64,000 bases of DNA from Candidatus Endomicrobium neocapritermitis (GTDB lineage: Bacteria > Elusimicrobiota > Endomicrobiia > Endomicrobiales > Endomicrobiaceae): the NCBI GenBank assembly GCA_009778325.1, contig WRJZ01000054.1, forward strand, positions 62,001 through 126,000, written 5' to 3'. Positions 1-64,000 of the stretch are shown in pieces; position 1 is the first letter of the stretch; the number at the start of each line of letters is the position of its first letter. The translations under genes were made by a program, and so were the position numbers. The notes beneath the pieces were generated by a model. It saw only the letters and a program-made list of their open reading frames with translations. It was not told the origin of the DNA and made no database searches.

Positions 1-397
1 AAAAATCAACTGTAAGCCAGGAGCAGACATTTGCCTGTGTTGAAATATGCAGAGGCATTTCAGGGATTTCTTTTTTAATATATTGAAAAATTCCCGGGTC
101 GGAAATAATAATTCCGTCAGGATTTAAATGCTTGATTGTTTTAGAGAAATTTTCAAGCCGTTCTACGTCGCGGTTGTGAGAAAACAGGTTTAAAGTTAAA
201 TAAACTTTTTTCCCGAGACCGCGTGCACAGACAATGCCTTCCTCCATATCTTCAAGCGGAAATTTTGATTTCGCGCGCAGAGACATTTCCGGAGTACCCG
301 CATACACAGCGTCCGCGCCGTACAAAAACGCGGTTTTCAGCCTTGAAAGCGAACCCGCAGGAAGCAAAAGTTCAGGTTTTTTCATTTCTTTTTCCAT
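1..397 (-). CDS. Peptidase U32 family protein, N-terminal part (runs off window)
   Basis: The reverse strand encodes about 132 residues from an ATG at 397 to the window edge, with no stop inside the window. The start MEKEMKKPELLLPAGS, then a YGADAVYAG segment and a LTLNLFSHNRD segment, is the typical N-terminus of U32 peptidases (YhbU/PrtC-like), which adopt a TIM-barrel-like fold and act on collagen-like or tRNA-modification substrates in different subfamilies. A second ATG four codons in (MKKPELL) is an equally possible start. Only the N-terminal part is visible, so the subfamily (RlhA/TrhP-like or protease-like) cannot be decided. It is transcribed away from the CreD-like gene, so 398-565 holds divergent promoters plus a stem-loop repeat. 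Confidence 0.85.
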   Translation of the reverse strand, partial: MEKEMKKPELLLPAGSLSRLKTAFLYGADAVYAGTPEMSLRAKSKFPLEDMEEGIVCARGLGKKVYLTLNLFSHNRDVERLENFSKTIKHLNPDGIIISDPGIFQYIKKEIPEMPLHISTQANVCSWLTVDF

Positions 398-440
398 AGT
401 TCTATTTAAGCATTTTTTTGATATAATGTCACAGAGAAAA

Positions 441-553
441 AAGAGTGAAGATATTGTGCTTCAGCTTTGCTGAAACCTGCTAATATGTTTTCACTTCGCG
501 AAAACTCGTTATCTTCACTTTTCACTCTCCACTCTTCACTCTGCCGTTAAAAA
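441..553. repeat. Intergenic stem-loop repeat, 'GAGTGAAGAT' dialect, with two-hairpin core
   Basis: The left arm (about 441-453, GAGTGAAGATA) is complementary to iterated TTCACTCT/TCTTCACT words at 511-541. Between the arms are two small hairpins, CTTCAGCTTTGCTGAAAC and GTTTTCACTTCGCGAAAAC (about 459-505). The same two-hairpin core recurs at 54601-54655 inside different arms. The right end, CTGCCGTTAAAAAGGAG, provides the ribosome binding site of the following gene and recurs at 58078-58093. Confidence 0.7.
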
Positions 554-565
554 GGAGCTTTCAAA

Positions 566-1921
566 ATGACAAAAAAATTGAACTTTTCAATCATCTGGAA
601 ATCGCTTGTAATAGGCGTTTTAATTTTGCTTATGCTTATACCGCTGGCATTTGTCCGCAAAACCATAAAAGAAAGGTTTGAATATAAGTACGCAGCCACT
701 TCAGAGATAATAAGCTCATGGGGTGATCAGATTTTGATTGCGGCGCCGATTCTGAATATTCCTTACACCGTACAATATAGAGATAGAGAAGATAATGGAA
801 AAACATGGTCAACAAGAACGGAATACGCAAAATTTTCTCCGAAAGATTTGGATGTTGACGTAAACGTCATATCGCAGACAAGGTATATAGGTATATTTGA
901 AGTTCCCGTTTTCACTGCGGAAATAACAATGAAAGGAAGTTTTGAGAAATTTAAAAAACCGGCAGATGCAAAAGAAAATGAATCTTTTATATCTTTGGAA
1001 ATTAATGATTTAAAAGGAATTTCAACGCCTGTTTTTGTCTGGAACGGTCAAAAAGCGGAATTCGAACCTGCAATAATCGGAATGCCCTTGAGCATAAGGA
1101 TGCCAAACGTACGCAGATATTCATCGGAAATGTCATACACCAGATATTATGATTATGAAGAAACAAACCGTCTAAAATCCCTGAACTCAAGAGTTATACT
1201 TAACGATAACAACACTTTTGAAATAAAATTCAATATAAAAGGCAGCAATGCCATCAGTTTTATTCCGCTGGCTAAAGACAACAGATTCCACATATACTCC
1301 AAATGGACAAACCCCAACTTTTCGGGAACCTTTTTACCAGACACAAAAGAGATAAACAACGAGGGATTCAGCGCGACATGGAATATCAATTATATTGCAA
1401 GCGGAAACCCGCCAAGGATTGACGGATTAAACCTTTCATATTCGCTGTTTACAACAACCCTGTTAGTGCCGGTAGACAGTTACCGCGCCGCCGAAAGAGC
1501 CGTAAAATACGGAATTTTGTTCATAACCCTTACGTTTCTTGCGTGTTTTGTTTTTGAAATCACAAGCGAAAAACCCATACATCCGTTCCAGTATCTTTTG
1601 GTCGGCTTTGCGATGGCAATTTTCTATATTCTGCTCGTCTCCATTTCAGAGTTTATACCGTTCGGTTTTGCGTATTTGATTGCCGCCGTATCCGTAATAG
1701 CGCTCATAACCGCTTACATAAAATTTGCGGTAATAAAAAATTTGAACATAAAACAAACGGCAGTTGTAGCAAGCTCGATGTCAGCGCTCTACATATATTT
1801 ATATGTGCTGCTTCAGCTGCAGGATATGGCGCTCATTTTCGGATCCGTCAGTTTATTTTTGGGATTGGCGATAGTTATGTACGCTACAAGAAATATTAAC
1901 TGGTACGAAGAACGGGAATAA
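566..1921 (+). CDS. CreD-family inner membrane protein
   Basis: The 451-aa product has one N-terminal membrane segment (about residues 11-30), a large beta-rich periplasmic region (about 40-310) containing PLSIRMPNVRRYS and GSNAISFIPLAKDN-like stretches, and a C-terminal block of about five membrane segments (about 315-440). This architecture and length match the CreD family, named for the colicin-tolerance protein of the E. coli creABCD operon. No CreBC two-component genes are visible beside it. The start is supported by AAAAAGGAG eight bases upstream, contributed by an intergenic stem-loop repeat. Function outside the enterobacterial regulon is not established, so only family membership is claimed. 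Confidence 0.85.
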   Translation: MTKKLNFSIIWKSLVIGVLILLMLIPLAFVRKTIKERFEYKYAATSEIISSWGDQILIAAPILNIPYTVQYRDREDNGKTWSTRTEYAKFSPKDLDVDVNVISQTRYIGIFEVPVFTAEITMKGSFEKFKKPADAKENESFISLEINDLKGISTPVFVWNGQKAEFEPAIIGMPLSIRMPNVRRYSSEMSYTRYYDYEETNRLKSLNSRVILNDNNTFEIKFNIKGSNAISFIPLAKDNRFHIYSKWTNPNFSGTFLPDTKEINNEGFSATWNINYIASGNPPRIDGLNLSYSLFTTTLLVPVDSYRAAERAVKYGILFITLTFLACFVFEITSEKPIHPFQYLLVGFAMAIFYILLVSISEFIPFGFAYLIAAVSVIALITAYIKFAVIKNLNIKQTAVVASSMSALYIYLYVLLQLQDMALIFGSVSLFLGLAIVMYATRNINWYEERE

Positions 1922-1927
1922 ATAACA

Positions 1928-1990
1928 GCGATGCGGGGATGCGGAGAGGCAGGGATGCAGAGTAACTGCTAAGAAGCGGAAAGGCATCGT
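1928..1990. repeat. Intergenic repeat, 'GATGCGGGGATGCGGAG' dialect
   Basis: This 60-nt spacer is made of iterated GATGC/GGAG/GGCAG words and ends in GGCATCG, which can fold back on the first GATGC words. The same vocabulary reappears at 44925-45003. It separates the CreD-like gene from the DUF2207 gene, which are probably co-transcribed. Confidence 0.55.
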
Positions 1991-2005
1991 ACTTGGGAGT
2001 AGGCT

Positions 2006-3808
2006 ATGAAAAAGAATTTATTATTTTTAGCTGCTGTTATTTTTTTGTTTGCCGGATTTGCTTGGGCAGAAGAAAGAATACTGAATTTTGCCTCAGCTAT
2101 GAATGTAAATCCTGACGGATCCGTAACCGTTCAGGAAAAAATTACCGTTAACGTTGAACATATAAAAATCCGCCGCGGGCTCTACAGAGATATTCCTAAT
2201 TCTTCAAACAAACCAGTACAATTTATTTCTCTCTATATGGATAACTCCCCCCATCCCGCTTTTACCGAAAGAGCCGGCAGGAATTTGCGCATAAACTTCG
2301 GAAATGACGACTATATATCTAAAGGAATACACACTTACAGGCTTATTTACTCTATTGCTAATGTGGTAAAAGGTTTTGACGATTACGATGAAATCTACTG
2401 GAACGTAACCGGCAATGACTGGGATTTTACCATTGAACGCGCCTCTTTCCTTATTAATCTTCCGGAAGGCGCGGATATAAAAAACGACTTGGTTTCGACT
2501 TATACCGGTTACAGAGGCTCCAAAAATTCCAACGCGGTAAGAGTCGGCAACAACTTTTTTGCAACAACGCAGCCTCTGCGCAAAGGCGAAGGTTTTACGG
2601 TCGCCGTTCCTTTTACAAAAGGCATTGTAAAAGCCGAAGAAATAAAAGACTCAAAATCCGCTCTGACGAATCTTCCGTCCCAGCTGTCCGGAATCGCAAT
2701 TGCCGCGGCAATAGTTTTATTTGTCATTCTTATGGCATATATGCTGATCAGCTGGTTTGCAGTGGGCAAAGACCCCAACGATATTATTGTCACGCAATTT
2801 ACTCCTCCGCCAGGCATATCGCCGGCTTTTATACGGCTGCTATGGAAAAGAGGGTTTGACCAAAAGGTTTTTGCCACGGCGCTGGTCAGCCTTATAATGA
2901 AAGAAAAAATAGAACTTATCGAAGAAAGAGTTGTTTACGTAAAAACAGCCGTATTAAAAATAAAAGACAGGGACACATCCAATCTGTCCGAAGAAGAAAA
3001 GTTTATCATCGAAACTTTATTCCGCGCAAGCGACCGATTCGCCATAAACCAGTCAAACTGGCTTCCTCTCAGCTCCTGCATAAATCAAATTGAAAAAGGG
3101 TTTAAAATAGAAAAGAAAAAATATATTGTCTCAAACCGGCAATATATAATCCCGGCAATAATAGCGTTAATTCTATTTCAGATTCTTCTTATTCCCGCGG
3201 CCGCAATGGCAGCCTTGCCTCTTATTTTCATCAATCTGCATTATTCGATATTTTTTATCGTAGCCGTAAGTCTTCCTAAAAGCAAAACCATGAAAACCGT
3301 ATTTTTTATAGCGCTTAATCTTTTTTACTCGGTATTTTTCATAGGACTTGGTTCCGCGGCCGGCGGCAGCGCAATGATAATCGAAGCTTGTTTTATATTA
3401 TCGTTATGGGCATTTCTTGTATACTTCAATATAATGGATAACCTTACGGAAGAAGGTCGCGAACTTTTTAAACATATTAAAGGATTTTACCGTTACATGA
3501 CAGTCGCGGAAAGGAACAGAGTTGAACTGTCCGTTCCCATAGACACCGAAAAGATTTTCGCCGATTATCTCCCTTACGCTTTTGCTTTTGATATTGAAAA
3601 CAAGTGGATGAAACGTTTTGAAAACACTCTTTCGCGGGCAACTATAGAACACTACACAAATAATATCGTAGGCAGAAGCGTTTTTGCAGGCGGACTGCTG
3701 CTTTCTTCAATAAACTCCGCAGCTCCAAGAAGCAACGGCCATTCCGGTTCCGGTGGCGGCGGCAGTTCAGGAGGCGGCTCAGGCGGCGGTGGCGGCGGCG
3801 GACGTTGA
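2006..3808 (+). CDS. DUF2207 domain membrane protein with Gly-rich C-terminus
   Basis: The 600-aa product starts with a cleavable-looking signal peptide (MKKNLLFLAAVIFLFAGFAWA). A beta-rich extracytoplasmic DUF2207 domain follows (about 25-210; typical features are the GLYRDIP segment and the DEIYWNVTGNDW motif). Then come a membrane segment (about 225-250), a cytoplasmic region and three to four membrane segments (about 365-465), and a terminal run of glycine and serine. DUF2207 proteins characteristically end in this Gly-rich tail. The family is widespread but its biochemical role is unknown. It follows the CreD-like gene by 84 bases on the same strand, so an operon is likely. Confidence 0.88.
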   Translation: MKKNLLFLAAVIFLFAGFAWAEERILNFASAMNVNPDGSVTVQEKITVNVEHIKIRRGLYRDIPNSSNKPVQFISLYMDNSPHPAFTERAGRNLRINFGNDDYISKGIHTYRLIYSIANVVKGFDDYDEIYWNVTGNDWDFTIERASFLINLPEGADIKNDLVSTYTGYRGSKNSNAVRVGNNFFATTQPLRKGEGFTVAVPFTKGIVKAEEIKDSKSALTNLPSQLSGIAIAAAIVLFVILMAYMLISWFAVGKDPNDIIVTQFTPPPGISPAFIRLLWKRGFDQKVFATALVSLIMKEKIELIEERVVYVKTAVLKIKDRDTSNLSEEEKFIIETLFRASDRFAINQSNWLPLSSCINQIEKGFKIEKKKYIVSNRQYIIPAIIALILFQILLIPAAAMAALPLIFINLHYSIFFIVAVSLPKSKTMKTVFFIALNLFYSVFFIGLGSAAGGSAMIIEACFILSLWAFLVYFNIMDNLTEEGRELFKHIKGFYRYMTVAERNRVELSVPIDTEKIFADYLPYAFAFDIENKWMKRFENTLSRATIEHYTNNIVGRSVFAGGLLLSSINSAAPRSNGHSGSGGGGSSGGGSGGGGGGGR

Positions 3809-3811
3809 AAA

Positions 3812-3846
3812 CAATTACCAATTACAAATTACGAATTACTAATCAA
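3812..3846. repeat. Single arm of an iterated-word repeat (ATTACCAATTACAAATTAC)
   Basis: ATTACCAATTACAAATTAC continues directly as GAATTACTAAT, so the stretch iterates the word AATTAC with single-base changes. It resembles one arm of the iterated-word stem-loops found elsewhere in the window. I could not find a complementary second arm nearby, so it may be a decayed copy. Confidence 0.35.
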
Positions 3847-3926
3847 CGGTAGAGACAACATCGAAAATAATTGAAATTTGAATAAAAAACGATAATATTG
3901 TAAAATAGTTTTTCATTAACGAAACA

Positions 3927-4017
3927 AATGGAGAGATGCCGAGCGGGTGGCAGTGCGACGAATAAGGAGCACGAGTCTGCCACGGGCGCGAGATGTGAGC
4001 GCCCCGGAACCGACTCC
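3927..4017 (+). pseudogene. tRNA-Ser 5' fragment followed by an unrelated hairpin-rich stretch
   Basis: AATGGAGAGATGCCGAGCGG at about 3928 nearly duplicates the first 20 bases of the intact tRNA-Ser 116 bases downstream. The rest does not form anticodon or T arms. What follows contains its own helices (TGGCAG/CTGCCA, GGCGC/GCGCC, GAGTC/GACTC). It is best read as a relic of an earlier recombination at this tRNA locus. A structured RNA of unknown kind is a weaker alternative. Confidence 0.4.
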
Positions 4018-4045
4018 TGGACATATCGTAATGAACGCAGTGAAT

Positions 4046-4132
4046 GGAGAGATGGCCGAGCGGTTTAAGGCGCAGTCCTGGAAAGACTGTTTACTCGAAA
4101 GGGTAACGAGGGTTCAAATCCCTCTCTCTCCG
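4046..4132 (+). tRNA. tRNA-Ser(GGA)
   Basis: The 87-nt sequence folds as a class II tRNA. The acceptor stem is GGAGAGA/TCTCTCC with discriminator G. The anticodon stem CAGTC/GACTG encloses loop CTGGAAA (anticodon GGA, serine). A long variable arm follows, and the T arm is GAGGG-TTCAAAT-CCCTC. The CCA end is not encoded. Its last 14 bases are the left attachment core of the integrated element that follows. Confidence 0.95.
4119..4132. repeat. attL core of the tRNA-Ser integrated element
   Basis: TCCCTCTCTCTCCG, the tRNA T-arm/acceptor 3' end, is repeated exactly at 15824-15837 beyond the integrase gene. Possible integrase arm sites (CTCACC then CTCACAC, 10-11 bases apart) lie at about 4182-4199 near this end and at about 15689-15705 near the other. 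Confidence 0.85.
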
Positions 4133-4210
4133 TTGAACTCTTTTTGTCAGCGTCGGGAAAAATAGAATTTTCAAAGTTTTTCTCACCTATTGCTCACACA
4201 GTATCAGAAA

Positions 4211-4248
4211 AACACCCCGGCTGAGTTATGCTTATCAGTCGGGGTGTT
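4211..4248. terminator. Rho-independent-type terminator hairpin
   Basis: AACACCCCGGCTGA pairs with TCAGTCGGGGTGTT (one G-T pair) around a 10-base loop, followed by CTGTTTTGT. It lies between the tRNA-Ser gene and the 3' end of the reverse-strand defence pair and could serve either direction. Confidence 0.7.
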
Positions 4249-4309
4249 CTGTTTTGTCAGGTATTGCTACTCAACTTCACTTTTTGCCAATTATTTGTCA
4301 TTTGTTCTG

Positions 4310-4891
4310 CTATATAATTTTATGTCGTTGTAAAATTGCAAGCAAAATATCTATAAAATTATTATTCCCGTGATTAAAATCTTTATAGTTATTGGCTAAA
4401 TTTTGAAGCGAGTCAGTGTTTATTTCAAACGGGACTTCGCTTTTTTTGTATGTCGGCAAAACTCCCTTTATCTTTTCAGCAACTTCGCCACTGTTTAACG
4501 GATTTTCAAAATGGTTTTGCTGTTGCATTTTCCCTTTCCAAAACAAAACTTTTTCCTTTGAAAGATGTTGAATTAAAAAATCTTCAAAATTCATTATAAA
4601 AAAATATATATTGTTTTTTGCAAAATTATTATAAGCGTTAATGTCTTTATCGCCGCGCTTAAAACAATCAAAGTCCAAAACAAGTAAAACTTCCTCGTTT
4701 GATTTTTTATCTCTTTTTGTTTGCGCCGTACTCCATTGCTCTCTTGCGCTTTTCGCATTGTTGCCGTTACAAGAATACACTTCAAAAAGCAAAACGCCGT
4801 CTATAAGTTCTCTGCTTAAACGGTTTAGTTTTGCAAAATAGACTTTTTCGGATTTGCCTTCGGCGATTATGTGAATTTTATGTATTTTCAT
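4310..4891 (-). CDS. RloB/AbiLii-like TOPRIM protein
   Basis: The 193-aa product begins IHIIAEGKSEKVYF, which fits the glutamate-bearing first strand of a TOPRIM/RloB fold. An acidic motif VLDFDCF follows at about residues 71-77, as in RloB-like and OLD-type nucleases. It starts one base after the stop of the upstream AAA ATPase gene, so the two are translationally coupled. An ATPase paired with a small TOPRIM protein is the arrangement of AbiL (AbiLi/AbiLii) and of RloA/RloB, and resembles PARIS (AriA/AriB). From family knowledge the ATPase would sense infection and the TOPRIM protein act as toxic nuclease. Which of the three families this belongs to cannot be settled by eye. Confidence 0.7.
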   Translation of the reverse strand: MKIHKIHIIAEGKSEKVYFAKLNRLSRELIDGVLLFEVYSCNGNNAKSAREQWSTAQTKRDKKSNEEVLLVLDFDCFKRGDKDINAYNNFAKNNIYFFIMNFEDFLIQHLSKEKVLFWKGKMQQQNHFENPLNSGEVAEKIKGVLPTYKKSEVPFEINTDSLQNLANNYKDFNHGNNNFIDILLAILQRHKII

Positions 4892-4892
4892 A

Positions 4893-6098
4893 TCAATACA
4901 CCAATGGAATGCCCGTAAGCCTTCCCTCTAAATATCTTTTTACAAAATCGGTAGAATTGCGAACATCGTCAAACTGATATAGGTATTTTAATCTTGTGCC
5001 GTTTTTCAAAGTTTTATTTGCAAACGCGACTTCTGAAACTCGTATTGTTTTATTTTCCAAAATATACGGGTTATGCGCCGTAATTATCAATTGCGCGTTG
5101 TTTGAATTGCTTTCTTTTGATTTAAACATTTTTATTATCTCGTCCACTAATAACGGGTGTAAAGACATGTCTATCTCATCAATAAACAATGCTGAACCTG
5201 TTTCTAATGCAGATAAGGCGCATACAAGACGATGCAGCAAAAAGTTAGTTCCGGCTGATTCGTCTTTATCAAAATCAAAGGGGATTTCGTTGCCGTTAAT
5301 ATCCTTATGATACGATATGAATTTTGTACTTCCGTCATATTTTTTATCGCGTTCTATGCGAGTAATATCTATATCTAAACGAGTAATAATTTCTGAGATT
5401 GCCTGCAAGGCGTTATCGTCTTTTGGAATATAGCTTATCGCTTGCGGAGCATATATTTTGTTAAATAAATAATCTTGCGCCTTGCTGAGAGTTTCTGCGA
5501 GACCGGGATATTTGCCTACTATTTTATTTAAGAAGGATTTTATTTGATTTTTGCCCGAGCAACATTCAACTTGAAAAACATTTTTTACATCTGAAACTCC
5601 ATATTCTTTATTTACAATATTTTCAAAATTAAGACAGTCTGCGCCTTTTATTGAAAAAACTATTCTTTTATTCCGATACAGTTCTTCAGAAACAATTTGA
5701 ACGGCATTATATTCCAAAGAATAAACGTATTCGTCATTGCCGATAAAAAAATCAACTTCAAAATATGTTGAATTATATTTTGTATTTAATTTGTTCGGGA
5801 AATACTGAGACTGCTCAATGCTGCCAAACACTCCACCTTGTCTATAATAAGTTGCGTTTATTCCTTCTTTTATTACTTTTTGAAAAACCTGAACAGCGTT
5901 AATTAAGTTGCTTTTTCCTGCGGCATTTGCACCAAAAACCATTAACAAAGGAACAACACGAGCGCCTTTTTGATTTTCTATAAATGCAATTTCCGGCAAA
6001 TCCTTATAACCATTTGGGGCTTTGTCCTCCGCATATTCAAAAGAAAAAGTTTCATCTAAAATAGACTTAAAATTGCGTATTTTGAATGTTTTTAACAT
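4893..6098 (-). CDS. AAA15-type ATPase, AbiLi/RloA-like
   Basis: The 401-aa ATPase begins MLKTFKIRNFKSI, a typical SMC/RecF-like N-terminus. It has Walker A GANAAGKSN (about residues 56-64), Walker B ALFIDEIDMSLHP (about 296-308) and a switch histidine in IITAHNPYIL (about 334-343). I chose the ATG at 6098 because AATGGAGGGTTTT gives a strong ribosome binding site; an upstream in-frame ATG at 6119 lacks one. The next gene, an RloB-like TOPRIM protein, follows after one base. The pair is the sort of toxin-sensor module found as cargo in integrative elements. Low GC relative to the flanking chromosome fits acquisition. Confidence 0.78.
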   Translation of the reverse strand: MLKTFKIRNFKSILDETFSFEYAEDKAPNGYKDLPEIAFIENQKGARVVPLLMVFGANAAGKSNLINAVQVFQKVIKEGINATYYRQGGVFGSIEQSQYFPNKLNTKYNSTYFEVDFFIGNDEYVYSLEYNAVQIVSEELYRNKRIVFSIKGADCLNFENIVNKEYGVSDVKNVFQVECCSGKNQIKSFLNKIVGKYPGLAETLSKAQDYLFNKIYAPQAISYIPKDDNALQAISEIITRLDIDITRIERDKKYDGSTKFISYHKDINGNEIPFDFDKDESAGTNFLLHRLVCALSALETGSALFIDEIDMSLHPLLVDEIIKMFKSKESNSNNAQLIITAHNPYILENKTIRVSEVAFANKTLKNGTRLKYLYQFDDVRNSTDFVKRYLEGRLTGIPLVY

Positions 6099-6250
6099 AA
6101 AACCCTCCATTCTTTGCATATATAAACATTTTTTCTGTTTATATTATGGTAATATAAAAAAAATAAATTGTCAATCATTACCACATTACCGGCACACCTG
6201 CCCCTGCCTTATGTATTACTATAGAATTATCTTACAAAAAATATAAAGAG

Positions 6251-6291
6251 AATAGCCTACTCACAGCCTTAGCTATAGCGGGTAGGCTATT
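6251..6291 (+). terminator. Hairpin with T-rich tail upstream of small ORF operon
   Basis: AATAGCCTAC pairs perfectly with GTAGGCTATT around a 21-base loop and is followed by TTTTATG. Because it lies between a likely promoter region (6120-6250) and the first small ORF, it may be an attenuator for the tiny-ORF operon rather than a simple terminator. Confidence 0.6.
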
Positions 6292-6316
6292 TTTATGCCC
6301 CAAAATTTAAGGAGGA

Positions 6317-6445
6317 ATGCCACAAGAACTTATAGATCCCATAGCCGCACTGCTTATATTGTTGTTTGTTATGGGGCGCGGCGTTTGTTTGTTAAAGGAG
6401 TGGTACTGGCTTAATACAATAGAACCCAACAGGAGCAACCAATGA
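6317..6445 (+). CDS. 42-aa predicted single-TM peptide
   Basis: A 42-residue ORF (MPQELIDPIAALLILLFVMG...) follows an AAGGAGG ribosome binding site after one base, which is tighter than usual. Residues 9-20 are strongly hydrophobic and the C-terminus is polar. Its stop overlaps the ATG of the next gene (ATGA), which argues that it is really translated and coupled. Membrane microproteins of this size occur both in mobile elements and as minor coat proteins of filamentous phages. The second reading is tempting given the gpII-like initiator further on, but nothing else supports it. Confidence 0.55.
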   Translation: MPQELIDPIAALLILLFVMGRGVCLLKEWYWLNTIEPNRSNQ

Positions 6446-6834
6446 AGATTACAAAGCAGCAGTTAAAGGAGCAGTTTAGCCAAACACGCTTAGAGAAGTT
6501 CGTGTTACGGGACATTTTGGAAGATGCCAAAGATTATAGTGGTAGTTTCATTGAGCGGGTCAAAGCACGGCTTTCGGACATCAGTAAAGGCTGTGCTACC
6601 GGAACGGTCAGCAAGCTCATCTATCATTCCGACTGCCTGAAATTCTTTGTTAAGTTCATAGATGACATATCGGAGCTTGTTATTGATTTAGAGGCGGATA
6701 CCGGACTGCTCCTTAACAAAAGAGGGCTGCCGCTTTACACATTTTACGCTTGGCTTACCTATGAAGAAACTGCTTATAAAATCAGTAATTTCATTGAAGA
6801 AAAGTCAGAGCAAAAGGAGGTAGATTTAGAGTAG
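6442..6834 (+). CDS. DUF7222-like accessory protein
   Basis: The 130-aa soluble protein contains LEKFVLRDILE, a GCATGTVSKLIYHSDCLKFF motif around residues 53-72, and an acidic C-terminal helix with the segment YAWLTYEETAYKI. The GCxxGxxxxLIYxxDCxxFF pattern is one I associate with small accessory proteins of conjugative and phage elements (DUF7222 or similar), recalled rather than searched. Its start overlaps the upstream microprotein stop. No enzymatic residues are evident. Confidence 0.5.
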   Translation: MKITKQQLKEQFSQTRLEKFVLRDILEDAKDYSGSFIERVKARLSDISKGCATGTVSKLIYHSDCLKFFVKFIDDISELVIDLEADTGLLLNKRGLPLYTFYAWLTYEETAYKISNFIEEKSEQKEVDLE

Positions 6835-6877
6835 TTTAAGCAGATGTATAGACGTGCAAAAATCAATGCCAGCAGTT

Positions 6878-6905
6878 CAGGTCTTGTCTCGAAAGACAAT
6901 ACCTG
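6878..6905 (+). promoter_or_regulatory. Stem-loop with CGAA tetraloop before a small ORF
   Basis: CAGGTCTTGTCT and AGACAATACCTG pair with a CGAA tetraloop (two central mismatches). It lies 33 bases before the ATG of the 104-aa gene and lacks a T tract, so an mRNA processing or translation-control hairpin is more likely than a terminator. Confidence 0.4.
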
Positions 6906-6938
6906 CACGAGCCGCCGCAGCACAAGGAGATTCTAACA

Positions 6939-7253
6939 ATGAAGCCACTAAACACAGCAGCACCAAAGCAAACGAAGTTTAACAGACGCAACGCCGCACC
7001 TTACAAGAAGCAGGAATGCAGTGCAGCTGAACCTGCAAAAGATGAACAGACCACCAGCGCTAAAATCGTCCAGACTTCCACACACGTTCAAATCTCATTT
7101 CCGTCCAAGCCTTCAGATGCAATTCGTTCAGCACTGAAAGCCAGTTATTTTAAGTGGTATCCCAAACTATCCTGCTGGCAAAGGCTCAAAGGATGGCATA
7201 CCTTTAATGTCGCAAAAGAAATACTGAAACGATACCAAATTCAGCCAGCCTGA
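6939..7253 (+). CDS. Small basic protein with RSALKxxxFKWxPKxxxWQR motif
   Basis: The 104-aa protein has a polar low-complexity N-terminal half and a C-terminal motif (about residues 66-90) of pattern RSxLKxxxFxWxPxxxxWQRxxG. I recognise the motif as a recurring module at the ends of plasmid and phage DNA-processing proteins, often together with larger mobile-element domains. AGGAGATTCTAAC precedes the start. No catalytic domain is present, so a nucleic-acid-binding accessory role is the most that can be inferred. Confidence 0.5.
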   Translation: MKPLNTAAPKQTKFNRRNAAPYKKQECSAAEPAKDEQTTSAKIVQTSTHVQISFPSKPSDAIRSALKASYFKWYPKLSCWQRLKGWHTFNVAKEILKRYQIQPA

Positions 7254-7290
7254 CCCGCACAGCCGATACCTCTAATTAAAGGAAGGCATT

Positions 7291-7581
7291 ATGAACATTT
7301 CAGAACTAAAAGCGGTTGTGTTTGACGTGCTTGAAAGATGTGAAGAATATCAGGAAATACGGGACAGACTGTCAAGTATGCTAATGCAAAAGCAATTTGT
7401 CCGCGTTATGCAAAACTACGAACGCTGGCTCAAAGAGTGGCAGTCAAAATCTGATAAAGGAGGTGTTTCAACTATGACAATAAGCAATATGAAAGCATTC
7501 GCCAAAATCGCTGTCGCGTTGTTTAGCATCGTGACAGAAGTGTCCGAAGTTGTCAAAAAAGCGGCAAAAGTCCGAAAGTAA
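7291..7581 (+). CDS. Hypothetical 96-aa mobile-element protein
   Basis: The protein begins with an acidic helical segment (residues 1-55) and ends with a short, moderately hydrophobic helix and basic tail (FAKIAVALFSIVTEVSEVVKK). The start is preceded by AAAGGAAGGC. It sits in the run of small plus-strand ORFs of the tRNA-Ser element with gaps of 37-44 bases, suggesting one transcript. I do not recognise a family. Confidence 0.5.
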   Translation: MNISELKAVVFDVLERCEEYQEIRDRLSSMLMQKQFVRVMQNYERWLKEWQSKSDKGGVSTMTISNMKAFAKIAVALFSIVTEVSEVVKKAAKVRK

Positions 7582-7625
7582 AAACCCGCTTAAATGCAGG
7601 GTAACAAAAGGAGGAAAATCGCGCT

Positions 7626-7769
7626 ATGAAGTTAAAGATTAACGCAGGCAAAGTCCGCACGGTTATCGCGATATTGCGGGATCTTTTACATCTTGCATTT
7701 CAGTATTGCCCAAGCACTCGACGTAGCAACCCTTGGGAAGAAGAAGAAGATTACTACGATTATAGGTAG
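7626..7769 (+). CDS. 47-aa hypothetical protein with acidic/tyrosine tail
   Basis: A 47-residue ORF (MKLKINAGKVRTVIAILRDL...) lies downstream of AAAGGAGGAAAATCGCGCT and just before a terminator. It is basic at the N-terminus and ends in a run of glutamates and tyrosines (EEEEDYYDYR). It closes the operon of tiny ORFs. The strong ribosome binding site and position support translation. Function is unknown. Confidence 0.5.
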   Translation: MKLKINAGKVRTVIAILRDLLHLAFQYCPSTRRSNPWEEEEDYYDYR

Positions 7770-7783
7770 TTATTCGTTCCCAA

Positions 7784-7818
7784 AAACCGCCCTGTTTTCA
7801 GACCAAACGGGGCGGTTT
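7784..7818 (+). terminator. Terminator-like hairpin after small-ORF operon
   Basis: AAACCGCCCTGTTT pairs with AAACGGGGCGGTTT (one G-T pair) across a 7-base loop, 14 bases after the stop of the 47-aa ORF. The following sequence is only moderately T-rich. Confidence 0.6.
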
Positions 7819-7940
7819 GCTAGAGTTATTCTCGTTCTTAAGAAACATAAGAGAGGAGAGCCTAAGTTCCAACTTTTCATCACATTTACGTTTTATCCGA
7901 AGTACCCGGCTATTGTTGTTTCATAAATATACGGATAAGT

Positions 7941-8744
7941 TTACTTGAAATTTTCCAAGTTCTGGATGATATTTTCAAACTCAGTCAAAATTCCAAGTAA
8001 CCGCTCGTCAAGGAAAGTCAATGCTTGTTTGCGTATTTCATTTGGAACGCCGTAATATGCTCCTGCAATACTGCCGGTGATAGCTGCAAGCGTATCGCTG
8101 TCGCCGCCGATTGATATAGCGTTGCGGATTGCGTCTTCAAAGGAGACGGATTCAAGAAAAGCCATAATCGCTTGAGGCACTGTATTCTGGCAGGTTTCGT
8201 TGAATTGATAGTTGTCGCGTATGCTGTCAAGTGTGAAGTTCATCGGATAATAGTGCTTATTCACGTATTCTCGTATTTCAAGAATGTTCTTTCCGGCACG
8301 AGCCAGAAAAATACCGGCAACGGTTGCTTCCGCTCCCTTCATACCCTCCGGATGATTGTGTGTTACCTCTGTTACTTTATTGGAAAGCATAACTGCGTCT
8401 TCAAATGATAAAGCTGCAAATCCACAAGCAGAAACACGCATAGCTGCGCCGTTTCCAAAGCTGTTATAGGGTAATGGGTTATCTGAAAATATCCACTGCC
8501 GAAATCTATCGCCATAACTGCAATTCGGGTATAGGCGACCAAATTTCTGCATATTTTCGACTGCAAATGTGCCAAGTCTTGAATAAAAATTTTTACTATC
8601 CAGCAATGCCTTTGCAATAGCAAGGCTCATAATACTGTCATCGGTAACTACGCAATGGTCTGTAAAAAGTTCAAAATCTTTTGTTTTAATGTTATTCCAT
8701 TCAAAACGCGAACCGACAATATCGCCAACGATTGTGCCAATCAT
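7941..8744 (-). CDS. ADP-ribosylglycohydrolase family protein
   Basis: The 267-aa enzyme belongs to the DraG/ARH family, which removes ADP-ribose from proteins or nucleic acids. Visible motifs are the N-terminal metal-site segment GTIVGDIVGSRFEW, VTDDSIMSLA (metal-binding aspartates), NGAAMRVSACG, and the C-terminal GGDSDTLAAITGSIAGAYYG. AAGGATGGCTCTA places the best start at 8744; longer in-frame starts exist up to 8828. As cargo of an integrated element it could reverse a host or phage ADP-ribosylation, but no partner ADP-ribosyltransferase is seen nearby. Confidence 0.85.
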   Translation of the reverse strand: MIGTIVGDIVGSRFEWNNIKTKDFELFTDHCVVTDDSIMSLAIAKALLDSKNFYSRLGTFAVENMQKFGRLYPNCSYGDRFRQWIFSDNPLPYNSFGNGAAMRVSACGFAALSFEDAVMLSNKVTEVTHNHPEGMKGAEATVAGIFLARAGKNILEIREYVNKHYYPMNFTLDSIRDNYQFNETCQNTVPQAIMAFLESVSFEDAIRNAISIGGDSDTLAAITGSIAGAYYGVPNEIRKQALTFLDERLLGILTEFENIIQNLENFK

Positions 8745-8912
8745 TAGAGCCATCCTTTGTTGCCTAATACAAAAAGTTATAAATTTATAAAAGCCTTGTT
8801 CTTCATGTTTCCCAAGATCAGCCTCCAATAATTATATTGGCTTAGAAGCTATTGCTTTTCAGGCTTCGTTTCTCACTTTATGCCATTTCACAACATATAT
8901 CGTATTGTCATT

Positions 8913-10691
8913 CTATTTCAAATCATCAATAGGCGCAAATTTGACATACAACATAACTTCAACATTTTCATTAAGTTCTAATTTCTGCTCTTCGTTGCCC
9001 TCGTATTCTCCGCCTACGCCAAAACCAAACAATTTTAATTCTGCGTTTATTTTTGTTAATTCTGAATTTTGTAGAACGCGCGTTGTACTTGTTTCAAACC
9101 TTTCGTTATGCATTTCCAAAGAGCCTTGCATTCTTTGGCGATATAATCTTTGCCAAGAAGGCTCAGTATGATACCAATATAATTCATTTGGCAAAAATGG
9201 CTTTTGCGTTGGTCGATACGATTGATTTATTGCAATACTTTGCTTTATGCTGTCTAAAAAAGCCAAATCTTTTTTATTGTCATAAGCGCCTGAAGTTCCG
9301 ATAATTGTTTCATTTACGCCAATATGTTTCTGTTTTGAATTGCCACTTGCTTCAGACTTAAAATTTATACTTTCAACTTTCACTTCAGTTGCTCCAAGTG
9401 TTTGCATAATTTCGCAAAATTCTCTAATTTTATCATTGATTAATTCTAACTCATGGTCTTTAAAAGGTATGTATCTGTCTTTTAAGAAAGGGTGTCCTAT
9501 ATAAACTTCATTTTCGATAGGATGTCCTATTGATGAAAAATGTATCCCTGACAAAGACAAATTCTCAATACTTAAAACAGAAATATTTTGAGGGATAGTA
9601 TTAGGCATGATTTCAACAGGAACTAAAACTTTACGCTTAATATAAGGCATTTCTAAAAATTTTTGAGAATACAAATCGTCCATTTCCTTGAAGTCTTTTT
9701 CGCCCATATTTCGCACTTCTTTACCTTGAGAATTTGAAACAAGTAGAAAATCTTTCCTTGCGTCAGAAATTTTATTCAAGGCTTTATATATCTCACCTCT
9801 TAAATTTAGAAACATATCTTTCCACATAGCTTCTTCCAGCGCATCTATTTTAACACTATTTACTTGTTTCAATGCCTCTTGGTAATTCTGCTGTCCCCAA
9901 AAAACCCAAGCAGTATAATAAAACTTGGCAGGTGCATCATCTGGCAGTTCATTAGTTTCTTTCAATAATAAATCCCATTTTTGCTCTACCCTTAGATTTT
10001 CCATTCTTTGAAAAATTTCCATTGCAGCCGCATCATCATTATCAGCAATAGAGACAGCGAGTTTTGCAGTCTCTGTTAAAAGTCCGGCAAATACAACCGC
10101 TACATTATTTAAAATATTATCTTCCTTTTTTTCTTTAACTGATAAAAATGAACCTAATCCAGCACCTATGGGACCAAGCAAGAGAGATCCTAATCCAGTC
10201 ATAGCGCCTACTTTTAACCAGTTTTGTTTGTCATTAACATTAACTATATGGCTAATGTGACATTCAAGAGTATCATCTTGCTGATACCCGTAAAAGTAAA
10301 AGGTTAAATCTTTGTAATCGACCTTGCTTATACTAGTCCACTTCAGAACGTGCATACTTTCCGGCTCGTCATTATCAGGAATAATATATATTGCTTTATC
10401 CGTAACAAAACAGCCTTGAGATATATCATCTTTGCCGTCAAAAAAACCTGTTGGGTTAACATACAAAATTTCCTCATCTTTTAAAACATCAAACTTTGTC
10501 CTTATATTATTTTTTAACGTAAGAGAGAAATTGTCATTAAGTCCATTCCGTTTCCAAAGACTAATAATTACGTCTTTTTCTTGCTCCTCATGTTTTTCTT
10601 CTAAGTTCACAATTCCTTGGCATTCGGCACAATGGCTGCCACCATATATATATTTACAAGTTTTGCATTTTTTTAATTGACGCATTGTCAT
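8913..10691 (-). CDS. Zinc-ribbon / PH-like / helical-repeat protein of unknown function
   Basis: The 592-aa protein starts with a zinc ribbon (CKTCKYIYGGSHCAEC, residues 9-24). Residues about 70-150 look like a bacterial PH-like domain (LKDEEILYVNP...GCFVTDKAIYII). A glycine-rich hydrophobic stretch, VGAMTGLGSLLLGPIGAGLG, follows at about 160-180. Then come TPR-like helical pairs (about 230-330) and a mixed C-terminus. AAAGGAGAAA gives the start; a second ATG two codons later is possible. It is followed on the same strand by nothing, and preceded by the 81-aa double zinc-ribbon gene. The layout suggests a sensor or scaffold near the membrane. The assignment of function is open. Confidence 0.6.
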   Translation of the reverse strand: MTMRQLKKCKTCKYIYGGSHCAECQGIVNLEEKHEEQEKDVIISLWKRNGLNDNFSLTLKNNIRTKFDVLKDEEILYVNPTGFFDGKDDISQGCFVTDKAIYIIPDNDEPESMHVLKWTSISKVDYKDLTFYFYGYQQDDTLECHISHIVNVNDKQNWLKVGAMTGLGSLLLGPIGAGLGSFLSVKEKKEDNILNNVAVVFAGLLTETAKLAVSIADNDDAAAMEIFQRMENLRVEQKWDLLLKETNELPDDAPAKFYYTAWVFWGQQNYQEALKQVNSVKIDALEEAMWKDMFLNLRGEIYKALNKISDARKDFLLVSNSQGKEVRNMGEKDFKEMDDLYSQKFLEMPYIKRKVLVPVEIMPNTIPQNISVLSIENLSLSGIHFSSIGHPIENEVYIGHPFLKDRYIPFKDHELELINDKIREFCEIMQTLGATEVKVESINFKSEASGNSKQKHIGVNETIIGTSGAYDNKKDLAFLDSIKQSIAINQSYRPTQKPFLPNELYWYHTEPSWQRLYRQRMQGSLEMHNERFETSTTRVLQNSELTKINAELKLFGFGVGGEYEGNEEQKLELNENVEVMLYVKFAPIDDLK

Positions 10692-10733
10692 TTTCTCCTT
10701 TTGCGGTTGTATCTATTACCTCTGTTACCTCAT

Positions 10734-10979
10734 TTAATTCAACCGATGTTTTTTGTTTGGGGAATTTGGGCAAATGCCTCCAAGTCCCGCTCCAACAAGA
10801 AGTGAACCGTTATTCCTAACGGCTTTGCCACAATACTTGCAATGCAATATTTTATTACCGGTAGCATTAGCTAAAACATGTTTTTTAGTCGGTGAGTTTG
10901 AACAAATGCCTCCACTGCCTTTTCCAACGAGAAGTGAGCCGCTATTTGCTATTTCTTTACCGCAATACTTACATTTCAT
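10734..10979 (-). CDS. 81-aa tandem zinc-ribbon protein
   Basis: Two near-identical units follow the pattern CKYCGKx(3)NxGSLLVGxGxGGICxNSPxKKH (residues 3-36 and 47-80). Each offers two cysteines, one cysteine and a histidine, consistent with one zinc per unit. AGGAGAAATTT gives a good start. The motif is known to me as a short tail module on various proteins; here it stands alone in duplicate. It lies 43 bases upstream of the 592-aa zinc-ribbon gene (same strand) and 89 bases downstream of a structured RNA. Confidence 0.65.
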   Translation of the reverse strand: MKCKYCGKEIANSGSLLVGKGSGGICSNSPTKKHVLANATGNKILHCKYCGKAVRNNGSLLVGAGLGGICPNSPNKKHRLN

Positions 10980-11067
10980 AAATTTCTCCTCCGACTTTCA
11001 CGCTAATAAAATAGCGCTAATGTCTAATTTTTTATATCTTTCAACTCTTACAACATTTTTTACCAAT

Positions 11068-11190
11068 AAAAAAGGCGACCTGTATATGCGGTTAGAGATC
11101 CACAAACAGGTCGCCCCGGGATTCGTATGCCGTCCGAAAACGGCATACTACTCCCTCAATTGAAGGCGACTATGGTCCTCTAACCGTGTT
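11068..11190 (-). ncRNA. Structured RNA with pseudoknotted intrinsic terminator (copy 1)
   Basis: Read on the minus strand, the order is: strand CGGTTAGAG (11186-11178); hairpin GTATGCCGT/ACGGCATAC (11148-11125, loop TTTCGG); GGCGACCTGT (11115-11106); CTCTAACCG (11097-11089); ACAGGTCGCC (11083-11074); then TTTTTT. The GC-rich helix plus T tract is an intrinsic terminator, and its loop pairs perfectly (9 bp) with the 5' strand as a pseudoknot. A -10-like TGTATAAT lies upstream at about 11312-11319 on the same strand. Copy 2 at 24492-24600 has the same architecture with different bases. Function is unknown. It lies upstream of the 81-aa zinc-ribbon gene. Confidence 0.7.
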
Positions 11191-11426
11191 TGTATTCTAC
11201 AAACTACAAACAGATAAAGGTTTTAACCTTTAACCAAAGCAATATTAAGTTTTTTATTAAGCATTTTTCAATGCGTTTTCGGCGTTTCTCCTATTCCAAA
11301 TTTTATGCTGATATTATACAAAAATATTTTTTAAAATTTCTGCAAGTTTGAAAGAATTGAATCCGCATAAATTAAAAGTTAAAATGTGTACAAATAAATT
11401 ATATTATTGGTACCGGAGCATAGTAC

Positions 11427-12497
11427 ATGAGCAGACGATTTGAAAACCCTAAAAAACAGGTTATGACTATTCCCATATCTCAACCAAGGTATATCCCTGA
11501 ATTTTATTTAGCGCTTTTATTATGTCTCTATGATAAAGGCAGCATCCAATATGCAGATGATTCTGCAAAGAAGTTATGTAGCGACGACGAATTTGCAAAA
11601 TGGCTTTCTAATAATCCACGTTATAAAAAATGTATACGCATCGAGAAAGGCATAGAAGTAATTGCGAGAAACACTGATTCTGACCTATTCACTCCTGAAA
11701 TATTTGCAAGAACCAAAATACAAGTTACCGATAAAAAGTTCTTAGAAAAACTCCTGAAAGAACATGTGCAGCTTTTTGAAGAAGATAAATTACCAATGGA
11801 CTACGATTGCTATGGCAAAAATATTGATGAATGCGTTAAAATATGGCAACCGAAGTATGATGCTCGTGCCGGAATTGTATCTATAGCGATTTCTTCTTTT
11901 GAAACTCCCGATTTAAGAGAATGCGACACGTTGCTATCTTTGTTCTTCCAAGGAGATTTGGTTAAATTTTTATCTGCAAAAAGAAGAATTCAACCCGGAT
12001 GTAGCCGTGAGAGAATTATTCAAGAAGTTGTTTTTAAGGTTAAATTTCTAAAATCTCCAGAGGATATAAGAGATGATATTATAAATCCTTGTAAGTTTAT
12101 TGAATACAAATACTTAAAGATTAATGAAAATACTTTTGAGGTTTTTTATAAAGGCGTTTCTGTTAAGACAGGCGAGAGACCAAGTCCAAAAGATTTTAAA
12201 GTAATGAAATATCTTATGAAGCATAAGTTGCCTGTGGATATAGATAAAGTTTATAGAGAGGTTGAAGAAACAAAAAAATCTTTGCCCGAAAATAACCGCT
12301 GGGGTAATAACCGCGTCGGGGCAATCAATAACTTTCTTGGAATGACTGGAGCAACTAAAGCAATCAGAGAACGCAAAAAAGGTTATTTCTTCTCGGCAAA
12401 AGGCGGAGTATTTGACATAATTTTGCAAGAAAATAAAAATGTAAAAAAAGATGTCAACAGAAAAGTTAAAAAAACTCCCGGAAAACAAAAATCATAA
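11427..12497 (+). CDS. Hypothetical 356-aa mobile-element protein
   Basis: A mostly soluble, charged protein with a lysine-rich C-terminus (KKDVNRKVKKTPGKQKS). Residues about 245-330 contain a helical segment with basic residues (FKVMKYLMKHKLPVD...RKKGYFF) that could be a winged-helix or other DNA-binding fold. I recognise no family. It follows a TATA-rich region with a GTACCGGAG ribosome site and is closed by a strong terminator. It lies between the structured RNA and the replication/integration module. Confidence 0.5.
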   Translation: MSRRFENPKKQVMTIPISQPRYIPEFYLALLLCLYDKGSIQYADDSAKKLCSDDEFAKWLSNNPRYKKCIRIEKGIEVIARNTDSDLFTPEIFARTKIQVTDKKFLEKLLKEHVQLFEEDKLPMDYDCYGKNIDECVKIWQPKYDARAGIVSIAISSFETPDLRECDTLLSLFFQGDLVKFLSAKRRIQPGCSRERIIQEVVFKVKFLKSPEDIRDDIINPCKFIEYKYLKINENTFEVFYKGVSVKTGERPSPKDFKVMKYLMKHKLPVDIDKVYREVEETKKSLPENNRWGNNRVGAINNFLGMTGATKAIRERKKGYFFSAKGGVFDIILQENKNVKKDVNRKVKKTPGKQKS

Positions 12498-12537
12498 AAC
12501 ATATTGAAAAATCATAGCATACTAACAATTATATAAA

Positions 12538-12585
12538 AACCGCTGAAAAGAATAATTATAACTTTTCAGCGGTTGCTTTATTTTT
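12538..12585 (+). terminator. Rho-independent terminator
   Basis: AACCGCTGAAAAG pairs perfectly with CTTTTCAGCGGTT around an 11-base loop and is followed by GCTTTATTTTT. It ends transcription of the 356-aa gene. The remaining 12590-12760 stretch is AT-rich with no ORF and probably holds the promoter of the replication gene. Confidence 0.85.
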
Positions 12586-12762
12586 GGCATATAAACTTTG
12601 TGTTTCTCATCAATAACTCTGATTTTTTGAAACCAAATCTACCTACGAAGTTGCCACGATTATTCTTTTTCTATTCTTTTTTATTCCCAATCATATGTAA
12701 ATTTCCAATAAACGCCTAATCGCTATTCTTTCTCAACTCTTTTCTGCCCTTAGAATGTAGGT

Positions 12763-14250
12763 ATGAAAGACAAAATTCTCAAGTTACCAACAGCAACGCT
12801 TGAAGAAATTGAAGAAGCCCGGCAGACGACGCAATCTCTATGTCCGGACAATTCAGAAGTGTTAGAGATAGATACAATCGCCTTTGACATTCCGGAAGGA
12901 CGGTATGAAATAACGAAACCTATTTTGTTTCGCCCGGCAATAGAAACATTGGATGGTAGGATTGATTGGGACGATATAAAATACCCCAGAAATATTTACT
13001 ACAAACAGAACAAAGACGTATATTTACCTATGGTGTATGCTTGGCTAAACACAACCGTCTCACCGAGAACAAAGGTTCTGCGGGTGCAATGCTCATTTGC
13101 CAAACTTATGCACGGCGATAATCTAATTTCTACTTCGGAAGATACTATACCGGCATTTCGTAAAAGAATGCAAAAGATTTTAGCAATAATGGGCGTGAAC
13201 ACGACGGATTATGCGATAAACGAAGCAATACTTACAAGGCTTCATCCTGCACATAATATGCTAACCGATTACCCCGTAAGTATGATGACAGAAGACCTTG
13301 CTTGCTCCATAGTCCCAAGAAGTATGGACTTACAAGAAAGAACTTTTAGAAATGGCGGGGACATACTGTATTACCACAACGAGATTAGGGAACTCGTTTT
13401 TTACGATAAGGGCAAAGATATTGAAAGATTAGAAAACCGCCCCAAAAGCGCAATATGCGAGGATAAATACCCTGAAAATTATGACAAATACAAGGAATAT
13501 CTTAAAGACAAAAATGTTCCAAGAATGGAGTATAGGTTAAACGACAAAGAGGACATAAAAAACCATATTATTAAGGTTAGCAAGAAAAGCGAGCGTAAAA
13601 AATACGAGGACGGCGTAAAAGTTAAACATCTCAACGGGAAACTATTACAAGCCATTTTATTATACAGGCTTAAAAAAGTCAAAGAAAACATATTTGCTCT
13701 GCCAGCTTACAGACGCTCAATAGATGAATATATTTGGGATATAAAAAGAAATAATCCCGACCTTAGTAATACGGAAATAGATAACAGGCTTCCGGCGGTA
13801 CAAATGTTAGCAGAGAAAGGCTATAAGAAAACGCTTGCCTTTTTAAGAAGCTATTTAGGAGATGAAAGCAAAGCACAAAGGAAAATAGACGAAGCCAAAG
13901 CGTTAAAAGTTAAAGGACATCGCCCCGACTATATAGAAGAAATTGAGAATAGTTTAAAAACGTATAAACCGTTAACGCTGGAAGATTTGGCAGCCGAAAC
14001 GAATACCCCAAAGATAAAGCGTATTAAAGCAGACATGTTTGACTTCTTAACCGTGGAAGATGCGGCGCAAAAACTGCGTTGCAATGAAAGAACAATCCTG
14101 CGTTATATCGGCAAAGGGTTTTTGACTGCCTATAAACTCGGCAACGGATACCGCATAAGACCGCAAGACCTGCAAGATTTTATCATTAGCAGGAAAGTCG
14201 GGACAATCGGACAGCAATCCGGAAGTGAGGGAAAATGCCCGATAACATAA
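12763..14250 (+). CDS. Probable gpII-type (phage/plasmid CRI) replication initiator with C-terminal HTH
   Basis: In the 495-aa protein the region LRVQCSFAKLMHGDNL...ILAIMGV (about residues 106-148), IVRSMDL-like segment, YYHNEIRELVFYDKGKDIERL and PRMEYRL recall the replication proteins of filamentous phages and related plasmids (Phage_CRI/gpII family, HUH nicking enzymes). Residues about 430-480 form a MerR/excisionase-type helix-turn-helix (FLTVEDAAQKLRCNERTILRYI). This would make it an initiator fused to a DNA-binding domain. The family call is from memory of motif order, not a search. The 3' end overlaps the next gene by 16 bases, tying it to the excision/integration module. Confidence 0.55.
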   Translation: MKDKILKLPTATLEEIEEARQTTQSLCPDNSEVLEIDTIAFDIPEGRYEITKPILFRPAIETLDGRIDWDDIKYPRNIYYKQNKDVYLPMVYAWLNTTVSPRTKVLRVQCSFAKLMHGDNLISTSEDTIPAFRKRMQKILAIMGVNTTDYAINEAILTRLHPAHNMLTDYPVSMMTEDLACSIVPRSMDLQERTFRNGGDILYYHNEIRELVFYDKGKDIERLENRPKSAICEDKYPENYDKYKEYLKDKNVPRMEYRLNDKEDIKNHIIKVSKKSERKKYEDGVKVKHLNGKLLQAILLYRLKKVKENIFALPAYRRSIDEYIWDIKRNNPDLSNTEIDNRLPAVQMLAEKGYKKTLAFLRSYLGDESKAQRKIDEAKALKVKGHRPDYIEEIENSLKTYKPLTLEDLAAETNTPKIKRIKADMFDFLTVEDAAQKLRCNERTILRYIGKGFLTAYKLGNGYRIRPQDLQDFIISRKVGTIGQQSGSEGKCPIT

Positions 14251-14552
14251 CCCTTACCACCGAATTGCAAGCAATTATTGAACGGACTGCTCAACAGGCT
14301 GCCGCCGAGGCTGTATCTAAATACAAAAAAGAGGTGAAGCCTAAAAGGACGAACAGAGCGTATCTAAGCATAAAGGAATTTGCCGAGCATTTCGGTATGA
14401 AGAAGCAGACAGTATCTAAACTCATTAAAGAACGCAAGATTCACGCGATAATGCCGCTTGGGACAACAATGTGGAGAATCCCCATAAGCGAAATTGAGAA
14501 TTACGAGAAGAAAAGCAGAATTCAGACGCAAAAGGACATCTTCACTTATTAG
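14235..14552 (+). CDS. HTH excisionase-like protein
   Basis: The 105-aa protein contains a helix_turn_helix_17/Xis-type domain, YLSIKEFAEHFGMKKQTVSK followed by LIKERKIHAIMPLGTTMWRIP (about residues 38-85), the usual form of small recombination directionality factors. It overlaps the upstream initiator gene by 16 bases and lies 13 bases before the integrase, the normal place for an excisionase. It could alternatively be an element repressor. Confidence 0.75.
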   Translation: MPDNITLTTELQAIIERTAQQAAAEAVSKYKKEVKPKRTNRAYLSIKEFAEHFGMKKQTVSKLIKERKIHAIMPLGTTMWRIPISEIENYEKKSRIQTQKDIFTY

Positions 14553-14565
14553 GAGGAAATGATAT

Positions 14566-15678
14566 ATGGCATCATTAAAGAAAAGAAGCAAGCGCTACTA
14601 TATAAGAGACTACGAAAAAAAACCAAAACTTGATGCAAAAGGATTTCCGGTAAGAGACGCCGCAGGAAACATTATCTATAAACGCGTCGATTTATGGATT
14701 AAGTCGTCAAAAGACTTTGAGACTGCAAATAGGCATCTTCGCAAATACGAAGACAACAAAGACAGAGAAAGAATAGGGCTTGAAAAGAAACATATCTCTT
14801 GGCAGGATATCAAAGCAAAATATCTTGCCTATTCTGATGAATATAAAGCTGACGCAAGCCTTGATTTAGATACGCGGGTATTTAAGGACATAGAAGAGTT
14901 TTGCCCGTCGATTTCGCAGATTTCGGACTTAGATATATCGTTCGGCGAGAGATTTTTTCACTGGCTTAGAAACAATAAAAAGAACGCTGACGCCACTATC
15001 AGGCGGAAAGGGACTACGCTTAAAAATCTCGGCAAGAAATTTGTTGACTGGGGAATGATGCACTCCAATCCGCTCAAAAACCTCCGTATTCCCAAAGTAA
15101 CCAATGAGAAAGAAGTAAAATACTGGAAGACTCCGGAAGATATTCAAAAGGTTATAGATAACTCAATCGGAACGTGGAAGACGATAAACATGGTAGGCTT
15201 CTGCATTGGTGCGAGGCTCTCGGAAATTCTTAGCCTGACATGGGGAAGTTTTGATTTCAACACCGACATATACAAGATACAGTCCACTGGGGATTTCCGC
15301 ACGAAAAGTCGAAAACCCAGATTAGGTAAAATTCCAGCAGTTCTAAAAGAGTATTTACTGGCTTTGCGGAAAGAGAACGCGAAAAATGATAAGATTAAGA
15401 CGGACAAAATCGTAGTATATCAAGACGGTACTGTGCCTACAATGGATACCTGCTCTTCCTATTTGCGTAAGTTTTATGGTAAAATAGGTTTCAAAGGTTA
15501 TCATGCGCATTGTCTAAGACACACTTTCGCGGCGCACTATCTCTTGAAGTCTAAGGATATTTACGGACTGTCGAAGCTGCTCGGGCATTACAAGGTTACG
15601 GTAACGCAAGATTATTACGCGCATCTTTTAGACACTTATTTTGACAGTTCTATGACAAACTTTAACCCGTTTGAGTAA
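14566..15678 (+). CDS. Tyrosine recombinase / integrase
   Basis: The 370-aa phage-type integrase has the catalytic arginine in GARLSEILSLTW (about residues 216-227), HCLRHTFA (His and second Arg, about 316-323), LGHYK, and the nucleophile tyrosine in VTQDYYAHLL (about 346-350). The N-terminal part has an AP2-like/SAM-like arm region. A strong AGGAGG lies 9-14 bases before the start. Its gene lies 146 bases from the right attachment core, which matches the 3' end of tRNA-Ser(GGA), so this enzyme most likely integrated the 11.7-kb element. Confidence 0.93.
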   Translation: MASLKKRSKRYYIRDYEKKPKLDAKGFPVRDAAGNIIYKRVDLWIKSSKDFETANRHLRKYEDNKDRERIGLEKKHISWQDIKAKYLAYSDEYKADASLDLDTRVFKDIEEFCPSISQISDLDISFGERFFHWLRNNKKNADATIRRKGTTLKNLGKKFVDWGMMHSNPLKNLRIPKVTNEKEVKYWKTPEDIQKVIDNSIGTWKTINMVGFCIGARLSEILSLTWGSFDFNTDIYKIQSTGDFRTKSRKPRLGKIPAVLKEYLLALRKENAKNDKIKTDKIVVYQDGTVPTMDTCSSYLRKFYGKIGFKGYHAHCLRHTFAAHYLLKSKDIYGLSKLLGHYKVTVTQDYYAHLLDTYFDSSMTNFNPFE

Positions 15679-15823
15679 AGCGAAGTTTCTCACCAGTTTC
15701 TCACACGGTTTGCGGCTTAGTTGTCAAGGTTGTCAGTATTAGTATTTGAAAAATTGCCATACGTTGACGGAGAAGAGCGGAAACGTTGAAAAATCAATGA
15801 GAAGTTAGGGTATAGTATGCTAT

Positions 15824-15837
15824 TCCCTCTCTCTCCG
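15824..15837. repeat. attR core of the tRNA-Ser integrated element
   Basis: TCCCTCTCTCTCCG is an exact copy of the tRNA-Ser 3' end at 4119-4132. The stretch 15679-15823 holds the probable integrase arm sites, and 15838-16088 has no ORF but contains a palindrome at 16007-16031. Confidence 0.85.
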
Positions 15838-16006
15838 TATCAAACCGTTCTCCGTTGACAAAATGCCGTTTTTTACAAAAGTGTCGTCGAAATTTTTTGA
15901 GTTAGTGAGCCTGAGAGCGCCATTTAAAGAACAAATCAGCCAATCTTGCCAAAAACAAACTTTCCATTCTCTGCTTGCAGTTTTTTAGGATCCCTTTCAT
16001 TGTTAA

Positions 16007-16031
16007 ATTCGCTACTCACTGCGTAGCGAAT
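16007..16031. repeat. Palindromic element related to a segment inside DUF1016 genes (intergenic copy)
   Basis: ATTCGCTAC and GTAGCGAAT pair around TCACTGC. Read on the minus strand it encodes FFQIRYAVSSEF, which resembles the DUF1016 segment that holds the same palindrome at 37004-37030 and 42671-42699. Beyond the palindrome no DUF1016 sequence is recognisable. Confidence 0.6.
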
Positions 16032-16088
16032 CTGAAAAAATACGCACGAATAAAAGAAAAAAGCAACGTAAATTATTGGGATTGCTCT

Positions 16089-17732
16089 CTAACAAAATCC
16101 TAGTTCTTTTTCCTGTTCTTTCCAGTCGAAGCTCTTGAAAAGTATTAGTTTTTTGTAGGTTAAGTCGCGTGGTTGTCTGCCTTCAAGTATTGCGGTTATT
16201 ATGTTTGGCGATAAAAAGGAAAGATTTAATACGAGACGTGCATATCTTTTCATAACATTTTCTCTTTTAGCTATTTCACTTACCGTCAAACCTTCTTTTA
16301 TTATATAATCGTTCCACTTATAGCTTTTAATAATGGCTTTTATAAGATTTTTATCCTTATGTGTTCCGGTATTATAACTGCTCCCTATTATTATTTTTGC
16401 TCCGTTATCTATCACTGCCATTTTGTATTCCTGTTTAAATGTTAACTGTGTTTTCAAATCTTCGTTTAAAACCAGTTTAATTTCTCTGTCTTCATATATT
16501 GACGTTATAAATTCCGTTAATTGTTCTTTGTAGAGTATAAGTTCTATTTCAGATTCTTTGATGTTTATTCTGTGAATCAAAAGTCTTTTTATATACCGAG
16601 GCAAAGAATAACTTTCGAAAAACTCCAGTATTTTCTTTTGTTTTTCAACAGAATAATTTTCAATAAACGATAAAATTATTTTCTCGTTCTTTAATAAATT
16701 CTCAAACCAGTCATCAATAAACTTTTCTATTTTAGGAGCTGAAATCTTGGTCATTTTTCCGATTCTATCTTTTTCATTACGGATGATTGCCTGACTGACA
16801 TAATATCTATACTTAACGCCTTCTCTTCCGCTGCTCCAAACAGGACTCATAAAATTATTTTTATCGTCAAAAAGTTTTCCTGCAAGAAAACTTTTACTTG
16901 GCGTAATCTTTTTTCTTACGTCTCTATTGTTTGCTATAGTTTCCTGAACTTTATCAAATACTTCTTTTTCTATAATCGCTTCATGTTCGCCTTTATACCA
17001 AATACCGTTATGTCCTACTTCGCCAATATATGCTCTGTTTCCTAAAATACGGTATAAATTTCCTGAAGTCAAGTTTCTGCCATTTTGGCTTGTTATATTA
17101 TTATCTTCAAGCCAGTATTTTAATTTTGCAACGCTGCTAAACTCAATGTATTTATTAAAGATAATTTGTACAGATTTGGCATGTTCTGAGGGATAAATCT
17201 TCTTTTCTTTGCGATAATAACCCATAGGAGGATAACCGCCCATCCACATCCCTTTCTTTTTACTTGCGGCATATTTATCGCGTATGCGTTCTCCGGTAAC
17301 TTCACGCTCAAATTGGGCGAATGATAGCAACATGTTAAGCGTAAGCCGTCCCATGCTTGTTGTTGTGTTAAACTGCTGGGTAATTGATACAAATGAGGCT
17401 TGCTTTTTATCAAACACGTCAACAATCTTACTAAAATCGTGTAAGCTTCTTGTAAGTCTGTCTATTTTATAAACGACAATGATATTTACTAAGTCTCTTT
17501 CAATATCTTTTAAAAGTTCCTTTAGGGCTGGTCTGTCCAGCGTACCGCCTGAAAAACCTCCGTCGTCATATTTTTTCTCAACCAAAACCCAGCCTTCATG
17601 CTTTTGACTCTTAATATAGGCTTCACAAGCTTCTCGTTGAGCCTGTAAGCTGTTAAACTCCAGTTCAAGTCCTTCTTCCGAAGACTTTCTGGTGTAAATG
17701 GCACATTTAATTATTTTTTTCTTTTCTTCCAT
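16089..17732 (-). CDS. Large serine recombinase
   Basis: The 547-aa protein has an N-terminal resolvase domain (residues about 8-150) with the nucleophile serine in YTRKSSEEG, the QREACEAYI and FSGGTLDRPAL segments, and KIDRLTRSLHDF. A recombinase domain and a C-terminal region with a coiled-coil and HTH-like segment follow. Large serine recombinases integrate phages and elements by att x att recombination without needing a tRNA. The start codon lies inside the 3' end of the DUF2924 gene (26-base overlap), so the two are coupled. This pairing with DUF2924 is common in prophages of other phyla. Confidence 0.9.
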   Translation of the reverse strand: MEEKKKIIKCAIYTRKSSEEGLELEFNSLQAQREACEAYIKSQKHEGWVLVEKKYDDGGFSGGTLDRPALKELLKDIERDLVNIIVVYKIDRLTRSLHDFSKIVDVFDKKQASFVSITQQFNTTTSMGRLTLNMLLSFAQFEREVTGERIRDKYAASKKKGMWMGGYPPMGYYRKEKKIYPSEHAKSVQIIFNKYIEFSSVAKLKYWLEDNNITSQNGRNLTSGNLYRILGNRAYIGEVGHNGIWYKGEHEAIIEKEVFDKVQETIANNRDVRKKITPSKSFLAGKLFDDKNNFMSPVWSSGREGVKYRYYVSQAIIRNEKDRIGKMTKISAPKIEKFIDDWFENLLKNEKIILSFIENYSVEKQKKILEFFESYSLPRYIKRLLIHRINIKESEIELILYKEQLTEFITSIYEDREIKLVLNEDLKTQLTFKQEYKMAVIDNGAKIIIGSSYNTGTHKDKNLIKAIIKSYKWNDYIIKEGLTVSEIAKRENVMKRYARLVLNLSFLSPNIITAILEGRQPRDLTYKKLILFKSFDWKEQEKELGFC

Positions 17733-18123
17733 GTTCGCCTCTGAAGAATGTTTTCCCGTTCCAGTGAACGCCCGTTATCTTACGCGCGATGGCAGACAAA
17801 CTTTTATAAATTTCACCTTTATATAAAAATCCTTCTTTAATAACCTCAACTTCATATTTTTCACCTTTATAAGAACGTATAAATTTGGTGCCCCTTTCAT
17901 AAGCAATATCGTTTTTGATAACTTTTTCCGTTGAGTAATCTTTAGATGCTTTTTCAATTGTGCTATAAAAAGCCCTTAAATTAACTTCATATTCTTTTGC
18001 CTGTTGGTACCAGTGAATATATTTTATAAGCATAGGTTTTTTAAGTTTTGGCAAAGATGTTTTAAAATATTTGAGCCACAACTCTTTAAGTTCATCTGTT
18101 GATAAGTTTTTAAGGTCGTTCAT
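17707..18123 (-). CDS. DUF2924 family protein
   Basis: The 138-aa basic protein has the family hallmark near its C-terminus: GTKFIRSYKGEKYEVEVIKEGFLYKGE, then YKSLSAIARKITGVHWNGKTFF. DUF2924 genes sit directly upstream of large serine recombinases in many prophages and are thought to assist them; this is family context rather than proof. It overlaps both its neighbours (14 bases upstream, 26 downstream), showing a tight operon. Confidence 0.85.
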   Translation of the reverse strand: MNDLKNLSTDELKELWLKYFKTSLPKLKKPMLIKYIHWYQQAKEYEVNLRAFYSTIEKASKDYSTEKVIKNDIAYERGTKFIRSYKGEKYEVEVIKEGFLYKGEIYKSLSAIARKITGVHWNGKTFFRGEHGRKEKNN

Positions 18124-18322
18124 ATTTTTCCAAATTCAAAAATCTTTTAATATTTAATAAAGTTTTTTGTGCATCTTTATCTTTTTTGCATGCCTTTAAA
18201 ACTAAAATCAAGAATGCCATTGTCATCGTAAAAAGCATCTTTTCAGGTATTATTGGTCTGCCGCTTGGGTTGCCGGATACACCTTTTTTAAACCTTTTTT
18301 CAACTGGCGGTATTCTTACCAT
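18110..18322 (-). CDS. Small DUF5681-type protein
   Basis: The 70-aa protein carries RFKKGVSGNPSGRP near its N-terminus, the signature of the DUF5681 domain found in phage packaging and plasmid loci. ATAAGGAGAATGACA favours the ATG at 18322; an ATG two codons earlier (18328) is too close to the ribosome site. It is the first gene of the recombinase operon and follows one of three shared promoters. Confidence 0.7.
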   Translation of the reverse strand: MVRIPPVEKRFKKGVSGNPSGRPIIPEKMLFTMTMAFLILVLKACKKDKDAQKTLLNIKRFLNLEKYERP

Positions 18323-18340
18323 TGTCATTCTCCTTATACA

Positions 18341-18372
18341 CACATTACCGCTTACTAAAAGCAAGAAGTCAA
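18341..18372 (-). promoter_or_regulatory. Promoter/operator of the recombinase operon
   Basis: On the minus strand TTGACT (-35) is followed after ten bases by AGTAAGCGGTAATGTG. The same two blocks at the same spacing precede the genes at 19582 and 24390. AGTAAGC would overlap the -10 region, as expected for an operator. Confidence 0.6.
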
Positions 18373-18461
18373 GTATATAAATAGTATGTTATTCTTTGAT
18401 TTTGTATAATGGGGCAGACTTATATTGTTTTATAATCAAATTGCAGACAATGGAGAATAAT

Positions 18462-19370
18462 ATGGCAATACCACAATATCAAGAGTTTATGAGTCCTACG
18501 TTAGAAGTCTTTGCTGATGGAAAAGAAAAGGAAAATTCTGAAGTGTACCAGAGTATAATCACTAAAATGAATTTTTCTGAAGATGACTTAGCTGAGCTTT
18601 TACCAAGTGGCATTCAGTCTGTTGTTAGAAACCGATTAAATTGGGCAATTTATTATATGTACAGAGCAGGACTACTTGAAAAAATTAAAATGGGGCTTTA
18701 TAAAATAAGCTCTTCGGGCAAAAAAGCTTTACATGACAAAAAGAAAATAAATAATGATTATCTAAGTCAATTTGAAACTTTTAGAAAGTTTCAAGAAAAA
18801 TCTTCTAAAAATGATACTACTTCAAAATTAAGCGTAATCAAACAAGATCAGAGTCAGGATCCACGTGAAAAAATTGAAACGGCAATAAAAGAAATAAATG
18901 AAAAAATTCAAACAGATATATTAGAACAACTAAAGCAGGTTGATCCTGTACATTTTGAACGTATAGTTTTGGGTTTAATGATATCCATGGGTTACGGTGG
19001 AAATCGTTCAGATGCTGCACAGATGACAAAAAAGAGCCACGATGGCGGCATCGATGGAATTATTAATGAGGATAAACTAGGGTTAGATAAAATTTATCTT
19101 CAAGCTAAAAGATATACCGATGGTAAAGTAAACTCAAAAGAAATGCAATATTTTGTTGGAGCCCTCAAAAATAATCAATCAAATAAAGGTATTTTCATAA
19201 CAACCAGCGAATTCGATTCCAAGGCTATAGAAATGGCTAAAAATAATAATATTATAACTATAGACGGCTATAAACTTTCCCAGCTTATGCTTGATTATAA
19301 TGTGGGAGTAATATGTAGGTCTGCAATTGAAATTAAAGAACTTGATCTTTCATACTTTAGTGAAGACTAA
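18462..19370 (+). CDS. mrr: Mrr-type restriction endonuclease
   Basis: The 302-aa protein matches Mrr, a modification-dependent type IV enzyme, in length and layout. The N-terminal winged-helix Mrr_N domain (residues 1-95) contains IQSVVRNRLNWAIYYMYRAG. The C-terminal Mrr catalytic domain (about 165-285) has HFERIVLGLMISMGY, the active-site aspartate in HDGGIDGII, and the lysine in YLQAKRY (QxK variant of PD-(D/E)XK), then GALKNN and GIFITTSEF. TGGAGAATAAT fixes the start at 18462. It is the only plus-strand gene in the prophage remnant, probably a defence insertion, and converges with the following small gene, overlapping it by four bases. Confidence 0.92.
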   Translation: MAIPQYQEFMSPTLEVFADGKEKENSEVYQSIITKMNFSEDDLAELLPSGIQSVVRNRLNWAIYYMYRAGLLEKIKMGLYKISSSGKKALHDKKKINNDYLSQFETFRKFQEKSSKNDTTSKLSVIKQDQSQDPREKIETAIKEINEKIQTDILEQLKQVDPVHFERIVLGLMISMGYGGNRSDAAQMTKKSHDGGIDGIINEDKLGLDKIYLQAKRYTDGKVNSKEMQYFVGALKNNQSNKGIFITTSEFDSKAIEMAKNNNIITIDGYKLSQLMLDYNVGVICRSAIEIKELDLSYFSED

Positions 19371-19582
19371 TTATTCTTATGTATAAGCAACATCGTCTCA
19401 TAAATATTTTGTATGTGTTTGGCAGTGGTATCGATATCGTTTAATCCACCGATTATTAAGTTTATATTTTCATCTTTTATACCTTCTTGAGCATTTTTAA
19501 TTTTTTCATCAATATTTTTCGCTAAGTATTTCAAAATACTGAAAGACTCCTTTAAAATTATTAATTTTTCTTCTTTTTTCAT
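19367..19582 (-). CDS. Hypothetical 71-aa helical protein
   Basis: A short acidic/basic helical protein (MKKEEKLIILKESFSILKYL...) of unknown function. GCAGGAGGTATAT fixes the start at 19582. It is transcribed from a promoter shared in design with two other units and carries an additional inverted operator copy downstream of that promoter, so it may be the element's own regulator. No HTH could be recognised. Confidence 0.5.
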   Translation of the reverse strand: MKKEEKLIILKESFSILKYLAKNIDEKIKNAQEGIKDENINLIIGGLNDIDTTAKHIQNIYETMLLIHKNN

Positions 19583-19622
19583 ATATACCTCCTGCATATG
19601 TTATCTTTTGTATTATAAAAAT

Positions 19623-19688
19623 AGTAAGCGATAACGATATGATGTTTTACATAATACACATTACCGCTTACTATTGAGAGAAAGTCAA
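19623..19688 (-). promoter_or_regulatory. Promoter with inverted operator pair
   Basis: On the minus strand TTGACT, ten bases, then AGTAAGCGGTAATGTG as at 18341-18372. About 30 bases downstream AGTAAGCGATAA appears in the opposite orientation, so AATAGTAAGCG(G/A)TAA forms an inverted pair around the start of transcription. This suggests repressor binding. Confidence 0.6.
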
Positions 19689-19692
19689 CTAA

Positions 19693-21162
19693 CTAATTAA
19701 CAACATTAAGGCGCAAATTTGTGTTTGCTTCATGTGTTAACAGTTGTGATAAACTATCGCACTGATCATCGTGCTTACTATTAGGAAATGTAATAACTTC
19801 TCTCTCAAAAATTTCCCACCAAGCAGGTTTGTCATCCGAGAATAAGACTGTGCCATTTTCGATGAGATGCAAAATATTTTTTAATCTTGTAGGTTTATCT
19901 TGCATTGGACTAATAGGTATTACAATATATCTATTATTTCTTAACACTTGAGATAAGCCTATGCCGCTATTCATCTCTTCTATGAGGATATATTGGAAAT
20001 TTGCCAAACGCCTATACTTGTTTTTCATTTCTTCTTTCAATGATACTGCCTTTTTGATAAGCTCCGGCATTTCTAACTTTGCTCTAAAAACATCTAAAAT
20101 ATAAATTTCATGGCGCTTAAGAATACGGTTGTAAGCTAAAAGATATGTTATGCAAACAGAATAGTCGTTATGCTCTTCTGCCTTGCTTGCTGTATCCCAG
20201 CTTTGACAAATGCTGCGTCCTACTATGCGACCTTGGCTCATATCGTTTTCTAGTTTTGTTAAATTATAAAATTTCAAATATTCTCTTTTTACAAGATTGC
20301 CTCCTCTTGAGGTTGGGTTTTGTTGGTATTGTCCGGTGAAGTTGTAGTTGCCCATATTATTTTGAATTTCTTTGAGTCCTGCAAGACTCTCTCTTGCTGG
20401 ATGCAATGCTTCTCCGACTTTGCGCGTAAATATTTTTTTATTGCCAAGCAAATTCAATGTTTCCCACGTTTCATCTTCTTCAGCGATAGCCGGCATTTTA
20501 ATTAGTTCAAAAGCAGGATCAATTTCCAGAAGATGACCAGTAAAATCAACTTCATGAGTACGCTGCATGATTACTATAACTTTACCCACGTTTTTATTAT
20601 TTAATCTTGAAACAAGAGTATTGCCGTACCAATCATTAGTTTTCTCTCTCATGGTATCAGAGTTGGAATCTTTGGGAGATATAGGATCATCGACTATAAT
20701 AATATCGCCTCCTCGTCCTGTTAATGTTGCATTTACAGAAGTTGAAAATCTACCACCGCCTTTTGTCGTTTCAAAGTCACTTATGCTCCTTCTGTCACTT
20801 AAAATCTTTGTTGCAGGAAATATTTCCTGATACCAGTAGCTTTCAATTACTCTTTTACAATCAAATGCCATTTTAGCGGCTAAATCATCGGAATAGCTTA
20901 CACATATTATGTTTTCTTTAGGATTATTACCTAAAAGAAATGCAGGCAATGCAACAGAGCAAATTATAGACTTCATATACCTTGGCGGAACATTAATTAT
21001 TAACTTCTTTTTATTACCATTTATTACTTGCTCTATGTTATGGCAAATAACGTCTATATGCCAATTATCCAAATATGATGAATTAGCGGCTACTTCATGA
21101 AAAACTTTTATAACGAAACTTTTAAAATCATTCCTTAACGCTGCTGCTATTTCTTTATTCAT
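19693..21162 (-). CDS. terL: Phage terminase large subunit
   Basis: The 489-aa packaging ATPase/nuclease has a variant Walker A (NVPPRYMKSI, about residues 58-67), Walker B IIIVDDP (about 152-158), a coupling motif QRTHEVDFTG, and a C-terminal RNase H-like nuclease domain with SWDTASK (about 310-316), ILIEEMNSG and HDDQCDSLSQ (about 467-476). It would cleave and pump phage DNA into capsids. No portal or capsid genes follow, so it is stranded or used by a helper. Two bases separate it from the DUF5681 gene upstream. Confidence 0.92.
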   Translation of the reverse strand: MNKEIAAALRNDFKSFVIKVFHEVAANSSYLDNWHIDVICHNIEQVINGNKKKLIINVPPRYMKSIICSVALPAFLLGNNPKENIICVSYSDDLAAKMAFDCKRVIESYWYQEIFPATKILSDRRSISDFETTKGGGRFSTSVNATLTGRGGDIIIVDDPISPKDSNSDTMREKTNDWYGNTLVSRLNNKNVGKVIVIMQRTHEVDFTGHLLEIDPAFELIKMPAIAEEDETWETLNLLGNKKIFTRKVGEALHPARESLAGLKEIQNNMGNYNFTGQYQQNPTSRGGNLVKREYLKFYNLTKLENDMSQGRIVGRSICQSWDTASKAEEHNDYSVCITYLLAYNRILKRHEIYILDVFRAKLEMPELIKKAVSLKEEMKNKYRRLANFQYILIEEMNSGIGLSQVLRNNRYIVIPISPMQDKPTRLKNILHLIENGTVLFSDDKPAWWEIFEREVITFPNSKHDDQCDSLSQLLTHEANTNLRLNVVN

Positions 21163-21163
21163 G

Positions 21164-21586
21164 TTATTTACTCCTTTCTATGAGGTTTTTGAGAATAAGT
21201 TTGTCTTCTTCTCTTACGGCTGATAGCATTTTTGCTTTTTCAGCATCTTTAAGTCCTATCTTTTCAGACATATTAATCACTTTTGCTATCGATTTAAAAT
21301 CACCTCCTAATGCTTTATTCACTAACTTTACAATGATAGCCGTAAGTATCTGAGTTTTAACAGGTCGTCCATTTTTTGTACCGGGGATTTCTTCCTCTAC
21401 TATTTTTTTAAAAATAGTATCAGTATTTTTATCACATTTAGGTCTGCCAAAAGGATTTCCTGAAAATCCTTTTTTAAATTGGCCATGTTTTGGCGGTTTG
21501 CCGTATCCTACGTCATCATCATTTTGTTTTACCTCCTTTTTAGTGTTTCTCTTTTTTCGTGAAATTAGATTGGTCTTACTTTTCAT
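21164..21586 (-). CDS. DUF5681 domain protein
   Basis: The 140-aa lysine-rich protein contains GYGKPPKHGQFKKGFSGNPFGRPK (DUF5681) at about residues 27-50, followed by helical segments. Its position immediately before the large terminase, with a 2-base gap, makes a small-terminase-like or packaging accessory role plausible. It follows the ParB-methylase gene with one base between. Confidence 0.75.
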   Translation of the reverse strand: MKSKTNLISRKKRNTKKEVKQNDDDVGYGKPPKHGQFKKGFSGNPFGRPKCDKNTDTIFKKIVEEEIPGTKNGRPVKTQILTAIIVKLVNKALGGDFKSIAKVINMSEKIGLKDAEKAKMLSAVREEDKLILKNLIERSK

Positions 21587-21587
21587 T

Positions 21588-22847
21588 TTAAATCTCCTCT
21601 ATTCTTTTTAGTAGTTTTGCTTGTTTGCCTGTGATTTTTTGATATCTGTGGATAATTATGTCGCAGTATTCAACATCAATCTCAATTAAATATGCTTTTC
21701 TGCCTGTTCTTTCAGCGGCAAGCAACGTAGAGCCGCTACCCGCAAAACAGTCAAGAACTATTCCGTTACGTTTAGAGGCATCTTTGATTATATCGACGAT
21801 AAGACCCACTGGCTTCACAGTAGGGTGCAATTTTATGTTTTCTTTATTAAGTTTGTTGTTGATGAATATTCCCGGATAATTGAACACATTTGTCCTGTAT
21901 CTACCGTGCACGCCTAGTTCTATATTATTGATGTGAGGAAATTCTCCGTTTTTATACACGAATACAAATTCATGTTGAGAACGATAAAAGCTTCCCATTC
22001 CACCGCTTAGCTTATTCCAAACACAAATATTAAGCAGTGTAGAGTATATACCTTTGGCAGCATTAATCATCTCTTCACAATGTCTCCAATCCATAAACAG
22101 GTAGTGAATAGAGCCGTTTCTAGAAAATTCTTTTAGGTGGGTAAATGTTTTATGTAAAAACTCGGTAAACTGCGAAGATGACATTTCGCCGGACGCCATA
22201 GCAAATTCTTTTCTTTTGATTTTTCCTTTACCACTAACCACCCCGTTAACTTTTAAATTATAGGGTGCGTCAGCAACTACAATATCAGCTTTTAAGTTGC
22301 CTAGAAGCTCGTCATATGTGCTTTTTTTCAAAGAATCGCCACATATGAGTCTATGGTCGCCTAATTGCCATATATCACCGTATTCCACGAGTTTTGGGGC
22401 TTTGTGTGGGATTTCATCTACTGTGTCCTGTTCTTGTGTGGTTGCTTCGTGCAGTATAAGGTCTATTTCCGGGGTTTCAAGGCCTGTTAGGGTTAAATCA
22501 AAATCCTTGTCAAAATCAATGATATTCTGTAGCTCTATAGCTAAAATATCATTATCCCAGCCGGCTTTTTCGGCGAGTTTATTATCGGCGATTATGTAGG
22601 CTTGCTTTTCTGTCTCTGAAAGATGATCAATACTTATGGTAGGAATTTCGGATAGACCTAATTTTTTAGCGGCTAATAGTCTGCCGTGTCCTGCAATAAC
22701 TCGGTTGTTTTTATCGATTAAGATGGGATTGGTAAACCCAAATTGTTTTATACTGCGGGCAATTAAGTTGATTTGTCGGTCATTATGAACCCGTGCATTG
22801 TTCTTGTATGGCTTAAGTAATTCTACTGCTACTTTTTTGATTTTCAT
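21588..22847 (-). CDS. ParB-domain DNA methyltransferase
   Basis: The 419-aa protein has an N-terminal ParB/Srx-like domain (residues 1-100; NARVHNDRQI, IAGHGRLLAAKKLG) joined to a DNA methylase N4/N6 domain. The catalytic motif reads DAPYN rather than DPPYN. The SAM motif is DCFAGSGSTLLAAERTGR (about 365-382), preceded by HPTVKP. Phages use such fusions to methylate their DNA. TAAAAGGAGGTTTAATTGTA fixes the start at 22847; the longer frame to 22955 is not needed. The first gene of a three-gene packaging operon. Confidence 0.88.
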   Translation of the reverse strand: MKIKKVAVELLKPYKNNARVHNDRQINLIARSIKQFGFTNPILIDKNNRVIAGHGRLLAAKKLGLSEIPTISIDHLSETEKQAYIIADNKLAEKAGWDNDILAIELQNIIDFDKDFDLTLTGLETPEIDLILHEATTQEQDTVDEIPHKAPKLVEYGDIWQLGDHRLICGDSLKKSTYDELLGNLKADIVVADAPYNLKVNGVVSGKGKIKRKEFAMASGEMSSSQFTEFLHKTFTHLKEFSRNGSIHYLFMDWRHCEEMINAAKGIYSTLLNICVWNKLSGGMGSFYRSQHEFVFVYKNGEFPHINNIELGVHGRYRTNVFNYPGIFINNKLNKENIKLHPTVKPVGLIVDIIKDASKRNGIVLDCFAGSGSTLLAAERTGRKAYLIEIDVEYCDIIIHRYQKITGKQAKLLKRIEEI

Positions 22848-23066
22848 TACAATTAAACCTCCTTTTTTATTGAGACAGTTTAATTGTAAAACAAAGTTTT
22901 GCGGAAAGTGAAATGCAGTAGAGCTGTCCGCTTCCATAAAAAATAACGACGACAAAATATGTGATTTTAATTTTTTGTAAAAAAAGAAAGTATAAGAAAA
23001 ACATAGAAATAACGTGGTTTAGACGCTGTTCTTGTGGTGGAGAGCTTGCTGATTTTTTTAAAAGTG

Positions 23067-23819
23067 TTATTTTTCTAAAGCAGGGTTGTATACAAGCAGG
23101 TCGTCTTTAAGTTCATTGAAAGTTTTTATTCTCTTTCCTATGGCACTTGGACTGACCTTGTTTCCAAGCATTTTGGCAACTTTTTTGTGAGTGGTTTTTC
23201 TCTTTTTCAGTCTAATTGTTTTTATTTGTTCTTCCATAATTTCATATTGAGTGTTTGGAAGTCGAGTTAACTGTTTTTTAAGTTTTTTTTGTTTTTCTAA
23301 ATAATTTATAAGATCTTTAAATGTTGTCCTGCTGTTAATTTGTATCGTTATGCCTTCAGTAGTTTCATAACCTTTTTCAGGATAATTTATTTCTATTGAT
23401 TGCTTGTTAATTTTTATAAAATTACCTATAGCCAAGGTAGGTAAGTGTGGGTAAAGTAGGTCGGATACTTTCAGTTGCTTATTATTTTGATTTTTCTTAA
23501 ATGTTACTAACAAATCATATGAAATTTTTAAAAAAGGATTTTTAAACCCTAATTTTTCATATTTTTTTGACAATATCAAATATTTTTCATAGTCATAACC
23601 GTCTAACGGTATTTTATGCTTTTTCCTAAAATCTTTCAAAAGCGTATTAAAATTTTTATGGAAAGTAAGAGTTTTTACGGCATCAATAAGCGCTTGAGAA
23701 GGTATTTGGTATTTTTTAGAATACCTATTACGATTTTTGTACACACCAGCCGTTATACAAACAGGGTATTTAGATGCATCTGCAGAAGGTAATCTTGTCA
23801 ATATGAATTTTATTTTCAT
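23067..23819 (-). CDS. Hypothetical 250-aa basic protein with C-terminal HTH-like segment
   Basis: Lysine-rich throughout. Residues about 205-245 (KKRKTTHKKVAKMLGNKVSPSAI then GKRIKTFNELK) resemble a resolvase/sigma-type helix-turn-helix, and the middle contains alternating helices. AACAGGAGCTAGACA gives the start. I do not recognise the family. The 22848-23066 stretch between it and the ParB-methylase holds no gene or obvious structure. Confidence 0.5.
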   Translation of the reverse strand: MKIKFILTRLPSADASKYPVCITAGVYKNRNRYSKKYQIPSQALIDAVKTLTFHKNFNTLLKDFRKKHKIPLDGYDYEKYLILSKKYEKLGFKNPFLKISYDLLVTFKKNQNNKQLKVSDLLYPHLPTLAIGNFIKINKQSIEINYPEKGYETTEGITIQINSRTTFKDLINYLEKQKKLKKQLTRLPNTQYEIMEEQIKTIRLKKRKTTHKKVAKMLGNKVSPSAIGKRIKTFNELKDDLLVYNPALEK

Positions 23820-23880
23820 TGTCTAGCTCCTGTTACATCAATGATAGCAGGATTTTAGACAAAAGTCATGTTAAATATGT

Positions 23881-24390
23881 CTATTTTTCAAAATACTTGA
23901 ATGCGTTTAGATAATCGTTTTCAAAAAGATGTAATTCACTATTTTTATCTTTCCCTATGCGAACGTATGCTCTTTCAGTGCTATTATTATTTTTTGCAAT
24001 TTCTACTGCTTTTTTAATATATTCCGCTACTTTTTCACCAGGAACAACGTATATACAAGGATGGCACGGGAAATTGTCATTTTCATCAGAAAAGTAAACG
24101 AAACAAAAAATAACATCTTTGTATTCACAAGGGTTTTCTTTGATTCTTTCGCTTACTAACCAAGCTCTGTGCTCGCCATAAAAACTATTTTTTGAGTAAA
24201 AATTTCCAGACACGCTTGATTTAACTTCAACTCTATAACTTTTGTTTTTTTCTCGGTTGTATACAAACAAATCGAAAGATTTGGTATTACCTAAACTCAT
24301 AGACGCTTCAAATCCTCGTAAATTTAACATAGAAAGTACAGCAAATTCTCCTGCTAAAGAACTATTGTTTTTATTTTTTGTTCTGTTCAT
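23881..24390 (-). CDS. PD-(D/E)XK-like nuclease fold protein
   Basis: In the 169-aa protein SSLAGEFAVLSML (Glu), KSFDLFVYN (Asp) and YRVEVKSSVSG (Glu-x-Lys) are spaced as in small PD-(D/E)XK nucleases and Holliday-resolvase-like proteins. TAGGAGGAATGAT gives a strong start. It is the most upstream reverse gene of the prophage remnant and lies just below the third shared promoter and the second structured RNA. Nuclease activity is inferred from fold motifs only. Confidence 0.6.
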   Translation of the reverse strand: MNRTKNKNNSSLAGEFAVLSMLNLRGFEASMSLGNTKSFDLFVYNREKNKSYRVEVKSSVSGNFYSKNSFYGEHRAWLVSERIKENPCEYKDVIFCFVYFSDENDNFPCHPCIYVVPGEKVAEYIKKAVEIAKNNNSTERAYVRIGKDKNSELHLFENDYLNAFKYFEK

Positions 24391-24405
24391 ATCATTCCTC
24401 CTAGG

Positions 24406-24437
24406 TACATACAGCCTTACTTAAAGCAGTAAGTCAA
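24406..24437 (-). promoter_or_regulatory. Third copy of the shared promoter/operator
   Basis: On the minus strand TTGACT, ten bases, AGTAAGGCTGTATGTA. The TTGACT-to-AGTAAG spacing equals that of the two other copies, while the operator half has diverged. It precedes the nuclease-like gene at 24390. Confidence 0.5.
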
Positions 24438-24491
24438 CTAAATCGTATAATTCTATTGCGTCATATACTTGTCACTAAATTTGGATAAAAT

Positions 24492-24600
24492 AAAAAGGGC
24501 GATGTCCGTATGAGAGGTATCAAGCACCCATAACGAAACATCGCCCCGCCGTACTCTTTCGAGTACGGCAATAAGCGAGTTCGTTTTTGGCTTGATACCT
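24492..24600 (-). ncRNA. Structured RNA with pseudoknotted intrinsic terminator (copy 2)
   Basis: Read on the minus strand: AGGTATCAAG (24600-24591); hairpin GCCGTACTC-GAAA-GAGTACGGC (24569-24548); GGGCGATGT (24546-24538); CTTGATACCT (24524-24515) in the loop; ACATCGCCC (24505-24497); TTTTTATTTT. The 10-bp pseudoknot, the 9-bp GAAA-capped hairpin and the 9-bp terminator helix have the same order as copy 1 at 11068-11190, but almost all pairs differ. An additional short palindrome (CCGGACAGTCCGG, 24628-24640) lies upstream. It precedes the nuclease-like gene by about 100 bases. Confidence 0.7.
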
Positions 24601-24888
24601 GTCTTGCTGTATAATCAACAAAACTGCACCGGACTGTCCGGCTTCCAAAAACAAATTTTATAAAAATGTCGTACTTCTTTTTAGTTTAAAACTCTCCTTA
24701 AACTTTAATGATATTATTTTATAATATTTATTTCTCTATTAAAAGATAACGACATTTTAAAGTTGTTTAATTTAGTATAATACACGACAACGAAGCAAGA
24801 CAACTAATTATGCCGTGAGTACCATATATTGAATTATTAAGCCAAAAAGTTTAAAAATTGAGATGAAAAAACTGCTTAAGGCGGGACT

Positions 24889-26124
24889 ATGCAAGATATA
24901 AATGCAGGAAAAGAAAAAACAGAAGATTTATTAGATCTGCAAGTAGAAATTGAAGAAAAAGGATTGAAATCTTCGGGACTTACAATTCAATTTATTTTAG
25001 CTGCGGTTGCTGGACTAGTTTGGAGACTTCTTCAACTTAAAAAAGACACTAAAATAAACATTTTTGATGTCGGGGATTTCGGTATTGCATTGCTTGCCAT
25101 AATTGCGGTGTTCGCAAGCATAACTATGCTTATCGCAGATATCCGAAACAGGTTTGGCAGAAAAAACACCGAATATAATGCCGTTGTTTTTATGCACAGT
25201 CCTGAAATATATATTGCATATATTATCCTATTTACTTATCTAACATACATGGCAATACAAATAAATATTTTCGCAGCTCCTGTTGCCATACTTAGCGGGG
25301 TATTTTATTTGTGGTGTTTTATTTCTTCGTTTATTGACACCGCATGCATATCGGATTTTAAATATAAATATTACAAAAATATCCGTCGGTGGTTTGTAAT
25401 TGTATTTCTTATAACTACAATTTCTTTAATTGTTTCCTCGCGTGAAATTATATGCAGACAAATAAGCAGTACTAAAATTTTAGAAGGGCTTCTTATATCA
25501 GCCGTTATATTATTTCTCTTACATTTTCTTTTCATAACATTAACGAAAAGAAAGATATCCTCTAATATTTTAGAATTAAAAAAACTGTTTAAGCTGGGAC
25601 ATGTCACGCCGGAAGAAATCGAAATAAAACTGAATATATTGGTTTCCGTAAAAGATAATAAATATTTAACGGACTATGTAACTTTACAAGACAATACTAT
25701 TGTTTATTACAAAGGACAAGGGTTACCCAGAGAATTATCAGATTATGAAACTGAGTATACAGAAGAATGGTCAAATATAAAAAAACGTGTAAATACTGAT
25801 AGAGGTGCAGTTGCAAAAGAATTTGAAAGTAAATTATTTGCAGAAGAACGCCATATTAAGGATATATATGATGCACTCCGTTCAAGACTTAAAACATTAA
25901 TCGCAATGTCAAAAGAAATGAGAAATTCCTCTATATCATCTTATTTTGACTACAAAATGAAAGATAGAGTTGAAAGTGTTTTGACCGAAGTAAAAAATAA
26001 AACAATAAAATTTGGAAAAACTTTTAAATATTTAAGTGGTATACGGAAAAATCTGACTGGTTACCAATATAGTGAAGGTTTACATATTAGCACTTTAAAA
26101 AAAATCCATAACACACAAATATAG
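24889..26124 (+). CDS. Six-TM membrane protein with long cytoplasmic helical tail
   Basis: The 411-aa protein has about six membrane segments (about residues 30-48, 60-80, 105-125, 130-150, 168-188, 202-222). A charged cytoplasmic C-terminal half of about 185 residues with coiled-coil character follows. No enzymatic motif is visible. It opens a four-gene same-strand cluster with an HEPN protein, helicase and HNH nuclease. In such clusters a membrane protein is often the effector that depolarises the cell or anchors the complex; that is inference. A TAGTATAAT box at about 24771-24779 is a likely promoter. Confidence 0.6.
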   Translation: MQDINAGKEKTEDLLDLQVEIEEKGLKSSGLTIQFILAAVAGLVWRLLQLKKDTKINIFDVGDFGIALLAIIAVFASITMLIADIRNRFGRKNTEYNAVVFMHSPEIYIAYIILFTYLTYMAIQINIFAAPVAILSGVFYLWCFISSFIDTACISDFKYKYYKNIRRWFVIVFLITTISLIVSSREIICRQISSTKILEGLLISAVILFLLHFLFITLTKRKISSNILELKKLFKLGHVTPEEIEIKLNILVSVKDNKYLTDYVTLQDNTIVYYKGQGLPRELSDYETEYTEEWSNIKKRVNTDRGAVAKEFESKLFAEERHIKDIYDALRSRLKTLIAMSKEMRNSSISSYFDYKMKDRVESVLTEVKNKTIKFGKTFKYLSGIRKNLTGYQYSEGLHISTLKKIHNTQI

Positions 26125-26211
26125 GATTAGCTAGCTTTTGTACTGTGCTTATGCAAAATGAAATATTTTAAAAAGTCATTATAAAATTACCTTAATAATT
26201 TAGGAAAACTT

Positions 26212-27933
26212 ATGTTAAATTTTGATACAAATCATACTTTTGATGGATTAGCCAATATTCCAGAATATAAGTTAACGGATATCGAAGCTAAAATTACTTT
26301 TAAACAAGGTCATTTTATACATATTGAATTACATTTAAAAGAAGATCTTAAATATAGTCTAAATAAAATAACAAATATACATTTTAATTTAGAAAAAGGA
26401 TCGATTTTCATCTCTGATATAAAAGCAGATATGTATAATGAAATTTTTTCTCACAAAAACTATTCGTTTACTGCAAAAACAGCAATATTTACACATGCAA
26501 AAGACTTCGATTGGAGTACTTTTAAAATAAATAAAATTTCATTGCATACAACCAATATAAATAAATGGCTATATTTTTCATTGCCAGATGATTATATCGA
26601 AATAATAAAAGAAATAGATAATTACAAATCTCAGATTAACATCAAAAACATACAATATGCTGATCATAAATTAAACATTACTGATAGTTTCATTTATATA
26701 AAAGATAAAAAGAAAGATGACTTATACAAATTAACTGTAAAAGGATACATTAATGTCGAAGACATAAGTAATAACTTTGATATAAATGAAATAAAAATAA
26801 TAATAGGTAATTTAGAACTTTTATTATGCGTGTTAACAAACTATCCTCAATCCCCAGTAACAGTCAAGCTCAATGAAAAAATGTTTTTTTATCAAGCGAA
26901 TAGTTCTCATATAAAAGTTTCCAACCCTAACTCTCATCTGGATTTTGCTTTTTGGTTTAATATGTTGCGAGATGATAGTATGCAAGATATTTTCACTAAC
27001 CTTTTTAACAAAATAGACACTATAAAAAGCACCTATCATGGTTTGTGGGGAATTATAAACAATCCTACAGATCATTTTTATGATGATGTATTTTTTAGAA
27101 TTTTTGCTATGTTGGATTGTATTACAAGAACGAAATCTCCGGATATAAAAATACCTTTTTCAAAGAAACAAAAAAAAGAAATAAGAGGGTTTTTTGCAAA
27201 CATTATCGAAGAACATCTGAAAGAATTGCCCAACAGAGATAAGCAGTATTATGTTATAAAAGAAAAAATAAGCAATAGCATTTATTATTCAAATGAATTG
27301 TCTTATAAAAACAGGATCCAATATATAATTACCAATTATTTATCTGATGAAGCTAAAAAAATTATACATATAAATAGTGAAACTCTTGATAATATTGTTG
27401 AACTACGTAATGCATTTGCGCATCTAAACAATCTTCCTAATTTTTTTTATACAGAAGGACACGTCATATATAATAAAACATTACTTCTAATATTTTATCT
27501 TTTGTGGAAAGATCTAGGTATTAGCGATAAAGTTATATTTGGAAATTTAAAGCGTACTTTTAATGTTTTAAAATATGGATGTAACCCAAAAGAACTTGAT
27601 ATTTATCATGGAACTCTTTTTATAGCACTGGGTGATAAAGAATTTAAGAAATTATCATTAATTAAACATGGTTATACTATTCCAAAAAAAGAAAAAAGCT
27701 ATAGCGATATAGTGATTGAAAAACGAAAAAATAGATATTCGATAAATGTAAAAAATACGAAGACATTTAAAAAAAATATAAATTCAAAAAACCATACCGA
27801 TTCAAAAGATTCTGTGAAAGAATTATATATTTCTTGCAAATATAGCGAAATTAAACAAGTATCAGAAATTTGGATAGAAAATCGAGATACTCAGCTAAAA
27901 ATCCACAACGTTTTTATTGTAGAATTTACATAA
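26212..27933 (+). CDS. ApeA-like HEPN-domain anti-phage protein
   Basis: The 573-aa protein has an N-terminal beta-rich domain (about 1-230) that resembles the ApeA N-terminal domain and a helical HEPN domain (about 245-440). The HEPN domain contains the RNase signature R-x4-H in ELRNAFAHLN (about residues 396-405). ApeA proteins cause abortive infection by RNA cleavage after phage signals; that is family knowledge. Residues 480-573 are lysine-rich and unique. The 87-base gap to the upstream gene and 33 bases to the helicase suggest one operon. The gene is very AT-rich, unlike the chromosomal flanks. Confidence 0.75.
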   Translation: MLNFDTNHTFDGLANIPEYKLTDIEAKITFKQGHFIHIELHLKEDLKYSLNKITNIHFNLEKGSIFISDIKADMYNEIFSHKNYSFTAKTAIFTHAKDFDWSTFKINKISLHTTNINKWLYFSLPDDYIEIIKEIDNYKSQINIKNIQYADHKLNITDSFIYIKDKKKDDLYKLTVKGYINVEDISNNFDINEIKIIIGNLELLLCVLTNYPQSPVTVKLNEKMFFYQANSSHIKVSNPNSHLDFAFWFNMLRDDSMQDIFTNLFNKIDTIKSTYHGLWGIINNPTDHFYDDVFFRIFAMLDCITRTKSPDIKIPFSKKQKKEIRGFFANIIEEHLKELPNRDKQYYVIKEKISNSIYYSNELSYKNRIQYIITNYLSDEAKKIIHINSETLDNIVELRNAFAHLNNLPNFFYTEGHVIYNKTLLLIFYLLWKDLGISDKVIFGNLKRTFNVLKYGCNPKELDIYHGTLFIALGDKEFKKLSLIKHGYTIPKKEKSYSDIVIEKRKNRYSINVKNTKTFKKNINSKNHTDSKDSVKELYISCKYSEIKQVSEIWIENRDTQLKIHNVFIVEFT

Positions 27934-27966
27934 ACAGGATAAATTAATTTATTTTGAAGAGGTCCT

Positions 27967-30900
27967 ATGCAAGGTACTTTTGATTTTCTTAATAACGTTA
28001 CAGTAACTATTGAGAAACCATTATATTTTCGATATGAGAAGACTGATGCTGGACTGATCTCTCAGTTGGCTTTTATTCCTGGTATTTGGCAATTTTCTTC
28101 GTTGCAGGAAACAGAATCGCTGTATAAACTTACACATGATAATGGTATTTCTTTTATAGCGAAACTTAAAAAGAAAGGGGATAATACGTATAAAATAGAC
28201 AAAGTCGATAGATTTGTAAATACTGCAAAACCTTTCTTTGACAATGTCCGTATCAATGATACTGGTTTAAGACCTGCACAAATTGGAGCAGTTTATTCTC
28301 TTTTGGCCAACTGGTCATTAACAAAAGATGTTTCTTCCGTTGTTTTGCCTACCGGCACAGGAAAAACAGAAACTATGCTCGTTACTACATTGGCAGATAA
28401 AGCAAACAAAACTTTAGTAATCGTCCCCTCTATTGATTTGAAAGAGCAAATCGCTTCAAAATTTTCAACTTGGGGAATTTTGAGAAAATTAGATGTAATT
28501 CCAGAAGATGCAGCAAATCCTGTAGTATTTACTTTAAATGAAACTTTGGCGAACGACAATGATATCGAGTATATAAAAGCAGCAGATGTAGTCATTTCAA
28601 CCCCTGCTCTTATTGCAGGAGCTAGTGATAACATAAAAGATCAGCTCAAAAATATATTTTCACATGTGTATTTTGATGAAGCGCATCATGTTAAAGCTCC
28701 AACTTGGGCATCTCTAAAGCTTCTCTTCAAAGATTCTAAAATTGTTCAATTTACCGCCACTCCATATAGAAATGACCGGAAACCAATAGAAGGAAAAATA
28801 GTTTATAATTATCCATTATCTCAAGCTCTAGAAGACAAGTGCTTTTCTAAAATATCTTTAATTTCTATAGATGAAAAGCACCCAAAGAAGAAAGATTTTG
28901 CAATTGCCAGTGCAGCCATACAAAAACGTAATGAAGATAGGAAAAATGGCTGGACAAGACACAAAATAATGGTTCGAGCTGGAACTCAAACACAATCCGA
29001 AGAGCTATATGAAAAATATAAAGAATGGTTCCCAGATGAAAAAATTGTACTGGTACACTCTAAAACTAAAGGCAGGAGAGAAATAGTAGAACAAATCAAA
29101 AAAGATGCATACGATATAGTAATATGTGTCGACATGTTGAAAGAAGGTTTTGATTATCCTGATTTTAAAATAGCAGCTGTTCATGGAATACATAAATCTT
29201 TATCTGTTCTTTTGCAATTTATTGGACGCTTTACAAGAACACAAGAAGGCTTAGGAGATGCTTCATTTATCGTAAATTATGCAGAAGAAAACATTTCTAT
29301 TGAATTAGAAAATTTATTCCAAGAAGGCTCCGGTTGGGAAAAAGTTATTAGCGAAATAGCAGATGCAAAAAAAGAAGAAGCAGAATCTTTACTTTCTTTT
29401 TTACAAAATTGCCAACCATATTCTGGCTTTGACTCCCCTGATATTGAACTAAATCCCAAGGTAGTTTACCCTGCTTTAAGCTGTGTTTGTTTCCATGCAG
29501 AAAATGTTGACTGGGTGAAGTTTAGCGATTCTTTTAACCTAAGCGAATATTCCCTTTCACAGCCTTTTATTAATACGCAGGAAAATATTTTTTATTTTAC
29601 AACACAAAGAAGAGAAAAAGTAAAATGGGCAAAAACAGATAAAATAAAAGATCAAACTTGGGGATTAATTGCTGCATATTTTGACGCTACTTCTAAAATC
29701 TTGTATGTGGGTTATTCGGAAAAAAACTTTGATGTTAAGTTATTTGTTAAATCCATAACTAACAGAGAACCAGATTTGATAAATGGGGATTGTGTATTCA
29801 GATCATTTGATTCCATAAAACGTCTTAGTATAGTTCATGCTGGTATTTTTAAACCAGCAAATTATCTTCATAGATATTCTAAATTGAGTGGAGCTGATGT
29901 CACGAATGAACTCAGCAAATGGAAAGATGGGAAAAGATGCAAGAAATCTGATTTTGTTGGAATTGGTTTTAGAGATGGTTTTCCTGTCAGCATAGGAGCT
30001 TCAGTAAAAGGAAAAATCTGGAGTCCTGCCAGAGTTGGTAATCTTAAGGAATGGAAAACATGGTGCATCAATATAGGAAGTTTAATAACAGATACAGATA
30101 TTGATTCAAATCAACTGCTTGAAAATTCAGCAGCAAAAACTGAACTAGAAAAATATCCTGATGATTTAGTTGTTTTGGCAACTGATTGGTCTGAATCCTT
30201 GTATGATAAAATTCATAAACTTACTGTTGAACGCCCTTCCCATCAATCTTTTATGTTGTCTGAATGTGTTTTGAAAACCGTACATTGCAAGGATAAACAA
30301 GCTGATTTCATATTGACCATTTTTGATGAAAACATCCCGCTTTCTCTTGTTTTGGGAGGAGAAAAAGGATATGAAATTACCGGGTTAGATGACTGCAAGA
30401 TAACTATAGACGGATTAAAAAGTTCACCTATCCCTATAAAACAATTTTTTGAAGAAAATCCCCCAATCATGTTCTTGATAAACGGATGCACGATTGCAGG
30501 GTGTATTCATACAAATTATGACACTACTACAATTTCATCTATCCCAACTGATAGAATCGAAGCATTAGAGTGGAAAGATGTAAATTATAAAACAGAGTCA
30601 TTATATAAAGGTTCTGAAAAGAGAGAAAATTCTATACAAGAATATATAATGCAAAATCTTGTTAATCGAGGAGCTAAGATTGTATTTAATGACGACAATG
30701 CAGGCGAGACTTCAGATGTAATTGCAATATTTTCAGATGAGGATACTATTTATTTTGAAATGATTCATTGTAAATTTTCTTCAAAAGATGAATCAGGAGC
30801 ACGCATTTCAGATTTATATGAGGTTGCTGGGCAAGCTGTGGTTTCTCTTCGTCATAAATGGAGACCTGAGGAACTATTAAAGCACATGGAAAGAAGAAAT

Positions 30901-31128
30901 AGTTTTGGCGTTTTAGCAAATAAAAGGTTTTTTAAAGGTTCGAAACAAGATATTGAAGAAATTAGAAAAGCTTTTAGATACAGCGATATACACTTCGAAT
31001 TTGCAATTGCTCAGCCTGGCGTGTCTGTATCTAAAATGTCGGCAAGCATGAAAAATTTTCTTGGTTCTGTTTATTCTACGGTAGTAGATATGACAGAAAC
31101 AAAACTCAAATGTTATTTTAGTGAGTAA
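27967..31128 (+). CDS. SF2 DEAD/DEAH helicase with putative C-terminal nuclease domain
   Basis: The 1053-aa protein contains helicase motifs: LRPAQIGAV (Q/RecQ-like), Walker A LPTGTGKTE (about residue 128), FDEAHH (about 236), FTATPYR (about 262), DMLKEGFDYP and QFIGRFTRT (motif VI, about 417). The C-terminal part (about 890-960) contains TSDVIAIF, YFEMIHCKFSS and DLYEVAGQA, an arrangement compatible with a PD-(D/E)XK fold. Restriction-like helicases with fused nucleases occur in many defence systems. AGAGGTCCT provides the ribosome site. Its stop overlaps the first in-frame ATG of the HNH gene (TAATG). Confidence 0.85.
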   Translation: MQGTFDFLNNVTVTIEKPLYFRYEKTDAGLISQLAFIPGIWQFSSLQETESLYKLTHDNGISFIAKLKKKGDNTYKIDKVDRFVNTAKPFFDNVRINDTGLRPAQIGAVYSLLANWSLTKDVSSVVLPTGTGKTETMLVTTLADKANKTLVIVPSIDLKEQIASKFSTWGILRKLDVIPEDAANPVVFTLNETLANDNDIEYIKAADVVISTPALIAGASDNIKDQLKNIFSHVYFDEAHHVKAPTWASLKLLFKDSKIVQFTATPYRNDRKPIEGKIVYNYPLSQALEDKCFSKISLISIDEKHPKKKDFAIASAAIQKRNEDRKNGWTRHKIMVRAGTQTQSEELYEKYKEWFPDEKIVLVHSKTKGRREIVEQIKKDAYDIVICVDMLKEGFDYPDFKIAAVHGIHKSLSVLLQFIGRFTRTQEGLGDASFIVNYAEENISIELENLFQEGSGWEKVISEIADAKKEEAESLLSFLQNCQPYSGFDSPDIELNPKVVYPALSCVCFHAENVDWVKFSDSFNLSEYSLSQPFINTQENIFYFTTQRREKVKWAKTDKIKDQTWGLIAAYFDATSKILYVGYSEKNFDVKLFVKSITNREPDLINGDCVFRSFDSIKRLSIVHAGIFKPANYLHRYSKLSGADVTNELSKWKDGKRCKKSDFVGIGFRDGFPVSIGASVKGKIWSPARVGNLKEWKTWCINIGSLITDTDIDSNQLLENSAAKTELEKYPDDLVVLATDWSESLYDKIHKLTVERPSHQSFMLSECVLKTVHCKDKQADFILTIFDENIPLSLVLGGEKGYEITGLDDCKITIDGLKSSPIPIKQFFEENPPIMFLINGCTIAGCIHTNYDTTTISSIPTDRIEALEWKDVNYKTESLYKGSEKRENSIQEYIMQNLVNRGAKIVFNDDNAGETSDVIAIFSDEDTIYFEMIHCKFSSKDESGARISDLYEVAGQAVVSLRHKWRPEELLKHMERRNSFGVLANKRFFKGSKQDIEEIRKAFRYSDIHFEFAIAQPGVSVSKMSASMKNFLGSVYSTVVDMTETKLKCYFSE

Positions 31129-31160
31129 TGGTCATAAGCACTTATTATAAGGATACAAAA

Positions 31161-32465
31161 ATGAATCAGAATAAATTTGCTAAATGGCTTAAAGAACGTG
31201 GTTTAGAAAAATCTGCCTATAAATATACAGATGCGCTAAAAAATATTGCCCAAAAACTATCGGGTGACCAGTTAAAAGATATTAGTATTTTTGATTATAC
31301 CGATGTATCTAAATATGATGATTTGAAAAATGCAATAGAAGCAGATGAAAGCTTCAAGGTCATAAATACAAAAGGACACAATATGTATTCTGCTGCCCTT
31401 ACTCACTACAAAAAGTTCTTAAGTGACGATAAAAATATTCATTATGAAGAAGATAATGACTCTTCTTTTTCTCAAAAAAAAGATTTATTCTTAGGGTTTC
31501 AAAAAGAATGGCCATTGGAAAAAGTCAGAAAAATGTCTCTTGACAAGTATCACCGTGTAGGCAAAAAAGATACTTTTACATATTGGATTGAAGTAATAAC
31601 AGACTCCATAGGAAGCATCTGGGGTGGCAGCGCATTTAAGTTTGGAGTTTACAACAGAAAATCTGATGAAAAGAAAGAAGAAAGCAAAAACAAATCTTTA
31701 AAATACACCATTGATTACGGTTGGCACAAGAAATATGGAGCAACATTTCAAGAAGCCTTTAGTAAAGTCAGAGATTTAATCGTTGAAGTCATTGAGTCTG
31801 TTCAAAACAATGACATTGCTAAAATAGATGACATTGACTTGGGAGAAGGATACAAATGGAAAATAGCTTTTCATTATCAGGATATACATAACCCTTCTGT
31901 TTTGGCTATCTTTAAGAAAGAAGCATTGGATGAATACGTTCTTGACGATTCTTTATCATTTTCAGAAATTCAGAAACGTATAAAACACGAAAACAATATA
32001 CAAAAATTTACTGATTTGCTAAAGGTTGGCAGAGAAATATGGGCAAAATTTGAAAGCAATTTTTCAGAACTAGACCGCAGCAAAAAAGAAGGTATTCCCC
32101 AAAAGAAGCGTTTAGAGATACTAAATGCTGAAGAAAACATAAGAAAAGAAAGAAGAATTTTAGAACGAAGCAGAAATTCACAACAAGTAAATGAAAGGAA
32201 AGATTTGGACGGCTATACTTGCCAGATATGTTCTTTTAATTTCAATAATAAAATAGTAGAAGTCCATCATTTGATACCATTATACACTTCTGATGACGTA
32301 CGAATAACAAACATTGAAGAATTATTAACCTTATGCCCTACATGTCATAGACTAGCCCATTATATTCTCCGGCAAGATTGCAAGAAAAACAATATTCAAG
32401 AACGAGATAGCATCTTTACAGATAAAAAATTATTGATGTCTGAATTAATCAAAATAAAATCGTAG
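31161..32465 (+). CDS. HNH endonuclease
   Basis: The 434-aa protein has a C-terminal HNH domain (about residues 350-405): CQICSFNF, VEVHHLIPLY, NIEELLTLCPTCHRLAH. Four cysteines bind zinc and the HH provides the catalytic residues. The N-terminal 280 residues contain a segment resembling an MrcB/DUF3578-like modified-DNA reader (FTYWIEVITDSIGSIWGGSAF...KFGVY), a weak call. AAGGATACAAAA supports the ATG at 31161; the ATG at 31128 overlaps the helicase stop and is the alternative. Together with the helicase it would form a DNA-targeting restriction-type pair. Confidence 0.82.
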   Translation: MNQNKFAKWLKERGLEKSAYKYTDALKNIAQKLSGDQLKDISIFDYTDVSKYDDLKNAIEADESFKVINTKGHNMYSAALTHYKKFLSDDKNIHYEEDNDSSFSQKKDLFLGFQKEWPLEKVRKMSLDKYHRVGKKDTFTYWIEVITDSIGSIWGGSAFKFGVYNRKSDEKKEESKNKSLKYTIDYGWHKKYGATFQEAFSKVRDLIVEVIESVQNNDIAKIDDIDLGEGYKWKIAFHYQDIHNPSVLAIFKKEALDEYVLDDSLSFSEIQKRIKHENNIQKFTDLLKVGREIWAKFESNFSELDRSKKEGIPQKKRLEILNAEENIRKERRILERSRNSQQVNERKDLDGYTCQICSFNFNNKIVEVHHLIPLYTSDDVRITNIEELLTLCPTCHRLAHYILRQDCKKNNIQERDSIFTDKKLLMSELIKIKS

Positions 32466-32552
32466 AGTAATAAATCCAAACACATACGCTTTCCCTGTTA
32501 ATCCCTGATATTTAAAGTATGGAATTTGTGTGACTTTGATAGTTTCTAGTCG

Positions 32553-32709
32553 ATAACTGTTGAGATTTTAGGCTGGAAGTCCCCTATTATAACTAAAAAA
32601 ACACAGATTTTCCCTGTAAAAAGCCTGTTTATCAGGGAATTATGCTATAATGGATAGCAGAGCGGAGTGCTGTCAGAACTGTGTACACCGTATCCTAGTT
32701 TTTCTCTGT
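32553..32709 (+). promoter_or_regulatory. Conserved promoter plus probable short RNA (copy A)
   Basis: About 155 nt are homologous to 38911-39065. Shared blocks are TTTTAGGCT, TATAAC, ATTTTCCCTG, AAAAAGCCTGTTT and, 27-28 bases on, a TATAAT box (32646-32651). Similarity continues past the start point (GCTGTC, GAACTG, TAC-CCG) to a T-rich end TTTTTCTC. That fits a transcribed RNA of about 50 nt with a GGATA/TATCC closing helix in this copy. It lies in the 700-base gap after the HNH gene and just before a fold-back element. Confidence 0.5.
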
Positions 32710-32727
32710 TTTAAACATCTCCCGATT

Positions 32728-33000
32728 TAGGGTGTGTCGGACATATATAACGCGCTTGCGTTTGGTCAAAACAAGCCCAAATGCTTGGCGCGGTGACGAA
32801 GCAATAGCGAGACTATTGATAGGAGCCGCAACAAAGCAGTTGGGCTTGTTTTGGTCAAACCCGAAGGGCTGCGCCGGCTTTTTGGTAAATTTTAACTTTT
32901 TTATTCCTTACATAGCTTCGGCTATGCGCGTCATAAAAAAGTTAAAATTTCCTCAAAAATCCGAGCAGCGCAAGTGCGTTATATATGTCGACACACCCTA
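32728..33000. mobile_element. TA-flanked fold-back element, copy 1 (273 nt)
   Basis: The ends TAGGGTGTGTCG.. and ..CGACACACCCTA are inverted repeats of about 32 bp ending in TA, as left by TA-targeting (Tc1/mariner/IS630-like) transposition. Inside are two more hairpins (TTTGGTCAAAACAAGCCCAA with its partner about 100 bases on, and AAATTTTAACTTTTTTA/TAAAAAAGTTAAAATTT). There is also a conserved centre with the small hairpin CAATAG-CTATTG. An 89-aa ORF across it is an artefact of the repeat. Copies 2 and 3 are at 46064 and 59581. Confidence 0.8.
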
Positions 33001-33029
33001 GTATAACCACGTCGGTGATTTTTTATTTA

Positions 33030-33125
33030 GGGGAGCAGAGAACGCTAAAAAAGGCACTAATATAGCCATTTTTGCCAAAAATAAACAAAGCATTCTCTGT
33101 TTTGATTTTAAAAGCTCCCCTTTTG
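33030..33125 (+). terminator. Large nested inverted repeat with T tail
   Basis: GGGGAGC/GCTCCCC encloses AGAGAACGCT/AGCATTCTCT and is followed by TTTTG. It lies between copy 1 of the fold-back element and the 80-aa gene. It may be a terminator or another small palindromic insertion. Confidence 0.45.
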
Positions 33126-33165
33126 AAATCAGCTTAGAAATTAGATAGATACTAAGGAGCCGGCA

Positions 33166-33408
33166 ATGGACAACGAAATATTGGCGCAGCTAAAAAACAT
33201 AAGCATGCAATTGGAAAAAATCACTAACCTACTTGAAAAGAAAAAATCTTTTCCGCCAAGGAGAGATTCTTTTCCGGGCAGAAATCCTTTCAGCAAGAGC
33301 GACGGAAGAGATTTTGACCGCAAGCCACACTTTAATGCTGATAGGAAACCAAGAGTAGCTGCCGGGAGGAATTTTAGCTTTAAAAATAAAAAAAGAAATC
33401 GTTTTTAA
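33166..33408 (+). CDS. Small Arg/Lys-rich protein next to cold-shock gene
   Basis: The 80-aa protein has an N-terminal amphipathic coiled-coil helix (residues 1-25) followed by a disordered basic tail rich in arginine, phenylalanine and serine (RRDSFPGRNPF, DRKPRVAAGRNF). AAGGAGCCGGCA gives the start. Such tails bind RNA in several small proteins. The gene precedes cspA on the same strand by 66 bases. No family recognised. Confidence 0.55.
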   Translation: MDNEILAQLKNISMQLEKITNLLEKKKSFPPRRDSFPGRNPFSKSDGRDFDRKPHFNADRKPRVAAGRNFSFKNKKRNRF

Positions 33409-33474
33409 AAATGGTACAATATATGCAGCAGCTTTCTCAAAGAGCTGTAAATTAAAAAAGGGAGTACAATACAC

Positions 33475-33678
33475 ATGGCAAAAGGTAAAGTAAAGTGGTT
33501 TAACGATCAAAAAGGCTTTGGCTTCATAACACCGGATGATGGTTCTGCGGATCTTTTCGCGCATTTTCAGGAAATCCAGAGTGATGGCTTTAAATCTTTA
33601 GCGGAAGGTCAGGAAGTAGAATTTGAAGTTTCATCTTCAGAAAAAGGCCCCAAAGCAACTAAAATTAGAAAAATATAG
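33475..33678 (+). CDS. Cold-shock protein (CspA family)
   Basis: The 67-aa protein is a complete cold-shock domain. RNP1 is KGFGFITP (residues 13-20) and RNP2 is DLFAHF (28-33), where the usual VFVHF is slightly changed. It binds single-stranded RNA/DNA and melts mRNA structure. AAAAAGGGAGTACAATACAC precedes the start and a strong terminator follows. The 5' leader includes the hairpin AGCAGCTTTCTCAAAGAGCTG (33425-33445). Confidence 0.95.
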
Positions 33679-33695
33679 TTTTTTAATTTTAATTT

Positions 33696-33730
33696 AAAAC
33701 CGGTATTTAAAACAAAATACCGGTTTTTTG
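33696..33730 (+). terminator. Rho-independent terminator of cspA
   Basis: AAAACCGGTATT pairs with AATACCGGTTTT and is followed by TTTTG. It lies 18 bases after the cold-shock stop codon. Confidence 0.9.
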
Positions 33731-33797
33731 TTTGTATTACCCCAATGTTTCTTCCTGCTATAGAGAGCATACAAGAACAGCAATCTGCTGATTAACC

Positions 33798-33824
33798 AAT
33801 TTGCTACACACTGTGTAGCAAATT
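33798..33824. repeat. Perfect 27-nt palindrome related to DUF1016 segment (intergenic copy)
   Basis: AATTTGCTACACA-C-TGTGTAGCAAATT is a perfect 13+1+13 palindrome followed by TGAAAAAATG. On the minus strand it reads FQICYTVCSKL, similar to the palindrome-bearing segment of the DUF1016 genes and to 16007-16031. No DUF1016 homology continues outside it. The rest of 33731-33951 shows no gene. Confidence 0.65.
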
Positions 33825-33951
33825 TGAAAAAATGTACACTGACTTTGGACGAAATAGAAAACCGTTACATCTGCAATAGTTTTCCGATTATGTGTAAACT
33901 TTTATAAAAAATGAAAAAATTTCCCGTTTTTTTTAAATATCTGTTTAAAAC

Positions 33952-36276
33952 TTAGGTTGCACTAAATAAAGGCAGATTAGTGGCAGGAACTTCAGAATAT
34001 TTCATAAGTTTGTATGCTCTTTTACGGCGCAAATGCATTTTGTACAAAACGGGAACTTTATCATCGACATAATCGTAAATTATTACATCTTTTTTGTTTT
34101 CATGCTTTCTGTGTAATCTTCCAGCGTATTGTATAAGAGTTCCTTTCCAGGAAATCGGCATTGTTAAAAATAACCTGTCTAATCTGTCATAATCAAAACC
34201 TTCTCCTAAATATTTTCCGGTTGAAATTAAAATTAGTCCTTCTTGTTCTGGCATATTTGCTAATCGTTCTTTTATACTTTTGATTTGCTTGCTGCCCATA
34301 CCACCTTGCATAACTATAATATTTTTGCAATATTTTAAAAGTTCAAGGAACAAAAGCAAGTGTTCTTTTCTTTCAGTTAACACGACACAAGATTTATTTT
34401 GATTATATTCTTTTATAATATCTGCGCAAATAAGTTTATTGCGCATTGCATTTTTGTATAAATTTTCATAAATATCATTAATTTCAGAATTATCATGATG
34501 ATATTCAAAATCAGTAGTTTTATAGTTTACGAATCTATCGGATATATTTTTAAAATAATGTTTTTTGTCCGCAGATATAACTTCTCCGCATTGCATTGAC
34601 ACTATAGGCTGATGTCCATCTTTCCTTTCCGGAGTTGCGCTTATTCCTAAAACGTACTTTCCTTGAAAATGTTTTACTACTTGTTCAAAACTGAATGCAG
34701 CTATGTGATGACATTCATCAATAATTATTTGACCGTATTTTGACATAGTTTCTTTCAAATCTTTCCGCCTTGATAATGTTTGAAGCATTGCAATATCTAT
34801 TTGATAATTAGCTTTTGATTTACCTGCACATAAAATGCCGATTTTTATCTTCTTGCCTTTCAGAAAAGTTACTAGTCTCTCTTTCCATTGTTCCAATAGT
34901 TGCTTTCTGTGAACAAGTATAAGAGTATTTGTTTTTCTTTTTGAAATAATATTTGCTGCTACTACTGTTTTGCCAAAAGCAGTAGGCGCTGACATAATGC
35001 AAATATCATTGCCTGATATTTTGTCTACAAATGCTTTTTGTTCTCTTCTTAGTTTTCCGTTAAAACATATCTGAATTTTGTTACCAGATAATCTTTTATC
35101 TTGTAATTCAAAACTAATATTCAACTCATTTAATAGATTTCTTAGAGAATTTATACATCCACGAGGCAAAGTAATGTAATTTTCTTCCATTTCCGCACAA
35201 GATATAACCCTTGGTTTGTTATATATAGGCAATCTCATTGCTTGAAATTTATAGAATTCAGGGTTTCTAAACGCTGCAAGTTTTTTAAGAGTGTTTAATA
35301 ATTTGGGCGGAATGTTTGAAGTGTCAATATAAGCCACATTACTCAATACTGTTTTTATAACATTTGGCAATACGATATTTTTTAACGATTCTTTATCTTG
35401 CCCATTATTTAATTTTTCAGGCAATTCTTCAAATAAAGCATCAGATGAAGTTTTATTCCAATTTAAAATATTTTCAATTTCATTTGAACTTATCTTTTTG
35501 ATGTTTGAAAGAAATAACCATTGATCTTCAAATGGTATAAAACTATCATCAACAAATACCGCAAATCCGTTTTTGCGGGGTTTGTTTTGCAATGGCAATG
35601 CTATTAAATTGCCCAGTCCGCCTTTCGGCAGAAAATCCTGAGCTGGAAACATTCTGTCGTATGAGGAAAATTTCAGTCGCGGATATTCTTCCATAGTTCT
35701 AGACAATAGAAACGTTCCAAGTTTTCTTGCAAGTTGAGCTGGTATCGGATTTGTAAAGAAAAACCATATATGTGTGCCAAGCCCGGAACGAGAAATTTCA
35801 ATATAAGCAGGTAAGAATAATTTTTTACAAATTTCACAAAAATGGTTTATTTCCGTTTTATAATGTTCACCATCAAAATCTATTGCTAAAAAGTTTGCAG
35901 AATCATCTTCTAAAAGAGGATATATGCCAATTGTAAAATCCTTTTTATTTCTATAATACGAAAATTCTTTTTCATTGTACCCTTGCAAATGCGATTTTAT
36001 AACTTCATCAGTTATTGGTAAAAATACATCTTTGTTTTTTACAGGGAAATATCCGCTTTTATTTGCCGCCGGATTTTCAAAACGCCTGGCATATACATCT
36101 TCACGCCCTTTGAAGACAGAACGGAAAAGCTTTACTTTTTCACTGACTGATAGTTGTATATTATTGGATTTTTGAGGAGAGTTACTTTCTAAAAGTTTTA
36201 ATTGCCGAAGTAGTTCTGTTTTTTCTTTCTCTAATGCATTTATCTTGTCTAAAATTTCCTGCTTAGAGTTTTGCAT
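33952..36276 (-). CDS. TOTE-system archaeo-eukaryotic primase fused to SF2 helicase
   Basis: The 774-aa protein has an N-terminal coiled coil (residues 1-35). A TOTE-type archaeo-eukaryotic primase domain follows (about 50-310) with LAIDFDGEHYK (acidic catalytic pair) and SRSGLGTHIWFFF. Then comes a DEAD-type helicase: APTAFGKT (about 430), IIDECHH (about 518), SATPERKDG, GEGFDYDRLD, and QYAGRLHR (motif VI). TOTE systems are predicted conflict systems of mobile elements, where primase-helicase and nucleases cooperate. It lies 5 bases after the DUF1016 nuclease gene, which probably is its partner. It has no zinc ribbon at the end as seen in some relatives. Confidence 0.88.
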   Translation of the reverse strand: MQNSKQEILDKINALEKEKTELLRQLKLLESNSPQKSNNIQLSVSEKVKLFRSVFKGREDVYARRFENPAANKSGYFPVKNKDVFLPITDEVIKSHLQGYNEKEFSYYRNKKDFTIGIYPLLEDDSANFLAIDFDGEHYKTEINHFCEICKKLFLPAYIEISRSGLGTHIWFFFTNPIPAQLARKLGTFLLSRTMEEYPRLKFSSYDRMFPAQDFLPKGGLGNLIALPLQNKPRKNGFAVFVDDSFIPFEDQWLFLSNIKKISSNEIENILNWNKTSSDALFEELPEKLNNGQDKESLKNIVLPNVIKTVLSNVAYIDTSNIPPKLLNTLKKLAAFRNPEFYKFQAMRLPIYNKPRVISCAEMEENYITLPRGCINSLRNLLNELNISFELQDKRLSGNKIQICFNGKLRREQKAFVDKISGNDICIMSAPTAFGKTVVAANIISKRKTNTLILVHRKQLLEQWKERLVTFLKGKKIKIGILCAGKSKANYQIDIAMLQTLSRRKDLKETMSKYGQIIIDECHHIAAFSFEQVVKHFQGKYVLGISATPERKDGHQPIVSMQCGEVISADKKHYFKNISDRFVNYKTTDFEYHHDNSEINDIYENLYKNAMRNKLICADIIKEYNQNKSCVVLTERKEHLLLFLELLKYCKNIIVMQGGMGSKQIKSIKERLANMPEQEGLILISTGKYLGEGFDYDRLDRLFLTMPISWKGTLIQYAGRLHRKHENKKDVIIYDYVDDKVPVLYKMHLRRKRAYKLMKYSEVPATNLPLFSAT

Positions 36277-36281
36277 ATTTT

Positions 36282-37322
36282 CTATTTTCCAAACTGCAAT
36301 CTAAAAATTCTTTTCTGTCTTTCAATCTCTTCCGCCAATTCTTTTTCCGTAGGGAGATATGTCATATACTTTGAGGTAAATAATTGTTTATTTTTATTTA
36401 GAACTGAATACCGTGCTATTATTTTGTCAGTTTCTGAACACAATAAAAGACCAATAGCCGGATTATCTCCTTTTCTTCTATGCAAATCATCATACATACG
36501 CACATACATATCAAGCTGCCCAATGTCTTGATGTGTTATTTTGCCGGTTTTTAACTCGATAATTACAAAACATTTTAAAATATAATTATAAAAAACAAGA
36601 TCTATATAAAAATCCGAATGTTCGGTTTTTATATGTTGTTGTCTTGCGATAAAAGCAAAACCTTTACCAAGTTCAAGTAAAAATCTTTGTAAATTATCTA
36701 TAATGGCTTGCTCTAATTGCGCTTCGGTATATCCTGAGTTTGAAGGAAGTCCTAAAAATTCAAGAGTTGAAGGGTTTTTTATAAAATCCAATTTATCGTC
36801 TTGCAATTCGCGTGTTTTATTTTTCATTTCTTTGATTACAAGTTCTTTCTTTTGTGAAGATAATAATCTATTATAATAAAGAGTTGATATGTTTCTGTCT
36901 AATGTCCGCACAGACCAGTGTTGTTCAGAAGTTTCTGTCATATAATACTTACGGGCAACAGGATTTGATACGCGCATAATCAATTTCAAGTGCGACCAAC
37001 TTAAATTCGCTCTACAGTGTGGAGCGAATTGGAAAAATTCAGGAAAAGTTAAATAAAATTGTCTGAAATTTCTAATACTTTGTTCGCTAAAACCAGCTCC
37101 AAAGTCTTTAGTTAATTCAACAGAAAGAGTTTGCAATATTTTTTCTCCATAGTTCGCACGTTTATTCCCTTTCTGCTCTTCTTCAACTATTCGTTTCCCT
37201 GTTAACCAGTATGCTTCTACCATAGCAGTGTTAACAGCAGAATAAGCTTTATTGCGTGCATTTGCTAGGATTTGTTTAATTTCAATGATATAGTTCTTTA
37301 AACTATGAACTGATTTTTTCAT
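36282..37322 (-). CDS. DUF1016 (YhcG-type) PD-(D/E)XK nuclease
   Basis: The 346-aa protein has the DUF1016 N-terminal domain (about 10-165; YWLTGKRIVEEEQ, SWSHLKLIMRV) and the C-terminal YhcG nuclease domain (about 175-335; FYIDLVFYNYILKCFVIIELKTG holds D and ExK). GAGGTCAAAA supports the start at 37322. It is co-transcribed with the TOTE primase-helicase. A second DUF1016 gene lies at 41962. Residues about 101-113 are encoded by a palindrome (37004-37030). Confidence 0.9.
   Translation of the reverse strand: MKKSVHSLKNYIIEIKQILANARNKAYSAVNTAMVEAYWLTGKRIVEEEQKGNKRANYGEKILQTLSVELTKDFGAGFSEQSIRNFRQFYLTFPEFFQFAPHCRANLSWSHLKLIMRVSNPVARKYYMTETSEQHWSVRTLDRNISTLYYNRLLSSQKKELVIKEMKNKTRELQDDKLDFIKNPSTLEFLGLPSNSGYTEAQLEQAIIDNLQRFLLELGKGFAFIARQQHIKTEHSDFYIDLVFYNYILKCFVIIELKTGKITHQDIGQLDMYVRMYDDLHRRKGDNPAIGLLLCSETDKIIARYSVLNKNKQLFTSKYMTYLPTEKELAEEIERQKRIFRLQFGK
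37004..37030. repeat. Palindrome inside the first DUF1016 gene
   Basis: AATTCGCTC and GAGCGAATT pair around TACAGTGTG. In frame it encodes QFAPHCRANL just before the conserved SWSH motif. Same protein position as 42671-42699. Confidence 0.7.
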
Positions 37323-37686
37323 TTTTGACCTCATAAAGTATAAGGATTTTGCTCGCCACCATTATAACTAATTCTGCCGGCAAAGTCATTGAAATTAATT
37401 GAACCCAAGTTCTACTTGCTAATGCAACATCTGTCGTAAGTCTTGGATGTTAAGTTTTTAAAAGAAGAAAAAGGTCTTTTAGCAGCAGGCAGTGTCGTTG
37501 TTTCTCTTTTTGATACTTTTTCTCTTTGTGTATAAGAAAGGCGCCTTGTGAATAACAGGAATAAGTACGGCAGAAGTAGAATTAGTAAAATGGAGCAAGA
37601 ATAAATACAAATGGTTGAGCGTTGAAGAACGAAATAAAATCTTCATTTTGTTAAATCATGGAAAAGGCATAAACGAAATGTCAAAG

Positions 37687-37918
37687 TGTCAAAGGGGTAG
37701 CAACTGACAGTTAATTTTAGCACTGTCAAATGTCCCTTTGACATACTCTCTTGCTAATTCTTTTGTCGACTTCCCTTCTTCAAACCTTTTTATACATACT
37801 TCCTTTTTTTCTTCTTTATTTAATAACTTGCTATCTTTCATGTGGTTTTTACCTTCCTTTTATTCTGCAATTATACCACATGACACTTTTTACTCTCTAC
37901 TTTTTTGGGGGCAGTTCA
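37687..37918 (-). pseudogene. IS3-type insertion sequence remnant (left end and orfA 5' part)
   Basis: On the minus strand a left terminal inverted repeat TGAACTGCCCCCAAAAAAGT starts at 37918. An ATG at 37841 opens MKDSKLLNKEEKKEVCIKRF then EEGKSTKELAREY, a typical IS3-family OrfA start with its HTH. The frame then runs into a 57-nt nested palindrome (37687-37743; TGTCAAAGGG/CCCTTTGACA enclosing TGACAGT/ACTGTCA) and is lost. The plus-strand stretch 37558-37707 has an open frame (GISTAEVELVKWSKNKYKWL) without a start, which may be another transposase fragment. The rest of 37323-37557 shows no gene. Confidence 0.65.
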
Positions 37919-37945
37919 GCGTCACCTTGACATCTTTTACTTTGT

Positions 37946-38701
37946 TTATAAACAAGTTTTTATCAGTTCACGCAAAGCATTGTATGTATAATCACTTGTT
38001 GTTGAATTATCTTTTGCTATTGAGCGTTGCTCTGTAAGATATGATACGCAGTTTCTCTCCAATGCTATAGTGATGATTTGGGCATTTTTAATTAATTCTT
38101 TAATCGTGTCGGATTGCTCAAAAGATAATGATTTTTTTGTGAGAAAATAATCACAATCAAAGTCTAATATATACGGCTTTGTTAAATCAAGTCCATTTGC
38201 TTTGAATTTTTCAATGTGGGGTGCCAAGGCCGAATCAAGCGCGGCATCATTATAGTGTTTGTTGTACTGTGGGCAATTATTGCAAACATCAACATCTTTG
38301 TAAAGGCTACAATTTTCTTTCAAACATTCTAGGTGTGAAGTAAAAATGTTTTCGTTATGCCAAATAGGAATATCTGTAGAAGAAAAATTAAAGACATACG
38401 CTTTTTTTATAATACCTGCTTCTATGGCAAAACTGATGTGTTCATCATGATTTAATATTGCAATACATTCCTCAATAGGAAGTTTGCCATTTTTACATTG
38501 TTGTATTGTTTTATTTTTGTTGTATTCATGTGTTGTACCCCATTTTGATTCTGCTGCCATATTTCGAAATGCCTGAACGGTATCGGTATGAAAGTCAAAG
38601 GAAATTAGATTGCATTTCTTTTCTGTTTCCCATGCCTTAAGAACTTCGTGATGGTTTTCGACAATATAAATTTTCTTTCCTTTAATATAATCCATTTTCA
38701 T
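37946..38701 (-). CDS. UPF0489 family protein
   Basis: The 251-aa protein starts IYIVENHHEVLKAW, then ISFDFHTDT (about residues 33-41) and YILDFDCDYF (about 172-181), the metal-ligand-like Asp/His motifs of the UPF0489 (C5orf22-like) family, which resembles arginase/deacetylase folds. A cysteine cluster CSLYKDVDVCNNC (about 130-142) is an extra. AATAATG lacks a strong ribosome site; the stop lies 28 bases from the IS remnant terminal repeat, so the 3' end may have been changed by the insertion. Confidence 0.7.
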   Translation of the reverse strand: MKMDYIKGKKIYIVENHHEVLKAWETEKKCNLISFDFHTDTVQAFRNMAAESKWGTTHEYNKNKTIQQCKNGKLPIEECIAILNHDEHISFAIEAGIIKKAYVFNFSSTDIPIWHNENIFTSHLECLKENCSLYKDVDVCNNCPQYNKHYNDAALDSALAPHIEKFKANGLDLTKPYILDFDCDYFLTKKSLSFEQSDTIKELIKNAQIITIALERNCVSYLTEQRSIAKDNSTTSDYTYNALRELIKTCL

Positions 38702-38910
38702 TATTTAACCCCTAATGTTGTACACAAGGTATTACAAATACAAGTTTTGCTAGTTGTGTAGTTAGTGAGACTCATGTTTACTTAGTATAATAACAAAATT
38801 TATTCTAATATAAAATTACATACTAAACTTAAAAATTACAGAATATAAGCTTATATATAAGTTCTCTATAAATCCCTATTTTTTAAACAGCAGAGATTTT
38901 TATATATAGT

Positions 38911-39065
38911 AGTCGAGAAATCTTAAGATTTTAGGCTAGAACTTCCCAAATATAACCAAAAATGCAAATTTTCCCTGCAAAAAGCCTGTTTTATATAGAA
39001 TTTGGTATAATTACAGTCAGAGTTGTTAGCTGTCGGAACTGGATACGCCGTTTCTATTTTTTCTC
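38911..39065 (+). promoter_or_regulatory. Conserved promoter plus probable short RNA (copy B)
   Basis: Homologous to 32553-32709. It contains TTTTAGGCT, TTCCC, TATAACC, ATTTTCCCTG, AAAAAGCCTG, then TATAAT at 39006-39011. The transcribed part ACAG...CTGT plus GGAAC/GTTTC ends in TTTTTTCTC at about 39063. It lies about 135 bases before the WG-repeat gene and may either be its promoter with leader or an independent small RNA gene. The remaining 38702-38910 stretch is AT-rich and without a gene. Confidence 0.5.
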
Positions 39066-39198
39066 AAATTTAAAATAAACATATAAATATTGATAAGTGT
39101 TTCTTAAATTCGATTATCTACTTAACTTCCATAAAAAGTAATCGTCTTAGTGTGAATTTCGAACAGAATTAATGTATTAAAATACGAGGTAATCCACA

Positions 39199-41913
39199 AT
39201 GAACAAGAACGATATGCGGCAGAAGCGATTCATCAGACTGATGGCTTCTGTGTTGATTATAGGGGTGGTAATCATGATTACAAGTTTCACGGGAAATGCG
39301 GCGGGCGCATCTGGTAACAGGGCGGAAGATCTTATACCGATATCCTTAAACGGCAAATGGGGTTACATCAACACCAAGGGTGAAATGGCGATTTCTCCGA
39401 GGTTTAAAAGAGCGAAATATTTTTCCGCCAACGGCTTGGCGCAGATCGAGGAAGACGAAGGGTTGGGTTACATCAACACAAAGGGCGAAATGGTGATTCC
39501 GGCAAAATTTCGGGACGCGGAATATTTTGCCGCTAATGGCTTGGCGATGGTTTCGGAAGATCGGGAAAAAGGGTTTGGTTATATCAATGCCAAGGGTGAA
39601 ATGGTGATTCCGGCAAGGTTTAAGTTTGCGCGAAGTTTTGCGGATAATGGTCTGGCGATGGTTGAAGAAAACGGTAAATACGGTTATATCAACTCCAAGG
39701 GCGAGATGGCGATTGCGCCGAGATTTTCTCTGGCGGAGGATTTTGCCGACAACGGTTTGGCTTGGGTTGTGGAAGATTGGGAAAAAGGCTTTGGTTACAT
39801 CAACTCCAAGGGCGAGACGGTAATTGCTCCTAAATGGAAAAGCATAGGCGGCGCTAATGGAGGACTGTTCGACTTTTCCGCCAATGGTTTAGCGCCTTCT
39901 CAGGAAAACGGGAAGTGGGGTTATATCAACTCAAAAGGCAATGTAGTGATTCCGCTTAAGTTTGATAGAACTTACGGCTTTGCCGACAATGGTCTGGCTA
40001 TAGTTGAGGAAGACAGAAAATACGGCTTCATCAATTCCAAGGGTGAGATGGTGATTGCGCCTAACTTTGAAAATGTAAATGCTTTTTCCGCCAATGGCTT
40101 GGCGCCGGTCAGGAAAAATCTGAACGGGAAATGGGGCTATATCAATGCCAAAGGCGAGACGGTGATTGCGCCTAGGTTTGAGGAAGCCTGGATGTTTAAT
40201 TATAACGGATTGGCGTGGGTTCAGGAAAATAGGAAATTGTATCTCATCGACGCAAAAGGGCAAACCGTTATATCCATAAGTGAAGTATGCGATCTCGAAA
40301 TCCTGAAAAACAGCCGCGGCGAAATCATATGGCCGGAGATAACCGCTGACAAGTTATGCGAAGGCTACATTTTTCCGGAAGATAAGGCTGAAACATCGGA
40401 TTTAAAGGAAAGGGACCGCGTTATCCGGATAAATCTGAACATGTGGCCAATACCGCAAAATTTTTACGGGAACGCCATTCTCATCACTGCTCTGGGCAGG
40501 ATAGTAATTCCGCCGGAAAAGTTTGAGGAAATAGAATATTTTGGCGCCGATGATTTAGTGCGTGTTAAAGAAAACGGGAGATACGGTTACATCAACACCA
40601 GAGGCGATATAGTAATTCCGCCGAGGTTTGAGGAGACATGGGGTTTTCGCGACGCCGGATTAGCAGCGGTTAAGGAAAACGATAAATGGGGTTACATCAA
40701 TAAAAAGGGCGAGATGGTGATTGCGCCGCAGTTTGATAGCACTTACGGTTTTGCCGACAATGGTTTGGCAGCGGTTAAGAAAAACGGGAAATGGGGTTAC
40801 ATCAACACAAAAGGTGAAATGGTGATTACGCCGAAGTTTGAGCGGGCAAGGGATTTTGCCCCTAACGGGCTGGCAGCGGTTGAGGAAAACGGAAGCTGGG
40901 GCTACATCAATGCCAAGGGCAGAATGGTGATTCCGGCAAAATTTTGGAACGCGGAAGACTTTTCCGCCAATGGGTTGGCAGCAGTCAAAAAAGATCCTTA
41001 TAAAGATCCGCTCGTGAAAGGTCTCCTGTTTCTGGCAGCGGTTTTGAAGCCAAAAGGACTGGGAATGCTGGGAGGGCGTGGTGATATTCATTGGGGTTAT
41101 ATTAATGCCCGCGGCAGAGAGGTAATTGCGCCCAAGTTTAAGTATGCAGGGAATTTTGATCACAACGGATGGGCTAAAGTCGAGGATAAAAACGGGAAAA
41201 ATGGTTATATCAATGCCAAGGGAATAATGGTGACGCCTGCAGGGTATAATACAGGAGGATCAACAGTATATACTAACTTATATTTTGCGCTAAACGGCTT
41301 GGCAGCGGTTGAGGAAAACGGTAAGATTGGCTACATGGACGTTAAAGGCAGGATGGTGATACCGCCGAAGTTTGTAAATGTAAATAAAGCAGGGCATTTC
41401 AGCTACAATGGCCTGGCACGGGTTTATGAAAACGGAAAATACGGTTACATAAACGCAAAGGGCGAGTGGGTGATTGAGCCGAGGTTTGAAGATGCAAAGG
41501 ATTTTGATGCCAATGGTTTTGCGGCTGTAGCGGAGAACGCTCCGGATGGTTACAGCCCTGTATGGGGTTACATCAATGCGAAGGGCGAGTGGGTCATTCC
41601 GCCGAAATTTGTTGAAGCAGAAGGGTTTGGCGCCAATGATCTGGCAAAGGTCAAAGGAGAAAACCTTAAATGGGGCTTCACCAACAAAAAAGGCGAGATG
41701 GCGATTCCCGCGAAATTTGAATTTGCGCAAAATTTTAACGGCGGCGGTTTGGCTATGGTTGAGATAACATGGAATAATAAATGGAAATACATCGACTCAA
41801 AAGGTCAAACTGTCATAACCATAATTATAGTATGCGGCCGCCTTGTTCTGGAGAATGCCCGCGGCGAGCTGATATGGCCTCAGGAAACATCTGACATGAC
41901 AGGAAAGTATTAG
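39199..41913 (+). CDS. Secreted WG-repeat protein
   Basis: The 904-aa protein has an N-terminal hydrophobic export segment (residues 14-33) and then about twenty WG repeats of the form NGKWGYINTKGEMVIPPKF, spaced 35-45 residues. Two non-repeat inserts occur at about 345-430 (before the second repeat block) and at the end. WG repeats form a beta-propeller or solenoid and occur in envelope and effector proteins with unclear ligands. GAGGTAATCCACA precedes the start. The repeats are divergent at codon level, so they are old, not recently amplified. Confidence 0.9.
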   Translation: MNKNDMRQKRFIRLMASVLIIGVVIMITSFTGNAAGASGNRAEDLIPISLNGKWGYINTKGEMAISPRFKRAKYFSANGLAQIEEDEGLGYINTKGEMVIPAKFRDAEYFAANGLAMVSEDREKGFGYINAKGEMVIPARFKFARSFADNGLAMVEENGKYGYINSKGEMAIAPRFSLAEDFADNGLAWVVEDWEKGFGYINSKGETVIAPKWKSIGGANGGLFDFSANGLAPSQENGKWGYINSKGNVVIPLKFDRTYGFADNGLAIVEEDRKYGFINSKGEMVIAPNFENVNAFSANGLAPVRKNLNGKWGYINAKGETVIAPRFEEAWMFNYNGLAWVQENRKLYLIDAKGQTVISISEVCDLEILKNSRGEIIWPEITADKLCEGYIFPEDKAETSDLKERDRVIRINLNMWPIPQNFYGNAILITALGRIVIPPEKFEEIEYFGADDLVRVKENGRYGYINTRGDIVIPPRFEETWGFRDAGLAAVKENDKWGYINKKGEMVIAPQFDSTYGFADNGLAAVKKNGKWGYINTKGEMVITPKFERARDFAPNGLAAVEENGSWGYINAKGRMVIPAKFWNAEDFSANGLAAVKKDPYKDPLVKGLLFLAAVLKPKGLGMLGGRGDIHWGYINARGREVIAPKFKYAGNFDHNGWAKVEDKNGKNGYINAKGIMVTPAGYNTGGSTVYTNLYFALNGLAAVEENGKIGYMDVKGRMVIPPKFVNVNKAGHFSYNGLARVYENGKYGYINAKGEWVIEPRFEDAKDFDANGFAAVAENAPDGYSPVWGYINAKGEWVIPPKFVEAEGFGANDLAKVKGENLKWGFTNKKGEMAIPAKFEFAQNFNGGGLAMVEITWNNKWKYIDSKGQTVITIIIVCGRLVLENARGELIWPQETSDMTGKY

Positions 41914-41961
41914 CTATTTTTATCTGCTTTATATAACTTTTGGAATAATGAAGTTTGCATA

Positions 41962-42978
41962 TTATTTTTTTGATTGTTCAAGTAATCTTGTGTTTTCTTT
42001 AGCAATCATATTTGCAAGCTCTGTTTCTGTAGGCAGAACTGTTTTATATTTAGACGCAAAAATTTGTTTACTTCCTTTAAGAAACGAATACTTTACAATA
42101 GTTTCTGATTTCTCGGCGCAAAGTATAATCCCTATTGTCGGATTATCATCTTTTCCCCGTTTCAAGGCATCAAACATACGCACATACATATCCATTTGCC
42201 CTATATCAGAATGAGTAAGTTTTTCCGTTTTCAAATCAATAATTACAAAACATTTCAATAAATAATTATAAAACACCAAATCAACATAAAAATGATCTGT
42301 TTCAGTGCTGATACGCTGCTGGCGGGCAATAAAAGAAAATCCTTTGCCTAGTTCAAGAAGAAACTTTTGCAAATTACTGACAAGCGCATTTTCAAGCAGA
42401 GTTTCTTTTCCTGATAAATCTTCAGGCACATTAAGAAATTCTAAAACATACGGGTCTTTTATGAAGCTTTCTTGATTTTGAGTTGTATTCAAGGCTAATG
42501 CAGATGTTTTACTTGCTTTTTTAGATGATAACAATCGTCTATAATAGCCTGTTTTAATGTTACGTTCAAGCTGGCGGGAACTCCAATTTTGTTCGGAAGT
42601 TTCCTTCATATAATAGCTGCGTTCTTTTTCATTATCTAATCTCATAATAAGACGAATATGCGTCCATGTTAAATTCTCTACGCACTGCGTAGAGAATTTA
42701 GGAAAAGCTACGTAAAACTGTCTAAAATTCCATAAATTTGGCTCTGAAAATCCTTTTCCAAAAGTATCTGTCAAATAACGAGAAAGATTTGTTATTAAAT
42801 AGTCTCCATAATCTGCTCTTTTTTTTCCATTTTGTTCTTGTTCTACAATCCGCTTGCCAATTTGCCAATAAGTCACTATCATTATGGAATTAACAGAACG
42901 ATAAGCATTATTCCTTGCTGTTTGCAACAAAGCAGCAATATCGTCAAAGAATTGCTTATCTGATTTAGCAGTTACCAT
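41962..42978 (-). CDS. DUF1016 (YhcG-type) PD-(D/E)XK nuclease
   Basis: The 338-aa paralogue of the 36282 gene shows YWQIGKRIVEQEQNGKKRAD, LTWTHIRLIMRL and the nuclease core FYVDLVFYNYLLKCFVIIDLKTEK, in which the ExK motif reads DLK. AAGGAATATAA gives the start. It converges on the WG-repeat gene 48 bases away. No TOTE partner lies beside it. A perfect 29-nt palindrome (42671-42699) forms part of the coding sequence. Confidence 0.9.
   Translation of the reverse strand: MVTAKSDKQFFDDIAALLQTARNNAYRSVNSIMIVTYWQIGKRIVEQEQNGKKRADYGDYLITNLSRYLTDTFGKGFSEPNLWNFRQFYVAFPKFSTQCVENLTWTHIRLIMRLDNEKERSYYMKETSEQNWSSRQLERNIKTGYYRRLLSSKKASKTSALALNTTQNQESFIKDPYVLEFLNVPEDLSGKETLLENALVSNLQKFLLELGKGFSFIARQQRISTETDHFYVDLVFYNYLLKCFVIIDLKTEKLTHSDIGQMDMYVRMFDALKRGKDDNPTIGIILCAEKSETIVKYSFLKGSKQIFASKYKTVLPTETELANMIAKENTRLLEQSKK
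42671..42699. repeat. Perfect 29-nt palindrome inside second DUF1016 gene
   Basis: AAATTCTCTACGCA-C-TGCGTAGAGAATTT pairs over 14 bp with one central base. In frame it encodes KFSTQCVENL before the TWTH motif, the same place as the palindrome of the other DUF1016 gene. Confidence 0.75.
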
Positions 42979-43147
42979 ATTTATATTCCTTATAAACTTT
43001 ATTTATGCATTTATTATAACTGATTATGCCTGAAAAGTCATTTAGAATCAAATGAATTATCAGACTAGATTTACGTAGGATGATGAATAACTGATATAAT
43101 AGTAGCTCTTCAATTTTTTCTGTCAGCTGCCATGTCTCTGTAAATAA

Positions 43148-44029
43148 TTAGATATAATAGACGCCTTCGATTCGCATTGCAGCCTTTCCGCCAAAAAGCA
43201 ATTTGCCGTTTTCGCGGCACAGGTGAATGGTATTAAAAATCCTGTCATTCCCGCCTTGCTCAATAGTTATTTTATTCCCATCCCATATGTCATTTTTCAG
43301 CATATAATAACCGAATGCGGCATTGCCGGAACCGGTTGCCGGGTCTTCTAAATACCCGTATTTTGCCGCAAATATCCGCGTATGAGCTTTGTGGGTTTTA
43401 TCTTCCGTATCCATGCAGAAAATCAGAATAATGTCTATATCATTCTTTAGCGTAAAGTTTTTCAGAGTCTGCTCATTTGGAAAAATACTGATTTCATCAT
43501 CAAATGACGCAATCGGTACTATGAGGGTTCTGTTTCCGGCATCAATGAAATCAACCGGATACTTTTTTGAGATTTTTGAAATATTAATCTGAAGGTTATC
43601 GGCAATCTCTTGTACTGTAACCGGGATATCAAAATGAACGGGCTCCGGTGCTGAAATGTATATTGCGTCCTGTTCGGTTATTTTGTTGTAAATTGTGAGA
43701 TTTCCTTTTTTGCGGGTACGAATACTTATTTCCCTTTGTGCTTGCAATTGAGGATTGCTCTTTATCAATGAGTACATACACGCGATTGTACCATGTCCGC
43801 AGAAAGAGACTTCGCATTCCGATGAATAATAAATCATATCGAACGAGGAATCACCCATGTCTATACAATATACGACCTCTGATACAAAGCCCTTATGCTG
43901 CTTTGCAATACTAAGCATCTGAGCGTCTGTAAGGACTTGGCTCTTGTCAAGATATACGCATGCAGCCGGATTGCCTAAAGATAATCCTGAAGTAAAAGCG
44001 TCTATTTTTTTATATTTGTAAGCATTCAT
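43148..44029 (-). CDS. PhzF-family isomerase-like protein
   Basis: The 293-aa protein shows the PhzF fold motifs. The start is KYKKIDAFTSGLSLGNPAACVYL, then FVSEVVYC (catalytic Glu position), EVSFCGHGTIACMYSL, and the C-terminal EDPATGSGNAAFGYYML. PhzF proteins isomerise small-molecule double bonds; the substrate here is unknown. AAAGGATGACAAC gives the start. It follows another PhzF gene 34 bases upstream on the same strand, so the pair is probably one operon of two diverged paralogues. Confidence 0.88.
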   Translation of the reverse strand: MNAYKYKKIDAFTSGLSLGNPAACVYLDKSQVLTDAQMLSIAKQHKGFVSEVVYCIDMGDSSFDMIYYSSECEVSFCGHGTIACMYSLIKSNPQLQAQREISIRTRKKGNLTIYNKITEQDAIYISAPEPVHFDIPVTVQEIADNLQINISKISKKYPVDFIDAGNRTLIVPIASFDDEISIFPNEQTLKNFTLKNDIDIILIFCMDTEDKTHKAHTRIFAAKYGYLEDPATGSGNAAFGYYMLKNDIWDGNKITIEQGGNDRIFNTIHLCRENGKLLFGGKAAMRIEGVYYI

Positions 44030-44063
44030 GTTGTCATCCTTTCATGTTCATGGCAGTTCTTAT

Positions 44064-44864
44064 TTATACTTTAATTTCACCGGATAAATACAGCTTTACT
44101 TTGCCGCCGATTTTCACGCGGTCACCCGCATCCTCACACCAAAGTTGTCCACCGCGTTTGGATAACTGCCGAGCGGTAAGCTTTGTTTTGCCAAGACGCT
44201 TCGACCAATAGGGAATTAGTACGCAATGCGCCCTTCCTGTTACGGGATCTTCGTTAATTCCGGCGTTGGGCGCAAAGAATCTTGAAACAAAATCACAGTC
44301 AGTACCCTGCGCCGTGACAATAACGCCGAAATTATCGCTTGGCATCAAAGCCTCATCCCTGATTTTTTTAAGCGCTTCAAAATCAGGAACAATATCTTTA
44401 ATTTTATATTCGCTGCCAAAGACAACAAGAATATCGGCAGATTTAAAAACTTCTTTTATTCCGTTGCCTAAGGCATTTGAAAGGCTGCTATAAATCGGCG
44501 CGAATACTCCAGGCCGTGCAGGGAAATCCATCCACAGCATATTTCCATCTCCGCGCGTAACAGATAAAATACCGCTTTGCGTTTTAAAACGGAGCTCTGC
44601 CGCGCGTTGTTCCGCAAATTCAAACAGAATATGCGCGCTGCCCATTGTCGCATGGCCGCATAGATTAACTTCTGCCTTAGGCGTAAACCACCGTAGATCA
44701 TAATATCCGTCTTGTTTTACAAGAAACGCAGTTTCGGACAGATTGTTCTCAGACGCAATGTTTTGGAGCAACGCATCGTCCGGCCATGTATCCAAAAGAC
44801 AGACGCCTGCGGGATTTCCGCCAAAAAGATTATCAGTAAACACATCAACAACATAGTATTTCAT
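44064..44864 (-). CDS. PhzF-family isomerase-like protein
   Basis: The 266-aa protein has KYYVVDVFTDNLFGGNPAGVCLL, LSETAFLVKQ (catalytic Glu), EVNLCGHATMGSAHIL and NEDPVTGRAHCVLIPYW. I take the ATG at 44864 because family proteins begin with this strand; an in-frame extension to 44984 runs through a repeat. PVTGRAH replaces the commoner PVTGSAH. It forms a pair with the PhzF gene downstream. Confidence 0.88.
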   Translation of the reverse strand: MKYYVVDVFTDNLFGGNPAGVCLLDTWPDDALLQNIASENNLSETAFLVKQDGYYDLRWFTPKAEVNLCGHATMGSAHILFEFAEQRAAELRFKTQSGILSVTRGDGNMLWMDFPARPGVFAPIYSSLSNALGNGIKEVFKSADILVVFGSEYKIKDIVPDFEALKKIRDEALMPSDNFGVIVTAQGTDCDFVSRFFAPNAGINEDPVTGRAHCVLIPYWSKRLGKTKLTARQLSKRGGQLWCEDAGDRVKIGGKVKLYLSGEIKV

Positions 44865-44924
44865 AATGATGCTATTATACAATAATTTGTTACTTTGTTT
44901 TGCCGTACTGCAAAAAAAGACGAC

Positions 44925-45003
44925 GCGGAGATGCAGGGATGCAAAGATGCGGAGAAAACTGCTTTTAAAGCCGTTGCTCGGCATCTCTGCCTCTTTGCAT
45001 CCT
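44925..45003. repeat. Intergenic stem-loop repeat, 'GATGC' dialect
   Basis: GCGGAGATGCAGGGATGC and AAAGATGCGGAG on the left are complementary to GCATCTCTGCCTCTTTGCATCC on the right (residues interrupted by mismatches), around TGCTTTTAAAGCCG. It ends in TCTTCTGCCGTT like copies of other dialects. Related to 1928-1990. Confidence 0.6.
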
Positions 45004-45074
45004 ATCTTCTGCCGTTATTATTGACAAGAAAATAATGAAGTGATAGCATGCAACCAGACACGCAAGGAGGGAAG

Positions 45075-45134
45075 ATGAAAATCATCGGATTTATCGTATT
45101 GGTTTCAAATAACCGGAGCATGAATGGCGTTTAA
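45075..45134 (+). CDS. 19-aa leader-like ORF
   Basis: MKIIGFIVLVSNNRSMNGV follows an excellent ribosome site (AAGGAGGGAAG). Its end overlaps the first codons of the YjbR-like gene in another frame. It may couple translation to the next gene, or be the remains of a displaced gene start. Confidence 0.35.
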   Translation: MKIIGFIVLVSNNRSMNGV

Positions 45135-45498
45135 CGGCATACAAACAAATAAAGTTCTTAAATATGTTAAAAAGAAATATGAAACAGAGCCTGAATTTTT
45201 ATGGCGGAAGTTTCCCAATAATGCCATTTTAAGACATAACAAAAATTCCAAATGGTATGCCGCTTTACTTAATATCTCTCCAAAAAAGCTAGGCATAGAC
45301 GGAAATGAAAATATAGATATATTAAATTTGCGCTGTGATCCTTTGGTAATAAACTTTATTATGGACGGAAAAAATTTTTTCCCCGGTTATCATATGAACA
45401 AAAGTCATTGGGTTACCATTGTCCTTAACGGTGCAATAAAGGATACGAAGCTTTTTTCTCTTATAGATGCAAGCTACAATTTGACTGCTGATAAATAG
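45124..45498 (+). CDS. MmcQ/YjbR family protein
   Basis: The 124-aa protein has the family layout: YVKKKYETEPEFLWRKFPNNAILRH (domain start), NSKWYAALLNI, LNLRCDPLVINFIMDGKNFFPGYHMNKSHWVTIVLNG. These small double-wing DNA-binding-like proteins have no firm function. GGAGCATGA lies before the ATG. No linked regulator is visible. Confidence 0.85.
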   Translation: MAFNGIQTNKVLKYVKKKYETEPEFLWRKFPNNAILRHNKNSKWYAALLNISPKKLGIDGNENIDILNLRCDPLVINFIMDGKNFFPGYHMNKSHWVTIVLNGAIKDTKLFSLIDASYNLTADK

Positions 45499-45609
45499 AT
45501 AACCTTCTTTATTCTTCATCAAGTTTTATGTGGTTTTTGATATAATTTAACAGCGATAAAGTAAACAGGCAGATTTTGAGATTAAAAACAATTATATAGG
45601 AGGCAACTT

Positions 45610-46017
45610 ATGCAGTTTAACAAAACAACAATAAGAATATTAGTTCGGAAGGACTATGGAGCGTGCTTTGATTTCTACACAAAAAAAATAGGTTTGTCGG
45701 CAGTTTGGGGAGACAGAAACGGCCCGTACACTTCCTTTGCCGTAAAAGAAGGTGAACTGCCGTGCTTTGCAATTTTTGCCGGGGCAAATATGGCGATGTT
45801 TAACGGGTATGCGCAGCCGCATGGAAACGCTCAGCCCGACACTGTTGTAGCAGTGATACCTTCAGAGAACTTAGATAAAGATTACCAACGGCTAAAAGAA
45901 GCAGGCGTGCAATTTTTAAGCGAACCGCAGCTGATTGAAGCCTGGGGAATGCGCTGTACCTATTTTAGAGATCCGGAAGGTAATTTATTTGAATTGAATG
46001 ATGCCAGCGGAGTATGA
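45610..46017 (+). CDS. VOC-superfamily (glyoxalase/bleomycin-resistance-like) protein
   Basis: The 135-aa protein is a two-module VOC fold. It starts TIRILVRKDYGACFDFYTKKIGL; the second half has VAVIPSENLDKDYQRLKEAGVQFL and ends YFRDPEGNLFELND, with the usual glutamate metal ligand. AGGAGGCAACTT gives the start. The substrate is not predictable. Confidence 0.88.
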   Translation: MQFNKTTIRILVRKDYGACFDFYTKKIGLSAVWGDRNGPYTSFAVKEGELPCFAIFAGANMAMFNGYAQPHGNAQPDTVVAVIPSENLDKDYQRLKEAGVQFLSEPQLIEAWGMRCTYFRDPEGNLFELNDASGV

Positions 46018-46063
46018 TTTTATTTTGTTTTCTTATTTCTCTTTTCTGACGGAAAATAGCTGC

Positions 46064-46336
46064 TAGGGTGTGTCGACATATATAATGCGCTTGCGTTTGG
46101 TCAAAAAAGGGCCAAATCCTAGGCGCGGCGACGAAGCAATAGCGGTGCCTATTGATAGGAGCCGCAACAACGGAGTTGGCGCTTTTTTGGCCAAACCCGA
46201 AGGGCTGCGCCAGCTTTTTGGTAAATTTTAACTTTTTTATTCCTTACATAGCTTTTGCTATGCGCGTCATAAAAAAATTAAAATTTCCTCAAAAATCCGA
46301 GCAGCGCAAGCGCATTATATATGTCGACACACCCTA
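46064..46336. mobile_element. TA-flanked fold-back element, copy 2 (273 nt)
   Basis: The same length as copy 1, with ends TAGGGTGTGTCGACATAT.. and ..ATATGTCGACACACCCTA. The left internal helix reads TTTGGTCAAAAAAGGGCCAA with TTGGCGCTTTTTTGGCCAAA, so bases differing from copy 1 are mostly matched on the other arm. It lies between the VOC gene and the DUF4474 gene; a 61-aa ORF in it is an artefact. Confidence 0.8.
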
Positions 46337-46373
46337 AACAGCAAACTATAAAATTCAGGAAAGGAGCGGCCAA

Positions 46374-48890
46374 ATGCCAAAAAAATCTTCGAAAGCAAAG
46401 GCTTTGAGAGAAGAGTACGATCTTAACCTGACGCGGCAGGAAAGAATTGCGGCAAAAAAAGAGTTTATGGCTAAACTGGGCCCGAGAAGAAAAAAGGAAT
46501 CTCCGGCTGCCAAGCAAGTACGCAAATTGTTGGATTATTGGTCAAAAAAAACGCCTGTCGTAGAACTCACCGCATCGAATGTCCTGACGGAAACCAAAAG
46601 AAAGCTTGACAGAATCGGCATAAAAAACCTGAACGAAGCCGGCAAGATGCTTTTAAAAAACCTCATAATCAATACCCCCGGCTTTTTGATTGAATCAACG
46701 ATTGAACCTGAAGAGGGTGATCCTATTTCGACGCCGCTGCCTCCGGATTTAAGCCTGTACAGGATGAGCACTTTGCGCGTCACGGAATCCGTGATCGTCG
46801 CGGACGAGCTGGATTTACGCGACAAGACGCTTGTCGTCGACGTCAATTTTGTTTCCTCCCTTTTAATTATCACAAATAAATTACGCGTAACCAAAAGCTC
46901 CGTGATTACGTATTCTCCGGCGATGAACCAGGAGGAAGGCGTACCCGGCAAAGCTCCGGAACCGTTTACCTCCGAGCCAAATTATCCGAAATATGAAAGG
47001 CCGGGATTTTTCGATAATATTCCGCCGGCCAAAGGCGGAAACGGCCAAGCCGGCGGCGAAGGCGGCGCGGGACTTGCAGGGTATGACGCGCCCGACGTGA
47101 CTATTATCGCTCTGGAAGCCAACGGTTTCCCGAGATTCAAGTTCTTCGGGCAAAGAGGCGGAAAAGGAGGGAAAGGCGGGCCTGGCGGAAACGGCGGAAG
47201 GGGCAGGCGGGGACACGATAACCACCCTCTCGATATCATAGGTACGTCGTTGGGCATGGGGCGCGGCGGAAACGGCGGAAAAGGCGGCAACGGTGGAAAG
47301 GGCGGCCAGGGCGGCCAGGGCGGAAGCGGCGGAAACATAGCTCTTTTTCTTCCTGAAAAGCAATTATTAAAACCCAAATTTTATAAAATTTCCATCAATA
47401 CAAAGAAAGGGTCAGGCGGGCCTGCAGGACTGCCGGGAGAAGGCGGAGCAGGAGGGCAGGGAGGATTAGAGGGATTTAACGTAGGCTTCAGCCCGAGTAA
47501 ACCGGAGTACAGGGGCAAAAACGGCGCCAATGGAAAAAGCGTCCGGCGTACCGGCAGCGGCCCGGCGGGAGAGACGCAGGGAACGCTTTTCTTTCACGCC
47601 ATTGAGGAAGACGCGTTTAGCGCGATGTTCGCAAACCCGTATATCATCTCCTGTGATTCCGACGGTTTTTATCCCGGGCAGACGGTTAAAATCAACGGAA
47701 AAAACCTGCTCAGCTACATGAAAGCGTTCCTGAAAACCAAAACGTCCGAGGAACCGCTCGAAACGGAATTTCACGACTCGTCGCAAGTATCCGTGACCAT
47801 ACCTGAGTCGCAGCTTTGCGGAAAATATTCAATCTTTCTCCGGTCGGACGACGGCACGGAGACTAACTACTTACCGTACACCGTTTTCCCGAGATTCGAC
47901 AGCATCACCAGTGACGGCGAGATCGAGAAAGGCGTGCCTTTTGCCAGGAATCAAATTCTCGACGGCAGCCGTATTACGATTCTCGGTTCCGGGTTTAAGC
48001 AAGGCATGCTTTTATCGACGCCGGCTGAATCTTTTGGACTTTATTATGCTTATATATCGAGCAGCAAAATACAAATTTATATACCCAAAAAGTACGGTCA
48101 GTTTGCCGACAGTTATGAAAAGTTTATACTGACTTCTCCCGAATCTATTGTAAGTAATTCCGTGACGGCGATGCGGCTGGGTTATGACAACCTCAAGTAT
48201 TACGATTATATCCAAAACCAAAAAGAGTACTTTTTTGACAACCCGCTTGCGATTATGAATTCCATTACTTCGCTCTTTACGCGTTTGGGAATATTTGACC
48301 CGTTTATTGACCTGATAATAGGCGCCACTCCGGACGATGACGGAATTTACCACATCAGCCAAAACTGGTGGCAGCAGTATTTTGGATATGACGACCTATA
48401 CGATGACGTCTTCGACCGGGCAACCAGCATGAACGCAGTGAAATTTGAGTTTGATCACAAAGGCGACAAATTTATGTTATGGGCTTGGAAAGGCGATTAT
48501 ATGAATTTAGGAGCCGGCGCGGAGCTTGGCATCTATTTCTACAAAAAGGGTATCACATTTGACTGGACTTGCGGTACGCAATATAAAATGCCCATGACGC
48601 TGACGCTGTACCACATTAACCAGAACAGTACCAAGAAGCTGTTTTCCTATGCGCCGGCCGATCAACTGTTCTGGTGGATTACAGGCTTTTCCCCCAAGCA
48701 CCCCAATGTACAGGCGGCAAAGCTCAAAGCTGTCTATCAGTTGGACTTCAGCAACAGCATGAAGTCCAAATTTCCTGAACTTTCAAACGAACTTCCAGAA
48801 CTGTATAAATCCTTCAAAGCCAAATACGGAAAGGACAAACGCTGGGACTTTAGCACAGAGTTTAAGCCGGTATTTACGTTTTTTGCATAG
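46374..48890 (+). CDS. Glycine-rich (collagen-like) / IPT / DUF4474 protein
   Basis: The 838-aa protein has a lysine-rich N-terminus without signal peptide (1-55). A helical and beta region (60-215) follows, then glycine-rich tracts of GGxGGKGG type (about 219-322 and 343-370), two IPT/TIG-like beta domains (about 425-590), and a C-terminal DUF4474 domain (about 683-800; KFMLWAWKGDYMNLGAGAELGIYFY and LFWWITGFSP). The assembly suggests a surface or matrix-associated structural protein, but the lack of a signal peptide leaves its export unclear. AAAGGAGCGGCCAA gives the start. It is GC-richer than its neighbours. Confidence 0.8.
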   Translation: MPKKSSKAKALREEYDLNLTRQERIAAKKEFMAKLGPRRKKESPAAKQVRKLLDYWSKKTPVVELTASNVLTETKRKLDRIGIKNLNEAGKMLLKNLIINTPGFLIESTIEPEEGDPISTPLPPDLSLYRMSTLRVTESVIVADELDLRDKTLVVDVNFVSSLLIITNKLRVTKSSVITYSPAMNQEEGVPGKAPEPFTSEPNYPKYERPGFFDNIPPAKGGNGQAGGEGGAGLAGYDAPDVTIIALEANGFPRFKFFGQRGGKGGKGGPGGNGGRGRRGHDNHPLDIIGTSLGMGRGGNGGKGGNGGKGGQGGQGGSGGNIALFLPEKQLLKPKFYKISINTKKGSGGPAGLPGEGGAGGQGGLEGFNVGFSPSKPEYRGKNGANGKSVRRTGSGPAGETQGTLFFHAIEEDAFSAMFANPYIISCDSDGFYPGQTVKINGKNLLSYMKAFLKTKTSEEPLETEFHDSSQVSVTIPESQLCGKYSIFLRSDDGTETNYLPYTVFPRFDSITSDGEIEKGVPFARNQILDGSRITILGSGFKQGMLLSTPAESFGLYYAYISSSKIQIYIPKKYGQFADSYEKFILTSPESIVSNSVTAMRLGYDNLKYYDYIQNQKEYFFDNPLAIMNSITSLFTRLGIFDPFIDLIIGATPDDDGIYHISQNWWQQYFGYDDLYDDVFDRATSMNAVKFEFDHKGDKFMLWAWKGDYMNLGAGAELGIYFYKKGITFDWTCGTQYKMPMTLTLYHINQNSTKKLFSYAPADQLFWWITGFSPKHPNVQAAKLKAVYQLDFSNSMKSKFPELSNELPELYKSFKAKYGKDKRWDFSTEFKPVFTFFA

Positions 48891-48910
48891 TACAATCAGT
48901 ACGCCATAAA

Positions 48911-48955
48911 TTAAAAAATCCCCGAAACGAGTTTTTATCGCCGGGGATTTTTTAA
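48911..48955. terminator. Bidirectional terminator
   Basis: TTAAAAAATCCCCG pairs with CGGGGATTTTTTAA across a 17-base loop between two convergent genes (DUF4474 protein and gdhA). A and T tracts on both sides allow termination in both directions. Confidence 0.92.
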
Positions 48956-48990
48956 TTATTATCTGTTTCCGCCACAGAGGCGCCGTGTTG

Positions 48991-51254
<2,264 letters not shown>

Positions 51255-51274
51255 TTGAATTTTTCCTTTATGTT

Positions 51275-51412
51275 AGAGGCTGAGAGAGCTGGGAAGCTGG
51301 GAAGCTGAGAAGCTGAGAAGTTGAGAGGAGCTGCGGGCGTTAAAGTCCTTGATGTTGCTCAACTCCTTATCATCCTATCATCCCATCTTCTGTTTTTTGC
51401 CGTTTCCATGCC
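51275..51412. repeat. Intergenic stem-loop repeat, 'GAGAAGCTG' dialect (decayed)
   Basis: Iterated GGGAAGCTG/GAGAAGCTG/GAGAAGTTG words at 51286-51330 face a short CTCAACTCC arm (51359-51367) and CATCC words. It ends in CTTCTGTTTTTTGCCGTT. The arms no longer match over their full length. Confidence 0.5.
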
Positions 51413-51421
51413 TTTATGCAT

Positions 51422-52318
51422 CTATACAAGTTTTTTTATCAATTCTTCTTTATCGCCGTAAAGCATATCTATCATAGGAATTTCTATCATGGTGTAACAG
51501 CCCGGCTTTTGTTTCATGGACGCGCGCGCAACCGAAACAAGTATCTGCGCGGTAAGAGCCGGATTGTTTATCCTCATATTAAACTCAAACATCTGATTGT
51601 GGGTTTTGCCTGAAATGCCTTTACGCGTAAGATTGACGCCGTGCCCCATATCTTTAAGAATATCGACATCGTCAACTTTTATGACATGCGTTTCATCGTG
51701 GGCAAAATATTCGTCGGATTTTATCCTTTTTGCGATATCGTTAAACTCAAAACCGTCTTCAATTTCTATGTAAACCATTCTGCGGTGTATTGACGTGCCC
51801 AACGGAATCGTCATTGAAAGAGCCTTTTTTACGCCCTTCACCGATTTAACCGCAACGGAATGCCCCATAGACATTCCCGGCCCGAAATTAGTATAGGTAA
51901 TTCCCTTGGGAGCCGCAGCTTCAAGCAGGGCTCTGACAACGGAATCCGAACCCGGATCCCATCCGGCCGACATTATGCTTACTTTTCCGGCTTCCTTAGC
52001 AGTCTTATCGATTTCCCTTCGCACGCTTACGATGTTTTGATGTATATCAAAAGAATCAACGGTATTTATTCCCCTTTTCAGATATTCTTTTGCCAAGTCC
52101 GGAACATCGCGCGATGGCGAGCACAAAACCGCAACGTCAGGTTTTATTTTAAGTTCGGAAAGGTTTTTTACCGTCATTATATTTTTGAGTTCAGGATTTT
52201 TCCCGGCATCGGCATGAGCGCTTACGACTCCCGCGACTTCAAAATCCTTAGCCTCAAGCAAAGCTTCAAGAGTAAATTTTCCTATGTTTCCGTATCCTGC
52301 GATAACAGCTTTAATCAT
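51422..52318 (-). CDS. ddh: meso-Diaminopimelate D-dehydrogenase
   Basis: The 298-aa enzyme makes meso-diaminopimelate directly from tetrahydrodipicolinate with NADPH and ammonia, for lysine and peptidoglycan. Motifs: AVIAGYGNIGKFTLEAL (Rossmann), CSPSRDVPD, NTVDSFDIH, SAGWDPGSDSVVRAL, TNFGPGMSMGHSVAVK and THVIKVDDVDI. CAGGAGCATAAA fixes the start at 52318. It is another ammonia-using step in this nitrogen-centred block. Confidence 0.93.
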   Translation of the reverse strand: MIKAVIAGYGNIGKFTLEALLEAKDFEVAGVVSAHADAGKNPELKNIMTVKNLSELKIKPDVAVLCSPSRDVPDLAKEYLKRGINTVDSFDIHQNIVSVRREIDKTAKEAGKVSIMSAGWDPGSDSVVRALLEAAAPKGITYTNFGPGMSMGHSVAVKSVKGVKKALSMTIPLGTSIHRRMVYIEIEDGFEFNDIAKRIKSDEYFAHDETHVIKVDDVDILKDMGHGVNLTRKGISGKTHNQMFEFNMRINNPALTAQILVSVARASMKQKPGCYTMIEIPMIDMLYGDKEELIKKLV

Positions 52319-52329
52319 TTTATGCTCCT

Positions 52330-52442
52330 GTGTTAGAAGTTGAGAAGCTGGGAAGTTGGGAAGCTGAGCAAAGACAACGACAACATCAGAGATAAAACGT
52401 CCAGAGCTTCTCTCAGCTTCCCAGCTTCTCAGCACTCTCAAC
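52330..52442. repeat. Intergenic stem-loop repeat, 'GAGAAGCTG' dialect
   Basis: GTTGAGAAGCTGGGAAGTTG then GGAAGCTGAG on the left pairs with CTCAGCTTCCCAGCTTCTCAG and CTCTCAACTTC on the right around a loop with CAAAGACAACGACAAC. It fills the space between glnA and ddh. Confidence 0.75.
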
Positions 52443-52450
52443 TTCTTTTT

Positions 52451-54547
52451 TTAAAAATCGTTCAGCAGCTTCTGATAGCTAGTAAGCGGCCAATATTCGT
52501 CCGCAACCAAATCTTCGGCAATGTCAACTTTACTTCTGAGCTCGCTTAACAGATTTGCGCCTTCGACTGCGTATTTTTTTGCCGTAACCGATATTTCGCC
52601 GAAATCTTCCGACACGAATTTTGCGAGTTTAGCCGAAATATCCTTTATCCCGTCATAAAGACCGGTCAAAATTTTAAGGTCGCCGTTTAAACTTTTGGAA
52701 GCAACGTCAAGTTTTCCCAAATTATTTAAAGTTGCGGCTACCTCATTTATCTGTTTCAGCATCGCCGGCAAAATCAAAGTGTTTATAATTTTTAAAGCAT
52801 ACTTATATTCTATAGCTTTTACTTTGACATAATTTTCAAGTTTTATTTCCACCTTTGATCTCAATTCTCTTTCCGACAAAATTTTATATTTCTCAAAAGC
52901 TTTAATCACGTCGTCTTTAAGAAATAATTCCAAAGCTTCAGGGGTATTTTTAGCGTTCGGCAAGCCTCTTTTAGCCGCTTCTTTATGCCACTCTTTCGAA
53001 TAGTTATTCTCTTCAAAACGCACTTCTTTGGTTTCTTTAATTATTTCTTTAACAACCTCAAGAGCAGCGAACTTCACATCGTCGCTTTGTTTGGCGTTAA
53101 TTCTTGTTATTATTTCGTCAAAGCCGTAAGCGGCAAGCAAATTTAAGACGGTTCCGGCGTCCGCCGGATTTGCCGAAGAACCGAGCATTCTGAACTCAAA
53201 TTTATTTCCCGTAAAAGCCACCGGAGACGTTCTGTTTCTGTCTGAATAGTCTTTATTGATTTTCGGCAAAGACTGGACGCCTAAAATTATATCGTTGACT
53301 TTTGTTTCGTCAAACTTTCCCGCTTTTTCAATAGAGTCGAAAATACCGCTTACGAATTCCCCCAGATACACGGAGATTATCGCAGGCGGGGCTTCGTCAG
53401 CGCCGAGCCTGAAATCATTTCCGGCGTCAGCCGCGGACGCTCTTAAAACGCCTCCGAATTTTTTAACGCCGAGTAAAACCGCGCTTACCGCGAGAAGAAA
53501 AGAAATATTTTTAAGCGGAGATTTTGAAGGTTCGAAATAATTTACGCCCGTATTGTCCCCTATTGACCAGTTAAAATGCTTTCCCGACCCGTTGACGCCG
53601 GCGAAAGGTTTTTCGTGCAAAAGCGCGGCCATATTATGTTTATCGGCTACGTTTCTTAAAACGTCCATTACTATAAGGTTATTATCAATCGCAAGGTTTG
53701 ATTCTTCATGGAGCGGAGCCAGTTCAAATTGATTAGGAGCCGATTCGTTATGCCTTGTCTTTACGGGAATGCCGTTACGGTAAAGCTCGTGGTCGACTTC
53801 TTCCATAAAATCCAAAATATTTCTTTTTATGGTTCCGAAATAATGATCTTCCAGCTGCTGTCCTTTTGCCGGCGCGTTGCCGAAAAGCGTTCTGCCGGTA
53901 ACCGTAATGTCGGGCCTGTTTTTAAGCATTTCTTTTGAGATCAAAAAATATTCCTGCTCTATGCCGGCATAAATTTTTATCTGCTTGGCGTTTTTGTTGC
54001 CCAGCAGTTTTTGAACTTCAATCGCTTTTTCTTTCAAAACGGCAATTGAACGCAAAAGCGGAGTTTTAAGGTCGAGCACTTCGCCGGTCCATGAAAGAAA
54101 TACCGACGGAATTACCAGCGTTTTCGTTTTGGCGGCTTCAATTAAAAAAACCGGAGAAGTAGGGTCCCAGGCAGTATAGCCTCTTGCCTCAAAAGTCGAA
54201 CGTATGCCTCCGGAAGGGAAAGAAGAAGCGTCCGGCTCGGACTGGATAAGCTGTTCGGCTGAAAATCTTTCAATTTTTTCGCCGTTTTCGCCGTGAGTTA
54301 TAAAAGAGTCGTGTTTCTGCGCGGTCCCGCCCCTTTGAGGCTGAAACCAGTGCGTAAAATGCGTGGCGCCGTTTTCAATGGCCCACTCTTTCATCGCGTG
54401 AGCTACTTCGCCAGCTATGGACTGGTCCAAAGGCTCCAAACTGTTAACAGCCGCAATAAGTTTGGCATATACGTTTTTGCTTAATTTATGCTCCATTGCT
54501 TTTTTGGTAAACACAAGTTCACCGTAATAATTATGGATTGATTTCAT
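52451..54547 (-). CDS. glnN: Glutamine synthetase type III
   Basis: The 698-aa enzyme has the size and motifs of GSIII, a distinct glutamine synthetase class common in Bacteroidetes and cyanobacteria: THWFQPQRGGTAQKHDSF, SFPSGGIRSTFEARGYTAWDP, GIEQEYFL, KTRHNESAPNQFELAP, NGSGKHFNWSIG and a GSIII C-terminal helical domain. It makes glutamine from glutamate and ammonia. AAAAAGGGGAAAAAT fixes the start at 54547. The 54548-54991 gap upstream holds an inverted repeat and the glmS promoter. Confidence 0.95.
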   Translation of the reverse strand: MKSIHNYYGELVFTKKAMEHKLSKNVYAKLIAAVNSLEPLDQSIAGEVAHAMKEWAIENGATHFTHWFQPQRGGTAQKHDSFITHGENGEKIERFSAEQLIQSEPDASSFPSGGIRSTFEARGYTAWDPTSPVFLIEAAKTKTLVIPSVFLSWTGEVLDLKTPLLRSIAVLKEKAIEVQKLLGNKNAKQIKIYAGIEQEYFLISKEMLKNRPDITVTGRTLFGNAPAKGQQLEDHYFGTIKRNILDFMEEVDHELYRNGIPVKTRHNESAPNQFELAPLHEESNLAIDNNLIVMDVLRNVADKHNMAALLHEKPFAGVNGSGKHFNWSIGDNTGVNYFEPSKSPLKNISFLLAVSAVLLGVKKFGGVLRASAADAGNDFRLGADEAPPAIISVYLGEFVSGIFDSIEKAGKFDETKVNDIILGVQSLPKINKDYSDRNRTSPVAFTGNKFEFRMLGSSANPADAGTVLNLLAAYGFDEIITRINAKQSDDVKFAALEVVKEIIKETKEVRFEENNYSKEWHKEAAKRGLPNAKNTPEALELFLKDDVIKAFEKYKILSERELRSKVEIKLENYVKVKAIEYKYALKIINTLILPAMLKQINEVAATLNNLGKLDVASKSLNGDLKILTGLYDGIKDISAKLAKFVSEDFGEISVTAKKYAVEGANLLSELRSKVDIAEDLVADEYWPLTSYQKLLNDF

Positions 54548-54574
54548 ATTTTTCCCCTTTTTAACTGCAGTTTT

Positions 54575-54693
54575 CAAAGTTCAGAGTTCAAAGTTCAAAT
54601 ATTGTGTTTCGACTTTAGCGAAACTTGTTAATAGGTTTTCGCTTCGCGAAAACACCTAATTTGAACTTTGAACTCTGAACTTTGAACTTTCCT
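54575..54693. repeat. Intergenic stem-loop repeat, 'AAAGTTCAGAGTTC' dialect, with two-hairpin core
   Basis: AAAGTTCAGAGTTCAAAG plus TTCAAAT on the left pairs perfectly with ATTTGAACTTTGAACTC and TGAACTTT on the right (about 25 bp). The inner core has the hairpins GTTTCGACTTTAGCGAAAC and GTTTTCGCTTCGCGAAAAC, the same core as 441-553. It lies between the divergent glnN and glmS genes. Confidence 0.85.
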
Positions 54694-54865
54694 TAATAAG
54701 CATGTATCTGAATTTTTGTTACGGAAAAATATACATCATTTTTTTGCAAATGTCAAATCGCAAAAAATACTATCTTTTTAGAAATTATGCTTTACGATTT
54801 TGATATTTTATATTTTCATATGGTAAAAAAGCATAAAAAGATATCTTTTTTTGTATTTTTGCCTA

Positions 54866-54893
54866 TTGACACACAACGCACAAATTTTATAAG
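54866..54893 (+). promoter_or_regulatory. glmS promoter and leader hairpin
   Basis: TTGACA (54866-54871) and TATAAG (54888-54893) are spaced by 16 bases, a good housekeeping promoter. Downstream a hairpin ACCTTAAAAGT/ACTTTTAGGGT (54930-54957) precedes the ribosome site CGGAGCATATT. No glmS ribozyme core is seen. Confidence 0.7.
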
Positions 54894-54991
54894 ATGTTTC
54901 AAATCTTTAAGTAAATATAACGAATTTACACCTTAAAAGTTATCCGACTTTTAGGGTATTTTTGGTATATAAAAACATATCGGAGCATATT

Positions 54992-56821
54992 ATGTGCGGA
55001 ATAGTGGGCTACGCAGGAGAAAAAAATGCCGTAGACATTATATTTAGCGGGCTTGAAAAACTTGAATACAGAGGTTATGATTCGGCGGGTATTGCCATTG
55101 TAACGGATAACCGGCTTGAAATAAGGCGAAGCGTAGGCAAACTTGCCAATCTAAAAAAAGCGCTGGCTAAAGACATGATGTCAGGCAATCTCGGCATAGG
55201 GCACACGCGCTGGGCCACGCACGGCAAACCTTCCGAAGAAAATGCCCATCCGCATACGGATTCGTCAAACGGCATAGTTATAGTTCATAACGGCATAATA
55301 GAAAATTATGCCGAGCTGCGTGAAATGCTGCAAAAAGAAGGGCAGGTTTTCAGATCCGAAACAGATACAGAAGTTATCGCTCATCTTATAAAGAAATATT
55401 ATAAAAAAGATTTGTTCAAAGCCGTTGAAAGAACTTTGAAAGACGTTCGCGGCTCTTACGCTTTGGGCGTTATATGTAAAGACGAACCTAAAAAAATGAT
55501 TTGCGCCAGATATGACGCGCCTCTTATTATAGGTGTAGGCAAAGGCGAAAATTTTATAGCTTCCGATATTCCCGCTCTGCTTTCATACACAAGAGACATG
55601 ATTTTTCTTGAAAACGGAGATATCGCGGAAATTACCCCGGACAGCATAAACATTACGGACAGCAAAGGCAATGCTCAAAAAAGAGAAGTTAAACATATCG
55701 CGTGGGATGCGGTTATGGCTGAAAAAGACGGGTTCAAACATTTTATGCTTAAAGAAATTTTTGAGCAGCCGCGCACCATAGAAGATACTTTCAGAGGCAG
55801 AATATATCCTGAAGAAGGCAGGATTTATATAGAAGAAGTAAAGCTTGAAACCGAGTTCATTAAAAATATTTCAAATATTTATATAGCCGCCTGCGGAACG
55901 TCTTATCATGCCGGTCTTACGGCAAAATTTATATTTGAGAACTTCGCCAAAATCCAAACAGAAGTTGATATTGCTTCCGAGTTCAGGTACAGGGAACCGA
56001 TACTCGGTAAAAATTCCCTGACGGTGTTTGTGTCGCAGTCCGGCGAAACAGCCGACACGCTGGCGGCTTTGCGCCTTGCAAAAAGCAAAGGATGCAGGAC
56101 GCTGTGCATTTGCAATGTCGCGGGATCAAGCATATCAAGGGAAGCGGATCATGTCATATACACGCATTGCGGCCCTGAAATCGGCGTGGCTTCGACAAAA
56201 GCGTTCACCGGCCAGCTGACGGCTTTTTATATACTTGCTTTGGACTGGGCGTCCAAAAGAAAAACTTTGGATAAAGAAACTTTAAAAAAATATATAAAAG
56301 AACTTTGGGAAATACCGCTTAAAGCAGGCGATTTCTTAAAAAATTCCGATTCCATACACGAGATAGCTAAAAAATTCGCTCATAAAAGGGATTTTTTATA
56401 CTTGGGCAGACATGTGAACTTTCCCGTTGCTTTGGAAGGCGCGCTTAAACTGAAAGAAATTTCTTATATCCACGCCGAAGGTTATGCCGCTGGCGAAATG
56501 AAACACGGCCCCATAGCTTTAATTGACGAATCAATGCCGATTGTCGCCGTTGCTGTAGGCGGAAAAGTATATGAAAAGATTCTTTCCAATATTAAAGAAG
56601 CGAAAGCAAGAGGCGCGACGGTTATAGCCGTGGCAAGCGAAAAAGATACCGTAATAAAAAATGAAAGCGATTACCAAATTTATATACCGAAAACCGACGA
56701 GTTTTTTTCCCCTTTAATCAGCGTTATACCTTTACAGTTATTGGCATATCATATCGCGGTTATTTTGGGGTGCGATGTTGACCAGCCGCGCAATCTGGCA
56801 AAATCAGTAACGGTGGAATAA
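54992..56821 (+). CDS. glmS: Glutamine-fructose-6-phosphate aminotransferase
   Basis: The 609-aa enzyme makes glucosamine-6-phosphate for the cell wall. The start at 54992 is fixed by the catalytic N-terminal cysteine (MCGIVGYAG). The N-terminal glutaminase domain has HTRWATHGKPS and GIIENY. Two SIS isomerase domains follow (ACGTSYHAGL, SQSGETADTLAAL, GCGPEIGVASTKAFTGQ-like) and the C-terminus DQPRNLAKSVTVE is canonical. Confidence 0.97.
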   Translation: MCGIVGYAGEKNAVDIIFSGLEKLEYRGYDSAGIAIVTDNRLEIRRSVGKLANLKKALAKDMMSGNLGIGHTRWATHGKPSEENAHPHTDSSNGIVIVHNGIIENYAELREMLQKEGQVFRSETDTEVIAHLIKKYYKKDLFKAVERTLKDVRGSYALGVICKDEPKKMICARYDAPLIIGVGKGENFIASDIPALLSYTRDMIFLENGDIAEITPDSINITDSKGNAQKREVKHIAWDAVMAEKDGFKHFMLKEIFEQPRTIEDTFRGRIYPEEGRIYIEEVKLETEFIKNISNIYIAACGTSYHAGLTAKFIFENFAKIQTEVDIASEFRYREPILGKNSLTVFVSQSGETADTLAALRLAKSKGCRTLCICNVAGSSISREADHVIYTHCGPEIGVASTKAFTGQLTAFYILALDWASKRKTLDKETLKKYIKELWEIPLKAGDFLKNSDSIHEIAKKFAHKRDFLYLGRHVNFPVALEGALKLKEISYIHAEGYAAGEMKHGPIALIDESMPIVAVAVGGKVYEKILSNIKEAKARGATVIAVASEKDTVIKNESDYQIYIPKTDEFFSPLISVIPLQLLAYHIAVILGCDVDQPRNLAKSVTVE

Positions 56822-56825
56822 CTAT

Positions 56826-56972
56826 ATTAAGAAGCTGAGAAGCTGAGAAGTTGAGAGGTTGAGAAGTTGGGCAAAGGCTATTCCCCTTTATTTATAAAGG
56901 GGTGGCCGCAAAGCGGACGTGGTATTTGCTTTTGCTCAGCTTCCCAGCTTCTCAGCATCCCAACTTCTATCA
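56826..56972. repeat. Intergenic stem-loop repeat, 'GAGAAGCTG' dialect
   Basis: AAGCTGAGAAGCTGAGAAG then TTGAGAGGTTGAGAAGTTGG faces GCTCAGCTTCCCAGCTTCTC and CATCCCAACTTCT. The loop includes CCCCTTTATTTATAAAGGGG, a small hairpin of its own. It separates glmS from guaA. Confidence 0.75.
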
Positions 56973-56983
56973 AGGGAGATAAT

Positions 56984-57949
56984 ATGTCAAATCTCAAAGG
57001 AACGATTGAAAAGTTCATAGAGGAATCTTGTGAAAACATCAAAGCGGAAGCCGCCGGACGTCCTGTTCTGTGCGCGCTTTCCGGCGGAGTTGATTCAGCC
57101 GTATGCGCCGTGCTTGCCCACCGCGCAGTAGGTGATAAACTTACCTGTCTGTTTGTTGACACGGGACTGATGCGTAAAAACGAAGGGGATCAGGTAACGG
57201 CGCTGTTTCGCGGCACATACGCGATAAACTTAATACGCGTTGACGCCGAAGAACGGTTTTTATCAAAGCTTAAAGGCGTAACCGAACCGGAGAGCAAGCG
57301 TAAAATTATCGGCGAGGAATTTATCCGCGTTTTCGAAGAGGAAGCAAAAAAACTCGGCAAAACGGGCTGCCTTGTGCAAGGGACTATTTACCCCGATATC
57401 ATAGAGAGCGGAGCGGACGGACATAAACAGGTAAAAGCGCATCATAATGTGGGCGGCATGCCGCTGAATATTGAATTTGAGGCGGTGATTGAGCCTATAA
57501 AGATGCTGTATAAAGAAGAAGTCCGCGAATGCGCAAGGAAACTTGGTTTGCCGGCATCTTTTGCAAATCGTCAGCCTTTTCCTGGGCCCGGTCTGGCAGT
57601 GCGCTGCCTGGGCGAGCTGACAAAATCCAAGCTTGACCTTTTGCGCGACGCGGACGCTATTTTCCGGGAAGAAATAGAAAAAGCGGGACTGCAAAAAGAA
57701 ATACAGCAGTATTTTGCCATTTTGCCCGGCGTTCAAAGCGTCGGCGTGCGAAACAATGAGCGGTGTTACGAGGAGACAATAGCGTTACGAGCCATATCCA
57801 CAAAGGATTTTGTTACCGCCGGTTCCGCGCGTCTGCCGTATGAGCTGCTTGAAACGGCGGCAAGACGGATAACTAACGAAGTAAAAGGCGTTAACAGAGT
57901 GGTGCTGGATATAACTCCGAAACCGCCGGCCACGATAGAGTGGGAATAA
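56984..57949 (+). CDS. guaA: GMP synthase, ATP-pyrophosphatase subunit without glutaminase domain
   Basis: The 321-aa protein comprises only the PPase and dimerisation parts of GMP synthase: PP-loop [14 protein letters not shown] (about 31-44), GQ-like segment [20 protein letters not shown], and C-terminal FPGPGLAVR and [13 protein letters not shown]. Standard bacterial GuaA carries an N-terminal class I glutaminase (about 200 aa), which is missing. So the enzyme uses free ammonia or a separate glutaminase subunit as in archaea. GGGAGATAAT fixes the start. Confidence 0.93.
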
Positions 57950-57960
57950 ACGGGAGATGT

Positions 57961-58085
57961 TAAAAGAGTGAAGAGTGAGGAGCGGAGAGTGAAGATACGG
58001 CAAAGATTTTTTACCGTCATTGCGAAGACAGCAGTTTTTGGTTGTATCTTCACTCTTCACTTTCCACTTTTCACTCTGCCGTTAA
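57961..58085. repeat. Intergenic stem-loop repeat, 'GAGTGAAGA' dialect
   Basis: AAAAGAGTGAAGAGTGAGGA and GCGGAGAGTGAAGATAC pair with GTATCTTCACTCTTCACTTT and CCACTTTTCACTCT. It ends CTGCCGTTAAAAAGGAAT, giving the ribosome site of the DUF1846 gene. The inner loop differs from the copy at 441-553. Confidence 0.8.
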
Positions 58086-58098
58086 AAAGGAATCTCTA

Positions 58099-59583
58099 AT
58101 GAAAACCGGTTTTGACAATTCCTCTTATATGGAAAAACAGACGGAGCAGATACTTAAAAGAGCCGAGCAGTTTAACCATAAATTGTATCTTGAATTCGGC
58201 GGCAAGCTTTTTGACGATTACCATGCGGCAAGAGTTTTGCCGGGATTTAACGTAAACGGCAAAATTTTGCTTTTGGAAAAATTAAAAGAGAAAACCGAAA
58301 TTATTATATGCATCAATGCGGCTGATATCGAGAGAAATAAAATAAGAGCCGATTTGGGAATCACTTACGATACGGATGTTTTACGCCTCATCGATAACGT
58401 CAGAAAGATGGGACTTTACATAAGCAGCATTGTTATTACGCGATATAACGGACAGCCTTCTGCGGATATGTTTAAAAATAAACTTGAACGCAGAGGCGAA
58501 AAGGTGTATATTCATAAGCCGATTATAGGTTATCCGACAAACATTGAAACTATTGTAAGCGATAAAGGATACGGAGCAAATCCGTATATAGAAACTACAA
58601 AACCGCTTGTAGTAGTTACGGCGCCCGGTCCGGGAAGCGGAAAAATGGGGACTTGTCTTTCCCAGATATATCACGAGCATAAAAAAAATATCAAAGCTGG
58701 TTATGCTAAGTTCGAAACGTTTCCCGTATGGAATTTACCTTTAAATCACCCGGTAAATCTTGCTTACGAAGCGGCTACCGCGGATTTGAACGACATTAAC
58801 GCGATCGACCCGTTTCATTTGGAAACGTACGGCAAAACGGCCGTGAATTATAACAGAGATATCGAAGTATTTCCGATTGTAAAAAACATACTTACAAAAA
58901 TTATGAAAAGAGAGCATGTTTATAAGTCGCCTACGGACATGGGAGTAAACATGGCGGGATATTGCATTGCCGACGACGACTTGGTAAGAGAAGCGGCCAA
59001 ACAGGAAATTGTAAGAAGGTATTTTATAACATGCTGCAGTTATAAAGAAGGAAGAGCGGAAACCGGCGCGATTGAAAAAATAGAAATTATAATGAAGCAG
59101 CTCGGCATATCCCAGGAATACGGATTGGCGGTAAAGCCCGCGTTGGAAAAATCAAAACAAAACGAATGCCCGGCTATGGCTTTGATTTTAAACGACGGAA
59201 GCATTATGACCGGAAAAACTACAAACGTTTTAACCGCGGCTTCAAGCCTTGTGTTAAACTGCGTTAAAAAATCAGCGGGTATTCCCGACGATATTCATCT
59301 TATTTCGCCCGCCGTTTTAGAACCCATGCTGATGCTTAAAGAAAAAATTTTGCAGGATAAAAACCCTTTATTGAGCCTTGAAGAAGTATTAAACGCTTTG
59401 AGCATATGCGCCGCGACAAATCCTTTGGCTGAAAAGAGTCTTTTAAAACTTCATGATTTACAGGGATGCGTAGCCCACAGCTCGCACATGATATCAAAAG
59501 CGGATGAAAACGCGCTTAAAAAATTAGGAATAAATGTTACGTGCACTCCCGAATTCCCTTCGGACGATTTATATTATGTTTAG
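58099..59583 (+). CDS. DUF1846 family protein
   Basis: The 494-aa protein is a DUF1846 member: KLYLEFGGKLFDDYHAARVLPGF, VIVTRYNGQPSA-like, TAPGPGSGKMGTCLSQIYHE (glycine-rich loop), FPVWNLPLNHPVNLAYEAATADL, and HSSHMISKADE. The family is widespread in fermenters; structures resemble nucleotide-dependent enzymes, but its reaction is unknown. AAAAAGGAATCTCTA gives the start. Its TAG stop is formed together with the end of a fold-back element. Confidence 0.88.
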   Translation: MKTGFDNSSYMEKQTEQILKRAEQFNHKLYLEFGGKLFDDYHAARVLPGFNVNGKILLLEKLKEKTEIIICINAADIERNKIRADLGITYDTDVLRLIDNVRKMGLYISSIVITRYNGQPSADMFKNKLERRGEKVYIHKPIIGYPTNIETIVSDKGYGANPYIETTKPLVVVTAPGPGSGKMGTCLSQIYHEHKKNIKAGYAKFETFPVWNLPLNHPVNLAYEAATADLNDINAIDPFHLETYGKTAVNYNRDIEVFPIVKNILTKIMKREHVYKSPTDMGVNMAGYCIADDDLVREAAKQEIVRRYFITCCSYKEGRAETGAIEKIEIIMKQLGISQEYGLAVKPALEKSKQNECPAMALILNDGSIMTGKTTNVLTAASSLVLNCVKKSAGIPDDIHLISPAVLEPMLMLKEKILQDKNPLLSLEEVLNALSICAATNPLAEKSLLKLHDLQGCVAHSSHMISKADENALKKLGINVTCTPEFPSDDLYYV

Positions 59584-59852
59584 AGTGTGTTCACACATAT
59601 TACGCACATGCGTTTGGTCAAAACAAGTCCAAATGCTAGGCGCGGTGACGAAGCAATAGCGAGACTATTGATAGGAGCCGCAACATCGCAGTTGGGCTTG
59701 TTTTGGCCAAACCCGAAGGGCTGCGGCAGCTTTTTGGTAAATTTTCCTTTTTTTGCTTCGCAGATACGTCTCTGTATCTTTGGCGCAAAAAAAGTAAAAT
59801 TTCCTCAAAAATCTTAGCAGCGCATGCGCGTAATATGTGTGAACACACTCTA
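59581..59852. mobile_element. TA-flanked fold-back element, copy 3 (272 nt)
   Basis: The ends are TAGAGTGTGTTCACACATAT.. and ..ATATGTGTGAACACACTCTA. They differ from copies 1 and 2 at several positions, and each change is matched on the other arm. The second internal helix reads TTTTTTTGC/GCAAAAAAA instead of AACTTTTTTA/TAAAAAAGTT. The conserved centre (GGCGCGGTGACGAAGCAATA) is kept. The element lies between the DUF1846 stop and the hisH-like ribosome site. Confidence 0.8.
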
Positions 59853-59862
59853 GAGGTTATAT

Positions 59863-60471
59863 ATGATAAGCATTATAGATTATAAAGCCGGAAACGCGCC
59901 AAGCGTACTGCACGCGGTCAATCATCTCGGATACGAGGCTGTCCTTGCCCGTTATCCGGGCGATATCTCACGCGCCACGCATATTATTTTGCCTGGAGTA
60001 GGCAGCGCAAAAGCGACGATGGAATCTCTGCGCGAAATGGGTTTGATATCGGAATTGGAAAACGCGGTTTTGCAAAAAAAGATTCTGTTTCTGGGTATTT
60101 GCGTGGGTATGCAAATCCTTTTTGAGCATAGCGAGGAAGAAAATGCGGATTGCCTCGGATGGCTTAAAGGACAGGTTGTAAAATTTGACGCTTCAAAAAT
60201 CAGGGTTCCGCAAATGGGCTGGAATAATGTGAATCTTACAAAAACTCCGGTTTGCGAATCCCTCAATGAGTTTTTTTATTTCGTAAATTCCTATTACGCA
60301 AAGCCCAAAAATGAGTCAGACATATGGGGTTTAGCGGATTACGGCGGGCCGTTTGCGGCTGCAGTTCGCAAAGACAATATTTACGCGACCCAGTTTCATA
60401 TAGAAAAAAGCGGCATTGCGGGACTTAACTTGTTAAACGGTTTTCTAAGCTTAAAGAACGGGGTAAGATAA
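59863..60471 (+). CDS. HisH-like glutaminase
   Basis: The 202-aa class I glutaminase has the catalytic triad Cys in LFLGICVGMQ (about residue 80) and His/Glu in YATQFHIEKSG (about 183-185). It delivers ammonia to the synthase partner encoded next, whose start overlaps its stop (TAATG). In the usual pathway this pair makes imidazole-glycerol phosphate. No other his gene is present here, so a HisH2/HisF2-type side pathway is equally possible. Confidence 0.85.
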   Translation: MISIIDYKAGNAPSVLHAVNHLGYEAVLARYPGDISRATHIILPGVGSAKATMESLREMGLISELENAVLQKKILFLGICVGMQILFEHSEEENADCLGWLKGQVVKFDASKIRVPQMGWNNVNLTKTPVCESLNEFFYFVNSYYAKPKNESDIWGLADYGGPFAAAVRKDNIYATQFHIEKSGIAGLNLLNGFLSLKNGVR

Positions 60472-61253
60472 TGCTGACAAAACGGCTGATAGCATGCTTT
60501 GACATTATAAACGGAATGGTAACAAAAGCGGTGCGGTTTCAGGATAATATAAACATCGCTCCGGCGGAGGAATTAGCCGGAACCATGTACGACGTGCAAA
60601 TTGACGAGCTGATCTTTTACGATATTACTGCAAGCGCCGAAAAGCGCAGGATTGATATTGAAACCGTGAAAAAAGTAGCGCGGCGCGTCTTTATTCCTTT
60701 TACGGTCGGAGGAGGAATCAAAAATTTGGAAGATATGTATGAAGCTCTTAAAGCGGGAGCTGAAAAAATAAGCATTGATTCCATGGCTGTCAGAAACCCT
60801 AAAATTATTTCAGACGGCGCGAGAGCCTTCGGCTCGCAATGCATTGTATTGTCCACTCAGGTAAAAATGTCAAAACAAATGCCCAGCGGATATGAAGTCT
60901 ATATAGACGGCGCCAGAGTTGCAACCGGCATGGACGCTATCGAATGGATAAAGCGCGCTCAGGAACTCGGCGCAGGAGAAATATGCCTAAACAGCATTGA
61001 CAATGACGGCACTCTTTCCGGCTACGACCTTGAATTAATGAAGCTGGCGGAAGCTGCAGTATCTGTTCCTCTTATAGCTTCCGGAGGGGCAGGAACTCCC
61101 GAACATCTGAAAGAATTGTTTACGGATACGGATGCTCAGGCAGCTATAATAAGCAGTATGTTATACTCTCCGAGAATGGCAAAAAATTATACTGTCAACG
61201 AGCTTAAAAAATATATGATGCAAAACGGCATAAACGCGCGGCCGCTGAAATGA
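60471..61253 (+). CDS. HisF-like (beta/alpha)8 protein, second catalytic Asp replaced
   Basis: The 260-aa barrel protein retains the first active-site aspartate (ACFDIINGMVTKAVRF, Asp 11 by HisF numbering, with Lys 19) and FTVGGGIKNLEDM, LNSIDNDGTLSGYDLE and PLIASGGAGTPEHL. Where HisF has VxxIDA (Asp 130) it reads IVLSTQVKM. That points to a HisF2-like enzyme as known from amidation steps in surface-sugar pathways, or to a changed reaction. Overlaps hisH-like by one base. Confidence 0.82.
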   Translation: MLTKRLIACFDIINGMVTKAVRFQDNINIAPAEELAGTMYDVQIDELIFYDITASAEKRRIDIETVKKVARRVFIPFTVGGGIKNLEDMYEALKAGAEKISIDSMAVRNPKIISDGARAFGSQCIVLSTQVKMSKQMPSGYEVYIDGARVATGMDAIEWIKRAQELGAGEICLNSIDNDGTLSGYDLELMKLAEAAVSVPLIASGGAGTPEHLKELFTDTDAQAAIISSMLYSPRMAKNYTVNELKKYMMQNGINARPLK

Positions 61254-61261
61254 AAGGCGGA

Positions 61262-61358
61262 AGTTCGGCAGCTCAGCAGCTCGGCAACGGCAAAAAGCAA
61301 AGACAAAACTACCAGAGCTGCTCCGGGCTTCTGAGCTGCCGAGCTGCTGAGCTTCTAA
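61262..61358. repeat. Intergenic stem-loop repeat, 'GCAGCTCAGCAGCTCGG' dialect
   Basis: AGTTCGGCAGCTCAGCAGCT plus CGG on the left pairs with CTGAGCTGCCGAGCTGCTGA on the right; the loop contains CAAAAAGCAAAGACAAAAC. The right end TTCTAAAAAGGAG provides the ribosome site of the PurS gene. Confidence 0.8.
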
Positions 61359-61371
61359 AAAGGAGAAGTAA

Positions 61372-61869
61372 ATGGAATATGAAATAGAAATTTTGCCTAA
61401 AAAAGGTTTTACGGATTTGCACGGCGCGCGCGTTTTAAGCGACATAATGCAGGCCGGAATTAAGGATGTAAAAAAAACAGGCTATTCGCCCGTATACGCA
61501 ATAGACGGCATAACCAAAGCTGAAGCGGATTTAATAGGCTGGGAGATTTTAAGCGATAAAATTACCGAAACTTTTTTTATAACTGAAAGTTCAACAACAG
61601 CAAAGGATCGCGGCTGTAAGGAACTATCTTCCGGCGGAGAAAAAGTGCATGCCATAGAAGTTTGGTTTAAAAAAGGCGTGACCGATACAGTTTCTGAAAG
61701 CGTTGTAAAAGCCATTAAAGATTTAGGCATAACCAAAGAAGTTAAAGTAAAAACAGGGCATATTTATTATATTTACGGAGCTGTCGGCAAACAGGTTTTA
61801 GAAAAAATCGCAACTACGGTTTTGGCAAATACTTTAATTCAGGATTATAAAATAAATGAACTGCGTTAA
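61372..61869 (+). CDS. purS: Tandem PurS-domain subunit of FGAM synthase
   Basis: The 165-aa protein contains two PurS-like halves (about residues 1-72, EYEIEILPKKGFTDLHGARV; about 92-162, HAIEVWFKKGVTDTVSESVV). Normal PurS has about 80 aa and works as a dimer that bridges PurL and PurQ, so this fusion supplies two copies in one chain. TAAAAAGGAGAAGTAA gives the start. The purL start lies within its last codons (14-base overlap). Confidence 0.85.
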   Translation: MEYEIEILPKKGFTDLHGARVLSDIMQAGIKDVKKTGYSPVYAIDGITKAEADLIGWEILSDKITETFFITESSTTAKDRGCKELSSGGEKVHAIEVWFKKGVTDTVSESVVKAIKDLGITKEVKVKTGHIYYIYGAVGKQVLEKIATTVLANTLIQDYKINELR

Positions 61870-64000
61870 TATTGAAATTTTAAAACTTAATGACAAAGAG
61901 CTTATAAATCTGAGCAAAAAAAATACGCTTTCTTTAAACCTCAAAGAAATGAAAGCCGTGAAAAGCTATTTCAAAAAATTAAAACGCGACCCGACCGACG
62001 TTGAAATTGAAACTATCGCCCAAACGTGGAGCGAGCACTGCAAACATAAAACTTTAACTGGCGTTATAAACTATAGCGGCGCGGATTCAAAAGGCAAAAA
62101 AGTAAATATTACATATAAAAACCTGCTTAAAGAAACAATTTTTAAAGCTACGGCGGAACTTAACAAAAAATGGTGCTTATCCGTTTTTAAAGATAATGCC
62201 GGCGTCATAGAATTTGATAAACTCAACGGAATCGCCTTTAAAGTTGAAACGCATAATCACCCTTCGGCGCTGGAGCCTTACGGCGGCGCGGCAACAGGCG
62301 TCGGCGGCGTTATAAGGGATATTTTAGGCGTAGGCCTTGGCGCCAAACCTTTAGCCAATACCGACGTGTTTTGTTTCGGAAATCCCGATACGCCCGCAAA
62401 AAAAGTGCCTGATGGCATGCACCACCCGAAGCGCATCGCGAAAGGCGTTGTCGCCGGAGTACGCGACTACGGCAACCGTATGGGCATACCAACGGTTAAC
62501 GGCGGCGTTCATTTTGACGACGGATATATGGCTAACCCGTTAATTTACTGCGGCACTATGGGTATAATGCCAAAAAGCGCGATAGAAAAAAAAGTGAAAT
62601 CCGGAGATTTTGTCGTCGTTGCCGGCGGACGCACGGGCCGCGACGGAATACACGGTGCGACTTTTTCATCGGCGGAACTCGACAAAGAATCAGATGTTTC
62701 CGCCGTACAAATCGGCAACCCCATAGTAGAAAAAAAAGTATTGGACACAATGCTTAAAGCGCGCGACTTAAAACTTTACCGCGCGGTTACCGACTGCGGC
62801 GCGGGCGGGCTTTCAAGCGCCTGCGGGGAATTGGGCGAAAGTACGGGCGTACGCATAGAACTTGAGAAAGTACCTTTAAAATATCAGGGATTAGCCCCTT
62901 GGGAAATTTGGATCAGCGAAGCTCAGGAAAGAATGGTTTTTGCAGTTCCGCCTAAAAACGTAAAAAAACTTTTAAATTTGTTTGACTGCGAAAATGTTGA
63001 AGCTACCGTTATAGGCAGATTCACTAACGATAAAAAACTGACGCTTGCTTATAACGGCAAAACAGTCGGACAACTTGATATGGACTTTTTGCATAAAGGC
63101 GTGCCTAAAACCGCGGCATTTGCTAGATACGCACCGCTGAAAGAAACATTGCGAAAACCCGTAAAGTTTAACGGTACAAGAATTAGAGAAAGCCTGAAGA
63201 AAGTTTTAGCGGATTCGGCGGTATGTTCCAAAGAACAAATTATCCGCCAGTACGACCACGAAGTGCAGGGACAAACGATAGTTAAGCCTTTGCAAGGGTG
63301 CGCAATAAATATTTGGGGGCCGGGCGACGCTGCGGTAATTTGGCCTTATGCCGTAATAAAAAACACCAAAAAGGGTATTGTGCTTTCTAACGGAATTAAT
63401 CATCAGTACGGTAAAGCCGACACTTACAAAATGACTGCATCTGCCATAGAAGAAGCTTTGAGAAACGCGGTTGCCGTCGGCGCTAATCCCGACAGGATTA
63501 GCGTACTTGATAATTTCTGCTGGGGAAACCCAGAAAAACCGGAAGTTTTGGGTTCTTTGGTACGTGCGGCGCAGGCTTGCTATGATATGTCCAAAAAATT
63601 CGGCGTACCTTTTATAAGCGGTAAAGACAGCTTGTATAACGAATATACTATCCGCGGAAAAACTTTTTCCATACCGCCCGCGCTCTTAATTTCCGCCATG
63701 GGCGTAATTGACAACGTTGAAAACACAATGACAATGAACTTTAAACGCGCCGGCAACCTCATAATGCTCTTAGGCATAACCCGCAATGAGCTTGGGCAAA
63801 GCGTGTTTAACAGAATAAACAAAATTTCAGGCGGCATTGCGCCGAACGTCTATCCCGAAGAATCTTTAAAAATTATGCGCGGTATTTACAAAGCGGCTAA
63901 TGCAGGTTTAATAGAAGCCTGCCACGACATAAGCGAAGGCGGATTAGCCGCCGCCGTAAGTGAAATGGCGTTTGCGGGCAGCCTCGGCGCAATAGTAAAA
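61856..64000 (+). CDS. purL: FGAM synthase, PurL (cut by window end)
   Basis: At least 715 residues are visible, with no stop before 64000. Motifs: TWSEHCKHKTL, FKVETHNHPSALEPYGGAATGVGG, RDILGVGLGAKP, VPTVNGGVHFD-like IPTVNGG, AGGRTGRDGIHGATFSSAEL, ITDCGAGGLSSACGE-like AVTDCGAGG and FISGKDS. It converts FGAR to FGAM. The start at 61856 has no strong ribosome site and depends on coupling to the purS gene it overlaps. Whether the glutaminase (PurQ) is fused or separate lies beyond the window. Confidence 0.95.
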   Translation, partial: MNCVNIEILKLNDKELINLSKKNTLSLNLKEMKAVKSYFKKLKRDPTDVEIETIAQTWSEHCKHKTLTGVINYSGADSKGKKVNITYKNLLKETIFKATAELNKKWCLSVFKDNAGVIEFDKLNGIAFKVETHNHPSALEPYGGAATGVGGVIRDILGVGLGAKPLANTDVFCFGNPDTPAKKVPDGMHHPKRIAKGVVAGVRDYGNRMGIPTVNGGVHFDDGYMANPLIYCGTMGIMPKSAIEKKVKSGDFVVVAGGRTGRDGIHGATFSSAELDKESDVSAVQIGNPIVEKKVLDTMLKARDLKLYRAVTDCGAGGLSSACGELGESTGVRIELEKVPLKYQGLAPWEIWISEAQERMVFAVPPKNVKKLLNLFDCENVEATVIGRFTNDKKLTLAYNGKTVGQLDMDFLHKGVPKTAAFARYAPLKETLRKPVKFNGTRIRESLKKVLADSAVCSKEQIIRQYDHEVQGQTIVKPLQGCAINIWGPGDAAVIWPYAVIKNTKKGIVLSNGINHQYGKADTYKMTASAIEEALRNAVAVGANPDRISVLDNFCWGNPEKPEVLGSLVRAAQACYDMSKKFGVPFISGKDSLYNEYTIRGKTFSIPPALLISAMGVIDNVENTMTMNFKRAGNLIMLLGITRNELGQSVFNRINKISGGIAPNVYPEESLKIMRGIYKAANAGLIEACHDISEGGLAAAVSEMAFAGSLGAIVK

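Follow-up and report, generated by a model that had tools for sequence, protein, structure and literature searches.

A horizontally spreading hisH-hisF pair with an exchanged active-site carboxylate, probably an alternative imidazole-glycerol-phosphate synthase

In the genome of Candidatus Endomicrobium neocapritermitis I found a second, divergent HisF/HisH pair, which is probably a mobile, alternative form of imidazole-glycerol-phosphate synthase (IGPS), with one catalytic carboxylate relocated, and able to displace the canonical HisH and sometimes also the canonical HisF of its hosts. HisF serves as a textbook case for the evolution of barrels, for allostery and for the tunnelling of ammonia, and its catalytic pair, Asp11 and Asp130, is considered fixed. 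If the IGPS reading is true, the pair is nature's own direct test of how far a catalytic residue can shift, and it ties a step of histidine and purine metabolism to the nitrogen-assimilation gene clusters of gut anaerobes.

The gene pair and its family

The window, by which I mean the whole analysed stretch of 64,000 nucleotides, belongs to the source genome G000 (2.38 Mb in 54 contigs, reported as 100% complete with 4.37% contamination). The two proteins of the pair are called variant HisH and variant HisF throughout. The relevant features are:

56867..57949, plus strand: guaA, ATP-pyrophosphatase and dimerisation part only, without glutaminase domain; start probably at 56984
58042..59583, plus strand: DUF1846 gene, upstream of the variant hisH; true start probably near 58087
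59570..59863, no strand assigned: palindromic insertion of 294 bp with 43-nt terminal inverted repeats (88%)
59863..60471, plus strand: variant hisH, a full-length HisH-like glutaminase with the triad Cys80/His179/Glu181 intact
60471..61253, plus strand: variant hisF, a complete HisF-like barrel of 260 aa with Gln130, Asp103, Ala20 and a rewritten loop 1
60777..60779, plus strand: Asp103 codon of the variant hisF (Asn in 53/53 canonical HisF), the proposed relocated catalytic carboxylate
60858..60860, plus strand: Gln130 codon of the variant hisF (Asp in 53/53 sampled canonical HisF)
60882..60890, plus strand: Pro-Ser-Gly insertion after beta5 of the variant hisF (Pro in 24/28, Ser in 28/28, Gly in 28/28)
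61155..61193, plus strand: segment SMLYSPRMxxNYT after beta8 of the variant hisF, including a family-specific insertion
61372..61869, plus strand: purS, 165 aa, in which the Pfam PurS match covers residues 95-161 only
61856..64000, plus strand: purL, extending past the window end, with purQ next on the contig

The stop codon of the variant hisH and the start of the variant hisF overlap by one base. The pair lies between the DUF1846 gene and purS/purL, outside any his operon, just as described in an earlier note made from the sequence alone. The glutaminase partner, which that note had called complete, scores 201.4 bits against TIGR01855 (cut-off 105.4), and Cys80, His179 and Glu181 are all present. 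The order guaA-DUF1846-hisH-hisF-purS-purL-purQ is common to the window and the sister genome G050, in which ddh precedes purS and the gap between DUF1846 and hisH is only 9 bp; the palindromic element, which in the window sits exactly between these two genes, is absent there. A missing PurQ is ruled out, as purQ is present downstream of purL. The PurS of the window is about twice the usual length, and a second, diverged copy may make up its N-terminal half. G000 has three GuaA genes, namely the window copy, C36:2771-3694 and C47:35330-36262; the GuaA frames besides the window copy comprise a full-length one of 506 aa and an odd one of 421 aa.

The variant HisF matches Pfam His_biosynth with 214 bits, above the cut-off, and scores 287.6 bits against the NCBIfam HisF model TIGR00735, for which the cut-off is 294.55, so that it is nearest to HisF yet just outside the curated family. 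Scoring of the family members in host genomes put a single one, that of G360, above this cut-off (295.7). A close relative is found in one of the 82 other genomes of the order (G050, same genus, 88%; next best matches 48%), and nothing else in the phylum (340 genomes) is above 49% identity. A scan of a genome collection gave 80 loci, of which 27, including the contig of G050 (L104), show 68-88% identity over the best segment, after which none exceeds 47%; as the two search patterns limit what such a scan can find, the number of 27 is a lower bound. Six phyla are represented, with Endomicrobia, Treponema, Fibrobacterota, many Bacillota, Synergistaceae and a Coriobacteriia bin.

I aligned the 28 family members (the window and the 27) with 53 canonical HisF that the scan had also returned. 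The family members come out as a single clade (SH-aLRT 100) in a quick maximum-likelihood tree. The stem of this clade is long, at 1.78 changes per column, its inner branches are short, and hosts of different phyla are interleaved in it; the sister group of the clade is unsure, since the tree program warned of long branches. The phylogenetic placement that the earlier note had proposed as a check thus puts the variant outside all sampled canonical HisF, and its view of the pair as a second one is borne out by canonical hisA and hisF on a separate contig (C50) of G000. The pair spreads horizontally between phyla. Between the two Endomicrobia (G000 and G050), dN/dS is 0.08 for the variant hisF and 0.10 for the variant hisH, which indicates purifying selection and rules out decay.

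A plasmid search yielded an extra pair in Streptomyces sp. NBC_01462 (58% to the window, 64% to locus L124), whose HisF likewise has Asp103/Gln130, the Pro-Ser-Gly insertion and SLLYSPRM. On this plasmid (L324 14342-24910) the pair is accompanied by a degenerate HisA-like gene, two phosphoribosyltransferases, a HAD hydrolase and an aminotransferase, and the region could possibly be a nucleoside-type biosynthetic cluster. A viral vehicle was rejected, as the best of 40 viral loci reached 43% identity and none was close. In nine island loci, no known RNA element was found at the gathering threshold. Literature searches, judged mostly at listing level, gave no publication recognisably on this family.

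The active site and the closest known systems

The replacement of Asp130 claimed in the earlier note is confirmed by alignment to solved HisF chains, where IVLSTQVK stands opposite VVVAIDA-K and position 130 becomes Gln, and the first Asp (Asp11) and Lys19 are kept as it had stated. Its description of the phosphate loops as intact holds for GGG 80-82, GGAG 205-208 and S229, whereas changes are found at Asn103, where beta4 ends, and in the residues that follow beta8. Beyond what it had listed, Asn103 is Asp, Gly20 is Ala, loop 1 is remodelled and two insertions are present.

These changes are uniform in the family. Gln130 occurs in 28/28 variant HisF versus Asp130 in 53/53 canonical HisF, and Asp103 in 28/28 versus Asn103 in 53/53, so that the combination, a reciprocal exchange, is found in 28/28 and 0/53, respectively. 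With the dN/dS of 0.08, such consistency makes the loss of Asp130 more than chance. The same complete separation (28/28 vs. 53/53) is observed at position 20 (Ala vs. Gly), 98 (Glu vs. Asp), 8 (Ala vs. Pro), 10 (Phe vs. Leu), 18 (Thr vs. Val) and 148 (Ala vs. Gly). Asp11 is kept in 28/28 members, as are R5, E46, K99, Q123 and E170 (equivalent to 167). I take R5, E46, K99 and E167 to be the gate residues of Thermotoga maritima HisF, and D98 and Q123 are presumably positions at its HisH interface; a literature search on the role of Q123 found nothing.

The AlphaFold2 model of the variant HisF (pLDDT 93.3, pTM 0.91) is a HisF barrel, and the 50 PDB matches listed for it are all HisF or HisF-derived designs (TM 0.83-0.90 by query length). 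With the last residue of beta4 at 102 and beta5 covering 125-133 in this model, positions 103 and 130 would lie on adjacent strands, each towards the end that faces the active site. The catalytic acid and base of T. maritima HisF are D11 and D130, and D130 is reported as essential, according to the available portions of two papers (PMC11350729, PMC5919458); the exchange of Asn103/Asp130 for Asp103/Gln130 may hence be read as a relocation of the second carboxylate. The first of these sources, again in the portion available, gives a drop in kcat from 2.4 to 0.022 per second, or about 100-fold, for the T. maritima variant G20A (PMC11350729). With Ala20 fixed in the family, loop closure would also have to work differently.

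A lone HisF variant in Desulfosporosinus and in a Chitinispirillia bin (L267 3068-3829; L233 99-908) has Ser103 and the Pro-Ser-Gly insertion, with Asp130 kept.

With canonical IGPS (HisH TIGR01855, HisF TIGR00735), the pair shares the fold, the adjacent glutaminase, Asp11, Lys19, the gate positions, the phosphate loops, and a HisH above the family cut-off, in hosts that all lack canonical HisH. It differs in a HisF score below the cut-off, Gln130/Asp103, Ala20, the new loop 1, the two insertions, a neighbourhood of nitrogen genes instead of a his operon, and its position in one separate clade. WbuZ (TIGR03572) and AglZ/HisF2 (NF038364) are also second HisF/HisH pairs outside his operons. However, the variant HisF scores 231.2 against the WbuZ cut-off of 299.7 and 193.0 against the HisF2 cut-off of 310, and four sequences from the same order that resemble WbuZ have other places in the tree. 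Cut-offs and tree thus rule out a HisF2/WbuZ identity, a relationship that the earlier note had wanted examined, and no sugar-amidation (WbpG/PseA-like) gene was seen in the flanks of the loci read. The laboratory variant HisF D130V+D176V (PDB 4ewn, rCdRP-bound) likewise has no aspartate at position 130, but in the natural variant described here the counterpart of D176 (in IDxDG) is still aspartate, and position 103 is Asp.

Losses of histidine genes in the hosts

I searched G000, 26 further host genomes and two same-genus controls (G049 and G052) with TIGR01855. In 27/27 hosts every match above the cut-off is the variant HisH beside the variant HisF, with two pairs in G346 and a HisH in two pieces in G358, and canonical HisH is absent; both controls have a canonical hisH. 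Alignment to G049, where the order is hisB-hisH-hisA-hisF-hisI, shows that in G000 hisH is missing between hisB and hisA, and that about 125 bp of repeat-rich DNA is found instead; in G050, hisA follows directly after hisB.

With TIGR00735, 14 of the 26 hosts have a further HisF and 12 have none besides the variant (G341, G342, G344, G345, G346, G349, G351, G352, G354, G355, G356 and G365). As most hosts are metagenome bins, gene absences, whether of HisH, HisF or other his genes, may be gaps. Including G000, another HisF is kept in 15/27 hosts, Herbinix hemicellulosilytica T3/55 being a strain with both HisF types. Among the 12 variant-only hosts, hisB is present in 9, hisD in 10 and hisG in 10, all three in 8 and at least one in 11; in G351 none of these three was found. 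The earlier note had reasoned that a histidine prototroph without any other hisF would make the variant the normal enzyme. This does not apply to G000 itself, but relatives come near to it, most clearly two Treponema genomes (G341 and G352), which have hisG, hisB, a hisA-hisIE fusion, hisC and hisD, and lack both hisH and hisF of the canonical type. Fused HisA-HisIE proteins are encoded at L216 3268-4635 and L224 7585-8892, in Treponema his clusters that contain no hisH and no hisF.

HisA was undetected in 13/27 hosts, that is in 10 of the 12 variant-only hosts and in 3 of the 15 others. G354 misses a 1.7-kb stretch of G352 that includes hisA-IE and the end of the neighbouring gene, so its lack of HisA may be an assembly fault, and the HisA-less genomes G344, G349, G355, G356 and G357 have broken contigs or miss other his markers. 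In the Fibrobacterota G342, G345 and G365 and the Lachnospiraceae genome G346, hisG, hisB and hisD are present, but HisA gives no signal; all that G346 shows is a HisIE to which a degenerate HisF-like half is fused. Such Lachnospiraceae HisIE with a degenerate N-terminal HisF-like half are located at L214 9889-11175 and L280 5336-6592, the former with no equivalent of Asp11 or Lys19 by eye. A Synergistaceae bin without canonical HisH has a HisA-HisF fusion (L276 5296-6750, 484 aa, two His_biosynth stretches).

In the variant-only hosts without HisA the pathway is not closed unless the pair or something else does the HisA step, so either the pathway is broken, or an isomerase goes unrecognised, or the variant HisF takes this step. 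A bifunctional variant HisF, doing both HisA isomerisation and HisF cyclisation with carboxylates at positions 11 and 103, would explain at once why HisH is always lost, HisF often, and HisA undetected in 10/12 variant-only hosts, but I consider it improbable.

The 15 further HisF, here called orphans, all keep D11, K19 and D130. Gln123, which is invariant in the 53 canonical and 28 variant sequences, is lost in 13/15 orphans versus 0/53 canonical HisF (Fisher p = 3e-12, relatedness ignored), and D98 is lost in 5/15, as expected if an orphan HisF no longer meets a HisH. The orphans of G000 and G050 group with Endomicrobia HisF in a quick tree, while several others are a related set of stand-alone genes away from his genes. 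In the two Endomicrobia the orphan hisF is under purifying selection (dN/dS 0.12-0.14). An ammonia-only HisF is plausible, as HisF by itself accepts ammonium in vitro (PMC11350729) and growth of Corynebacterium glutamicum is unaffected by deletion of hisH, which is dispensable there (PMC3896937), both according to the portions of these papers available. The orphans are thus naturally HisH-less enzymes on which an ammonia-only IGPS could be tested.

Gene neighbourhood and competing explanations

Variant HisH and HisF are adjacent in 27/27 loci, with the pair of L129 split by an insertion. A his gene within 4 kb is found in 0/27 of these loci versus 53/53 canonical ones, whereas at least one gene of glutamine or ammonia metabolism lies within this distance in 19/27 versus 0/53, a count favoured by the fact that the query genes were drawn from the family's own loci. 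The genes counted were glnA with ANTAR regulator, glnN, asnA, asnB, gdhA, guaA, pyrG, carB, purF/L/B, glmS, argG/H, dapL, ddh and DUF1846, with the names carB, pyrG, argG, argH and glmS assigned partly from reading sequences; gatA and carA are farther than 4 kb from the pair.

If a functional equivalent displaces the ordinary enzyme, one expects just this picture, with canonical HisH gone from every host, HisF gone from many, and the orphans eroded. The uniform active-site exchange implies that this equivalent works through a modified site. Judged from the sequences, the variant HisF probably does the ordinary IGPS job with a changed active site. The pair would move between phyla, usually within nitrogen-metabolism gene clusters. 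Glutamine would be hydrolysed by the variant HisH, and the ammonia would pass through the HisF barrel, as the kept gate residues suggest, to react with PRFAR to ImGP and AICAR, a reaction to which the gene losses point. Asp11 would stay as one catalytic acid/base, and Asp103 at the end of beta4 may take over the role of Asp130 on beta5, now Gln. Once acquired, the pair would make canonical HisH dispensable and HisF often too, and a surviving canonical HisF would become a HisH-less, presumably ammonia-only enzyme.

Several observations speak against this IGPS reading. D130 is essential and G20A harmful in T. maritima, as far as the available portions of the two papers go (PMC5919458, PMC11350729). 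None of the 27 loci has the his neighbour that all canonical ones have, 15/27 hosts keep another HisF, under purifying selection in G000 and G050, and G351 lacks hisB, hisD and hisG. The undetected HisA of 10/12 variant-only hosts and 3/15 others counts against it as well. The Streptomyces plasmid pair also argues against it, as this genus normally has canonical hisHF.

Alternatively, the pair may be a glutamine-dependent enzyme that binds a different substrate from nitrogen assimilation in the HisF barrel, with histidine being made by the ammonia-dependent orphan HisF. This substrate would be the new ammonia acceptor suggested in the earlier note. Uniformly rewritten active-site and loop-1 positions, the nitrogen-metabolism neighbours in 19/27 loci with never a his gene, and the phosphoribosyltransferase and HAD genes beside the Streptomyces plasmid pair would all fit, as would the other HisF of 15/27 hosts and the dispensability of HisH in C. 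glutamicum (PMC3896937, in the portion available). However, this leaves unexplained that canonical HisH is missing in 27/27 hosts, and that 12/26 hosts lack any other HisF, with other his genes kept in 11 of these 12. I therefore regard a new ammonia acceptor as a rival that is rather doubtful, though worth keeping in mind, and not as the best reading.

In another reading, the variant HisF would be a catalytically dead activator of HisH, and the ammonia would go to a separate acceptor, such as a nearby GuaA without glutaminase, in the way HisH2/HisF2 feed PP-loop enzymes of the WbpG type. GuaA and WbpG are both PP-loop enzymes, and a lone GuaA ATP-pyrophosphatase is located close upstream in 5/28 loci (L005, L104, L115, L116 and L118); a sixth locus (L123) has a full-length GuaA. 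However, the stretch read holds no GuaA in 22/28 loci, and GuaA is encoded twice more in G000, in one case by an open frame of 506 aa. Ammonia supply to the lone GuaA was rejected, with any GuaA in the stretch read at only 6/28 loci, and so was a loss of glutaminase in all neighbouring amidotransferases, as pyrG, carA and purLQ keep their glutaminase cysteine motifs and glmS its N-terminal Cys. Asp11, Lys19 and the phosphate loops would not be expected to persist in a dead scaffold, and the loss of HisH would have no explanation, which makes a dead activator quite unlikely.

That the variant HisH serves the surviving canonical HisF, with the variant HisF as an accessory or regulatory paralogue, is highly improbable: the variant HisH is indeed the only HisH in genomes where canonical HisF survives, but the orphans lost Gln123 in 13/15 and D98 in 5/15 while the variant HisF keeps Gln123 in 28/28, 12/26 hosts have no other HisF, and HisH stays beside the variant HisF in all 27 loci, although at one of these an insertion separates the two.

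At locus L005, positions 11136-15902 on the minus strand contain an open reading frame of 1588 aa, which, judged by eye, seems to join an exonuclease-like start to a RecQ-like and a UvrD-like helicase.
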